Origin: Cinnamomum chago
Taxonomy: Eukaryota; Streptophyta; Magnoliopsida; Laurales; Lauraceae
Length of the DNA stretch: 64,000 nucleotides
Direction: 5' to 3'
Assembly (NCBI GenBank): GCA_038049695.1
Contig: CP142455.1
Coordinates: 21,737,501 to 21,801,500 of the forward strand
This document shows, one piece after another, positions 1-64,000 of this stretch; within the stretch, counting starts at the first letter, position 1; each line of letters starts with the position of its first letter. The notes under the pieces were generated by a model that saw only the letters and a list, made by a program, of their open reading frames with translations, searched no databases and was not told the DNA's origin. Position numbers and translations under genes: made by a program.

Positions 1-701
1 CGTGTTTAGCATTCCAAAGAAAATTAATAGTTCAGAAGTCTAAAAAGGGCATATAAGTGTCTGCATTTTTTATTTATTTACTTTTTTTTTTACAATTATC
101 TCAAAACCTATGATGATTCAACAATTGAAATTTGAACCCATAGCAGTGTTTGACTTTCTTAATATATTCAATGGTTTGGGTTATGATTTGCAATCCTATA
201 ATTTAATAGAAAACAAAGAAATTGGACTGCCCGCCAAACAGTCTTAAAATTGTTACACTTTTAAGATAATAAGAGGCAACAAGTAAATTTGCCCAACACA
301 ACCTGTCAACCTTAATTAGTGGAGTTGGGCCACAAGCAATGGGGTTCTCACCATGTCTACATGTGCTTGTGATTAACGAGAATAAAAGAGCAGAAGTAGA
401 TGTTGAATGAAATGCGGCAATAATCTTCACAATCATTTTAATTCTATAGCTAATAGTGTAGGTATCAGAATTAATGTGTTTTAATATATTCATGCTTTAA
501 ATTTTTTTAAAATATGAAGTATCAATTTTATTATAATTAGAATTTTGTTATTAATAAGAGCATCTAAAGTAGATGACATCAGTGGACAACTAAGGATTCA
601 TAGAATACAGTAAGTTGTCTTGTCCTTTTTAAGTTCGTGAGTTTAATTGCATCAATCCTATAAATTCTCAGTAAATTGTTTCATTAAAATAGGTGTGCTC
701 T
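1..701. other. AT-rich DNA without a recognisable gene
   Basis: No coding region, RNA gene or clear repeat boundary can be supported here. The DNA is AT-rich, and the open frames are short and resemble no known family. It ends at a run of about 15 T at 702-717. Confidence 0.6.
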
Positions 702-1580
702 TTTTTTTTTTTTTTTTGCTTTTTACTATATGTCAAAAGGTATATTCAAGAAAGAGGGGAAGATACAAGGGGATGCAAGGCTGAGACCCAAAATTTACAA
801 GCAGAGAGGCTGAGCCAGATTGATTGAGCTGAGAAATGAGAAGGCTTTGCTACACCTGCAGACTGCAGAACCTAGACCCAAACATTGGAGGACAACTGGC
901 AGCAAAAAAAAAGGAGCTCTCCAAATGGGAATTACATACGGAGCAAGATGAATCTAGCTGGATACCAACTGAATGCATCAGATGCTGGTAGGAAGCTTTC
1001 TCAGAAAAATATCCAGGCAAAAGTTGAGAGTTGAGACTACTGGTCTGAGCAACTTGCTCCAAGCCAGAGAAGTCAGTGATTACGAGTGCTTAGGACTAAG
1101 GAGCACACCGCATCCCAAAGAGTAAGAAAGGAAGAGATATCAGAAGATCCAAAAGCCATCCAAGACCATCTTGGTGGGGGCAGAGGAGCTAGCTGGCACT
1201 GCAAGAGAAGCAGGGAGCTAGTTTCTGACTTGGTTTGGAACTGAGGGAGCAATGAACCATCTACTATTGATGATTAAGGAGCCCACTTTCACACAGAAGT
1301 CGAGAGATTTGATGATGAAACAGAGGAAGCTAAAAGGGCACCCTGAATCTACCTATCAAACATAGACTGGTTTACTGCCATCACCAATAATCCAATAGCT
1401 GTTGGCTTGAATAAAAGGAGCTAGAGATCTGATTTTTCTGCAGATGCAGAAGCCGGTTTTAAGAGTTTCAGAGATCCAAAGGGAGCAGTTATTGAACTAT
1501 TTGGTTTTGAACCATTCAGACCAAAGAGAATTTGAAAGTCATAGCCCTCCAACCGAGTTTGAGCATGCACAAATCATTGA
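702..1580 (-). repeat. possible LINE 3'-end fragment
   Basis: Read on the minus strand, this ends in a pyrimidine-rich stretch followed by an A-run (the plus-strand poly-T at 702-717). Plant L1-type LINEs end in this way. No reverse transcriptase is present and no target duplication was found. It could equally be unrelated low-complexity DNA, so the call is weak. Confidence 0.25.
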
Positions 1581-1585
1581 GCTCA

Positions 1586-1692
1586 GAGATTTGTATCTTA
1601 GATAAGGATTAGTTTGGCTGTTAGGGATTTTAGGTAGTTCGCATTTTGAATAATGTTTGATTAGGGTTGTTCTTCATTGTATAAAAATTAAG
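1586..1692 (+). repeat. terminal repeat (left copy) of an old plus-strand Copia-like element
   Basis: About 105 bp here match 14997-15104 in direct orientation with scattered mismatches, including a shared stretch reading GGATTAGTTTGG. The two copies flank the whole Copia/Gypsy nest. Without the nested insertions they would lie only a few hundred bases apart, so the original was a short or internally deleted LTR element. The right copy is preceded by a polypurine tract, which sets the plus orientation. No primer-binding site was recognised after the left copy. Confidence 0.5.
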
Positions 1693-1811
1693 ATCAAGCT
1701 GGGTACGACCCCGCTTTCGCAATTATCACCATCAAATTTTCTATTTTAATAAAAGAAATCAGCATCCGCTCGCATCCATCCATCAACCCACGATCTTGCC
1801 ATCCTCGTCAA

Positions 1812-1863
1812 TAAACAAATAACGTTTGTATTTTTTGAATTCTTATTTTCTTACATCTGTATA

Positions 1864-1909
<46 letters not shown>

Positions 1910-2072
1910 CAATGGATCAGGTTTTGTTACAAAAGGATAAATAAGATATGTTGAGCAAAGTTAGGAAATGGCCCTTGAGACTTGGTGTGTTATTGGAGAC
2001 TGGGTCTTGGTGGTTCCTGTGTGGGCCTGAGTCAACACTAGCCCAGGTTACATGGGAGAGGTACTGTTATCA
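1812..2072 (-). repeat. 3' LTR of the Copia element
   Basis: This 261-bp LTR matches 4244-4477 closely over its whole length. It contains a TA dinucleotide run at about 1865-1909, much longer than in the partner LTR. The polypurine tract lies next to it at 2073-2085 (minus strand GCTTGAGGGGGGA). Confidence 0.9.
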
Positions 2073-2079
2073 TCCCCCC

Positions 2080-4170
2080 TCAAGCGAAGCAGGCATTCTC
2101 GGATGCAAAGCTTAGATTGTAGATGTTGAAGACGCTTAGATGAAAGCCCTTTGGTGAAGATGTCGGCAATCTGGTCCAGGGAGGAACAAAGCGGACATCA
2201 AGTTGTTTACATGCCACCTTCTCACGAACGAAGTGATAGTCGAGTTCGATGTGTTTGGTTCGCGCATGGAAAACAAGATTGAATGCAAGAGATATAGCAC
2301 TCACATTGTCACACCAGACGAGTGGGATCTCAGATAATGGAATATGAATATCACGTAAGAGAAAGCACAGCCAAGTGAGTTCAGCAGCGGTGTGGGCCAA
2401 GCAACGATATTCAGCTTATATGGATGAGCGGGCCACTAAATTTTGTTTCTTAGCAGACCATAAGATAGGGTTGGGACCCAAAAATACACAATAACCACTC
2501 GTGGACCGTCGGTCAAATGGTGAGCCAGCCCAATCAGCATCACAATAAGCATAAAGACGCAATGGGCCAGGACGAAAATGAAGCCCATATGTAAGAGTAC
2601 CTTTGAGGAATCGAAGTATTCTCTTAGCAGCAGTCATATGAACAACAGTGGGTGCATGCATGAACTGGCATACTTGATTGACAGCATAGCTTATGTCAGG
2701 GCGGGTGAGAGAAACATATTGAAAGGCACCCACAATACTTTGAAATTGTGTTGGATCATCAAGGAGAGGTCCATCAGATGGGCTTAATTTCTCTTTGGAT
2801 GTGGGAGAGCCAACAGGTTTGCAACCTACCATGTCAGATTTCACAAGGAGATCAGTGATGTACTTGGTTTGGAAAAGGAAAAGCCCATTGTTGGTACGAT
2901 GGGCTTCCATGCCGAGAAAATATGTAAGCGGGCCTAAATCTTTCATATTGAAATGTTGACCCAGCTGGTGGATGAACGAGGTAATAAAAATAGAATTGTT
3001 GCCTGTGATGATGATGTCATCCACATATAAAAGAAGGTAAGTGATGCTACCATTGTCACATTTGATGAAGAGAGATGGGTCCGAGGCAGACAGTAGAAAG
3101 CCAAAGCCCAACAATTTAGAGGTAAATTTTTCATACCAGGCTCGAGGTGCTTGACGAAGTCCATAAATAGACTTGTGCATACAACATACATGGGATGGCT
3201 TGTCAGGGTCCGTATAACCTTGCGGTTGAGCCATATAAACTACTTCACGAAGATCACTATGTAAGAAGGCACATTCAACATCCAACTGTCTGAGTGGCCA
3301 ATTATAGGCAATAACTAATGCCAAGATGATACGTATGGTGGTGTGTTTCACCACAGGACTAAAGGTGTCAACAAAGTCGATGCCGGGCTGTTGGTGAAAT
3401 CCTTTGGCGACCAAGCACGCTTTGAAGCGATTGATGGATCCATCAGGGTTCCTTTTGATGCGGTAAACCCATTTGCAATAATTTTTGGTGGTAACAAAGG
3501 CACTGGATGATTCTGTAGAGAGATCTTCGGCTAGGCTGAGCTCTTTACATACCAGAAGAGTGTACAACTCCTCTAGGGAGACAGGGTCATGACGAGAGCG
3601 AGTCCGGATGGAGGTTTGAAAAGGACGATGTATGGGTGGCAGCCCTGCCAAGGTATGAATGATAAGGTCATCCTCACCTACTGGTGCTCCACAAGTTGCA
3701 AGTTGGTCGGAGAGTACTTTGACTTAATGTAGGTAATCCTGCATAGTTGATGATCCTTTCTTGATGTGCTGTAAGCGCTTCTTGAGTTCAATGACATGGG
3801 AGCATGAGAGGGACGCATATCGTCATTCCCAGGAATCCCAGGCTTCCTTTGCTGTGTTCATGCCAACAATGTACGGGAGTGCCGAATCCGAAAGTGTGGC
3901 ATTGATCCATGAAAGGAGGGTTTGATCACGTTCAAACCACTCATTGTATGCCATATTGGGGACTGATTTTCCATCTGAACAAGTGATTTGTTGAGGTGGG
4001 ACTGACTGAGATCCATCAATGAAGCCTTCCAACCGATGGCTTCTCAGAACAGGTCGAAACATAGATTTCCACAGGAGGAAATTGGCGCTGTCGAGTTTTA
4101 TGGGAATGAGATGAGCTATGTTTGAGATAATGAAGCTTGGAGGTGAAGAAGAGGAAGATGAAGATGCCAT
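2080..4170 (-). pseudogene. Copia gag-RT-RNase H remnant
   Basis: From the minus-strand ATG at 4168-4170 the frame encodes the serine-rich start of a Copia gag (UBN2-type, with W/F-rich LLSWINATLSD). A TGA stop interrupts it near 3822, and a second in-frame stop follows about 35 codons later. A 411-residue open frame (3651-2416) then starts in the gag middle region (EELYTLL) and passes straight into reverse transcriptase (CKWVYRIK, YGLRQAPRAWY, LLYVDDII) and the start of RNase H. The RNase H part continues after a stop at about 2416 to a frame change near 2165, where the usual QLADIFTKG-like motif is out of frame. This copy cannot encode a working polyprotein. Confidence 0.9.
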
Positions 4171-4231
4171 GGTGTGAGGAAGAAGATGATGTACAGTGCC
4201 TGTGAGTAAGGGATGCACGTGGGTGCTTACT

Positions 4232-4243
4232 GCTCTGATACCA
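4232..4243 (-). other. primer-binding site of the Copia element
   Basis: The minus strand reads TGGTATCAGAGC, the standard initiator-methionine tRNA primer site of plant Copia elements, directly next to the 5' LTR. It fixes the orientation and the LTR boundary at 4244. Confidence 0.92.
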
Positions 4244-4477
4244 TAAACAACTAACGTTTGTATTTTTTGAATTCTCTTACATCTGTATAGTATCATATAT
4301 ATATATATATATATATTACAATGGATCAGGTTCTGTTACAAAAGGATAAATAAGATCTGTTGAGCAAAGTTAGGAAACGGCCCTTGAGACTTGGTGTGTT
4401 ATTGGAGACTGGGTCTTGGTGGTTCCTGTGTGGGCCTGAGTCAACACTAGCCCACGTGACATTTGAGAGATACTGTT
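4244..4477 (-). repeat. 5' LTR of the Copia element (main part)
   Basis: This matches 1812-2067 and stops abruptly at ACTGTT. The missing ten bases, ACTGTTATCA, appear at 14738-14747 on the far side of the Gypsy insertion. ACTGTT is thus present on both sides and is the likely Gypsy target duplication. Two extra bases, GA, lie between it and the Gypsy LTR on the left. Confidence 0.88.
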
Positions 4478-4479
4478 GA

Positions 4480-5082
4480 TGATGCCAAAAAAGTGTTTCG
4501 GGCACCACCGGTCAAGTGATAAGCAATTAATGTGAAAATTAATGGAGAGAGAGAGAGAGTTTATAGTGGTTCGGTCAGTGTGACCTACGTCCACTTTAAT
4601 TGGTTACTTTACTGCTCCGGGGAAGAGATTACAAAGTAGATGAGCACAATGATAGTGAAAAAGTAGATAAGATTTGCCTCTTTGGTAGGACTCTCTTTTT
4701 ATAATCTTCCCCTAACGGGTGGGGACGATTCTCCAGCGATATACGCTCCATTCTGGTGGAGTCTTCCGAACCGTCTTCAACAGACGAGATTCTGGTGGAG
4801 TCTTCCGAACTGCCCTCAACAGACGAGATCCTGGTGGAGTCTTCCGAACTACCCTCAACAGACGAGCAGGTAAGATCTCTTCCGTAGGACTTGGTAAAAG
4901 CCGGTTAAGGGAACGACGCACTGACTCCGTCATTCGGTGGATCCGGACCCGGCCCTTAATGGGTGGGTTTAGACCCGAGCTCATCACTAACTCGGGTCAC
5001 TTTGACCTGACCCACCATCGCGGACTGAGTCATTTGGGCTTAACCCGTCATCGCAACTGAGCCATTTGGGCCTGGCCCATCA
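4480..5082 (-). repeat. 3' LTR of the Gypsy element
   Basis: It begins TGATGCC and ends CCCATCA on the plus strand and is nearly identical to 14134-14737. It contains a (GA)n run and three tandem copies of a unit reading TCTGGTGGAGTCTTCCGAAC (4751-4850). The polypurine tract abuts it at 5083-5096 (minus strand TTGAGGGGTAGA). Confidence 0.92.
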
Positions 5083-5513
5083 TCTACCCCTCAATGTCTC
5101 GCGCCAAAGAAAACTTTGAAAGGGAGACATTTTGAATATCCATGCTTTTTCATGCCGAGCGTTAGTTGTTTTCCCAAACACTATCCGTCTCCACGTTCGG
5201 GGTTCCACATAAGAGTCATTCCGGCGGTTCTTTCCCTCTTTGAATTTTACAGAAGTGTTCTTGTGGTTCAAGACTCTTCTTCTTTGCTCTCTTGGCCTTG
5301 GGTTCCTTCTCCTTGAAAACCCTAGAGTACAGGTTATAAATAGAGAGGACTTTTGCCCATTTTGCTTTTCATTTGGGGTTTTTTTCTCTTCATCTTCTTC
5401 TTGTCGACAAAGAGAGAAGGCAACCACTTGCATTTTCCTTTTGTTCAAAGGAAAAGGAAAGAGATCAGCCACTAGGTTCTTGCTTTTCATTCTCTTCTTC
5501 GAGGTCAACCACC

Positions 5514-8117
5514 ATGGAACTTCTGGATCGACTGGAGGTAAAGGGGGTGTGCGACGGAGGAGATGTCGGACAAGGTAGGGGCGCCAGCCATGGCACCCCC
5601 TTGGCTGTTGCAGATGGCGGACACGAACCAGGCAGGGGCGCCCAGGCGAGCCCCCCTACTGCTGCTTAGGCGTCGGTCGAGGAAGGACAGGGCGCCCAGG
5701 CAAGGGGGAGCCCCTGGCGCGGGCGGCGAGGCAACGGGGGCGCCCCTGCTGCGGGCGTGGTGCTGGTCGATGGCGGGGGGAGACGGGGCGTCCAGGCAGG
5801 CGCCCTAGTTGTTGTGCTTGCTGATGTGGGCCTGGGCACCCCTGCGCTTGTGCTTGCTGACAAGGGGGGACGCCTGGGCGCCCCTGCTGCTGGGCGTGCA
5901 GCCCCTACTGCTGCTGGAGAGTGTGCAACCACTGCTGCTGCTGGGCGCAGTGGACAGGGCGCCCCTTTCTTGGGCACCCCCACCGCAGTAGCGAGGAGTC
6001 CGGCCCAGCCTGCTGCTGGTGGAGAGGTGAATACAGACGCCGCGGCGGTGGGCACGGCACGCCCTCGTCGCAAAAAGTATCGAGGAAAAGTGGTCGTCGA
6101 CGACGACGGATCCAAGGTGAGTACTCTTTTCAGCTTGCTCGATGCTGATAGTGATATTTTTAGGATAGTGTCTGCCTATCATACTCCCCCCACCGTGTTA
6201 TGCCTTCGGGCTGAGGCGGATGAGCCCGCTTGTGACGATTCGTCGGGTGACATTGTAATCTATGAGGAGATGCTTGAAGCGGGATTGAGGTTTCCCATGC
6301 TCTCCTCCATTTGCCGTATTCTCCACTACTTTTCATTGACCCCCGGGCGGTTAGCACCAAATGGATGGAGAGTCTTGCTGGGTTTCCTTGCATTGTGGAG
6401 GAGAGTGCATGACGAGGACGCTTCACCAGTGGAGTTCCATGCGGCTTATAACTTAAGCGAGTCTCCCACCCCTAACAGGGGATGGTACTATTTTACCTCC
6501 AGGGGCGGCAAGCTGCTTACAAGATTGCGCTCTAACTGCCATAGCTGGAAATCTCGTTTCTTGTTTGCTGGCGGAGAGTGCGCTTCCAAAACAGATCGAG
6601 CTTTGGTACCAACTCGATGGGGAGACGCCAGGAGACTTGGTAAGCCACTCATTTGCTACTTTTTCCCTTTATTAATATTTTTTATGTGCTTACCTGTTGC
6701 CCCTTTGTAGACGCGCCGGTGCTCTCCATGAGTCAGGAATGGAAGCTACAGGCGGTGAGAGACTATCCTGAAAAGGACTTGGGTGTTCTTTTACCCAAAG
6801 AAAGTGGTGGAGCTAGTGGCCCCTCTCAGACACCTCCCGTGAAGAGAAGAAGTACTTCTTCGCTTCTACTTTCCTTCTCTTTTTTCTTTTCTTTATGCTC
6901 AAGTAATATTTTTGGCCTTTGCAGCAGTTGATAGAGAGGTGATCGGGGCTCGCCTTTCAAGTAGGAGTACCCCTCCTTCTGGAGCTCGCCTTTCGAGTGG
7001 GAGTGCCCCTCCTTCCAAGGCGGCGAGGGTAGACAGCACCTCAAGGGGGAACTCCCCGCCAGTGGCTTTCAGGACAAGCTCTCTCTCATCCACCCCTTCA
7101 GCGGGGGCACGACCTCGTCCCCATCGGGCGACCTCTCCCACGGTGTCGCCCCAGCCAGCGACCTCTTCTGCCTCGATTGCTATTCGAGAGTCTTCCTCTC
7201 CAGCTGCACCTTCTGCCCCTCATTCGTGTCCCCCGCGCCCGAGGGCTCCTGCAGGGACATCCATTTGTGCTGGGCCGATGCTAGGCAATCCTCCGGTGAT
7301 TCGGGAGAAGCTTGGGAGATTTGTGTTTCCCCCGGAGGTTACGCAAATCAACTCTTTAAGTACTGAGAGGTTCATAAATACATTCTTGGAGGGTCTGGCT
7401 CAGGTAAAGGCTTTTTCCTTTTCTCCATACTTTTAAAAATTTTGTTTTTTGTGTGCTTTCTCATTTTCTTTCCTCTTGCTCCAGGCTTCCACTGCGTCCG
7501 TCTGCTTGCTGTCAAGGGCCAGACATAACAGCCAGCTGAAGCGTGAGAATGAGAGTATGCAGAAGGAGCTTTCCATTGCTCAGAAGAAGATTGCTGCTCT
7601 TGAAGCTGCTAGGGGAGCTTCTGAGGCCGATCTTGGGGCGGCCCGTGAGAGGGCGTCCAGGTTCGAGACTGAGCTCTCGTCAGCCCGCGAAAGGGCTACC
7701 AGGGCAGAGGCCGAGCTCTTATCAGCCCGCGAGAGGGCGTCTAGGTTGGAGACCGCGCTTTCGTCAGCCCGCGAGAGGACGACCAGGGCAGAGGCTGAGT
7801 TGGTGGAGGCCCGCGAGAGGGCTTCACTCAGAGAGGCTGAGCTTGTGCAGACCCGCGAGAGGGTGTCGCTCAAGGAGACTGTCGTGGTGACAGAGATGAA
7901 GGCGGCGCGCGATAAAGCTTCTCAGGCTGAGAAGGAGCTAGCGGATGGTCTCGCCGATGCCTTCATAGATGGGTACGAGGAGCTTCGAGGGAAGATTTCT
8001 GCTGCCTTCCCTGACCTCGACTTTTCAGGCTTTGTGCCAACCGAGGCGCCTGATGAAGGCTCTGATGACAGCGAGGATGGCGAGGAGGATGAGGAGGGGA
8101 GCCATGAGAGTGATTAG
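5514..8117 (+). CDS. antisense ORF (aORF) protein of the Gypsy element: gypsy-type transposon domain plus coiled coil
   Basis: A four-exon gene on the strand opposite gag-pol. Exons: 5514-6639, 6711-6851, 6925-7403 and 7485-8117. All three introns have GT-AG ends and matching phases (1, 1, 0), giving about 792 codons from an ATG in good context (ACCATGG). One in-frame TAG at 5667-5669 is the only break. The N-terminal part (to about residue 170) is Gly/Ala-rich low complexity. Residues about 200-370 contain a GLRFPML...RILHYFSLTPGRL-like block resembling the family described as putative gypsy-type transposon (Pfam Transposase_28), which is known from such antisense genes. Exon 3 is Pro/Ser-rich. 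Exon 4 is a coiled coil with 14-residue repeats and an acidic tail. An AATAAA lies downstream. The function is unknown; it may regulate or bind element products. Confidence 0.75.
7641..7892 (+). repeat. six tandem 42-bp coding repeats (two coiled-coil heptads each)
   Basis: Six consecutive units of exactly 42 bp, each starting (G/A)CCCGYGARAG, encode variants of ARERASRxExELxS. Fourteen residues equal two heptads, so changes in repeat number lengthen or shorten the coiled coil without breaking its register. Repeats differ by several substitutions but show no indels. Confidence 0.92.
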
Positions 8118-8181
8118 GAGACTTTACATGTAGATTTTTTTTTCTTTTTTGAAGAGGCAATTGTGTGGCCTAACTATTGAA

Positions 8182-8195
8182 ATGAATAAAATATA
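8182..8195 (+). promoter_or_regulatory. possible polyadenylation signal of the antisense gene
   Basis: The sequence reads AATGAATAAAATAT about 70 bp after the antisense stop codon. It contains the canonical AATAAA hexamer in a T-rich region. It lies between the antisense gene and the convergent integrase end, at the right place to end the antisense transcript. Confidence 0.5.
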
Positions 8196-8295
8196 GAAAC
8201 TTTATTTATCCACTGCTCGTGACAAAAGAACATTTTACAAAGGGCTAAAAAAATTTGAACTCCCCCTTTTTCACTGCTTTTTTCCCCTCCATGTG

Positions 8296-9862
8296 TCACT
8301 AGTAGTATTTCTTCAGGTGTTCTGCATTCCACGGATGAGGTAGGACTTTCCCTTCCGAATTCTGAATCCTATAGGTGCCTGGTCTTACCACCTCTGTTAT
8401 GAGGTAAGGACATTCCCAATTCGGGCCCAGTTTGCCTTCGAGAGAATCCTTTGAGGCGAGGATTATCTTTTTAAGGACCAGATCTCTAGGTTGGAGGGGG
8501 CGAGGCTTTACTCTTGAGTTATAGTATTTTGCCATGCGCCGCTTCTATTCTACATTGCGGACGTTGGCCATCTCCCTCGCTTCATCCATCAAATCGAGGT
8601 TGATGCGAAGTCCCTCCTCATTGGTGTCGGAGTCGTGGTGCCGGACCCTAAGAGAGTGGACCCCAATCTCAACAGGGATAACTACCTCAATCCCAAAAGC
8701 GAGAGAGAAAGGGGTTTCCCCAGTTGGAGCTCTTGGCGTGGTCCGATAGGCCCACAATACTCCCGGAAGCTCGTCGACCCAAAGGCCCTTCGCTCTTTCG
8801 AGCCTTGTCTTCAGGTTACGCAGGACCGTTCTCACCATGACCTCTGCCTGCCCGTTTGCCTGTGGGTGGGCCGGGCTAGAATATGGCTGCTTTATCTGAA
8901 GGTCGGAGCAAAACGAATTGAAAAGTCTATTGTCGAATTGCTTTGCATTGTCACTGACGATGGCATGTGGGATCCCAAAGCGGCAAACTATGTTTTTCCA
9001 GACAAAGTTTTTCACTTTGGAGTCTATGATCCTCGCCAGTGGTTCCACCTCCGTCCACTTCATAAAGTAGTCGATGGCGACCACTACAAATTTACATTGC
9101 CCTTTACCCAATGGAAGGGGGGCCTAGGATGTCGATTCCCCACTTGGAGAAAGGCCATGGGCTCATGATGGTTGTGAGTTCCTCTGAGGGCTGCCTTGGC
9201 ACAGTGGCAAAGCGCTGGCATTTGTCACATTTTTTGGCAAATTCTTTGGCGTTCGCTAGCATGCTGGGCCAAAAGAAGCCTTCCATAAGTGCTTTGTGAG
9301 CAAGGGAGCGCCCGCCTGAGTGGTTCCCACAAATTCCCTTGTGGATTTCCCACAGGGCATAGTCAACTTCTTCAGGAGAGAGGCACCTCAACAATGGTAA
9401 AGAGTAGCCTTTCTTGTAGAAGATATCTTGCACGAGTGTGAACTTGGAAGCTCTCATCCTCAGTTTCTTCACCTCAAGGGGGTCCTCTGACAGTATACCC
9501 TCTTGAAGGTACGCCCTTATAGGGGCCATCCAGCCCGTTTCAGCTGTAGCACAGTTGATGTTTGCAGTGCTTTCATTCAACTGGCTTGGTTCGAGCTGGT
9601 GCCCAAGGAATGTTGGTTTGCTTAGTGAGGTCTCTATAGATGAGGCGAGCCTGGCAAGTGCATCGGCAACAATATTACTCTCCCGAGGGATATGACTGAT
9701 TTGGAAGTGTTGGAATTGCGGGATCAATTTTTTCACTATGCTGAGATAATCATGCATTCTTGTTTCCTTTGCTTCGAACTCGCCCTTTACCTGGTTAACT
9801 ATCAACTGAGAGTCGCTGTAAGCGGTGAGGTATCGGGCGTTCATTTCTAGGGCCAACTTCAA
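8296..9862 (-). pseudogene. Gypsy second RNase H C-terminal part and integrase
   Basis: Three minus-strand open segments (9862-9104, 9111-8545, 8535-8299) together cover the end of the second RNase H ([19 protein letters not shown]) and the integrase. The integrase has an HHCC zinc finger ([10 protein letters not shown]...CDKCQ) and a catalytic core with D in VAIDYFMKW, D in VSDNAKQFD and E in NGQAEVMVR. A C-terminal domain ends GTYRIQNSEGK...HLKKYY. A frame change near 9104-9111 and a stop between 8545 and 8535 break it. Confidence 0.88.
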
Positions 9863-9894
9863 ACCAGAGAGGAGAGCCTCATACTCGGCTTCGT

Positions 9895-10764
9895 TTACTT
9901 AAGGGATGTGCCATCAGGGCTGATCAAAACGAGGCCCGCTCCACCTCCATTACTGGTCGCGGAGCCATCAACATAGAGTTTCCATAGTGGTACCGAGGGA
10001 CTCTGGGCGCCAGACTGAGAAACAGGGAGCAACGGGGCGCTCAAGGCAGAAGTTGCTTGATCGCCATTGGTTGAGAGTGCCTGGGCGCCCAGGGTTGCTG
10101 GGGGTGCCTGGGCGCCCAGGGCTGCTGGGGGTGCCTGGGCGCCCAGGGCTGCTGGGGGTGCCTGGGCGCCCAGGGCCTGGCGAGCCACTTAGTATGGGCG
10201 AGGTGAGTTCATCCGTCTCCTCCTCTGCTTGTGTAAACTCAGCTGCAAAGTCCGCCAAGGCTTGTGCTTTGATGGCCGACCTTGGCTGGTACTGGACATC
10301 AAACTCTCCTAGCTCTACTGCCCACTTGACGAGTCTTCCGGATACATCCGGTTTTCCTAGTATTCTCTTCAAAGGCTTATCAGTAACTACAATAATTGTA
10401 TGACTCTGGAAATAATGTCGCAGACACCTTGCCGTCGAGATGAGGGCGAGTGCCAGTTTTTCCAGCTCCGAGTATCTGGGCTCTGCCCCTCGGTATGCTC
10501 TACTTACATAATAGATGGGCTTCTACACTCCATCATGATTTCTAATGAGGACAGAGCTGACTGCTGAGGGGGAAGCATAGAGGTACAAATATAACACCTC
10601 TCCGGGTGCAGCATGTGAAAGGAGAGGGGGAGCGGCCAAGTAGGCTTTAAGCTTTTGGAATGCCTCCCAGCCTCAGGTCCCCACTCGAAAGCTTTCCTGA
10701 GGATTTTAAAGAAACGCAAACACTTGTCTGCAGACTTAGAGACAAATCTGCTAAGTGTTGCCAC
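9895..10764 (-). pseudogene. Gypsy RNase H, repeat linker and start of second RNase H
   Basis: Minus-strand frames cover the C-terminal part of a conventional RNase H (ILGKPDVSGRLVKWAVELGEFD, ALADFAAEF). A Pro/Ala-rich linker and the start of an archaeal-type RNase H follow (LYVDGSATSNGGGAGLVLISPDG). Segments 10372-9968 and 10188-9895 lie in different frames, so a frameshift lies in the linker repeats. Having two RNase H domains is a Tat-lineage trait. Confidence 0.82.
10078..10180 (-). repeat. 27-bp tandem repeats in the RNase H linker
   Basis: About four copies of a 27-bp unit starting TGCCTGGGCGCCCAGGG (starts at 10078, 10105, 10132 and 10159) encode GAQAPPAAL on the minus strand. The 27-bp period keeps the reading frame. 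The core CTGGGCGCCCAG is a palindrome that also recurs in gag and in the antisense gene of the same element. Confidence 0.92.
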
Positions 10765-11400
10765 CCTTCCATTCAGACTCCTTGGTGGAGATGGGCGACC
10801 TCATGTCCAGTATAGCCTTGATTTTATCGGGATTCGCCTCTATCCCTCTTTGGTTGACCATGAAGCCCAAGAATTTTTCCGACCCCACGCCGAATGCACA
10901 CTTCTCAGGATTCAACTTCAAGCGATAGAACCTGAGAATACTGAAAGTTTCTTGGAGATGGTCGATGTGATCTGCGGCGGCGAGGCTCTTCACCAGCATG
11001 TCGTCCACATAAACCTCCATGGTCCGCCCAATCTGTAAGTGAAACATTTTGTTCACCAGGCGTTGGTAGGTTTCACCTGCATTCTTCAACCCGAAAGGCA
11101 TGACCCTGTAGCAATAGGTCCCCTTCGGGGTGATGAACGGCGTCTTCTCTTAATCTGGGGGATGCATGCTGATCTGGTTGTATCCAGAATAAGCATCTAG
11201 GAAGGAGAGGAGTCCATGTCCCGCTCTGGCGTCGATGAGGAGATCAATCCTGGGCAACGGGAAGCAGTCCTTCGAGCACACCTTATTAAGGTCAGTGAAG
11301 TCGACGCATAGGCGCCACTTCCTATTTGCCTTTGTCAGCATCACAACATTCGAGAGCCATTCAGGGTATGCCACCTCCCTCACAACTCCATTCTCTATCA
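10751..11400 (-). pseudogene. Gypsy reverse transcriptase
   Basis: The minus strand encodes RT motifs in order: REVAYPEWLSNVVMLTKANRKWRLCVDFTDLNK, PLPRIDLLID, FLDAYSGYNQI, then after a stop at about 11149 MPFGLKNAGETYQRLVNKMF and the catalytic VYVDDMLVKS, ending at FLGFMVNQRGIEANP. The TAA following HPPD and a frame change near 10760 break the frame. The YVDD centre is intact. Confidence 0.9.
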
Positions 11401-12141
11401 GCTTCCGACCTCTTTGTCCATTGCTTGGGCCCTTTCAGTGGAGGCGCCGCGTAGCTTTTGTCGGATAGGCTTGTGGCGGGGGTCGACATTGAGGCGGTGA
11501 GTGGCGACTTGGGGATCAATTGCTTCAAGATCCGCATGTGACCATGCAAAGATGTCCATGTTGTTCTTCAGAAAGTTGGTCAAGCGGCGGACCAGATCTT
11601 CAGGAAGAGAAGAGTCAATGTATATTGTCCTATCAGGGAGGTCTTCATTTAAGACCATGGGGGTGAGTGCTTCGACTAGTTCTCCCCTCTCAATGGTGGC
11701 GTCATCCCTTGGATCAAGGGTCTCTATTTGCAATGCTTCCTGCTGCTTTTTGTCCTTTATTGAGGAGACATAGCACTCCCTGGCGGCCACCTGGTTTCCC
11801 CTGACCTCTCCGACTCCATTAGAGGTTGGAAAGCGGAGGATGAGGTGATAGGTGGAGGGGACAGCTTTCAACGTGTTGAGAGCAGGTCGCCCCAATATGA
11901 CGTTGTAAGCTGACAGGCAGTCTATCACCAGGAAGTTGACCATGATCGTGGAACTTCGAGGTGCTACTCCGGCAGTGACTGGAAGCGTAATCGCTCCCAG
12001 GGGGTACATCTTCTCCCCTGAGAAACCAATGAGAGGTGACTTGACAGGTCGTAGCCTTTCCCTGCCTAGGCTCAACTTGTCATAAGCCTCTGCAAACAGT
12101 ATATCAGTGGAGCTGCTACTATCCACCAGGATCCTACGCAC
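11401..12141 (-). pseudogene. Gypsy aspartic protease and pre-RT region
   Basis: Within the 247-residue open frame, the first about 130 residues match the retropepsin-like protease of Tat elements (ILVDSSSSTDILF, GFSGEKMYPLGAITLPVTAG, LSAYNVILGRPALN, GVGEVRGNQVAARECY). In the active-site loop the usual D-S/T-G triplet reads D-S-S, so a key glycine is missing. The rest links to RT (DIFAWSHADLEAIDP). Confidence 0.85.
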
Positions 12142-14083
12142 CTAGAAATTGGCGATGGTCAGGGTGATTACCAATGGGTCGTCGTGGGGGAGCTGTACTC
12201 CTTCTAGGTCCCTATCCGAGAAGGAAATGACCTCGCCGTCACCATGCCTTGGCGCTTTGGACGGGCGTGCTTCATCAGTGTGTCTGGCCTTTCTGGCTTG
12301 GGCCTTCATTGCTGACAGCGACTCCGCCGATCCCCCGGAGATAGTTTGAATTTCTCCGAAGGGCTGTTGATTCTCTTGATGACGAGGTGGTGACGGTGCT
12401 TGGGCCCTTCCAGCGACATACTGGCGCAGTGTCCACACTGGATGAGGTCCTCGATCTGCTTCTTGAGTTCATAGCAGTCGTCGGTGTCATGGCCATGGTC
12501 GCGATGAAAGCGACAGTATTTGATAGGATTTCTGCGATTTGGGGGAGACTTCATCTTCCCTGGCCATTTGACCGCGGGGTCATCTTGGATCTGTAACAAG
12601 ATGTGTCCGACTGCGGCATTGAGGGGGGTGAAGGCTTGTCTGTCTCTCTGAGGAGCTGGACCGAGCCTCTCTTTGACGGGTATCCTCTCCATCATGCTTC
12701 GTTTGTTGCTGTTCTCCTTTCTGTCATCTCTGTCTCACTCCTTCCCCTTGCCCTCTGGTCTGGAGGACTCTCCTCGCCTAGCCCTGGTGATGTCCTCAGC
12801 ATTCATGTATTTCTGGGCTTTTGCCAGCAGTTCAGGAAAGCTCTTTAGCAGGCGCTTCATCACCGAGAAAAGGAAGCTTGACGAGCGAAGGCCTCCCAGG
12901 AAGGCTGTCATGGAGACCTTGTTGTCGGGCTCTTCGACTTAGAGTGCCTCCTCATTAAAACGAGTGAGATAACTCCGGAGGCTTTCATTTTTATCATGCT
13001 TTATGCTGAGCAGGTGTGTAGCGGGCTTCTGGTGGCGACATCCTCCAATGAAGTGTGACACGAAGGACTTACTTAACTCTGCAAAGGTGGAGATGGAGGC
13101 TGGGGCCAGACTGGAAAACCACTGCCTTGCGGAACCGTTCAACGTGGTAGGGAATGCTCTCCACATGATCTCGTCAAAGATGTTATGTAGTTGCATTAGA
13201 GTTTTGTAAGTTTCCAAGTGATCCAGCGGATCCTTGGTCCCATCAAAGGTCTCCATGGTCGGCATTTTGAATTTTTTGGGAAGTGGGTAGTTCGCCACGG
13301 CGGGTTTGAATGGTGTGTCCGTTCGTTGTACCATGTAGTCTATTGATTCTGGTACCTGTGCCTTCATGGCATTGAAGACATTGCCAATCTGATTTTGCAT
13401 CTCTTTGATCTTCTCATCCCAATGGTTGGGAGCTTCCCTGGACTGACCTTGGAAACGACTCTCGTCTTCCAGGCTGTAATTCTCACTTCCCCCTTCCTGG
13501 AAATGAGGATCATCATCGTTGGAGGCCGAGGGAGGAGGTGGAAGTCCGCCACGATTCGACCCTCCTGGGGCTCCACCCGGGGGTGGAGGCACGTCGAGAT
13601 GAGCGCGGCTTTGAGGGTCGACTAAGAGTCTTCCATGTGAGGCGACAGGAGGAGCTCCAGTAGAGGCACCCTGGGCGTGGGCCCCATGAGGATGGGCGCC
13701 CTCCTCATGGCGCCCAGGGCGTGGGCGCCCAAGTGTACTCCTCGACCCTGGACGCCCTGGGAATGGGCGCCTAGGTGAGGATGGTGACGGGCAGCGCCTC
13801 GGCCCCGGGCACCATGTGGACGGGTGCCCGGGTGAGGTGACCCTCTGCGTGGAGCAGCCGGTTGCTCTGGGCACTGTACTTCCTGCTGTACTGCACCAGC
13901 TAGTGCTCCTCCCTGCCCTGCCAACATGAGCTGCAGTATCTGCTGGTTCTGGGTCACCAGCTGCTGCATGGTCTCCAGCATTTGTTGAGGAGAGGGAGCA
14001 GGAGCACTTGGTGTAGGATTACCCTCGCCTTCTCGGGAGGGGCCGTCATCTTGACGTCTTGTTGACCTTGTGGTGATCACCAT
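12142..14083 (-). pseudogene. Gypsy gag
   Basis: Gag starts at an ATG near 14083 (MVITTRSTRR) just after the LTR and primer site. It has a Gln-rich helical stretch (MLETMQQLVTQNQQI), a Pro/Gly-rich region with many GGGCGCCC motifs, then the conserved capsid block at 13330-12939 (FKMPTMETFDGTKDPLDHLETYK, RAFPTTLNGSARQWFSSL, FVSHFIGG, SLRSYLTRFNEEAL). A TAA follows at 12939. The next segments carry a zinc-knuckle-like CRFHRDHGHDTDDCYELKKQI at about 12530-12470. At least two frame changes separate the segments. Confidence 0.88.
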
Positions 14084-14110
14084 AGTGTCGAAAAAGGAAA
14101 TCTTGTCGTT

Positions 14111-14129
14111 TCCCACAGACGGCGCCAAA
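14111..14129 (-). other. primer-binding site of the Gypsy element
   Basis: On the minus strand the sequence after the 5' LTR reads TTTGGCGCCGTCTGTGGGA. It matches the primer-site type common in plant Gypsy elements. Its position fixes the inner LTR boundary at 14134. Confidence 0.85.
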
Positions 14130-14133
14130 CTAA

Positions 14134-14737
14134 TGATGCCAAAAAAGTGTTTCGGGCACCACCGGTCAAGTGATAAGCAATTAATGTGAAAATTAATGGA
14201 GAGAGAGAGAGAGTTTATAGTGGTTCGGTCAATGTGACCTACGCCCACTTCAATTGGTTACTTTACTGCTCCGGGGAAGAAATTACAAAGTAGATGAGTA
14301 CAATGATAGTGAAAAAGTAGATAAGATTTGCCTCTTTGGTAGGACTCTCTTTTTATAATCTTCCCCTAACGGGTGGGGACGATTCTCCAGCAATATACGC
14401 TCCATTCTGGTGGAGTCTTCCGAACCGTCCTCAACAGACGAGATTCTGGTGGAGTCTTCCGAACTGCCCTCAATAGACGAGATTCTGGTGGAGTCTTCCG
14501 AACTACCCTCAACAGACGAGCATGTAAGATCTCTTCCGTAGGACTTGGTAAAAGCCAGTTAAAGGAACGACGCACTGACTCCGTCATTCGGTGGATCCGG
14601 ACCCGGCCCTTAATGGGTGGGTTTAGACCCGGGCTCATCACGAACTCGGGTCACTTTGACCTAACCCACCATCGCGGACCGAGTCATTTGGGCTTAACCC
14701 GTCATCGCAGAATGAGCCATTTGGGCCTGGCCCATCA
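14134..14737 (-). repeat. 5' LTR of the Gypsy element
   Basis: This is the partner of 4480-5082, with ends TGATGCC...CCCATCA on the plus strand. It carries the same (GA)n run and the same triple GGTGGAGTCTTCCGAAC units. Roughly 15 to 20 substitutions separate the two copies by eye. On its right side, ACTGTTATCA completes the split Copia LTR. Confidence 0.92.
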
Positions 14738-14979
14738 ACTGTTATCAGTCAAATCTCCATCTCCTCCATCAATTTGCACGATCAAAACTTTTGGAAGAGA
14801 TTGCATCCGATCGGCACTGACATATTCAACACGAGCGGGTTGCCACAGTGATGGATCCATAGACGGACGGTGATCCCTAAAAAGAAGATATGATCATCTT
14901 TACAAAATTTGTATCATTTATATTATTATTTTTAGGTTAAAGGGTTTCTATTTTTAATGTCAACAATCACAGTCATGTG

Positions 14980-15104
14980 ATTGAGGGGGAATGTTAGAGA
15001 TTAGTATCTTAGTTAAGGATTAGTTTGGTTGTTGGAGATTTTAGGTGGTTTGGATTTTGAATAATTGTTTATTAGGGTTGCTCTTCGTTGTATAAATTGA
15101 AATA
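14980..15104 (+). repeat. polypurine tract and right terminal repeat of the old Copia-like element
   Basis: ATTGAGGGGGAA at 14980-14991 is followed by TGTTAGAG, the usual junction of polypurine tract and 3' LTR in plus-strand plant Copia elements. The LTR matches 1586-1692. The similarity fades after about 15104. Confidence 0.6.
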
Positions 15105-15164
15105 ATTTATCAATTGAATGTTACGGTATTTTATGGAAATTATTTAAAAGTCTTTACAAACGAT

Positions 15165-15379
15165 CACTACACCAAAAACAGGAAATTGGAACGGATTACC
15201 GTTCCTAATCCTTCCGTTCCTAATCCGTTAATCCGTTCCAATTTCCTATTTTTGGAACGGATAACCGTTCCTAATCCGTTAATCCGTTCCAAAAATAGGA
15301 AATTGGAACGGATTAACGGATTAGGAACGGAAGGATTAGGAACGGTAATCCGTTCCAATTTCCTGTTTTTGGTGTTGTG
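15165..15379. mobile_element. CACTA-type foldback MITE
   Basis: A 215-bp, nearly perfectly self-complementary element. It begins CACTACACCAAAAACAGG and ends with the complement GTTTTTGGTGTTGTG. It is flanked by the 3-bp duplication GAT (15162-15164 and 15380-15382), as expected of CACTA elements. Its body is built from repeated forward and reverse GGAACGGATTA blocks, so several nested hairpins are possible. No coding capacity. Confidence 0.9.
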
Positions 15380-15382
15380 GAT

Positions 15383-15746
15383 CCTTTAATATATTTTGGC
15401 AAACACACTAGGTGCTAGGCTGATGGATCTAGATATGAAGACTCTAACACGCGGCCAAAGATCTAGCTACATTCCCGCAATTGAGAAACTTCGCGGATCT
15501 TTTTGTATCTGTCTAACCTAACGAAGGACCCCCCTTATCTTACAAACACAAGTCCCAGAGAGTCACATTTAGTGGAGACTTCTCCACGAGGAAATCCAAA
15601 TTCACTGACCATATTGAGAGTCTTGCTTGTGAGGATAGATCAAGTCTTCCCACGAGTGAGATTGTATTCTCTACTGGCCTATGCCCTATTTGATTTGACG
15701 TGGGACCTGTAGCATGCAGGATGTGACCAGGCTTCTCTTGTGGTAC
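15383..15746. other. unassigned DNA without a gene
   Basis: About 360 bp with moderate base composition. No coding region, terminal repeat or RNA could be supported. It ends where a hAT-like terminal repeat starts. Confidence 0.5.
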
Positions 15747-16719
15747 TAGAGATGTCAAATGGGCTAGCATGGCACTGCGCGCCAGTCAACGGCCCACGGC
15801 CCGGTCAACGGCACGGCCAGTGCCATGGGCCGTGCTGGGCTGAGGGTACCAAGCACGGTAGGCCCATTTGGCAAAGCAGACACGTGGGCCGACCCTAATG
15901 GAGGAAAAAAATACATAATATATGCATGTTCTTGGTATGAGGATCTTCATGGACGTCAAGATATTTGGAGGTATTGAAAATATTTTTTTCATGATTATTT
16001 CTCATTTAGATTTAGTGGTCATTGAAGATATTTGGAGGCATTTCATCTTGTGTGTGCACTATAGTGTTTGGCCCATTCAGACACTACTAGCAGGGTTGTG
16101 CATGGCATGCACACCAAATAATTGGTGCATGCACTATAATCACTCTTCATTACAAAGTCACTGTGCTATCAGATTAGGCCTTCAAGCACTGGGCGGTGGT
16201 ACATTCGGCAATTTATCTTCTTTTTGTTTAATGATAGTTTCTTTGCAAGAAGTGAGACAAAAGAACCATTCAGGGAAAAAAAGTTAACGAGTCAAAAGAA
16301 AGTGAGCAGGAATATAAGTTCTTTTGTCTCAGAGACTTACACCAACTGGGTGTTTCACTCCAAAAACGAGCATCAGGGAACAAAACAAGCTCTTGATCAC
16401 AACATGTTTATGCCAATTCATGTAATCAGCCTGTTTTATCTATGTATTTTTAGCTTCTTAAGAGTAGGAAATAATAATTCATGATGAAGATACTCATACC
16501 AAGAATCAGCCAGTGTTTTAATTTTTAATTTTAATAATGAAAAGACGAAAAAATTTATTTGGGAAAAAAATTAAAGATGCACGCGGAGCACGCCCTGCAG
16601 GGCACGGCCCAGCCCGCTCCATGACTGGCTGTGCTGTGCCAGGGTTTTTTCTTGGTGGGCCGTGCCTGCCCGGGCGGGCTAAGTTTTGGGTGGGCCATGC
16701 CGGGCGTTTGACATGCCTA
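15747..16719. mobile_element. non-autonomous hAT-like element
   Basis: The left end TAGAGATGTCAAATGGGC is roughly complementary to the right end GGGCGTTTGACATGCCTA. GC-rich repeats of CACGGCCCAG type lie just inside both ends, as in the larger element that starts at 19117 with nearly the same end. No transposase is inside. A clean 8-bp target duplication was not found, so the exact borders are uncertain. Confidence 0.6.
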
Positions 16720-18411
16720 AGTACTGCTCACTACCAAATCATAAAAGAATTTCTCAAAAGTTTCTCCCAAATTTTGCAAATACCTTGGGCCTGTTTGGAT
16801 GAACGGTGAATTGAAGTAAAGTGAGGCGAAGCATCAAATCAATAAATAATAAAGTATAAGGGGTTATGTTAGTCTATTGTTTTTAGTGGTTTAATAGGAA
16901 ATCTTGTTGACTTTTTGTATAGAAAGAAGATATTTTTTATTTTGTCATTTAGTGGAGAAAGGAAGTTGTTTTTCTACTCTTTTTAAAAAAAAAAAAAGAA
17001 TGAGGGAATTTTTAATTTTTATACTTTTGATACAACATATGGTCTTTTCTTGTCTAAACAATGAAGGGTTTACCTCACCTCAATTCATTTCACAAGTGAA
17101 GAGGGCGGCCTGATAATACATGTTTTGTGAAAACAAGTCCCCCGGCAAAACATGTATTATCTAATTGGTTAAATTGAATCTAGAAAGAAATTTGATGGTG
17201 CTGGACTTGTTTTCCCATCAAACTTTTACTTACCGTTGAATTGAATATGGAAAGAAATCTCCGGTTAATAGACCATCAAATCTTTAACATTGTTGAATCA
17301 AGGGCCAGAAGAATCTATCGGACATGATTTTTTGCATGATTCTTGCCCATAAAGATCCATTTCCATCCGTCCAACCAACAGTGATAGGAATGCATCCGAA
17401 TGTGCTCTCCATGAGCTACAGACTACAGTACATATTCACAAAATGCATCAAACTGTTTTTTATTCAAACATTAATTTATATATTTTGTGAAAGAGTTAAA
17501 GCTGAGTTCGTAGGGTGTACTATTGGAAATGATCAAATAAAATAAGTCTATTTTTAATCATGCCACTAGGCCAAAAAAAAAAAAAGAAAGGTTCTTCAAA
17601 TCAACCCAAAAATGAAAAAAAAAAAGATATTTAATATAATTTGTGAGCTATCCAATCTAGACACGGAAGTTCAATGACATTGTACCACACAAAACTTGGC
17701 CATGTGTCCTATTCTATGCAGAAGAGAGCTTTCTTGCTATGAATAAGCCTTTGGTTTATTTCAGAAAAATCATAAATAGCTTTTGGATCTCAATTATTGG
17801 GGAGTGGACAATTATGAAACTTAATCACCTTTGTTCAGAGAGGGAGAGGGCAGGGCAGTTCAGAGGAGACAAAACAGTTTTTTGTTACAGGTAACTCCGG
17901 TTATACAATGCATAAAACCCTGTTTATGTGCAAACTGATTTAACCCTGCACTACGTTTAAGAAGTTCCAAAAGGGCCCTACATGCTGTGGAGATCCCACC
18001 ATTTTCATTGTCGGAAGTGCATAGATAAATGCATGACCATCCATGAGTTTAATGCATATGGCCAAGATACATGAAGATGATACCTTTTGACCAGTATCAA
18101 CACACTACATCGATGAAGATAAATATGATTGGATGGCCTTGAAGACAGTATCCTAGTTCTTGGTTTCCCAAATGAGCCTGTTGATGCAAGACAGTGGTAT
18201 TGTACCAGGAACCGTGATGCATTTTAGGTCAAGAAAGGGAGACACGGAATCTGATACAAAAATATTTTGAAGTGCTGCATTTTTTTTGTTTGCATGTAGA
18301 ATACCTTCATTTAAATCCAAACTCAACGAGAGGAATGTAGAGTTTCTACACCAGGAGACAGAGAGAGAAAAAACCCTCCTCAAACTTAACAGATAACACA
18401 AGCATCCTCAC
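16720..18411. other. AT-rich intergenic DNA
   Basis: No gene is supported. A small inverted repeat lies at about 17117-17160 (AATACATGTTTTGTG against its complement) and there are poly-A stretches near 16986 and 17574. Open frames are short and unlike known proteins. Confidence 0.5.
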
Positions 18412-18577
18412 CTTTCCTCTCTGGCGACCACCCGAACCAAATGTACATAGGTCAGATGCCCACAAGCAGTTCAAAATTGCAACATTAGCAGTTGACTTTC
18501 CTTTCACCATAGGTAATGCCGGTTCCTCGCCACAATTGTAAACTGTAATCAACTTAGTTTCCACTGGATGTCCTCCT
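18412..18577 (-). CDS. possible orphan exon of an unknown gene
   Basis: The minus strand has TTGCAG before 18577 and a GTGAGG donor after 18412. Between them is an open frame encoding, in part, ETKLITVYNCGEEPALPMVK and LCTFGSGGRQRG. The splice-like borders and protein-like composition suggest a real exon or a duplicated gene fragment. I do not recognise the family, and no neighbouring exon was found. Confidence 0.3.
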
Positions 18578-19116
18578 CTGCAATAGACACAATACCATCG
18601 TCACATTACATGATGACCCAGAAAATATTTCATGAGCCCCAATGTATGACACAAGGCCCAACCTTAGAATTCATCTAGCTTTCAGTTCTCATGCAAGTGA
18701 CACCCAGCCACCAACAAATATTTTATCCTTGACATGATAGCCCCCATCATGGGTGACCAATGGACAGACCTTTGACCAATGGACAGACTTTCTCCTTGGT
18801 TAGAAAGATCCTAACCATCCAAGTTGGGCCTTCCGATAAATGTGAGTTGTTGCATTTTCTTAACTAGATTTGCAGGCCGCCCATTGGAAGGAAAAATCCA
18901 CATGGGATAGGACAATGCGAAGAGGTCCAAAGTCAAACATTAGGTTGGCTCACTGAATTGTATTCCTTAGAATACATTCCGTAATAAATAACATGCATAT
19001 GGATACACTGAAGTCGAGCATTTAAAAAATTTAGGCACTTTAACCCACTGGCATCCACAAAAAAAGACACTAAATAGCAGATGTGCTTACATGTAAGATA
19101 GAGTTTTACAAGCAGG
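18578..19116. other. intergenic DNA without a recognisable gene
   Basis: No coding region or repeat boundary could be supported. A short direct repeat (ACCAATGGACAGAC) occurs near 18760-18790. Confidence 0.5.
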
Positions 19117-19510
19117 TAGAGATGTCAAATGGGCCGGGCCGGCATGGCATGGCACGGCCCAGCACGGGAGTCAACAACTCGTGGCCTGGCCCAGCCTAGC
19201 CAGGCCTGGTCAACAGCATGGCCGTTAGGCACGACCCATGTCACGGGCCGTGCTAGCCAAGGGGCCTGGCACATTAGGCACGATTAGGCATGGCACGACA
19301 TAGCCCTGCTAGTCTCCGCTGTGCTTAACGGGCCGACAAGGCACTACTAGTTAGGCACGATGAACAGCCATATTTTGGAAAAAAAAAGTCCATTTTACGC
19401 CCCCAACGGCTATATATAGTCACATTTTTTAAAAAGTCCATTTTACCCCCCAACAACCATAAAGCAGTCATATAAGGGGTATTTTGTGTCTTTTTGAATT
19501 TTACAAAGTC

Positions 19511-19640
19511 TATAAATACCCACCCCTCATTCTCATTTCTCACCAGAATTTTACAGCTCTCTCACTCTCTCTACACTCTCTAACTCTCTCAAAGCATTCA
19601 ACTCTCTCTCACTCTCTCTAAAAAAAGTTTTAGGACCACA
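19511..19640 (+). promoter_or_regulatory. promoter-like region of the hAT transposase
   Basis: TATAAATACC at 19511-19520 is a good TATA box. About 40 bp downstream begins a TC-rich leader (CTCTCTCACTCTCTC) typical of plant 5' untranslated regions. It precedes the first transposase segment by about 300 bp. Confidence 0.45.
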
Positions 19641-19907
19641 AATCATGTCATCAAGATAGACAAGATTACAGAGGCCTTAAAAAATTTGGAGGTATTTATA
19701 TCATTTAAATTTGAAATTCCATATTTATAAGTTTATAATATATTATATTAACTCTCATCTTCTCTCATTTCTTATATTAGCTATCACAAAAAAGGCTATT
19801 ACTATTATTATATATCTTTTCTTTCAAATCTCATGTTTTAGATATAGTTGAACGATCTTCTAGAAGAATTCCCACACAATCTTCTTCCGTTAATTTAGGG
19901 GGAGAAG

Positions 19908-21811
19908 ATGATTTTGTTCAATTGGAAGAGGAAGAAGTATAGATCATCCAAGAGAACGAGAACTTCTCTGGTTTGGCAAGCTTATGATATTATTAAGGTT
20001 GTTGAAGATGGAAAGGAGATCGAAAAGGCCCAATGTAAATATTGTAAAAACACTTATGTTGTCGAATCAGGTGGGGATCCTAGCCGTTTATTAAGGCATA
20101 AAAAAATTGTGAACTCAAACATTTTTTTTTTCGTTTGGGGGGGGCGCCGGGGGGAGGGGGGGGCTCAAGGGGAAAGGGAGTCAGGGACACAGACCCAGAT
20201 TTTTACAATTGGTGGTAGTAATAGTAGTTTGGCCTATTTTCTTATAATGCTGTTAGTAAAAGGAAAAATCTTGTTAAAATGCTTGTCTTAGCTGAATTAC
20301 CATTTCTTTTTGCTAAAAGTGAGTTTTTTTCTTTTAAAGAATATGTCCAAAATAATCTTCAACCACAATTTAGAAAGATTTATAAATATACTGCTAGAAA
20401 TGATGCTATTAGGCTTTGGCTAGAGGAGAAAGGAAATATTAAAAACTACTTTGCAAATATTCCTGGTAGAATAGCTATAACTACAGATATATGATCATCC
20501 AAAAGGAGATGATAGTAATGTTTGAATTACTGCCCATAACATCGATACAAAATAGTTGATTACTAAACGAATAATTAGTTTTTCTAAACTTGAATGGCCA
20601 CACAGTGGCAATAGAATAAGTGCCTTTATTTTCGAAAGATTAAATGAATATAATATTAAGGATAAAGTTAGATCTTTAATTTTAAATAATGCAACAAATA
20701 ATATAGTGGCTATTGAACTAATGAGTATCAGATACCACTTACATCTTTGATAGATGGTTCTATCTTCCTAAACAGATGTGTATGTCACATTTTAAATCTA
20801 ATTGCAGGAGTTGGTTTTAAGCATATTTCAACTATAACATAAAATATTAGAAAAATAGCTAAATATATTTTCTGCTCTGCACAAAAAAGACAATTATATT
20901 CCACAATATGTACAAGGCATAATGTATCAACTATAAAATTACTCAAAGATGTTGTACATATATGGAATTCTATGTATTATTTGTTAAATTAGGCAATTGA
21001 AAGAAAATCAGTTTTGAATCAATATTGTGCTTTTAATGCACAAGAAATTTTTTATGGGTGTGGGAATTGGGAGATATGCACAGATTTATTACAAGTTTTT
21101 TTTTTTTATATACTGCAACATTATTTTTCTCCAGGGTGTATTATCCCACATCTAATGGAGCTTTAAATTATATTTTGGAAATCTCTTTACAATTTAGTAA
21201 ATTTAGAGATCATTTTTCACTTAATGAAGTTGTTATAAAAATGGAAGAAAATTTTAGTAAATATTGGAAAGATGCTCCAAGGACATTTTTTTAGCTTATG
21301 CATTAGATCCTAGGTTAAAATTAAATGGTGTGTGAATTTCTTTATTGAAGAAACAAATACTAGTATGCAACACCAAAATTTAATTACTTTTTCAAATATA
21401 AGAACAAAATTAGAAATAATTTTTCAATTTTATTGTGAATAAATGGGCACAACAGGGAATACTATGACCCCTCAACAAGTCTAGCATACAGGTGGAGCTG
21501 GGTGACATTTGTATTATCATAGAATGGGCAAAGCCTCCGGCTCAAGTAATACAACAGCGGAGTTATCCTTGTATCTTGACTCCGGCGTAATACAGATGGC
21601 AGATGCATCTAGTTTTGATGTTTTAGCCTGGTGGAAACAAAACAAAACCATGTTTCCGGTTTTAGCTGTCACAGCTTGTGATCTACTAACAATTTCAATG
21701 TCTTCTGAAGCATCAGAACTTGTTTTCAGTGTAGGTGGACTTGTCGTGGAAGACAAAAGAACGAATCTATCTAAAGAAGCGGTAGAGTGTTGTGCTTGCC
21801 TACGGGACTAG
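19908..21811 (+). pseudogene. hAT transposase remnant
   Basis: Four separated plus-strand segments are in the right order. A BED-type zinc finger is at 19920-20110 (VWQAYDIIKV, CKYCKNTYV, RLLRHKKI). A middle region is at 20279-20750 (RKIYKYTARNDAIRLW, NIPGRIAITTD, LNNATNN). A core part is at 21058-21294 (YYPTSNGALNYILEIS, MEENFSKYW). The C-terminal dimerisation domain is at 21509-21811 (SFDVLAWWKQN, PVLAVTACDLLTISMSSEASE). The frames are broken by stops, frameshifts and a G-rich insertion near 20135-20175. It resembles RICESLEEPER/Ac-type transposases and cannot make a full protein. Confidence 0.85.
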
Positions 21812-22205
21812 TATTTGTCTAACAAGAGCAAGCAAGAGTTGAAAGAACTTAAAATTAGTATCTAGCCAAATACATTAGCGGACAACAAATCTGAATTTTT
21901 ACTTCTTCATTGTAATTTGTAAATATAAAAGTTTTTTATTTTTTTATATCTTCAAGTAGGAAAGATTCAAATGGTTCTCTTCTCAGTGGAGTAAGTCGAG
22001 TTTGATTGAACCACTTAAATATGTGTGTCATTATATTTTCAGTGTGCACGTTCAAATTTTTAATTTAAATATAAGACCGAAATCAAAGCAAGAATAAAAT
22101 ACGTTAGTGGCACAACTGAAACCGGAGGCACGGTGGGCACAGCATGGCCCAACACGAACCAGGCGTGTTGGGCTTCTTTAAGCTATTTTATACTTTTTCT
22201 CTTAT

Positions 22206-22300
22206 GGGGTTTTAACGGGAAAAACCCTCATATATGGGCATTTAATAAATTTAGACCCAATAAATCCTAGCATACAGAAGTGGTCCCATGGGCCACTTCC
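22206..22300 (+). repeat. left terminal inverted repeat of the MULE
   Basis: It is G-rich at the outer end (GGGGTTTTAACGGG) and pairs with 33960-34051 over about 80 bp with scattered mismatches. It ends around the CAGAAGTGG block. Confidence 0.85.
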
Positions 22301-22325
22301 GTTTTTTTTTAAGCTTTTTTTTGTA

Positions 22326-22343
22326 ATAGTCGATATCGACTAT
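22326..22343. promoter_or_regulatory. terminal copy of the 18-bp palindrome (left)
   Basis: A perfect ATAGTCGATATCGACTAT starts 120 bp inside the left end of the element. It is identical to the consensus of the central array at 29076-29379 and mirrored near the right end at 33912-33929. Confidence 0.85.
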
Positions 22344-23590
22344 CCAGTCGTTATACAAAAGGGTAAAAAAACCCCTTTTCTCACCGTCTTCTTCACCTTT
22401 TTCTTTTCTCACTCTGTCTTCATCACCTTTTCCATTTCAAGCCTTCGACGGTGGTCCCAGAGAAAGATTCGCGCCAACTATTCAAACATTCTCCATAGTT
22501 TGACGCACATGGAGGTATTTTTTTTTTCTTCTTGTTTTCGTGCCCTGAATTTAGAAGGGAGTTAGCGTTTTTTTATGGTTTTGATCGTTCAGAATGGAAA
22601 GACCTGCAATCTTCTTTGCACTTTCTAGTTTACCCATTTAGAAGGAATTATTCATCTATGAGCACTGCCGTTTGCGGAAGTTATTGTATCATTTTGTTTA
22701 TGACATTAACCAAGTTATATGTTCATGGAAAACGTACTGGGTTTTCTGAAATCACAGTAATTTGGTTTTGAAGTATGGTAATAATTTCATGAAATTACCG
22801 TCAAGATCCTTAACAACAAACTAGAAGTGGATCCCCTCTCTTTGGTCTGAGGATGAAATTTTGCTTGTTTGATTCATAGGATGAATGCTTTTTATTTTCA
22901 GTGATTTATCCTCTTTTAAGAAGCAAATGTAGCAAGTGCAGTTTACTCATCTAAAGAAACTGCTAATTGGATACAATCACAATCATCTAAAGCACATATC
23001 ACTTCTCTTAAGATGCAGTGGATATATGTTTTGGTGGTTTATTATTTGCCACTAATGTTCTGTGCCCAAACAAGCTAGTTACATACTTTTGTTCAATTGT
23101 TGTCTTTATTTGCTTTTGTGTATGTGAGCACTCCAGTTAGATGTGGTGGCTTGTTAATGATCACTTCATAGAGACTGATGTAACGTGGTATTATAATATG
23201 TTGGCACTCCAGAGAAAGTAATATGTGGGCATTCTAGAGAAAGTATTATATTGTGGTATGGGAAGGGAAAGGAGAGCATCTTTCCAATAGTTGTCCCTAA
23301 ATTAAAAAAGAGGTAGACATCTTCACAAGCCTCCAAAGATCCCGAACCCTTTTGGATAATTCCAATCCAACGTCAATAGTAAACACCTGTAGCTTTCGTC
23401 TTCCCATGAACATCTCAAGGTTTGATAATCTTTCAAATACAAAGAGGAAGTCACCCAAGGGCAAACAAACTTGCATTGGCTGGAAGGTATAGATGTGTAG
23501 TCCACTGTTTGGTGATACAAACAGTTGATGAAATGTGGCCCCACATGGACATGTTATCATTCAAAACTACTAATGATTTGGTGGTTTTAA

Positions 23591-25088
23591 TGTAAGGAAT
23601 TATTGATCACACAAAAGATAATGTGAAGCAGGAAATTCTAAACATTTTGGATGAATGACTTCTTTTATTCAATAACTGAACTCAGCTTAAATAGCCTTTA
23701 CAAAGTAATAGAAGAGAGAAAAAACAGCCCACTAATGCATGACTATAGTATCGTGGTACAAGTAATAAAGAAATTGTCAAACCTATGCATCTAACACCCT
23801 AAGGAATAGGGATTTATTCTAACAAATAGCTCTACTGTAACTGAATAACTCAAGCAATAACTAAACAGTTTCAAGTATTTAGTTTATCTGACACTTCACA
23901 TACTCCCAGCATCTGTCGCAATCTCAAAAAATCTTCCAGCTTCAGTGGCTTAGTCATTACATCAGCTACCTGATTCTTTGTGCCAGAAAAGTTAAACTTG
24001 ATAACACCATCTTTAACCAAATCTCGAAGAAAATGGAACCGCACATCTATATGCTTGCTTCTGCCATTCATGACAGGATTGTTAGAGAGTTTAATGGCTG
24101 AGCTGCTGTCACACATGATTATAGTGCTTCCTTCCTGCTTATGCCCTATCTTCTCTAGTATTCTCCTCATCCGTACAACCTGACAAGCACAGGCTGCAGC
24201 TGCCACAAATTCAGCCTCAATGGTTGATAATGTGAGCAGTGGTTGCTTCCTTGAAGACCATGAAACAACTCCTAAATTCATCCAAAAAACATATCCAGAG
24301 ATGCTTTTCCTGTCCTCAACATCACCGGCGTAATCATTGTCAGTGAATGCAAGAAGTTGTTCAGCTTCACCCTTTTTGTAAAGTATCCCGTAGTTTACCA
24401 TCCCTTTCAAGTACCTGAGAGCTCTTTTGGCTGCTTGCAAATGTGGCTCTGTAGGCTTAGACATGTAACGACTAATTAAATTCACAATGAACATTATATC
24501 AAGTCTAGTGGTGGTGAGATACATGAGACTTCCAACTATTTGCTTAAAATATGTTTCGTTAACTTTGACTCCTCCTTCATCACTGTGTAATTTTGAACCC
24601 GGTACAATGGGACTACACACAGCATTGCTATCCTCCATTCCAAAACGTTGCAGAACATCCAGTGCGTACCTTTTTTGACAGATATGTATACCATTAGCAT
24701 TTTGCAAAACCTCTATGCCAAGGAAAAACCTCATACCCCCCAAATCAGACATGTCAAATTCCCTTAACATAGACTCTTTAAATTCACTCATCAAAACTTC
24801 ATCATCACCAGTATATATCAAGTCATCCACATAAACACTCACAATAAGAATCTTACCTTTGCTGTTGGTTTTAACGAACAATGTTTGTTCACTGTGACAC
24901 CTATGAAATCCTTCACTTACAAAGTGTGCTTCAATTCTACTAAACCAAGCTCGAGGAGCTTGTTTTAGTCCGTACAAGGCCTTTTGCAATTTATACACTT
25001 TATACTCATGGAAGCGACAACAGCCTGCATAGTTCCTATGATTCAATATAATCTCACCAACAACTGTAAATCCATATTGTGCACACAC
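23591..25088 (-). mobile_element. truncated Copia element inside the MULE
   Basis: A minus-strand fragment consisting of one LTR (23591-23824, TGTTAG...TTACA on the minus strand, with a TATTTAAG promoter-like motif) and the 3' part of pol. The 5' LTR, gag, protease and integrase are missing. The right border near 25088 is close to the first recognised exon of the PMD gene. Confidence 0.8.
23871..25088 (-). pseudogene. Copia reverse transcriptase-RNase H fragment
   Basis: A 405-residue open frame with RT motifs (YGLKQAPRAWF, VSVYVDDLIYTG, MRFFLGIEV, QIVGSLMYL) and RNase H (YAGDVEDRKSISGYVF, LSTIEAEFVAAAACACQV, DSSSAIKLSNNPVMNGRSKHI, NQVADVMTKPL). It lacks the first part of RT. It is surprisingly open for a truncated copy. 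It belongs to a different Copia family from the element at 1812. Confidence 0.88.
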
Positions 25089-25380
25089 ACTGCCATGAAA
25101 ATCGAGTTTATTTTCACCTAGTGAAATTAATGATCTTCAATGCTGCCAAGTCCTAATTAATTATCTAAAAAACTCGTTGATATTTTACAGGTCAATGAAG
25201 AGAAACCTGTTGAAACTCCAAACATACTCCTCTTTAACCAAAACAATCATATCTCGGAGGGTATCGGTCACGGAGAGGTATACCAAAAACAGAATTCAAT
25301 TTTGTATTTACCATAAGAATTCCTTAGTTTTGTTCTATTGTTCATGGGGTCACCTCAATAGTTGTTGTTTTTACAAGGAA

Positions 25381-28300
25381 CTCGGACGGATGAGATGCAT
25401 CCCAACAAACCCCGATAAAGATATATGGGTGCTTACAGATGTTCAAAAGCAATATGTACGGCAAACAGGTCTACACCACTTGACCGACATAGATCGTATG
25501 GTCATAGACCATGCCTTAATAACAACTTTGGTTGAGAGGTGGCGCCCAGAAACAAATTCATTCCATTTTCCATCCGGGGAAGCAACTATAACACTCGAAG
25601 ACGTTGCTTATATCTATGGCTTCCCAGTCGATGGCCCAGTGGTAACCGGACGAACTTTTTCCGGTAGATTTGTAGAACCGGCTTATCATGAGTTGCTTGG
25701 GATCACGCCACAGAAGAAGTTAGACTATGTTGGCATAACAATAAAATTTAAGTGGCTTGAAGACAACTTCAAACCTTCCGCCTAGCAGGATAAGAAAAAG
25801 AAGAAAACCAAAGATGTCGAGATAAGAGCCACCCGGGCATATTTGTTCTTTTTGGTGGCCGGGCAGATCTTCACCCAGACATCTGGTGCGAGGGGGCCTG
25901 CTTATCTACTTGAATTGTTTAAAGATTTCAAGCCTTATGCATGGGCCCCCGCATGCCTTGCAAATCTTTACAGAATGTTGGCAAAGGCAACTTGGTGGGG
26001 CCATGAGACGAAGGAGTCTGAAGGAAAGGGGAAAAATCAACATATAAATGACAACAAGTCCTGTAGGACACCCACAGGGCCTTTGCAGTTGCTACAGGTG
26101 GATAATTCTCAAACTTAACATTTTTGGGTGCATTATTTAAATGCTAACTAACAGTTGCATTTTTTATGTTTTCCATCACAGATATGGGCTTACTCGAGAA
26201 TGTCTCTTGGACGGATCCCTCGGCAAGATCCTAGTTGGAAAAATGACATACAATTTTCACTTTTCAAGACATGGCATAAGAGGTTGGTGGATCACCCCCA
26301 AGCCCTCGCAACGGTGAAGGAAGTCAGGCACCAACTAAACATCTTGCCGACTGATGGGGTAAATACACATGTGTCATCCAAGTAAATTTTATGATGTTTT
26401 TACTTAGGTTACCCGATGCATATATTTTAATGTCTTCTTATATGTGTATATATACAGTTCACTTGGCAGCCATATTCTGGCTATGGCAAAAAATTCAAGA
26501 CGAGCGTACCCAAAGGGGATCGCGACCTGTTTTCGTCATCAATCGTCCTAGTGTGGTACTGGATTGTTGAGCGGCATAATACATGGCGAGTCATGAAACA
26601 GTTTGGGCTCAAGCAATTGGTCCCACCGCCTTTCAATATGCCATACTTCCGTGGAGAACGTATAGAGAGGATGGTGATTGATTACAGCTCGCGTATGGAC
26701 GAAGAGGTAACAGCACTGTGGGCTGCAAGAAAGCAGCTGGGTTTACGCGGAGAGAAGTGCACCCAGCCGGTTCATTCAGAAGAGTACCTGCTATGGTATG
26801 GTGCCAACACAGTCCGACACATTGGCAAGGTTGAGCACGTGGAGAGGCCCGAGGCAGAAGCCCCCGCTTAGCAAGCTGAGCCATCTGTCCCACAGAAATA
26901 TGTAAGTATTGAATGCTAATTAGTCTGGAATTTCATTTATATTTCTATCTATCGTATTAACGTTACTTATTCTGGTTAATTGCTTGTCCGCTGTTTTCAA
27001 GTTGATGAACTTGTTGCTCGCTTAGAGCGGTCGTGTGATCGGGCAGACAGGAGGAATAAAAACGTGTCCAAACTTACGGAGTCGATTCGGAAAAAACTGA
27101 AGACATTTAAGGCAGCTATTGGGACAGCATTTGTGCACTTTTCTATGGAAGACTGCAATAGCTCACAATCCGATGAGGATGTAGAAAAGGTAAACCGTCC
27201 CACCCTCCATTAAATTTTATCTTGTGCAATCTGACTCTGTTATCCGTTAAATTTTTATAATGTGCAATCTGATTGTGTCCTTTCTGTTTTCCATCAGACA
27301 AGCAGTGTTCCCTCTCAAACTGGTCCATCTCACGCTGTTTTCCATCAGACAAGCACTGTTCCCTCTCAACCTGGCCCATCTCACACTGTTTTCCATCAGA
27401 CAAGCAGCCTCGTTGGACTCTCTCACACGAGAGTAAAGAAAGCCGCTATTAAAAGTCCAAGGGCAAAAAGGTTAAAAAAGGCCGGACCAGTACGTCCCGA
27501 TCATTCACCAAGCAATGAGCGTAAAGCAAGCCTACCACCAACCGAAGAAGTGCTCTCAACCCCCCCAATAGCCAGGACACTGTTTGACACTCCTGTGACA
27601 GTTACTAGTGGTTCCGCAATTGTTGTTGCAGCACCTATGGCTACCATAGTCTCTTTGATTTGGAGAATAAAGCGCTTGCCCCGTATGCGTAAAGTGCCCG
27701 TAAAGTTCTTTGATTATTCTCATTCTATGGTGCATTCGGGCTATGTATTAAATGATAAGGAGCAATTCTTTCTTAGGGGTTTCAAGGAATACTATGAGAC
27801 AAAGTAAGCACAATAATATTTCCCCCATTATTTTCAATTTGTACCCATCTTCATTAATATCTTGTGCTGAAGTGTTTTTTTTTATTAACAAACATCTATT
27901 CCATGTAGAGAGGATGAACTAGCCAGTATTTGTACCATGATATCCAGCAACGATTTAAAGAAAGCACTGGACGAGGGAACTTGGCTGGACACCAATCTAA
28001 TGTATTATTACTTTGACATCATGAGAGAAGGATGTCCAACCGCTTTCATCGCCGACCCAAGCATATGTGTAAGTCTGCGCTGAAGTGTCCTATCTTAGTT
28101 ACCATAGGCTTATGAGTCATCTTGATTCGTTAACCATTTCTATTGTGGTGACATTACTATTCGCAGAGTTGGTGGTAGGATGGATCTGATGCCAATGTTG
28201 AAGCTGCCTTCGGTAAGCACGGCCATAGAGTTTGGGAAGCAAGGGAGGCACATACACTTGTGTTTGTCGTCCACTACAGGAACCATTTCACGCTCGTTGT

Positions 28301-28766
28301 GGGATACGTTGATGAAAAAAGGTGGGAGTTCTATAACAGTTTGGCTGGTGATCGTTTGACACAGAATAAAGCGGAACAATTTGTAAGTATGGTTTGGGAT
28401 CCTATATTACAATCCGAGTACATTGTTTGAGACATCACTTATGATAACAGCTGCCCCCCTTGTGCAATTTTTCATTTTTTGCAGATCAGCTGGTTAAACA
28501 AGATGTATATGCATTTTGGGTGGACGGATCCATTTTTATGGACTATCGTGTTCAAGGAAGACATTCCTCATCAAAACAATGGTAATGACTGCGGAGTCTT
28601 CACTGTGGCATTCGCAGAGCATTGTGTTCATCGTCGTCCTATCACATTTACCCAAAATGATATCCCTTATTTCCGTAGCAAAATTGTCATTGAGTTATTC
28701 AAGAGAAGTTGGCAAGTGAACGCTAATAGGTTGAATCTTCCTGAGTTGTTGAACCTACCGGCTTGA
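25381..28766 (+). pseudogene. MULE-borne plant mobile domain (PMD) - Ulp1/C48 protease gene
   Basis: Exons inferred from GT-AG borders: about 25381-26097, 26182-26358, 26458-26901, about 27000-27189, 27298-27803, 27909-28068, 28167-28382 and 28485-28766. The first three encode a plant mobile domain (TDVQKQYVRQTGLHHL, HFPSGEATITLEDVAYIYG, IWAYSRMSLGRIP, VLVWYWIVERHNTWRVMKQF). Then come a basic coiled region and a Ser/Pro-rich linker. The end is an Ulp1-type cysteine protease with His in NHFTLVV and Gln/Cys in PHQNNGNDCGVF. The position usually held by the catalytic Asp (YDS) reads YNS. Three in-frame TAG codons lie at 25783, 26869 and 28176. The third-to-fourth exon join was not in phase, so one border is uncertain. 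PMD proteins act in transposon silencing or are transposon-borne; Ulp1 cleaves SUMO-like conjugates. A recent pseudogene or a readthrough gene are both possible. Confidence 0.75.
27283..27405 (+). repeat. 51-bp tandem repeat that includes a splice acceptor
   Basis: The stretch CTGTTTTCCATCAGACAAGC occurs three times with a spacing of exactly 51 bp. The acceptor AGs fall at 27296-27297, 27347-27348 and 27398-27399. The first serves as the inferred acceptor of exon 5. Because 51 is a multiple of three, all three acceptors would keep the reading frame. Confidence 0.85.
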
Positions 28767-29075
28767 TGTCATTTTATTAGTTTAATAGAAGTTTTGGGAA
28801 GGTATTGGGCAGTAGACGGAGAGGCCAAACATAGACAAATACTTTTTGTATGAATTTGTGGAACTTGTAAGAAGCACTGGTTGTGGAACTCATATGGTTA
28901 TATGATTTTGACTTTATATTGTGGACCTCCATTTCACATTATTTGAAATTGAATGGGTATGGAACATGTATTTATTGAATGTGGTTGTGATATTATATAA
29001 TGTGGTTTGTGCAGAATGTGTGCTTGAATAAGATTACCAATGTAAAATTGAATCATAATAAAAAACAACACAGGC
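28767..29075. other. 3' flank of the PMD-Ulp1 gene
   Basis: About 300 bp of AT-rich DNA between the Ulp1 stop codon and the palindrome array. It probably contains the 3' untranslated region. AATAAAAAAC occurs just before the array, near 29056. Confidence 0.5.
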
Positions 29076-29379
29076 ATGGTCGATATTGACTATTACTATA
29101 GTCGATATCGACCATTTAACTGAAACATAAAAAACATAGGCATAGTCGATATCGACTATAGTAATAGTCGATATCGACCATTTAACTGAAACATAAAAAA
29201 TACAGACATAGTCGATATCGACTATTACTATAGTCGATATCGACTATTACTATAGTCGATATCGACTATTTAACTGAAACATAAAAAACACAGTCATAGT
29301 CGATATCAACTATTACTATAGTCGATATCGACCATTTAACTGAAACATAAAAAACACAGGCATAGTCGATATCGACTAT
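29076..29379. repeat. phased array of ten 18-bp palindromes
   Basis: Ten copies of ATAGTCGATATCGACTAT or close variants start at 29076, 29098, 29142, 29164, 29208, 29230, 29252, 29296, 29318 and 29362. Every start-to-start distance is 22 or 44 bp. Short spacers are 4 bp (TACT or AGTA) and long ones 26 bp (TTAACTGAAACATAAAAAA plus seven bases). Copies 3, 5, 6, 7 and 10 are perfect palindromes; copies 2, 4 and 9 share the variant end GACCAT. The array lies between the converging 3' ends of the two MULE genes. Confidence 0.95.
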
Positions 29380-29574
29380 TAGCTGGAATATAAAAACAAA
29401 ACAGTCATATTTAATTAAGATATAGACTATCTAAACTTAAAAAAACAGTCATATATACTATGTTTTTTTTGCGCTTTAGATTTAGCCAATAATATCTCAA
29501 TAAGGCTGGAAAAATTAAACCATTTGGATCCCCAAGAAATTAATAGAGTTTTCAACATATATTATCCCCAAAAA

Positions 29575-30358
29575 GGAGTTCGTCCTTATAAAAAAAAAAG
29601 ACATGGGCACTATACAACACAATTATGCCCTTCCAAAAAATGCTTAAACAAAATGTACAAGCCCCATCACGGCAACATCTTCTATCACATTTATACAAAA
29701 TACCAACACCAACCAAAAAGGAGTTCACGTTGACTCTTGCATTCCCCTTCCAAAAAATGCTTCAGTAGACTATACACTGTCCAGATTGCTGTTATACAAA
29801 ATACCAACACCAACAAAAAAGGAGTTCACGTTGACTCTTGCATTCCCCTTCCAAATAATGCTTCAGTAGACTATACACTGTCCAGATTGTTGTTACACAA
29901 AATACCAACACCAACAAAAAAGGAGTTCACGTTGACTTTTGCATTCCCCTTTCAAATAATGCTTCAGTAGACTATACACTATCCAGAATGTTGTTATACA
30001 AAATACCAACACCAACCAAAAAGGAGTTCACGTTGACTCTTGCATTACCCTTCCAAATAATGCTTCAGTAGACTATACACTGTCCAGATTACTATTATAC
30101 AAAATACCAACACCAACCAAAAAGGAGTTCACGTTGACTCTTGCATTCCCCTTAAAAAAAATGCTTCAGTAGACTATACACTGTCCAGATTGCCGTTATA
30201 CAAAATACCAACACCAACCAAAAAGGAGTTCACGTTGACTCTTACATTCCCCTTCCAAAAAATGCTTCAGTAGACTATACACTGTCCAGATTGCTGTTAT
30301 ACAAAATACCAACACCAACCAAAAAGGAGTTAATGTTGACTCTTGCATGCCCTTTCCA
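29575..30358. repeat. 101-bp tandem array at the end of the transposase gene
   Basis: Six full units start at GGAGTTCACGTTGACTCTTG at 29720, 29821, 29922, 30023, 30124 and 30225, all exactly 101 bp long. A partial unit follows at 30326-30358. A diverged, longer relative lies at 29575-29719. Units share TATACACTGTCCAGATT and ACAAAATACCAACACCAACC. The last unit ends about 4 bp from the transposase stop codon, so the array forms its 3' flank. Confidence 0.95.
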
Positions 30359-30361
30359 TCT

Positions 30362-32966
30362 TCAATTTTGGGCCGGTGGATTGCGGCAACTTTGTCGATT
30401 ATGCCCCCTCTCCTTATAGTTACCACAAGTGACTACCCTCCGTTGGCAGCCACAATCCTCGGTCCGAATCCTATTCTTCTTTGGGCGCCCTGGCTGTTTA
30501 GTAGCTCTTGGTGGCAAAACTCGTTCATCAGATGTGTGCTCCCATTGTTTACTGTCTCGGGTAGCATGCAATACTTCACTATACGTCGTACGATATACAC
30601 TTGATAGGTACCAATGTTCGCAGAATTCATATGGATCATAGTTTCTAATTCTCATTGAAGCCAATGCATGAAAACACGGGATCCCCAAAATCTCCCATTT
30701 TCGACATGTGCAAGTCTTGCGTTCAAGATCGACGACGTCCACGTACTCCGCAGATTGTACCTGAAACTCAACTAGACCAGCCACACGAACATGCAATCGT
30801 CGAGCTTCTTCACTTTCTTTTTCCAAAACTTTCTCCGCATAAGGTGTTAGACAGCTTGTAATTGCTTCCGATTCAAGATGGCGCTTCTGGAAAAATTCCA
30901 TTAGCTTGGCCCGTATTTCCTTAACCTGTTTTGTAATAGGAAGGACCCTTGTGTCCTTTAAAAGGCCATTTGTGCATTCTGCAGTGTTACTAGTGAGCAT
31001 GTCATACCGCCGTCCTTCTACACGTGCATCAGCCCAACGTTGCCTTCCAATAGAATCAATGTAAGTGAATGCCTCTTGGCTGACTGCCCGAATATCGGCC
31101 ATATATGCATCATACTCAAACGGCCTATTTGCTTTGGCAGCACGCCAAAATTTCATAACAATTGCAGCATCACTGAAAGCTACCCTAATATTCTCGGCAA
31201 TGTGACGGCAACAATAAGACCCTTTTGACGGTCCGACACAATAGTCAAATTATTAGGCTCACCCAGCGCTATATGTAGGTTTGCAAGGAACCACTCCCAA
31301 CTATCACGTCGTTCGGCTTCCGCAAAGGCAAAAGCGATGGGAATGAGCTTATGATTGGCATCGTGTGTAACGGCAACGAGCAAGACACTTGGATACTTCC
31401 CTCGGAGATGTGTCCCATCTATCAACGAGCAAGACACTTGGATACTTCCCTCGGAGATGTGTCCCATCTATCGCAATCATTGGTCTACACGTACTAATGA
31501 AAGACCTTAGACAAACTCCGAATGCCCAAAAAAATCTTCTGAAACGGTCCTCAGAAGTGGTGTCTATGTTTGTTATTGTGCCTGGATTGGTCCTCTGCAG
31601 TTCAATACAGTAACTAGGCAGCATTTGAAATGACTCTTCGTAAGAGCCTCGCACTGCACGCAGGGTTATTTCCTTTGCTACATGTGCCTTCCTGTAACTA
31701 ATAGTTGTCCCATATTCCATTTGGTAGTCGTTCATGATCTCTTTTGGTTTCAGATTGACATTTTGTCGGACTCTATCCATGATGAACTCCGAAATTAGCA
31801 ATGCTGACGCCTGTTTATGTGCCATTCCCATCATTGGCTTCGAGCATCTATGGACAGGATTGTACGTACGCACTTTGAATTGTGGTCCTGATTCCACGAT
31901 AGAGGCATGAATGCGCCAAGGGCAATTCTGATCTTTACAACATGCTGTCACTTTATACATGTTTGTCTTCAAGTGCTTCAGAGTAAAGTTTCCATAAATT
32001 GCGAACTTAGCCAGGGTCTTCCGAAATGTGTCACGATCAGGGAATTCACGGCCAACCCACATTTCGCGTGCTGAATTGTTTCCAATGTCTACATTCGATT
32101 TTTCAGGTACCATGTTGTCGATAAAATTAACACCTGAATGTTCACTTGAAGGACATGCATTGTTGATTGGATTAGCCCCGGCAACGTTGCTTTTGTCCGA
32201 GCCCATCACTATCACTGGAATTTGTCTGGTGAAATTATTTTCATCAAAATAGTTCTCATCACCATACTCTGCCCCATCCTCTATATCATCAACATCAATT
32301 TCTTGACCTAAGGTATGATGCGGACTTGTAATGTTTCGAACAGTCGAAAAATGCATGTCATTATCTTCTTGGAGATCAACTGTAGGAAGCTCTGGAACGA
32401 CTGTCCTATCTTTCACTTCTTTTCCCTTGCAATTTATCAATACACTCATTGATTTTCGAAGTAAACATCGATGCTTGTCATTCCTCTGAAACCTACAGTG
32501 CATCAACAAATAACAAAATGCAAGTAAGGGATTGGGATTAATATTTGATAAAGTATAATTTAGAATACAACAAATTGACAAAGTATAATTTAGAATACAA
32601 CAAATTGACATACCCATATTGTTCTCTTCCTTTACATTGTCCATTGTTCCAACTTTTAGAAACATATAAGTAGATCCCATTTGTATTCTGACCCGATGCT
32701 TTGATCATTCTGTTCACATCATTATCATCTTCAATGCTAGCCAGTGAAAATGCACGTCCATTGTGATGAAGGTATTGTATGCTTAAACTTTTAGTAGATG
32801 AATCTCAATTAGATGCTTCAATTGCTTCGGCAACCAATGACTCATATGTTATGTCGGTTGATAAATACCTCATCTTCTGCTTTCCTCCGTTATAGACGGG
32901 ACGCATAATATCAAATTCAAAGTTTCCATCATAGTGGAATATGATTAGAACCTCGCAATCTGACAT
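30362..32966 (-). pseudogene. mudrA-type MULE transposase
   Basis: On the minus strand, exon 32614-32966 starts MSDCEVLIIFHYDG (PB1-like/N-terminal region) and carries a TGA near 32808. It joins in phase across a GT-AG intron (32493-32613) to the main exon. That exon holds the MuDR N-terminal region (GREFPDRDTFRKTLAKFAIY, CPWRIHAS), the catalytic start (IAIDGTHLRGKYPS), SDRQKG, CCRHIAENI, then a SWIM zinc finger (CTCRKWEILGIPCFHALA) and a zinc-knuckle-like tail (CGNYKERGHNRQSC) in which a usual Cys is Tyr. A 49-bp tandem duplication at 31374-31471 and a frame change near 31220 break the core. The protein would be nuclear and would bind the element ends. Confidence 0.85.
31374..31471. repeat. 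49-bp tandem duplication in the transposase core
   Basis: Two identical 49-bp copies lie head to tail at 31374-31422 and 31423-31471. They cover the codons around the first catalytic Asp (DGTHLRGKYPS). Since 49 is not a multiple of three, the frame is lost after it. Identity of the copies points to a very recent event. Confidence 0.95.
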
Positions 32967-33770
32967 GCTGTTTATAAATATAAAATTAGTTTATAATAGT
33001 GATATGAATAAAAGGTAAATATGTATACATAAACAGTGCCCATGGTGAAAGGCTAAATGTATGTTTAAAGTAAATGCATTGTGATATTCTAAGGGTGTAC
33101 TAATTGTATTGTTAAACAATGCCATACAGAGACTATGCACATTTTAAACCTTCAACCAAAAAGGGATTATGAAAACAAAATAAGATAGTGTAACTGTAGG
33201 AGCATATCCACCTTTTATAACAATTTCATAGGACAAGGCAAATGTGCTGTTAAAATTTCTAAATCTTGTAAAAAGAAATAGATGAAAATGAATTAACATG
33301 GGGCATGAATGTTGTATTTTATAGTTTGGGTTAGAATAAATAATACAGTGAAGAAGAGAAGTGATTTATTTATTGTCAAATACATGTAAATTTAAAACCC
33401 TAAACCCAAAAACGTATGTGCAAATTAAAGATGGTAGTGTCACTTTAAGAGCAAATATCCACCGTTCAAAACTCTAGATGCACTTGGGTGCCATTTTCTG
33501 GGGTAGTAAAAAAGTTGCACAGTTAAAACCCTAAACCCAAAAACGTATGGAAAATCAAAGATGGATGTGTTTTTTTCGGAGCAAATATCCACCGTTCACA
33601 ACTCTAGATGCACTTGGGTGCCATCTTCTTGGACAGAGCAAGCTCATTCATTACTTGTCTAGGGCTGGTAACATATAAAAGGAAGAATATGAATCAACAA
33701 GTTGGGTGAATGAAAAGTTTTAGGGAAACTATCAAAACTAATAATAAAGATTCAAGTGTGTACTTACCTC
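32967..33770. other. upstream region or long intron of the transposase gene, with repeats
   Basis: It is AT-rich with no coding region of its own. Two related units at about 33397-33520 and 33521-33645 share AAAACCCTAAACCC, GAGCAAATATCCACCGTTC and CTAGATGCACTTGGGTGCCAT. A weaker third copy lies near 33145. The AAACCCTAA telo-box motif is a known plant promoter element. Confidence 0.55.
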
Positions 33771-33853
33771 TTAAAGGAGTGCAACCATCACCCTTAATGG
33801 ATTGAATAAAGAGCTGCAGCTCTTGTTCGTCGCCAGGTAGGGTTGCAGACATG
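33771..33853 (-). CDS. possible first exon of the MULE transposase gene
   Basis: The minus strand reads an ATG at 33853, an open frame encoding MSATLPGDEQELQLFIQSIK, and a strong donor AGAG|GTAAGT at its end. It is 60 bp inside the terminal palindrome. Joining it to the acceptor just before 32966 would not keep the frame, so it may be an untranslated leader, an upstream ORF or part of another splice form. Confidence 0.35.
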
Positions 33854-33911
33854 AGACGAACGATGAAAAGGGAAAAAGAAGACGCGAGACTGGGTATGTA
33901 ACTTATGAATG

Positions 33912-33929
33912 AGCGTCGATATCGACTAT
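33912..33929. promoter_or_regulatory. terminal copy of the 18-bp palindrome (right)
   Basis: The 12-bp core GTCGATATCGAC (33915-33926) is perfect, with one outer arm changed. It ends 122 bp inside the right end of the element, against 120 bp on the left. It also sits just upstream of the candidate first exon of the transposase. Confidence 0.85.
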
Positions 33930-33959
33930 AGCGCTAAAAGACAAAAAAAAAAAAGGTAA

Positions 33960-34051
33960 ACGTAACATTAGGGCCACTTCTGTCTATCAAGTTTTATTGG
34001 GTCTAAATTCATTAATAGCATGTTTAGAAGGATTTTTCCCGTTAAATCCCC
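33960..34051 (-). repeat. right terminal inverted repeat of the MULE
   Basis: This is the complement of the left repeat: GGGCCACTTCTG, TTTATTGGGTCTAAATT and TTTTTCCCGTTAAATCCCC occur in the expected mirror order. Confidence 0.85.
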
Positions 34052-36199
34052 TTTTCTTTTCTTATTAATATACACATACTTTGCCCTTTAGCAAAAAAAT
34101 TATTTGCAAGGGCTATCTAGTTAGGCCTGAAAAGGTAGCAGCCTAAGAATTGTTGGAATCTTTACTATTTTATATTAGCATCTAAAGCATATGAGGATTC
34201 TATATTTTCTTTGATATAAGTTAGCAGAAAATATTTTAATAAAAAAAACTTTGAAAATGTTATGACTATATTACTAACATTGTAAAAAAAGCTATTGAAA
34301 TATCAAAATATCCATAAAATGTGAGGCAAATAGATCATAATGGTTTCACTGAGGCTTCTTATTTGTTAACAAAACATATGAAAATTATTTAAAAATAGTA
34401 AAAAATTTGACTCCTTATTGCAATGGCCATTTAGGTAAAGGGTACCATAACACCATATTTTTAATTTGGCTGATCCCTTTTGCAAAGGCCCATCAGGTAG
34501 CTTAATTGGGTGATGTACGGCTACCAAAGGGCTGGACCCCACTATGTCAAAACTGCAAATATTCGACTGGAGCCAGTAAATGGGTCCCCTCCGTGTTGGT
34601 GTCAATGATTTCATTCGATACACTACTAGGTCTCTAGGCCGTCGATTAGTATTTGAGAACTTTAAAAGTCGCCAAACGATCGACATGCCCAAAGAAAACC
34701 CTAATTACAATCTCCATCTCTCTCCCTCTCTCCAAACCCCAACGAAAAACCCTAATCCCCAAATCTCCTTCGCTTGGTCATTGAGGCTTGAGCATTGAAG
34801 AGATTTGAACGTAGGATCTACGCATTTGCAGAAGGTCACCTGTCGATGGAGTTTTAGGGTTTTGTGGTTCATCGATCGACGCATCTAAATAGACATCATC
34901 ATTTCTGTTGACGTTGTTTGAAGCCATCATCAATTGACTGGTTTGATTTTCAAGAACTCCACTCTCTAACTCTTTAAGAAGAAAGCCATCTCTTTTAAGT
35001 TCTTTCTTCTATTGATTTTCTCCTCTTTTCGCCTTTCAAAAAGCTTTCTTTCCTTCTTTTCTAAAAAATCTATCTCAGCGATCGAAAGAAGAAGAAGAAG
35101 AAGAGGTGCTTTAGCTGCGGCACCCACGCGACTGGTGAGTGCTTTTTAGGGTTTTTCTTTGAAAGTTTCTATCCAAAACGAGATAAAGACTTCACCTTTA
35201 TTGATGCATACCGTTGGATAATCTCTATATAATATTGATAATTGACTGCCAAACTTTGAAATCGAAATTTACTTTAATTTTATTTTTGATGATGATGGAT
35301 GATGTATGTGGATCGGATGGACGTTCCAGATCTAAAATAAGGATGTGAGATGATGATCTAGGCCGTCATTTGGATTGTTTGATCATGTTGATATACTAGC
35401 AGTGTTGGAGTGGGTCCCCCATGGCCATGATCATGTGGGCCCCACTAACCTGGTTAGTGATGGAGCTTTCCTAGTCTTTAGGATTCATAAAATGCATATG
35501 CATGTCAATACATACTGAGAATAAAAGCAATTGGATGATCTTTTATTAAAGGTGGCTATAGAAAACCTGGATCTGCATTTTTAAAGCACCGCCCAGTTTG
35601 CGTGGATACTATCTAATGCATGACAATTGTCAATCAAAGGTGAGAAGGGGTGAGATGATGTGGTGGGTTAGTGCAGTATCATCTCCATGATTCTAGGCTC
35701 AGGATTTAATGGTTCTATTAGTGCATTATCTATCATGATTCAATCAATGGTTGATTTAGTCAGTTCAATGTTAGATTGGGAATGGTGGGTTTGTGTTTTC
35801 TGTGGGATTGGGTGGATCAAAGGTAGCGCCCATTGTTTGAAATGGAAATGGAGTTTGTTTTTCTGATTGCTAACCTGGGTTTTTATGGTGGCTTTCTTTT
35901 TGTTTCGAACGGTATTTTCCAAATTGTTTGATGTTGATACTGGCCGTAGATCTTGTGGTTTTGATTGGATTGTGGTTAGATGATTTTTTTTTTTTTTTGT
36001 TTGAATTGTTAGCTGTTGATATTGGTTATGGATCTGTTGATTTTGGTCAAATCTGTGGTTTGATAATCTTACTAGGGATTTGATCCAATTTATCATGTGA
36101 TTGCTTTAATTTGAAGAGGTTTTCATCCTATGGATTCAAGAACTGATTTTTTCTGTTGCTAATTTGAATTGGTGTAATTCATATTTCCTTCTTTCAAGG
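34052..36199. other. intergenic DNA with a leader-like segment
   Basis: No open frame is supported. At 34690-34770 there is a TC-rich, AAACCCTAA-containing stretch. At 35085-35160 (GAAGAAGAAGAAG then GGTGAGT) there is a donor-like site. Together they resemble a plant promoter and non-coding first exon, possibly of the gene whose fragment lies at 36200. Confidence 0.4.
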
Positions 36200-36672
36200 A
36201 TTTATTTGGCTGCGTGAAAACAAGGGAGGAAATATGATTGATTGCGGAACACTTTTTGCCATTGTATTTGCAGCAATGGGAGTAAACATGGAGACAACCC
36301 AGTTCTTCAAATGTGATTTCGAAGAGAATGATTCAACAGAAAGAGTGACCCTATTTCTAGACTTGGTATGTTGCTTGAATCTGACATGGCCTGCTGTTAT
36401 ACTTCTATTTAAGGTATTCAAATTCATCCTGACTTGCAACATGGCAATTGTTCATCTTAGTTATAACTGTTGAGAAGTTGATACTAGTTCTTGTAGTGCG
36501 TATTTCTGATAATGTGATTTTTACAGGCCAATGAACCCACAATCAAGCTCATCATCAGTTCAACACTTCTCGCATTGCTCTGACGACTTCTGAATATCTA
36601 GCTTATGAATGTGGGAAACATGTCTTAGTCATACTAATAGACATGTGTTCATATGCAAATGCGCTCTGTGAG
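36200..36672 (+). pseudogene. V-type H+-ATPase subunit B gene fragment
   Basis: Two exon-like segments (about 36200-36365 and 36527-36672), separated by a GT-AG intron, match the conserved centre of the vacuolar ATPase B subunit. The first encodes [19 protein letters not shown] and [16 protein letters not shown]. The second begins [10 protein letters not shown], changes frame, and continues [15 protein letters not shown] and [19 protein letters not shown] up to another GT. The intron shows the copy came from genomic DNA, not mRNA. The exons before and after are absent. The frameshift and substitutions mark it as a pseudogene. Confidence 0.85.
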
Positions 36673-36829
36673 GTAATAACTGTACTATCTTAGCTGTTGT
36701 AGCTCTCTAACAGTGGTCATTTATGAATGCTTATGCACGAAGCGTTGGACTGTTGGTTTGTACATATTAATGGGCTGCTACTGCTGCTGTTGTTTTATTG
36801 TTGAGGATTTATTGTTTTGGTATCATCTG

Positions 36830-36935
36830 CTATTTCTATTTCTGAAGTTTTAAATGGTTGTATTAGGCCTAAATTTTATGAGTCGGACTTGGTAGAAGAA
36901 ATATTCGAGGAAGGATCTGCTGTGCTTGCTGAAAG
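36830..36935 (+). other. possible exon fragment, unidentified
   Basis: An open stretch encodes ISEVLNGCIRPKFYESDLVE and IFEEGSAVLAE and ends at a GT donor-like site. The composition is protein-like, but I do not recognise the family and it does not continue the V-ATPase sequence. Confidence 0.25.
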
Positions 36936-38870
36936 GTTAGTAGTTTCTAGTATAACCCCAAATATAATATCTAATTTTCCCAGCTTCATAGGTGGCATTT
37001 ATCCTCATTGATAGAGAATTAAATAAAGCTTATGTGTTTTTTTTTGAAAACCTAGTCCTCCATTTTGCCACATCAAATGTGCGGCTGCACCTTGGTATTC
37101 TTTACATGCAGGGCCCAAGGTTCACCATCATGATCTAAATTCTTTATATGTTTGAGTCCCCTCTGATGGAGGATATCCCAAAAGATTTCCAGATTCATGG
37201 ACATTCATCATTTCGGCGATTAGACGAACACTTTTGTGGACTGTTTGGCCAAACAAGGGGTGGATAGGTCTCTAAATTCTGTTGTTTTTTCTATGTAATT
37301 TTGTTTTTGTTTTTGTTTATGTATAGTTCTTGTGTATCATCTCGTTGCCTTTATTGTGGGTGTCGGGCATCTGAGTTTCCTTGTATTCTTTTTCTTTTAA
37401 TCAATCTTTACTGTTACCAATTAAAAAAAAAAAAGGGAAAACAAAAAAGAAATTGTAATTAACCGTGAAAAAACCCATTTTGAATGTGAATCGATCTCCT
37501 AGCCTATCTGTCATCTTTGTTGTGTTTATTTTTACCAACACTTCATGCTTAACAATTCAGCATACTAACCATTTCTCTACATTTCTATGTGTGCACAATA
37601 TGCAGGAGAGGCGACAACCGAAGTGAAGACTGATCTTTGATCATATGATTAGATGTCCACTTGTAGTTGGAGAGTGGGCATATGTGTGGTCTTTGTTTGA
37701 TGCAGTTTAAAATGATGTGCATTCCAAGTTAATTTTTTTTGAAGATCAGCATTGAGTATTGGGCATCCTGAGGCTCAGGAGTTAGGAATCGATTAAAGTC
37801 ATGACTGGAAATTGGGGTTTGAGATCTTTTCTAACTCATATGGCTATATGAGCCAATAACCATTCACTTTTTAAGGGTAGCTTGTTATGAAGGTCTTTCG
37901 GAGATCTTTGATGGATTTTTCATTATATTTTACAAGGTTTAATTGTTTTAGACAAATTGCTTGCTTGCAAAGTCTCAACTTTGACTAAAAAACTATCTCC
38001 ATCTCTGTTGATCTCAAAAAAACGCATCTAAAAAAACCCATCTTTGTTTTACCCCGCCTCCCATATCCCTGCGCAGACCTTGGATCAAATTTTACATATG
38101 GGTTCTCTCTTTTAGTGTTGTGTGTTTTCAACCTCTCTGCTTTCCTCTGTTTTGTATAGTGGCTGAGGAGCCTCTTTCTTCCTGTTTTATACAGTGGTTA
38201 GGACTTGTCTGACCTTGCCCCGCATGAATTATTTTGATGGGTGTCTGATATAGCATAAGCACATGGCTCTATGTGCGATGAATATTACAGGCCAGAGGCA
38301 CACATATTTGGCTATGAACCGAAGGACGGGGATTGCTGAATTGGAGAATGAATCATCCATGTCAAGGCAAGCGTCCTTATTGATGTTGTGATCTTTATAC
38401 TAACTAAATCTCATTTGATGTGATGAAAACTTGTTATTTGCTTTCTTAGGCAGGTCAGCTCTTTTTATTGTCATAAATATTTGGTAGTAAGGTACACTAG
38501 AGTACAGAAAACCAGAGAGTACAATGAACTGTACATAGTTTTAACTGTGAACAGTTTCTTACAGAGTGCAATGAACTGGGGACAGTTTTCTACGCCTCCA
38601 TTTTTTTTCTTTCTGGCCTTTCTCATACAAAACTGCAGTCTACCGAACCAGAATTTATGCACATTTTCCTTTGTATATATGTGTTAGGAACAGTGTAGTA
38701 TTCTCATGTGGTAATTGCAATTTACAGGGGCATTTAAAGGTGAAAAGATGTTCAGTAAAGGAAGATTTCTGTCTCTGCCCATGGTTTTTGTAGCAACCGC
38801 GTGAGTCTATTTTTGCTGGTCCATGTGGTAAAATTATCTCAAAAGAGATGGTCTTCAAGGTGTCCATCTC
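36936..38870. other. AT-rich intergenic DNA
   Basis: Nothing coding can be supported. There are poly-A/T tracts (for example near 37423) and T-rich stretches but no bounded repeat. Confidence 0.5.
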
Positions 38871-39326
38871 TTAGGCATCATGTATATAATAACAAACCAG
38901 TAGAGAAATCCATTTCAGCAGTGTCAGTGGAGGAACTTTGAAAGGTGACAATGTCTGAGCTATCTTCCTCGCGATGTCAAAGTCCTTTCCCCTACATCTG
39001 AAGTCATCTAGCTCCAATGAAATTCTCTTTGCAAGAACTTGATCAGATCGAGAGCTGCCCTCAAGCTGTGGAGTCCCTTCAGATGTCTCCAATGACATTT
39101 TCTCTTTGCAATCTGCCTGGAACTTGATCAGATCAAGGGCTGCCCCCAAGCTATGGAGTCCCTTGGTCTGAAGTCCTCCCATTCTCATGTAGCTTGCTTC
39201 GCTTGCATGCTTTTTCGATGGGAATTGAGGAATGACAAACATTTTGATTGGTATTACTCCCTTGCAGTCCAGGGCCAGATGCACTACCTTAAAGACCTGC
39301 TTTCCACTTCTGCAGGCCTCCCTCAC
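38871..39326 (-). CDS. unidentified 151-codon open frame
   Basis: The longest open frame in this part of the window encodes a protein of mixed composition (KVVHLALDCKGVIPIKMF, GKDFDIARKIAQTLSPFK), ending at a TGA near 38871. It contains an imperfect repeat: the DNA at 39036-39080 and 39120-39163 shares AACTTGATCAGATC and GGAGTCCCTT. It may be the last exon of an unknown gene or a fragment. No domain is recognised and no upstream exon was found. Confidence 0.3.
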   Translation of the reverse strand: MREACRSGKQVFKVVHLALDCKGVIPIKMFVIPQFPSKKHASEASYMRMGGLQTKGLHSLGAALDLIKFQADCKEKMSLETSEGTPQLEGSSRSDQVLAKRISLELDDFRCRGKDFDIARKIAQTLSPFKVPPLTLLKWISLLVCYYIHDA

Positions 39327-39479
39327 TTCTGAAGATTTTAAATGTATTAGCGTTCCACCTTAAAGATTATAAGTGATTCTAATGAATTTTCAGGCTTTTA
39401 AAAAAATATTGAAAAACCTGGGATAACCTGGGCATGCCCTGGTTTTTCAATATATGTTTTTTTAATTAAAAAAAATAAA

Positions 39480-39678
39480 AACGACGGCCCAATGCCGTTA
39501 AACGACTGCCCCTTTTTTTCATTTTTCCCTACTGCCTTGGAGCTTTCGTTTTCCAAAAGCTAATGCAATATTAAGGACGGCCGTCTAACGGCTGAAGCCG
39601 TTGTTTTTCAGCCGTCGTTTTTCATTAAAACGACTGCTTAAGGCCGTCTTTTTCCATGTTTTTTTTTTTGGTGTAGTG
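39480..39678. mobile_element. partial CACTA-like MITE
   Basis: The right end TTTTTGGTGTAGTG is the complement of the CACTACACCAAAAA end of the MITE at 15165. The body has inverted repeats of ACGGC, GCCGTT and AACGACTGC type that can fold into hairpins. A left end with CACTA was not found, so it is truncated or diverged. Confidence 0.55.
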
Positions 39679-40147
39679 CCCAGGGTAGTCTGACCATTGT
39701 GGGCCAAAGCCCTGACGGCCCTTGGCCCTCCTAGTCCACAGTTAAGCTCTTGGACCGAAGAAAAGAATATCAAATTTTACTGTTTCTACACTGCCATCAG
39801 GCACTGAATGTGACCATGAAGTTTATTGAAGATTCAGACCAACATTGCAATGCAACATGCAACATTATGATAGAAATCTTATTTTTCTAGAATTTAATTT
39901 AGTAGGGTGATGGCTTGGCAATCATTTACTATCCAAGAGAAGAATCTATAATGGCATTGGTGAGTCCCATCTTTTAGCCTCTCAAGTTTAAGCCCTTAAT
40001 AGACTGCATAATTTCATTGCATTCTGATGAATCAAATACCAAAAACAAATTATCCTATTTTACAAAAGATAAATTGTCTCATAATTTTCTCTATGTATAT
40101 AGCACGGCATTAGTATTTTATAGCAGTTTTTCACTCTCCCTCTATAT
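39679..40147. other. intergenic DNA
   Basis: No gene, RNA or bounded repeat can be supported in this AT-rich stretch. Confidence 0.5.
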
Positions 40148-41337
<1,190 letters not shown>

Positions 41338-41534
41338 CAGTGGTGGACCCAGGAAATTGAACTTGAGGGGGGGCTCTGTGTAAAAGAAATATTGGGGGAA
41401 GGGGCAAATGTAAAATTAAAAAAAAAAACATATAAATTTCCAAAGTTTGTAGGGGAATACTTAAAGATTTTATGACCTTTCGAGGTATGGGTTGGGGCTT
41501 CGGCTCCAGACCCTTATACCTAGGTCCGCCCATG
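41338..41534. mobile_element. hAT MITE with perfect target duplication
   Basis: A 197-bp element with ends CAGTGGTGGACCCAGG and CCTAGGTCCGCCCATG. The terminal repeats match at about 12 of 16 positions. It is flanked by a perfect 8-bp duplication, CTTGTAGT, at 41330-41337 and 41535-41542. The CAGTGG(C/T)GGA start is typical of plant hAT MITEs. Confidence 0.88.
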
Positions 41535-41542
41535 CTTGTAGT

Positions 41543-44500
41543 GTGTGTAAAAAGACTTGATTTTCTTATGATGGGCTCCATGGGAAAAAAAAAAAAAAAA
41601 AAGGAGTAACAAGGGGAGTTCTTGTTTTTTTTTTTTAGACTATATTATATATATATTTTAGTGAATAATGGTTGTTGGGTTGGGGCATGGGTACCAATTC
41701 ACATGTCTATCGGAGCATGGAGGGTTTAAATTGATGATACATGGGTACCCATTAGAATTTTTTTGTACTTTTTATCTTTTTTTCGTGCCATGAAACAAAT
41801 CATTTTTGGGCTTCTTCGTAAAGTAATATTGTATTCCTGGCATGTATATTGGCATAATACGAGATAGGGAGGCTCTAACAGTGAAACAATCGTTTCAGAG
41901 GATGATTGTTCTCATAGCATAATTGTTCTTGTGATTTTGAATAAATTGTTCCCTTGATTAATTGTTTGCTTTAACAGACTAAATCCGGCATGGAATGCAT
42001 CCTCTGCTTCTATAGCCATCACAAGCTCTGTTCTAAAAATAAAATTTGAAGGGCTTTGGTGCCCCTCAATACTTTGTCCCTTTTCAAATATATTCATGTT
42101 CCTTTAGTACTGCACCTTTGGCGAATAATAATTCTTAGTGTCGTTGTTGAGGGTCATTTTAAATAATGGGTCTGTTTGCTTGGAAGAATTGTGAGAATTC
42201 TTGTATGAGATAATTATGAAAATTTCAAATTCTACTCCCAAAGTAAAATTCCAAATGTTCAACCCCCTCCAACATTTGGAATATTAGAATTCAAGGAATT
42301 CATAAGGCTCAAAGTTAAAAATTGAATCCGGAAAATCTTTTCTCAAACCTCTCCTAGTTTAATGGGTGGCTAATTCTCTTTCTTTTCTTTAGGAGGAACT
42401 AATAATGCAACATGGCTCTGCTTTAACGGTTGCACTATTAAACTGATCTTGAGTGGTGCCTATCTTCTTCATATAAAAAAAGATTCACAAGTTCTTTTTT
42501 TTTTTTTTTTTTGGTCTTTCTTGTTTTTACCTTGGCTCAATTTTCAAATTGATAGGCCCTTCATTAGATCGTTCAAGTAATGGAGTTAATCACAAGTCAA
42601 ACATGTGACGTAACCAACAATTAGTTACATACAGGTTGAGTTCGAGCCAGATCGACGTATTAAGCATACATCGATCTGTCTTCTAAATGATGAACCCGGA
42701 TCGGGAATAGAACCTATTTGACTGTTCCGGCTCCACCTATAAACCGTTTTGGACCCATTTTCAGTTCAGGTTCGGAGGGTTTTTCTTCCTTTCCTTTCCT
42801 TTTGCAGTTTATTTTTAAAATGATATCCTTGCTCTTATAATTGCACTGTAACTAAATGATTATGGCCCTCGCCAAATTTATTTGTAAAATGTGAAATCAC
42901 ATATCACATTGACATAATGAAGTGTTATATCAAGTTCATGATATATATTCTGACCAGTTGTGTGATATTTCAATATTCTGACCTATTGCTCAAGATTTTT
43001 TACGGTTTTCAAGTTAGGTCTATATTTTAACAGTTGACAAATCAGTCCTCATTAATGGAGAACTGAAACAAAACATCAAAATGTTAATAGAAGCCAAATT
43101 CTAAATCTAGCTAAGATGTCAGTGTAGGATATTTATTAGTAGAAGAAAAGTATGCTAAATCTAGCAAACATGAACAAATCAGTCCTCATTTGTAATAAAA
43201 TTAATTTTATATCTAAAATTGAAAATAATAACCATGAACTAATAATATAAACGAGAAGCCAAAATAACAAGGATTAAGAGAATTCATAACTACCTTTTCA
43301 AGGAATTTTATTGCCACCAGAAACGTCACTGAGAATATATCATTAGAGGTTATCTCTAACAATAGACTTGAGAAAAATAAAAAAACCTTTCCCCACCTAA
43401 GAATTGCAAAAATATTATAGAGCAAACAAATAAGCTATGTAATAACCTGCAGTTTTAATCATACTAGCTATATCAAACTAAAATGTACTTCAGCTTCTAT
43501 GATATAAGCTTGTCATATTACAACTCAAACCAAATTAAACTTAATTGCCATGCGATAAGTAATTAAAAATCCATAATAAAGCAAACCATCACAAACTTAA
43601 ATTAAGTCCAACAATCACAATTGCAATCCATAATTGCTTCATTCATCACCTAGAATCAAATCTTTGTCCAACAATCCCAGTATGCACTCCATGCTCCCTT
43701 ATTCACCTAGAAAAAAAATCAATTAATAAAGTTTTGCATATGAATTTTAAACTCTTAACTATAATTAATAGAATTAGATTACCTAAAAAATATCATGAAA
43801 CCTGTAAAACATAAACCCATTAAGTTATCTACTTAAGGAGAAAAACAAAAAACAAAAAAATTTGAAACCAAAGTGTCTAATATATTCTTAAAAAGGCAGC
43901 AAAATCAGGGGTTTAAGGGAGGTTGATGGAGACGACAAAGATGAAGGGCAGTTACAATGAAGCCATGGACAGGCTATAAAGCCGAGGTACATGAAGATGA
44001 AGATGAAAACTGAGGTACATGAAGATGAACCGGTACACGCGCTGGAACTTGTATTGATTTAGAACTGGATCGGATCTGTATCCAAATCTATAAATAGGTC
44101 CTAGACTTGAATTCATTTATCAATCGGAATCTAAATTAAGTTTCAAACGCATTTTTTTTTTTTGAGCTAGAGAATCCAAAGAGTTGGATATTCGAAAATC
44201 CATTCGCAACCCTACCAACAATGGGACCCGCGATAGTTTTGAGTGGAATTTGCAGTCTGTGCCAAAGGTTGTTAGCAATTTAAATTTTGAGGAGGTGAGG
44301 CCTCTCGAGGGCTTAATGGGAGCATCTCCTATTAAAAAGAAGAGTCCTTTAGTTTGGGTATCTCATTAATGAGGTAAACTTTCATTTAGTATGATAATTA
44401 ATATGATAGTAAAATTATCAGCATTATCCAGCATCAGAAGCTTTTTTAGAAAAATATCATTCATCAATGGTAAAAATCCAATCCACACAATACAATATCA

Positions 44501-47356
44501 AATTCTCAAGGTAACAACTTTTGCAATAAAGTCCCGGCCATGATGTTTATGATGTTTATTAGCAGAGACAGATAACAGCATAATACATAGTGGTCGATAT
44601 ATGATGTTCATAAGCAGAAACAGACACTAGTGAGTTTCAACTCCTGAAACTAAGGATAGATGGCATGAATGCCAGAATGTGTGTGAGAGAGAGACAGATC
44701 CAACTGTGCTCAAATATGGGCTATTAGAAAATGTTTCCTATTAGTAATCGATTAGGAAGTCCTCATCTAAACATTTTCCAGTATAAACAGTTAAATTTTA
44801 GGAAATTAGTTCATCCCAAACTAGCAAACTGTTATGCAGAGTCTACTTTGATGCATGTCAATCGCAGATTTAGGGGCCGGATTGAAGGTAGGCCAAATAT
44901 TAGTATCATTCCACAATCATTATTATCAAAATCGGAGTCCAAAATGTTAACAATTCTCTAATTGCCTATGCATAGATCAATGTTCTGTGACCTTTATACT
45001 GATTGCAGTTATGTATGTAATCATCTGACCTTCATGCTGCAAGAGATATCATACAAGTGGCTCGTTCTTGAATTTTCTACTAAGATTTTGTATTGAGTAT
45101 TGCTTAAACTATCCTTTTGGTCATTACTGATAGTAGTTTTCATGACTTGGCACTTCCGCAGATAATATGAATCGCCTCCACAACTTCTAATAGTGCTAGC
45201 CTTGTGTCCAGGGCCTTGAGGCCCATTAAATATTAGCAACTAGCAAAGATAATTTTTTTAGAAAGGCGACCTCAAAGAGTGTCGAATGTGTACATATGGT
45301 AACCAGCCCGGCCATGGGCTATCCCAAATCAGGCTTGATGTGAGCTAATCTGAATTAGGGTTGCCTTTCTGGCTAACATGTTTAGCCCAAGCCAATTTGA
45401 ATTTGTCACCTACCAAACAATTTAACAATCACTTACGACCTAATGTTTGTTTGCATAGAGTACATATACATAAAAATTTATGCTCAAATGAGCTCCACCT
45501 AAAGATTATTAATGATTTATTAGGTGAGGGCTAAAAGATATCAGGTAGTCATGTAGATTAGACCTTATCTTTTCTGGATTTGAATTATCGGGATAATGGT
45601 TGTGCATCAATTTCCCTTCCTCCCTTGATTCAATTTCCGGTAAAGAAGAGGTTATTTGATAGTCTTTTTTTCATATTCAGCCTTGACTCTTCCTTTTTAA
45701 CTACTTATAGAAATGCAATGTATAAGAATTCCTAAGAATTTAATTAAATGAAACAAACAAGCTTTTAATATTTTGCAGATGGAGCCCTTATCTATGGGCT
45801 ATGTCTAGGAAAGAAAATGGGCAGTGCCCGAACAAACTTTGCTAAGGCATGGCCCATAAGCATCTATGGAAGAAAAACATGAATCATATTTTCCATGAAA
45901 GATAAAAGTTGGAAAACTAAATGCAGAGTATCGTAGCTATAGTAATCTAAATAGTAACCATGATGGTTGAAATTTGACAAAGATTTGTGAGAAAAATCAT
46001 ACCACTAGGCTGAGCAATTGCATCATACATTAATTACTTCACTAAGAAGCACGGAAAGACATAAGATGGATAGAAATCATGAATGGAGAGATGAATAATC
46101 TTATTCTGCTGACTAACATGAGTTAGCAGATACAAATATAGCCAATTGTAAGTGCGTGCGTGAGACTTGATAAAGAAAAAGATGAAAGTGTATGACCTGT
46201 TCAAAAGCAAGGGTTGGGGTTAAATTCAACTTGTGACACCTCGCAGGTGGTGGATATGATTAAATTTGATAGGTTTGAATTAGAATTTGAAATTGATTAA
46301 ATTAAAAATAGTTTTGCATTAAATTTTGAAATAGATTATTAGAATAGCATGAGATTAGGTTTCTTACTTTCTCATACACAAGTAGGGTTTTTTTTTGTTA
46401 AAGATAACGTAGTTAATTTATGAAATGTAGTCATAACCGATAGTGATCCTATGAGCACACCACCCAGTGCCCTGCTTTGTTTCACTATTGTAATAATTTT
46501 ACAATATTAGCTTTTTCTCTCCCTTTTTCTCAAGCTGTTTCTTATATTCATATATACATTCATCCAAGTCCATCACGATCTTGTTATTTCTTTAATCTTC
46601 AAGAGTTCTTTCATTAAAGTCATACAATCCTACTTTATATGCTCCTAAATGGAATTATGATAGACTCAAAAAGAGAAAATTCACAAATCAAAGGTTAGAT
46701 GGTTTATATTTAACGTCATCCATCAAATGATCATTTCTTGAAAGGGCCATGCGTATGTTAAGATAAAATTAGATAGATTTGAATTAGAATTTGAAATAGG
46801 TTTGAATTAGAATTTGACTTGGTTAAGTTTACTATTTTCTCCTCTATACTTATGTTATCTAACTAGTCCGTTAAGCTTTTATACCAGGCCGAATATAAGG
46901 TGGGCCCACAGATTCTATTTGTAAAAAGTTAGAAATTTAATGATTTTACACATCCAATCAACCCAAGAGTTGTCAAAAGGCTGATTCCTGATCAATCGAC
47001 CCAAGAGTTGTCAGTCTTCTAAGCTACTTTCTATTCTTAACCCACTGATTTGGTGATTTAGATTATTCAACTCGTGAAGTTTTTCTATTCCCATGGCCAA
47101 TGGATATTGAAACCAACCAAATGGCCGATCTAAATTCTGCAAGATTGTGCAGTTCATTTGCTAGTGAACAAAACATGGACGGAGAAAATATTTATCAAAT
47201 GGAGATGCAAAATGTACCTGAATTTTTGGCTAATCTCACGAGGGTTGGAGGGAAGCAACTGCAACGGTTGAAGTTTGTACATTGTATTTTCATCATTGAA
47301 CTAGTGAAGATCTTGTTAGCTAGACTGCAACTGACCTCCCGGAAACAAGTATATAT
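41543..47356. other. AT-rich intergenic DNA
   Basis: Nearly 6 kb without a supportable gene. A poly-T tract lies near 42495. Short repeats of GAGGTACATGAAGATGAA occur near 43985-44025, and a duplicated AACCCAAGAGTTGTCA lies at about 46960-47010. Open frames are short and unlike known proteins. This is the 3' side of the NLR gene. Confidence 0.5.
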
Positions 47357-47554
47357 TCATGATTGGATCTTGACAGACTGCACATGCTGGATCTTAAACC
47401 GGTCCAACCCATTTTCCGCAACCCTCTCACGAAGTTCAAGTGGCTGCCGAACCAGGACCAATTCTTGGAGGGTAGCAACATGCTGCAATCCTTCCGGGAT
47501 CATCTTTAATTTTTCACACCGACTTATTTCCAAGTATCTAAGATTTGCAAATGC
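47357..47554 (-). pseudogene. stranded C-terminal codons of the NLR gene
   Basis: Directly after the TGA at 47555-47557 the same frame stays open for 65 codons and ends with TGA at 47357-47359. It encodes a typical end of RPM1-like proteins: LRYLEISRCEKLKMIPEGLQ, TLQELVL and a RVAENGLDRFKIQHV-like tail. This shows that the stop at 47555 is a recent nonsense change and not the old end. Confidence 0.85.
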
Positions 47555-50017
47555 TCATTCCTCGATTGTCCAATCCTCCAATTGTGGACAATCGTCAATT
47601 TTGAAAGATTCAAGCATGGGGAAGCCTTTTGTTGAGCAGGACATTTTCTTCACCGAGTCAGAGTAGATGTTGAACAAGGTAAGAAACTGAAGTTTTGTTA
47701 ACTTCTCTAGTACAGGCATTGAGTCTTTCAATAATCCGGAAAATTTTAAGTCTAGCTTGATGAGGGAGGGTGGAAATTCTTGGAGGGTAGAAAGGATCTC
47801 AAACCGTCCATGCAGATGAAGTTCTTCCAAGTGATGTAAATGTGATGAAATGAACTGTGTCGGCGTGGCAGATCCGTTAATCAACATCAGGGATTCGAGG
47901 TTCTCTTGTTTGCCAATGAAGCTGGACAATTCAGTTTGGTATAAGCTCATTTCTCCTTGTAATCCCAATTCTCTGAAGCTAGTCAGCTTGTCCAAATCAC
48001 TTGTAATCCAGTCACCAATCTGCACCATTGAAAGGGTCTGTAGGTTGGTTAATTCGTTGAGTTCCACATGTTTCGCTTTTGGTAAACACAAAAGGCTATC
48101 TATAGACAGATGCCTCAATTGTTTCATCTTCCATAGACCATGCTCAAGTAGAAGACGACCTACACAGTCCATGTCACCAAAAAAATATAGTGTCTGCAGA
48201 TTGTAGAGGTTGTATATGGTTGAAGGGAATGCTCGCATTCCTCTTCGAAATCTCATGTGTAAGTACCTAAGATGGATGAGATCTCCTATTCCATCAGGGA
48301 TCGCATCACGGCTGGGCACCTTGTCCAGGTTCAACACCCTCAACAATCTGAAACATTTGTAAACAGATTTCCAGTTTTGACTATTAAATATTGCACCTGA
48401 TTGGAAGAAGCAGAACAAAGAACGAGTGCCCCTAGTCAAGTGGTCCACAAACATATCCTGACAAATCTCACCGCGAGTAACAGAGAGTCGACGCACTGTA
48501 GTTGGTGAAGCAGAACCCACATTCCCACTATAAACACTAAGGAACTGATTTTCTTTGGCTGTTTTAATGGCAAGGTCTCGAAGCAGATCATGAATGCGAC
48601 ACTCCTTAACCCGACCATTGAAACGCCTTTGAGCCACCTGAATTAGGCTCCTGTGGATGAGCTCCAGCAAGTGATCCTCTGCAACTTCCTCCAGCGTTTC
48701 ATCACCCCTCGCTTGTACAAATCCCTCCGCAACCCACATGCGAATCAACTCGGTTGCACTGATACTTGAGTCTTCCGGAAAAGCAGCAAAACTGAGGAAG
48801 CACATTTTCAAATAATATGGTAAATCATTATAACTCAGAGCTAAGATTCGTAATATTTTCTCTTGACCTTCTTTAATGTGCCAGTCAATAGCCTTGAGCA
48901 CCTTTCTCCATTCATGAATTGACTGATCCTTCGATGATAGGAGCCCTCCTAGCACCACTGCTGCAAGTGGCAATCCGTTACATCTTCTTGCTATGTCCTT
49001 TCCTACCTTCTCCAATTCTTCTAAGTGGACATGATTGACCACTTTTCGAAAAGCTTTCTTCCGCAACAACTCCCAACATTCTTCGTCTTTTAGAAGTCGC
49101 AACTCATATGGATTGCTCGTTGGATCTGCATATTTAGCTACATCACGATTGCGAGTGGTGATAATTATTCTGCTTCCTGTGTTCTCGGCTGGGAAGGAAG
49201 CCTGTATACCATCCCAAGCTTCTTTATTCCATATATCATCAATTACTATCAAGTAACACTTTCCTTTCAAACAATTAAACAGGTTCTCACCAAGCTCCTC
49301 CTCATTCATTTTTTTCAATTTGTCACTATCATCAGATGACAGTGTTTTGTCGTATTTTATCAGATCATATAAAAGATCACGTACAATAAATTCTTGAGAA
49401 ACATAAATCCAGGCATAACATTGGAAACTTCTCCTTATGTGTTTGTCATTGAAAAGTTTATTAGCGAGAGTGGTCTTACCTAAACCTCCCATGCCGACGA
49501 TTGAAACAACAGATGTTCGAGCACCTCCTCCAATCAGCATCTTGGAGATTATCTCGGCCTCATCTTCGATGCCGACAATGTCGGCTTCCTCTGCTCTGGG
49601 TGATCTCTTCTCCTTCTTTATAATAGGAACCGATGGTTCCCCATCTTGTACGTTTCGTATACCCAAGTTTGAACGGTTCTCAGAGATCTCGGCAAGCCTT
49701 AAATTGATCTCCTTTAACTCCTTTCCTATCTTACGGAAGGCTTTTATACGTTTGAAACGATTTTTCTTGACTTGGAGGAAGAATTCGTCGATGATATCCT
49801 CGGCTTCAAAAGCGGCTTCTCTTACTTGGTCTACCCAGAGCTTGATTTGTTTGTCTTCTGGGCATTTGTCATCGGCTTCCTTGAGAGAGAGACTGATCCA
49901 TTTTAATTTCTGACGAAGCAATATCACATCTGGTTTTACTCTAGAGAGCAGATGTGCTTCTTTCTCTATCAACTCGCACAATTTATTTAATAAAACACTT
50001 ACAACTCCTTCAGCCAT
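47555..50017 (-). CDS. CC-NBS-LRR disease-resistance protein, RPM1-like, C-terminally truncated
   Basis: A single-exon gene of 820 codons. The N-terminal Rx-type coiled coil (1-110) has an EDVID-like motif AEDIIDEFF (72-80). The NB-ARC domain shows P-loop GMGGLGKTT (175-183), kinase 2 YLIVIDDIW (255-263), RNBS-B GSRIIITTR (281-289), GLPLA (348-352) and an MHD-like RIHDLL. The leucine-rich repeats follow, starting around FRLLRVLNLDKVPS. It is an intracellular immune receptor that binds ADP/ATP and senses pathogen effectors at the plasma membrane or in the cytosol. Family members are usually about 900 residues; here an early TGA removes the last 65. The start is the first ATG after an in-frame open region, with MAEGVVS typical of the family. 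It stands alone, without NLR neighbours. Confidence 0.92.
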   Translation of the reverse strand: MAEGVVSVLLNKLCELIEKEAHLLSRVKPDVILLRQKLKWISLSLKEADDKCPEDKQIKLWVDQVREAAFEAEDIIDEFFLQVKKNRFKRIKAFRKIGKELKEINLRLAEISENRSNLGIRNVQDGEPSVPIIKKEKRSPRAEEADIVGIEDEAEIISKMLIGGGARTSVVSIVGMGGLGKTTLANKLFNDKHIRRSFQCYAWIYVSQEFIVRDLLYDLIKYDKTLSSDDSDKLKKMNEEELGENLFNCLKGKCYLIVIDDIWNKEAWDGIQASFPAENTGSRIIITTRNRDVAKYADPTSNPYELRLLKDEECWELLRKKAFRKVVNHVHLEELEKVGKDIARRCNGLPLAAVVLGGLLSSKDQSIHEWRKVLKAIDWHIKEGQEKILRILALSYNDLPYYLKMCFLSFAAFPEDSSISATELIRMWVAEGFVQARGDETLEEVAEDHLLELIHRSLIQVAQRRFNGRVKECRIHDLLRDLAIKTAKENQFLSVYSGNVGSASPTTVRRLSVTRGEICQDMFVDHLTRGTRSLFCFFQSGAIFNSQNWKSVYKCFRLLRVLNLDKVPSRDAIPDGIGDLIHLRYLHMRFRRGMRAFPSTIYNLYNLQTLYFFGDMDCVGRLLLEHGLWKMKQLRHLSIDSLLCLPKAKHVELNELTNLQTLSMVQIGDWITSDLDKLTSFRELGLQGEMSLYQTELSSFIGKQENLESLMLINGSATPTQFISSHLHHLEELHLHGRFEILSTLQEFPPSLIKLDLKFSGLLKDSMPVLEKLTKLQFLTLFNIYSDSVKKMSCSTKGFPMLESFKIDDCPQLEDWTIEE

Positions 50018-51428
50018 CTCTGTCTAAGATGTTGCAGAAGGAGGAGGAGATCAATGTTAAGAACAACGAAACCCTCATTCAAGCATCAGCCTTGATGGGG
50101 CGTTACCATTTTTTCCCAGGTTGTGAAAATCAACCACAGGAGCTGTAGGCCCAAAAAAGAAAAGGCAACCACAGGAACTTTCTCTCTCTTCCATCATGAA
50201 CACACAAAACAAAACATGACAACTGGAAAGGTTGGGTGACGGGAGGAAACCGAGTCTATGAAGACTAAAAAGGAATGAGGTTTGTAAAATGATCTTTTAG
50301 TCTGCTGGATCCTCTGGGTATCTCACTCTCGCCATGACTAGTCTGGGCCCTGGGGCGACCTATTGTAATGCAGACTATTTATACAAAGGTATGCTCAAAA
50401 TTTGCCTCATTCTTCTCCACAGTTGAATTTACTGTTTGAAAAACGTTACAAACGCAATCTGATGCAAATAACAAAGGGTATGCTCAAAATTTTCATCATA
50501 TAGAATGGTGGATAAAACTCATATTAACATAGACTTTGAGGATACCCTATAATAATATAGGATATTTATTTTTAAATAATTTGGATAATAGGTGAACCCC
50601 ACTTTAAAGCTCCACTTATTCTCGATTAAGAGCCCAGTTGTTGCTCCTTATAACACATACGTTGGAATTCCATTGTAGGGCCAACAGGGAGACCATCCAG
50701 ACTGTTAAAGTTGAATCTCATCCCCTCTAATCTATACCCGGAATTTCATCTCAAAATGACTGGTCCCACTATCTAATTGAGCATCGTATAAAAATGTAAT
50801 TAGGTGCTGATCTAGCATCACTGCTGAGGAAGTGTGAATTAAGATGAAATTCAATTTCAAAATGATCTCTATGTGTGTCACGGGGGAGTATAAAGTGACA
50901 AAAAAAAAAGAAGCTGTTACACGGTACTCACTATAATAGCACCAATGGAGGATCTGGACTCCTAGATTAAGAAGCCTCCAAGAATTGCAGGATGCGGTTG
51001 GCACGAGTATTGTGGCCGACAACTTTTGACTCCTTTTCCACGTTGGGTTGCCCACTTGAGAAAGGAGATTCCGACTTAGTGGTGCTCGCTGCATGACAGT
51101 ACAAGGGTGCAGCGCCCTTGTTCAACACATGGTGGTCCCTGCGTTTGAAAATCCTGACCACTTAGAGGGACGCTCTCCTAAGCACCTAAATTAAATGCGC
51201 CAGTAAAATAATTTTCATAGAAAACTATCTATAATTAGTGTTTCCAAAATCAAGATAAATTCAATCATGACTTGATTTTTTAATTTCATTATGCTAAAAA
51301 TAGAGATAGTCAATTTTGATTAATTTCATTATGCACTATTTCAATTTAGGATTATATAAGTTGCAGTTTAGGAGAGTCCTCCTCTATAAATTATTATTCA
51401 AGTCGTAAGATGGATAGACTTCGTTGAC
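50018..51428. other. upstream region of the NLR gene, no gene seen
   Basis: About 1.4 kb with no supportable coding region. The first 200 bp should hold the NLR promoter and leader, but no clear TATA box was identified. Confidence 0.45.
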
Positions 51429-51436
51429 ACTGATCA

Positions 51437-51816
51437 TATGGTTGTAAATGGGTCGGTTCCGGTCCGGGTCCATGGTGGACCCCGGAACTGTTAAGGAAAA
51501 GGTGAAACCAAATCCGGACCCGGAACCGTTTCGGAACCGGTTTCTTAGCTCCGGAATCGGAATCAGAACCATATATGGGGCGGGTCTGGATCTGGGTTCG
51601 GGTTTAGATAGAGAATGATATTAAAAAACATGATTTTTAGGAGAGATTTTTGAAAATTAAGGTAATATGTCGGGTTTCGGGTCTACGGGTCCTAACCAAG
51701 GTCGAATCAGACCTGAACCCATTTACTTATCGGGATCAAAATAAGGACCAGACCCAGTTTTTAACGGGTCGGAACCTCCAAATAATTGGAGAATGGAAGA
51801 CCCATTTACATTCCTA
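51437..51816. mobile_element. hAT MITE with perfect target duplication
   Basis: A 380-bp element with ends TATGGTTGTAAATGGG and CCCATTTACATTCCTA. It is flanked by the perfect 8-bp duplication ACTGATCA at 51429-51436 and 51817-51824. The subterminal parts are rich in GGGTC and GGACCC motifs. No coding capacity. Confidence 0.9.
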
Positions 51817-52253
51817 ACTGATCAACTTCTTTTGCTTTTCTTTCTTTTCTTTTTTTTTTTTTCATCAAAAGAAGAGATAGAAACCATCAAAAACATGAGA
51901 TCGAGAACAATTTTTTAGATGCGTGTATGGGACAAACTTGTCAGACAACCCACCCACCCAGAAATAGCTTTGTGAGATGAGACACCATTATCATCACTGA
52001 GGTATCTACGTTTCTAGATTTATCACCTCATTCTTTTTTGAATGCTCACTGTATAAATTTCATTTTTGTCGAAAATTACTCTTCCGCAATTTTTTAACCA
52101 AACTCTTTGGAAAAATTTCCTTCACAATTCTTAACCAACTTAATGAAGTCTATCACCCTCATCAAAAATGTAAATAGCTCAAAATCACCATTCCCTTTAT
52201 TACCTCTTGGCCTTGTGATTGACCAGATAAGAAGAAGAGATATTGATGTCGAC

Positions 52254-52412
52254 TGAGGGATTCCCTCACCATGTGTGGTGGTGAGGGAATCCCCTTTTTA
52301 GGAAGTTCCAAGTACAAAAAGAGCTTTTGTACTTTTTGGAAAGTACCCCTTTTGTACTTGGAACTTTCCAAAAAGGGGATTCCCTCACCACACATAGTGA
52401 GGGAATCCCTCA
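52254..52412. mobile_element. foldback (palindromic) miniature element
   Basis: A 159-bp nearly perfect palindrome from TGAGGGATTCCCTCACCA to TAGTGAGGGAATCCCTCA, with an inner arm AAGTTCCAAGTACAAAA and its complement. It would form one long hairpin. No target duplication was recognised. Confidence 0.8.
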
Positions 52413-52538
52413 TAAGCTCATGCTTGTGGGGTCCACCTTTGGTCTATCTAAATGGACCAACCACATGACCCTTCTAAATTGCGGCCCACCACACATTTGA
52501 GTTAATCTTATCCTAAGTTTGAGCTTAGGAGAGCTAGC

Positions 52539-52543
<5 letters not shown>

Positions 52544-52576
<33 letters not shown>

Positions 52577-52765
52577 AGTTGCTCAATGGAAACAGATCCC
52601 TGTTTGGACCCCTGTTTGAACCTATCAGGGGGTGCCACATGGGGAGAGGATGTCTAATCAATGACATCTCATCTCCTTCAAAAAATATTTTTTTCTTTCC
52701 CATGTGGCACCCCTTGATTGCCTTGTTTCGACCAAACAGGGATCCAGATCCGTTGCGCAATATGA
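52544..52765. mobile_element. TA microsatellite and foldback miniature element
   Basis: A TA run at about 52544-52569 is followed by an inverted-repeat element. Its left arm has CAGATCCCTGTTTGG and GGGTGCCACATGGG; the right arm has CCCATGTGGCACCCC and CCAAACAGGGATC. The loop is T-rich. The element probably inserted into the TA run. Confidence 0.7.
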
Positions 52766-54077
52766 CCATTCTTAACATGTAACGGATTTTCATAAATTTC
52801 TCTCCAATCTGAGTGGATCCTATCTTAAGACTGACAACATGAAAAATAATGTGATTAACAATGTTATACATTTTCAATCATATGTATTCATTACGTTATC
52901 TATTATATGGTCAATCATATTGGGCCAAAGACTTATTGGATTAAAATTTATGAAAACACCATTACTCAATGAGGGCATTTACTTTGAGCGGCTTGGATTT
53001 TCAACAAATGAGTTCCATTGCAGCATAGTTCCACATCAACGCAGATCATCTCCCCCGTTAGGATGCTGGGAAGGAGATCGAAAACGCCGTGGGCTTAAAT
53101 TGAAAGTAGAAGAGATACAGAAAGACGTTGTGAACAAGTTGATGGCGATAATAAATAACTCATTTCCAAAGCAAAGATCAAGCTCGTGCTGATTGATATA
53201 AAAGAACTCATCTACACCAAAAGCAATGATCAAGTTGGCAATGATATTGCAAGTCACTCTTTAACACTACGGCCAAAGAAAAAAGGTGATATTAGTGTGT
53301 ATAGCAAGGATCTGATTCCTCCAAAGGGAAGTGGACTAGTACTGATATACACATAGGATCTGATACCAGTTATTAGATCCACAAATCCACATTATGTATA
53401 ACCGGAGCATTTTATTTTCCCTTGTTTCTTTTCCACGGATGGACTGATTCACACTTGTTAGTAATTCTATCTAGTCACCCAACAAGCAACAATTTACAAA
53501 GACGGTGGAATGTCATTCTATGTGGGGGAGATGCTCCTATTTTATTATGGGAGATAAAGGTGGGGGCCCAAGTAAGGTGAGAGACTTCTATGTATATGCC
53601 TAAGTTGTCATAACCACGGAAAATATGTGTTCTAAAAGAATAGTTAATCATGTTAGAAACAAAACAAAATTAATGAATCTCGGATTTATCTAGAATTCCA
53701 AAATCAACCGTACAGATCAATACCATATATTTATTTATCTAAGTTAACGGCGTAGCTGATACCATGGGAGATATAGAAAATCTGCAGTTTAATTGGGTCA
53801 TTGATCAAGCACTTGAATGTCACAGATGGCCCACAGCGGCTTCACCTCTATTCCTCTTGCAATGGTGATGGAAATATCTTTTTTTTTTTTTTGAGGCTAG
53901 AGTTGAGACTGCGAGCAACATCCTTCCAAAAAAACGAAAATATGAAATTTGTTAAAACAAAATCAAGGATAAATATAAGTTAGTTTTGAAACCAAAAGGG
54001 TTGTTGGGACTCTAACAAGTCCTTTGGTTGGGAGTTTTATTTTGGATTGCTGGAAATTACCTAAACGTGTTCTTATG
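52766..54077. other. intergenic DNA
   Basis: No gene or bounded repeat is supported. Short open frames near 52840-53260 are not protein-like. Confidence 0.5.
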
Positions 54078-54092
54078 TTTACCAGTGCATCT

Positions 54093-54265
54093 TTTTTTTT
54101 TGCTGTCGGAGGGTTCCCAACCCTTTGGGCTGGACTAATCCCTCCGGGCCCAGAGGGAAGCCGGGTAAATCCCCTGTAGCCCTAGTGTGGTAGCAGAGTT
54201 TCGAACCCACAACCTCCGGGAGCAAACCGTGGTCCTAGGCCAACTAAGCTACCCCTTGGGGTTTA
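54093..54265 (-). mobile_element. tRNA-derived SINE
   Basis: Read on the minus strand, the element starts near 54265. It has an A-box-like TAGCTTAGTTGGCCTAG and a B-box-like GGTTCGAAACTC, about 45 bp apart as in a pol III promoter. It ends in an A-run (plus-strand T-run at 54093-54102). It is flanked by a perfect 15-bp duplication, TTTACCAGTGCATCT, at 54078-54092 and 54266-54280. Confidence 0.92.
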
Positions 54266-54540
54266 TTTACCAGTGCATCTAGGGTGTTAAGTTTTGCACC
54301 CACCCTATACCCTATATGGCTATGCCTAAGTCCCTTGATCATTTAAGATGTTGATGTCACAGACTCACAGGTGGGCCATGGGACCTGAAGAGTTAGGCTG
54401 TAGTTAGCTGGGAAGCACGGCTCAATGGCTTTTGGCCATTCTACGACTCTGTTTGATTGATGGGTATAATATTGCCACTGTTTCACTATAGGGGGTGCAT
54501 TTATTATTCAGGCTTTTAGTTTTGTCCTCTTCTTGACTTT

Positions 54541-54715
54541 ATGTTCAGATGGGATCAAGGGTGGTCCTTGGGGACCGGGCCAAAATCCGGTCCCCAAAAT
54601 CAAGAAGAAAAATTCTTCTTGGACATACTGGGGGACCGAACTAGTCTGGGATCCAACGGCTGTCGGGGGGGACCGGGCCACAGTTCGATCCCCCCAGTAT
54701 GTCCAAGTAGCAAGG
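54541..54715. repeat. inverted-repeat (foldback) sequence
   Basis: CTTGGACATACTGGGGGACCG near 54617 is the complement of CCCCCCAGTATGTCCAAG near 54692-54710. Further GGACCGGGCC blocks lie within. It can form a strong hairpin and is probably a MITE, but no target duplication was found. Confidence 0.55.
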
Positions 54716-55029
54716 CTCATTTAAGAATGGGGCAGTTTGGCTATTGAATACTGGGTTTAACAGTTCAAATGATCAAAGACATCTTTCCTCTAGGTAATGT
54801 AATTTACCGTGGTATTTAAATAGGACTTTGCCGTTTGACTAATTATAGTGCTGCAAATTTGATTTTTAGTACATCGTTACTCACCATTGGATTTAAATTT
54901 AAAAGAAGTATGCTTTCTAAAACGGTTAGACTTGAGGGCCGTAGATAAAGATTTGATTCCCTTCATTCTAGAATTATGAGTGTTCGTTGAGTCTGATTCC
55001 GTTCATTCTCGGGAACCAAGAAAAAATAG

Positions 55030-55811
55030 TTATTCGTTTGGAGGCCCGGACTCAAAGGAGAGGGAAGACATATCAACTCGTGCTAATACGGATACATTTG
55101 AGTTTGTTAAGCCAGATATTTTCTAGTTTCAGAAACCAGCGAGATATAGTTGCTCCTCTATTTACAACTACTCTGTACATGCATATGTTCGTCAGTTTCC
55201 ACCTATATTGCATCCTTACATTATACATGTACAATATGTAAAACCTGATGGAAATTGTGGATTTCGGGCGATAGCTGTCTGTCTTGGTCTTCACGAAGAT
55301 GCATGAGCAACTATCCGATATATCTTAATAGAAGAGTTGTACACATTCAGGACACAGTATGTTGCAATATTTGATAGTGATGACCAGTGGACTCGTGTTT
55401 ACAATTCACTGAACTTTTTTTGCATTAGATAGAGGAGCACCGATTAAGCATTGAATGACAATGCCAGACATGGGTCTCTTAATTGCTTCATAGTTCAATG
55501 TGATATTACACGTTTTAAATGCTGCACAGAGCTTTATGTATTTGTTACTTCAATCTACTCCACCACCGTCGTACCAACATGCTACTATCGCTATCGGGTA
55601 CATAAATAATAATCACTACGTTCAGGTTGCATTGATAGATGGTTACCCAATGCCTCCCATTATGCCTCAATGGGTTCACTTCAGGCATGATTGTGCAGCT
55701 GCATGGGCTACCACATATGCGAAGCAAATTAATGCGTTCATGCAGTATATACGTTCTAGGTTTCCTTCTGAAACCTTTATGTTGGAAGATTTTGAATGTA
55801 ATGTGTGTTAA
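55030..55811 (+). pseudogene. OTU cysteine-protease segment of a MULE/FAR1-like transposase
   Basis: The plus strand encodes QFPPILHPYI, then KPDGNCGFRAIAVCLGL, containing the OTU catalytic Asp/Cys motif DGNC. Next come LIEELYTFRTQYV and VYNSLNFF, then MTMPDMGLLIAS, and the His-containing NNHYVQVALIDGYPMPPIMPQW. In plants this OTU type is often the C-terminal part of MULE/FAR1-like transposase proteins. Stops at 55124 (TAG), 55304 (TGA) and two more near 55453-55490 break it. No transposase core lies upstream, so it is a fragment. Confidence 0.8.
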
Positions 55812-56183
55812 TATGTTTGAATAAATTTGTTTGAAATATTCAAGACTTTTGAGATTATCTAGATTTTTTTGTTATTAGTATTTAGTAGTTATAATCCAAT
55901 GTTTTAATATTTAATACAGAGTTTAGAATATAAGGTTTAATATTGTTGGTGTATCAAAAAAAAATTATTTGGTCCAAAATCATACTGTCATGTGTGAAGG
56001 CACTTGATAGGAATCAATAATGACCTAATTAAAACTCTACACGTGGCAAAGAGTTGTTAAATATTCATATACTTTTCTAAAAGTCGGCCAAAAGTCTCAT
56101 ACTTTTTCAAGAAATTTCCTTAAAATCATAATAAATTATGAGTAATTTGGTTAAAAATCTCATCCGCATAAGCATTGCGGATC
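55812..56183. other. intergenic DNA
   Basis: AT-rich, with no feature recognised. Confidence 0.5.
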
Positions 56184-59100
56184 TGTAACGCCCCAATTCC
56201 GGATACCGATATACTCGTTCGAATACTCGAAATTGGCGCGCTACTTCTTGAAAAATCCGAGAACTTCTAAGATCGTAGGCCGCAGTGAGGTCCAATTTAA
56301 AACTTTTTGAACCATATAATAATAACATTTAAATTTGCGGAAGCACAAGAAATAAGCGGAAGCAATAGGTATCGATATATATTAAGTATGAGCAGAACAT
56401 TTGTCTAATTAAAAGGATTCAATGTTAATCAAAGTTTATACATTTGAATCTACCCAACTTGCTACAAAATTGTCTCTCAAACCCAAAATAAAAGAGAGTC
56501 CCTCAAAACCCATATAGATCGTCTCCACCCTCCGGCTCGACATCCGTGTTGGCCGGGCCCCATGCGTACTCTCCAGCAACAGGTGCCTCCACTAGGGCTA
56601 GTGCATTGTCTAGGATCTCGGGATCAAGGCCTAAGCACCAATGAATGGGTTAGATCTAAAAGATCTGGCAAGTTACAGCATACTACTAACATAGAACATA
56701 TATATCAAAGGAAATAAAGACAGGTACATAAATTAAATGAATAGCAAGGGAAATGAACTAGGCAGTTGTGCATTTAAATCATAAGGAAACAGTATAAAGA
56801 TAAACATCTACTACTACAACAAGGTGGCACATTCACACGAGCTGGAATACCGCGGGATATTATGTCGCGGCCCTCCCATACTGAACACAGTTGCGGCGGA
56901 GAAATCTCACCAGTGCTGGGAATTACTAATCCCGCAAAACATCTCATCAACTCATCATCTCAACACTTTAGACCGGCACGGTATCACACCGTCCGTCTTA
57001 ACCACACAGCTCATCATGATAGCTCTACAACACTCATCTAGCTCCTACCGGGGATGATCAGTCCACAGGCTGAGCTTAAATCAACCGAGTGAATGTTCAT
57101 GCCGACTCAGGAATAACTCTAAGGGTCTGTGTCTGTCTAGGCTTTGCCTTGCGTGAACAAGGTCCTAACAATGTCTCTAAGAGGTCTACAAATATCCATT
57201 TCAGTCTATGAAATTCATTCAGGGTTCAAGCCCACTCGTTGGATCCATACCAAGGCCCATCAGTACATGGCCTGGTCTAAAACCGTCCAAACGAGGCGAC
57301 TAATCCATCTACTACTAATAAACAGTTCCATCTCAATCCATACAACTTAACAGTCCAATAAAACTACCTCTTCCAGCTAAAGGGTTCACATCTCCACACT
57401 TAGGCCCAATAAGGGCCCGCCTAGACACAGACACGGGTCAATGATCTCCAATCGTTCTGACGGGTCACCTCTAAGATACCCTAGGTTCAGGTCCTCCAAT
57501 TTTGTTTAATTAACAGTAAACAGCTACACTAAAGATCTAAGAATGACAGTAAATAATAACAGTGAAGTAGGAACTTCAATAAGAGAATCAACGGGGAAAA
57601 GCAACGGTCCAATCCTAGGTAATGGGCCACATTAGGTTCGGGTCTATCTCCGGTAATTCGATCTCTAAACGATGTCATTAATGCCATAAAATATTGTGTT
57701 TGGTGCTTAGGTGGTTAAGGGCATTGTTGACAACTCTTAGAGGTCGAATCATCTTAGATTAATGACCAAAACACTAATCAGTGGTCCCCCACGAGTCAAG
57801 GTTGAGCCACACCATTGACTCGGGCTTAGAACATTGATAAACGCTCATTTGGATGGTCAATGAGCCCCACAACTGATCATAATTCCTAAATGTTGAAAAC
57901 TGGAAAATCAGGGTTTTCCAGGTGAACCTGATGTGTGGTGAGCTCGGTTGATTTCCTGGCCGGGAAGATCAACCGAGTGCACTGACTAATCTAAATCAGG
58001 CTTCCTGGACAACTCAATTCGTTTCTAAAGGTTTACAGCGTGTCCGGTTAAACAACCTGGCCTAGATGATTGACCGCATACTCTAAAAACCTTAGAATGA
58101 TTGATGTCCCAACTTTAAACATTTTCTAAAGTAAAATCCTAAATATCAGGTTGATTCGGGTATAAGGAGTCTGAGTTTCGATTGGAAAACCAACTTTCAG
58201 TTACTCCTTGCACAAACAGTGTGAACCAGGTCAACCGGTGCAAGACCAGGTCAACCTGTCTATTTGGAATGAAATTTATGCAAGAAATGGCTGAGGGCCA
58301 ATTTTCCAAAATTTTATAGTGTGGCCGGTTAACCTGGGTGGGGCCCGGTTAACCGGCCCAACTACAGACTCATCCTGCAGGAGTAGCTAACTGGGAGTAG
58401 GATTCCTGCAGAATGCAGTTTGGCCGGTCGACCGGCCACAGGGTCCGGTCGACCGGATGAACTGCAGAGAGCCCCTGCAGAAAAATAACTGGGAGCTGCA
58501 ATTTCCCCTTTTTCAGTGTGGCCGGTCGACCGGCCTGCAGGCAGGTCGACCGGGTACACTGCCGGTTAACCACCCTGGTTAACCGGGTACACGAAAACTG
58601 GGTGAAAATCCAGTTTCTGCAGTCTTTCTGTTTTGGCTCCTTTTACACCCAAACTACTTCCAAACCTCTCCAAACATCACCAAACCATCTCCAAACATAG
58701 ATCAACAACCAAGCCCATCAATTAACCATAATTGGACCCACTGATCTTCCAAATGGGGGGGGGGGGGGGGGGTGAAACCCCCCATTTATCAATGGCCAGT
58801 CCATCCAAACCAAAAACAGAGCTCAGGTAATATTTCTAAGACTGAATTAATCACGAATCATGTAATAAAACTACAGAAATCAAGAGAAACATATACAAAT
58901 TAAATTAGTAGTAGGTGCACTTGCCTTTTGTGAAATGGGTTGCAGAGAAAGAGAGAACTAGAAGAGATAACCAAGAGTCTCAGCTGAGTAGAGAAGAAGA
59001 AGAAGGTGGGTTACAGCAGTTGCAGCAGTGGCAGCTCCTAACACAAATCTCCCAGCAATAACAGTAGCTCGAATTGAGAGAAGGAAGAAGGAAAAATGGA

Positions 59101-59361
59101 GTAGCAGCTGTAGCCCTGAGAAGAAGTTCCAGCACACAGTGAAGAAGAAGAAGTGGCTGCTGCTCCCAGCTGAAATGAAGAAGAAGAGGAAGAAGGAGAC
59201 ACAGCAGAATAGCAGCTCCTTAATGAAATTTCCAGCAGTAGCAGGACCTCCCAGGTGAAGAAATGAAGAGGAAGAAGACGAGGCAGCAGCTGAGAGGATG
59301 TTCCAGCACAGAAATGGTGGCTTCCAGCACAGTGTCAGGGGCTGGAATGAGGGGAAATGAG
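56184..59361. mobile_element. non-coding LTR-retrotransposon-derived segment
   Basis: It starts TGTAACGCCCCAATTCCGG, the usual LTR start of several plant Gypsy families. No gag-pol frame follows. It contains repeated palindromes of the CCGGTCGACCGG and CCGGTTAACCGG type at 58320-58590, an 18-bp G run at 58755-58772, and a purine-rich stretch at 58940-59270. It stops where another LTR begins. It is most likely part of a long LTR or a non-autonomous element; the right end is not visible. Confidence 0.45.
58755..58772 (+). repeat. uninterrupted run of 18 G
   Basis: A homopolymer of 18 G, followed by GAAACCCCCCATTT. The length may be affected by sequencing error. Confidence 0.9.
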
Positions 59362-61556
59362 TGTAAGTCCATGGGGATCCGAACCCCAGAGGGGGGGTGA
59401 ATAGGGTGAGCTTCTTTTATGACCAATTTTAACAATTTTAACTTCTTTAAAACAAACTAGTCACAAGTGATGATTATCAAAAAAAATGCGGAAGCATAAA
59501 GTAAACAATCACCACAAAGCAAGCACCATCACACAAGTATTTATAGTGGTTTGGCCTCAATGCCTACATCCACTACCGGCTTGTGATCCAACACCCCACC
59601 GGATTTCCACTATTTATGCTTTTCAATAGGCTAAGCAATAACCTTTACAATATGTTTTTCAACGCTAAGCAATAACCTTTACAATGATGTTTTTCAAGGC
59701 TTAACATCAACCTATACAATATGCTTTTATAGGCTAAGCAATAACCTCTTCAACCATAGGTTGGTTATCTCACAAAGAAAGTGTCTAGATACACTAGATG
59801 GAGATACAAATTAGGCTCATTACATTTGCCTCCATAATATGCGGATATGAAAGTGAATAACAAATACACACGCACACACTATGAATGCAAAGATGAAAGT
59901 ACATGAGGTGTGTGTGTGTGGTCCTCAATCATTTTGAAAATGAAAGCTCATAAATGTATGCCTAAGGCTTTTGAAAGTTTTAGCTCATAAAACATTTATG
60001 ATTGAGGAAACAATGCAATCACATGTTAAAAGTAACAACTTGTTAATGATATCAAAGTTACACAAATTGTATGAAATGGATTAGCTCTAAACATGTGATG
60101 CATAGGGATGTCAATCAAATCAACAATGAAGCTCAAAACATAAAAATAGATTTGATTGAAATTAGGGGACAAATCATATGTAATTATAAAGACAACTTGA
60201 AAATGATATACCTATCAAAGTAAAGCAAGTTGTGAAACTTTAAAACAATAATACACATATGATTTGTAAAGATGTTGAATCCAAAACATAAGATATATTT
60301 GAAAGAGATTTTCTTATGATGGAAAACAACAACCAATGATTCAACAAAGTATATGAATCATGTTACATATTTCATTAACATGATCTACTTAGATTTACCA
60401 AAGATAAAGTACTACTTTGATTGAATCAAAGGTGAAGTATCCAAAACAATAAATCTATTCAAAATATAGAACATGCTAAGGATACAACAAATCATAGATT
60501 AACATGCTACAAAAGATTTATCAAAGATAAAACAAAACATGAAAACATATGATTTGTAAAGAAGTTGAATCCAAAACATAAGATAGTTTTGAAAGTGATT
60601 TTCTTATGATGGAAAACAACAACCAAAGATTCAACCAAGTATATGAATCATGTTACATATAATTCCAAAGGTTTTTCCATTAACATGATCTACTTAGATT
60701 TACCAAATAAAGTACTACTTGGATTGAATCATATGGTGTTGTATCCAAAACAATAAATCAACTCAAAACATAAAACATGTTAAGGACACAACACAAACAT
60801 AGTTTAACATGCTAGAAATGATTTACCAAAAATAAAACAAAGCATGAAAACATATGATTAAGGAAGGAAGAGCCTACTTGGTGGTTTAACTTCATTAATC
60901 CAAGCTTTAGCTTTCCTAATGACCCCCTTCATCCCTTGGTTCTTTTCCCTTTTGATATGCCTCAAATCCTCTCAAGGAGGGGCTTAAAATTTCCAACTTT
61001 TGGCAAGGGAAAAAACTCATTTTTATAGCCAAAACAGCCCAACGGCTAGTTTACCCAGTTAACCCCATGACAGGCCGGTCGACCGGGTACACATAACGGT
61101 CAGAAAAAGAGCCGTTAGGCTTCAGGAACCCGGTTAACCTGCCAGTTTGGCCGGTTGACCGGCCACATTGGCCGGTTAACCGCCCGGGACCAAAAAATCC
61201 AAGTTTTTCCTATTTTAAAGATTTTTCTTGGGGGATCTTTTGGCCACTAAATCAAGTTTGAAAAACATATTTTAAAACATTCTAATGGTTTTAAAAACAT
61301 GAACATAAAAAAAGCCTAAAAAGATTCAAAAACTTTAAAAACAAGGGCTTGCTTGATTTCTTGAAAAGTCTTTCTTAAAACAAATGCATTCAAGATTGAA
61401 AACAAAACATGCATAAATCAAAACTTTTACAACTCTTAAAAATCATGCATGTATAAACAAGAATTCAAGTTTTCTTAAACCAATGCAAGTGTGTAAATCA
61501 AATGATGCTAGAATGATTATGCATCCATCAAATTGTAATCTACAAAATTCCTAACA
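59362..61556 (-). repeat. 3' LTR (about 2.2 kb) of a minus-strand LTR retrotransposon
   Basis: On the minus strand it begins TGTTAGGAATTTTG directly after the purine tract GCAAAGGGGGAGAT (61557-61570). It ends near TCACCCCCCCTCTGGGG...ACTTACA. This layout fits long-LTR plant Copia elements. No coding frame. Two tandem units of about 290 and 305 bp lie at 60256-60850, and CCGGT(C/T)GACCGG palindromes near 61073 and 61150. The second LTR is outside the window. Confidence 0.65.
60256..60850. repeat. two tandem units of about 300 bp inside the LTR
   Basis: Both units start CATATGATTTGTAAAGA (60256 and 60546) and share blocks such as TTCTTATGATGGAAAACAAC and CATTAACATGATCTACTTAG. A third start at 60851 diverges after nine bases. 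Confidence 0.88.
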
Positions 61557-62155
61557 ATCTCCCCCTTTGCAATTTGATGGCAAAACACTCACCACTGAAT
61601 AAACACACTAAGTCTTCAGCTCCCCCTCAGCTGGACAAGGCTTGAAATCTTCTTGGATGCTTCTTCTCTTAGCTTGGGCTCTTGGGTTTCAATCTTCATT
61701 CTTCATAATGCTTGGTGCTTGAATATTCTTTAAGCTTTCTTTCTTCTTTCTTTCTTTATCCAAGCATCTTCTTTAGCTTCCAAGCTTTCTTTCTTCTATT
61801 AGCTCTCCCCCTTTGACCATGCCTCTTTCTCCCTTTGGCAAGGTATGTATTCTCTCCCCTTGTAGAAGATCATACAAAACCTCCCCCTTAGGAAGCTTGG
61901 ACATTCTCTTCACCCTTTTGAGAACTTGCATATTTTCTCCCCCTTTGCCATTAAATTGCAAAGGTACCTACACACATGAAACAAGGAAAATACCTTTAGT
62001 AGCACCTGTTAACAAAAGAAATCGAAAGTGAAATATATATAACAGGCTATCCATGTGTGGAATTAATCTCTAAGGGCTCAAAGGCAATCCAAGGGTCAAT
62101 TTGATCAAAACTAATACTTCCTATGAAGGTTTACACTCCCCCTCAATCCATTCTC
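61557..62155 (-). promoter_or_regulatory. polypurine tract with further PPT-like motifs
   Basis: The tract next to the LTR reads GCAAAGGGGGAGAT on the minus strand. Similar motifs (plus strand CTCCCCCTTTG, CTCCCCCTCAG, CCTCCCCCTTAGG, TCTCCCCCTTTGCC, ACTCCCCCTCAA) recur near 61620, 61804, 61880, 61938 and 62138. The stretch is otherwise pyrimidine-rich on the plus strand. Confidence 0.6.
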
Positions 62156-64000
62156 TTCTTTTGTCAAACTTTTGACAAGATATAACTATTGGGTTCAAGA
62201 AGTAGATGGTTTAACCAAGTGAGGGTCAACTTCAAGGAAATGATTAGATTCATTTAACTATAAAGCTCAATATGATCAAATTACCAAAAGAGAGCTAGGT
62301 CTAGAGAAAAAAGCAATCATGGATATCAATTGGAAAAACAAAGAATATCAATTGAGATTTAAGGATATGACTATTAAATCAATCACTCTAAAATGGATTT
62401 TAAAAATATAACTATTAGGAAAAATCCAAATTAGAGCTATCCATGAAGCAATGGTGTTTATTAATCATAGCATCAAATAATTTAACTAAGAAAATCATAT
62501 GCTATGAAAATTTTGAACTCATTTCATTCAATCAATAAATATGACTATTAAAGTGCATGAATGAGTGAAATGAAATTCAAACATGAAGCCAACCTCAACT
62601 AATAACCAACCAATATTATGAGCACATAAACATGGTGGTCATGAGATATACCTATAAGAGCAAAAGAGGTGGCATATCATATTACTTATCAAGTTCAATC
62701 CAATGCACACAAGGTTTATCACATTCACAAGAAATCAAATCAATCAAACATTATACCAATTGAGACCAATTGAATTTGATAACATGATTAAGAGCAAGAA
62801 TGTGACAAAACTCCATCAAGCATCACAAATGCATATTCATCACTTTTAAAGATATAACTATTGAGCATAGTGATGAACAAGGTAAATTACAATGCAAAAG
62901 GATATGACTTTGAAATGCATGCAATTTCCAAAGTGTCAAAATCATATGAAGTCAACATCTAAGATATCCATCAAACATATAGAAATATGAGGAATGGATT
63001 TCAAAGAGTTTCATATGATCAAGAACACTACTATGAAGTTGAAACATGTATAAGGATGATATCACTTAGAGAAAGTACATGAATCAACATCATAACCATC
63101 CAAGAAGAATAAGACTAGAAAGCATAAAGGATAGATTTGAGTTTGATTTCTACAAATATAATAAATAACACAACCATACATAGAACAATTTGACATTTCC
63201 ATAGAGAGGATCAATCAACACTCAAGATCTAACTCATACCAATCATCAAAAAGAATATTACTATTTAAGCACAAGAAAGTATGAAGTTAAAAGGATCAAT
63301 CTATCATGTAACATCTCCACTCTTAGCAAATGTACTAAGCTTACAATGCAATGGAAAAGGATAAGAGGTTTAAACCAAATGAATAAATCTCATAAGTACT
63401 TAAAAAGTTCAAATACAAGATTTTACTATAAAGCACATAAACAAACATCAATTTGCATTAATGAAATTATATATACCAAGTTAGACACAACACATGCAAA
63501 TCAATGACACCAAATCCAACCAAGCAATGTAAGACATCAAAATCAATTTGCATGAAGAATGTAACTCAATGAGCAAGGATGCAAATTGTTTGTAAACATT
63601 ATTTCCTTTCTAATGATATAATCATAATTAGGCACAAGGAAATAAATTCAAGGAAAATGCTTCTATAAATATAACTAATAAAGCTTAGAACATTTTCCAA
63701 AGTTTTTCAAATCACTTCAATGTATGAAATTCCAACAAGGAATCATTTATAGAATTAAGAGCAAGTGAATTTGAAAAACAAGAAGTGTACTATTATAAGA
63801 TTTTCAATTTGAATTCTCAATATGACAATAGACACTCCTACAAATTGAACACATGTTTTCCATACCAAGAGATATAGCTTGAAAATCAAATGGAAAACTT
63901 AAATTGCTCCAAATCATTTGATTTACAAAAAGGATCTAACTATGACATACATCAAATGATTTTCCAACATCAATTGATCATGAAAAATTTAGTTATGAAA
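62156..64000 (-). mobile_element. internal non-coding region of the LTR retrotransposon, continuing off the window
   Basis: Very AT-rich DNA (AAATCAAT, CATCAA and ATGATT type words) with no long open frame on either strand. Short phrases such as ATATGACTATTA and ATATAACTATT recur many times. It probably belongs to the element whose LTR is at 59362-61556. Confidence 0.4.

Follow-up and report, generated by a model that had tools for sequence, protein, structure and literature searches.

The window, a stretch of 64 kb of the genome of Cinnamomum chago, harbors a Mutator-like element (MULE) in which two genes converge: a plus-strand gene encodes PMD and Ulp1/Peptidase_C48 domains, and the transposase is encoded on the minus strand. 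The array of palindromes considered here lies between the 3' ends of these genes, where the initial annotation had placed it. The features are summarized in Table 1.

Table 1. Features of the MULE copy and its palindrome array (window positions)
Feature	Coordinates	Strand	Remarks
MULE copy, ~11.85 kb	22206..34051	.	TIR pair 22206-22286/33971-34051; matched to L008+L009, L013+L014
Left TIR	22206..22345	+	dyad near inner end
Lone exact dyad	22326..22343	.	inner edge of left TIR
PMD gene exons, frame broken	25099-25785, 25786-26118, 26431-26871	+	Pfam PF10536 in three ORFs
Ulp1 / Peptidase_C48 exon	28431..28766	+	end of plus-strand gene; Pfam PF02902
Array of ten dyads	29076..29379	.	linker length 4 bp, or 26 bp (TTAACTGAAACATAAAAAACACAGTC-like)
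101-bp tandem repeats, 6.6 copies	29691..30358	-	between array and transposase stop, directly 3' of the latter
Transposase gene, broken here	30362..32704	-	SWIM 30362-31249; MULE 31180-31467; DBD_Tnp_Mut 31349-32704
Dyad AGCGTCGATATCGACTAT	33912..33929	.	inner edge of right TIR
Right TIR	33912..34051	-

The terminal inverted repeats of ~140 bp are those expected of a MULE, and the MULE, DBD_Tnp_Mut and SWIM domains, found in pieces in the broken window gene, are all recognized by Pfam in a full relative (L009:532-3138). The two full relatives, L008+L009 (12,054 bp) and L013+L014 (12,091 bp with one N), both retain an 869-residue transposase frame without stops, in the former this same stretch of L009. 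Equal 9-bp flanks, that is, target-site duplications, were seen by eye in all five relatives with both ends read (L005, L008+L009, L010, L013+L014 and L018; one is a run of T), and the flanks of the window copy itself are imperfect. The closest named relatives of the window transposase and PMD proteins come from Cinnamomum and Persea; among solved structures, the PMD exon has a single weak match (E 0.3). An exact 49-bp tandem duplication (31374-31472) lies within the broken transposase gene, and an RVT_2 fragment of the Copia type (23871-25136, minus strand) occupies a part of the element that has no match in the full relatives. Cyclin_N-like fragments under the Pfam cut-off in L008 (4733-5065 and 4178-4504, minus strand) suggest a captured cyclin piece. 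Elsewhere in the window, one 39-bp tandem repeat occurs in two places, 4750-4866 and 14404-14520, 9.65 kb apart.

The repeated unit is an 18-bp dyad with the consensus ATAGTCGATATCGACTAT. A scan of both strands with up to three mismatches finds ten near-copies in the array, starting at 29076, 29098, 29142, 29164, 29208, 29230, 29252, 29296, 29318 and 29362, with start-to-start steps of 22, 44, 22, 44, 22, 22, 44, 22 and 44 bp. The ten sites that had been claimed are thus present, but only five match exactly, with one change in four others and two in the last; the exact 22-bp register that had been claimed holds for the window copy but gives way to other spacing in L008, subfamily B and group C. 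The whole window contains 12 sites at the same threshold, compared to 0.01 expected from shuffles, and the two outside the array, at 22326 (exact) and 33912 (two mismatches), are those at the TIRs.

Relatives of the element were grouped by the identity of their transposase to the window fragment, at 91-97% for group A (84% at one locus), 79-89% for group B and 60-64% for group C; the 869-residue frame is open, without stops, in 18 group A entries. A search of the genome (1.06 Gb, 14 contigs) yields 1,144 exact dyads, and none for the reversed control. The exact-dyad places listed comprise 12 loci, taken as 14 stretches, of which nine loci contain an array; within stretches of 8-9 kb, L015 and L017 have only a left-end match, and L007 has one lone dyad along with short matches. 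Arrays that were read whole contain 7 to 13 dyads. In L008+L009, the core GTCGATATCGAC (up to two mismatches) occurs at 13 places, all of them in the left TIR, the array or the right TIR. A single dyad with this core, or two in one case, stands at the inner edge of the TIR, as read at both ends of the full A copies and of three deleted copies, and at one end of two C copies. The right-TIR dyad (up to three mismatches) is present in 29 of the 30 group A loci L019-L048, window included, and reads exactly AGCGTCGATATCGACTAT in 26.

Among the first 50 of the 207 dyad pairs separated by 4 bp, 38 are found up to 5 kb downstream (3') of a listed transposase and none upstream (5'); the other 12 have no listed transposase near, two of them being in the deleted copies L005 and L006, and the listed transposases are a lower bound, given that 94 of 2,151 candidates were scored. 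Rather than occupying random places unrelated to the family, which the initial annotation had considered fatal to its reading, most of these 50 pairs adjoin transposases of the family. A convergent PMD exon is found within 15 kb 3' of the transposase at 57 of the 94 transposase loci listed (30/38 in A, 15/32 in B and 12/24 in C), with one other arrangement. Many PMD matches of ~72% identity and similar open-frame lengths are unpaired with a listed transposase (57 of 144 are paired).

The array is also retained in copies that have neither the transposase nor PMD. L005, L006, L010 and L018 are deleted elements of 4.3-5.0 kb in which tblastn finds no transposase or PMD match within the stretches taken; what remains of the Ulp1 exon in all four is a piece that matches over 42-79 residues. 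L005, L010 and L018 have a dyad near both ends as well as the array, and one end was read in L006. The four have in common a central block with the array, and fall into two types by unlike subterminal sequence, between which the central block is mostly 90-97% alike. We considered the array as an island of conservation in these copies and rejected this possibility, its neighbors being equally alike in binned identities. Because the central block is shared and the array is no better kept than the rest of it, the retention of the array amounts to one or two events.

The spacing of the dyads consists of a rigid part, the short linker, and a drifting part, the 26-bp linker. Genome-wide, 810 neighboring exact-core pairs have gaps of 1-31 bp: 207 have a gap of 4 bp, 17 have gaps of 5-25 (nine of 24, five of 25, and one each of 5, 6 and 15), 20 have gaps of 27-31 and, by subtraction, ~566 have a gap of 26, a remainder that includes gaps 1-3. 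The short linker is thus represented by 207 pairs at 4 bp vs two at 5 or 6 bp. Among 50 pair places listed, the gap is 26 in 36, 4 in 11, and 27, 24 and 15 in one each. In a set of 14 arrays with 124 dyads, the short linker measures 4 bp in 48 of 48 pairs. Spacing does not drift freely in related copies, the other outcome that had been named as a refutation; the lack of indels in so short a linker is only suggestive. The sequence of the short linker is variable in A (conservation 0.70) and in B (0.53), but invariant among the seven pairs from deleted copies. For the long linker, the length is 26 bp in 16 of 19 cases in A, 19 of 19 in the deleted copies and 15 of 24 in B, where it ranges from 15 to 33 bp, and the L008 array includes steps of 45 and 42 bp.

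How the register arises can be seen from two near-identical full copies. Outside the array, 30 of 11,635 aligned positions distinguish them, and one 51-bp gap occurs besides smaller ones; inside it, there are 16 differences over 350 positions and gaps of 44, 22, 22, 2 and 1 bp. The gaps of 44, 22 and 22 bp imply that the register can be inherited through unit duplication; turnover of the array in units of 22 and 44 bp both gives rise to the register and maintains it. The initial annotation had invoked selection or very recent expansion. This is only half borne out: unit duplication can pass the register on, but selection on the exact 22-bp phase is unsupported because the long linker drifts in older copies, and strict selection on this phase over 300 bp was accordingly rejected.

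Signs of constraint on the dyad itself differ between the groups. In B, conservation is 0.90 for the dyad, with a peak at its center, and 0.83 for the 26-bp linker, both above the short linker; in A, the dyad (0.97) is hardly better kept than the 26-bp linker (0.95). The dyads were chosen for their resemblance to the consensus (up to five mismatches), which raises their apparent conservation; nor are they independent samples, since they duplicate. The rate of change at CpG vs other positions of the dyads, taken pairwise between loci, is 0.69 in A and 1.05 in B, and 2.0-2.25 in the deleted copies, on 11 changes in all; six whole-element comparisons (array excluded in two of the six) yield 2.3-4.5. 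A general retention of CpGs in the dyads, which we had considered, was therefore cut back to A and B, as the deleted copies change more at CpGs. The retention of CpGs by the dyads of A and B would be compatible with selection, or with low methylation, in elements that still have the genes, though it is proof of neither.

In eight of eight copies chosen by their transposase alone (L057 of A; L054, L055 and L056 of B; L049, L050, L058 and L060 of C), the array is at the expected place; the B arrays of L011, L012 and L016 were located via the dyad itself. In group C, the array occupies the same place as in A, with steps of 21-23 and 75 bp and linkers of 3 to 5 bp between unlike partners, and its dyad is GTTGTCG-N4-CGACAAC, in which both outer arms are altered; hybrid sites stand alongside. 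Exact sites of this C type number 34 genome-wide (control 0), of which 20, but not the other 14, lie at most 5 kb downstream (3') of a listed transposase. The TIR core GTCGATATCGAC is unaltered at two C TIR edges, and in L053 occurs twice, 21 bp apart. Between A and two C copies, the TIR core is identical at 12 of 12 positions vs 68 of 124 and 66 of 122 in the remaining TIR, and one B TIR core has a single change (11/12). Over the 3.5 kb examined, group C showed no left TIR.

The presence of the dyad at the element ends and in an internal array, with both arms altered between lineages, is the imprint expected of a dimeric DNA-binding protein, and the dimeric binding proposed in the initial annotation appears to hold up on these grounds. 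A role restricted to transcript ends or insulation, also suggested there, fails to account for the inner-edge dyads of the TIRs, which lie far from both 3' ends. The array is best explained as the internal part of a family-wide cis element that is also present at the inner TIR edges.

We propose, with confidence about evenly balanced against doubt and by analogy, that the array could be a set of binding sites for a dimeric protein encoded by the element, working like the VANC target arrays of Arabidopsis VANDAL MULEs. Each dyad would be bound by a dimer; dyads spaced by 22 bp, which is close to two turns of the helix, would be bound as pairs. The binder is perhaps the PMD/Ulp1 protein, the transposase being the main alternative; binding might protect the element from silencing by the host, much as VANC acts at the motif arrays of VANDAL, perhaps with demethylation upon binding. 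In maize En/Spm, the element-encoded TnpA recognizes a short motif that is present in many copies, and is linked to demethylation; those motifs are subterminal in a CACTA element, whereas the dyads here lie between MULE genes.

According to the accessible parts of two reports, the VANC proteins of VANDAL MULEs bind to motifs repeated in tandem and cause methylation to be lost, and their targets are short motifs in tandem repeats of noncoding VANDAL regions (PMC5735166, PMC10398659). As described in the same parts, the arrays of VANDAL21 and VANDAL6 are like the present one in consisting of a short motif repeated in noncoding DNA of a MULE, in the expansion and contraction of the tandem repeats and in altered motifs in related families (PMC5735166, PMC10398659). 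Compared with VANDAL/VANC as portrayed there, the motif here is an 18-bp dyad, often in 22-bp pairs, situated between two 3' ends and also at the inner edges of the TIRs, and the accessory gene is PMD plus Ulp1. The VANC domains DUF1985 and DUF287 are absent from the ORFs scanned with Pfam, a scan in which short exons may have been missed; the VANC21 motif YAGTATTAY has no occurrence in the element, and the VANC6 motif AGTTGTCC has two, none in the array. The group C half-site AGTTGTCG has seven of eight letters in common with this VANC6 motif, possibly by chance. The seven letters AGTTGTC of AGTTGTCC occur 10, 14 and 6 times in L049, L050 and L058, which may also be chance. Thus, the array would resemble a VANC target array in its action and, on the tests made, is not a member of the VANC system. 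The DOWN motif, which is linked to MAIN/MAIL1-dependent genes in the accessible text of PMC9899485, is absent.

PMD is described, in the available part of PMC6446971, as occurring in several groups of MULEs, where it often lies antisense to the transposase, and PMD and/or DUF as present in half of the VANDAL members. The present element is like these PMD-carrying, MUDR/MDR-like groups, as available in PMC6446971 and PMC5418596, in its transposase with a SWIM finger, TIRs, 9-bp duplications and opposite-strand PMD; the available text of both sources does not mention a dyad array, and no earlier report of the present array was found in the accessible content of open-licence papers, in which a text search with the 12-bp core brought up two papers, both on other subjects.

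The alternative that survives best, although we consider it unlikely, is that the dyads are binding sites of the transposase, with the TIR copies serving transposition and the array holding or titrating the transposase such that the element limits itself. The transposase bears a MuDR-type DNA-binding domain of its own, dyads lie within both group A TIRs, and no other part of the TIR is as well conserved as their core when A and C are compared; however, cutting the ends would not require some ten sites away from them, and the TIR dyad lies ~120 bp inside rather than at the terminus.

Less probable still is the formation of RNA or DNA hairpins, in which a dyad pair linked by 4 nt would yield an 18-bp stem with a 4-nt loop, ending the convergent transcripts or seeding small RNAs. 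The fixed length and variable letters of the short linker in A and B are consistent with a loop, and RNA folding gives the array a stability far beyond that of shuffles (z -20.8), but good folding is general to self-complementary repeats. Pairing between paired dyads scores 778 vs 771.7 in shuffles (sd 3.7), a weak excess reached by 6% of them; compensated changes number 7 vs 4.2 expected (11%), and two-sided changes within single dyads 6 vs about 4.2. Covariation is near chance inside dyads and, between paired ones, weak and short of decisive. Moreover, conservation in B is highest at the dyad center, the lone TIR dyads have no neighbor with which to form the 18-bp stem, and the linkers of group C vary in length and join unlike partners.

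We give little credence to the possibility that the dyads are sites for a host transcription or chromatin protein exploited by the element: TIR-proximal sites could act on promoters, but the arms are altered together between A and C in one genome, for which an element-borne factor would be the easier explanation, and most of the pairs listed (38 of 50) adjoin transposases of the family. Equally improbable is the passive spread of a minisatellite within the transposon, the register then being a side effect of duplicating units, for although units are gained or lost in 22-bp steps, tandem repeats exist in other places of the element (the 101-bp repeats next to the array, the 51-bp gap elsewhere) and CpG changes are in excess in the deleted copies, the same dyad stands at the TIRs, a lineage with different letters and period has the array at the same place, and dyad and linkers are unequally conserved in B.

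Binding of the dyads by a protein of the element, which we prefer, touches on the open question of why MULEs carry PMD genes. An anti-silencing role of PMD captured by MULEs has been suggested, as a speculation, in the accessible part of PMC5418596. It is conceivable, if rather doubtful, that plant MULEs possess a second, independently evolved sequence-specific anti-silencing system, in which the captured PMD/Ulp1 protein would recognize the dyad both at the ends of the element and in the internal array, and protein and dyad would change together between lineages. The dyad is defined, open transposase frames are present in copies that are nearly identical, and the arms are altered in a sister lineage, all of which makes the anti-silencing idea directly testable.
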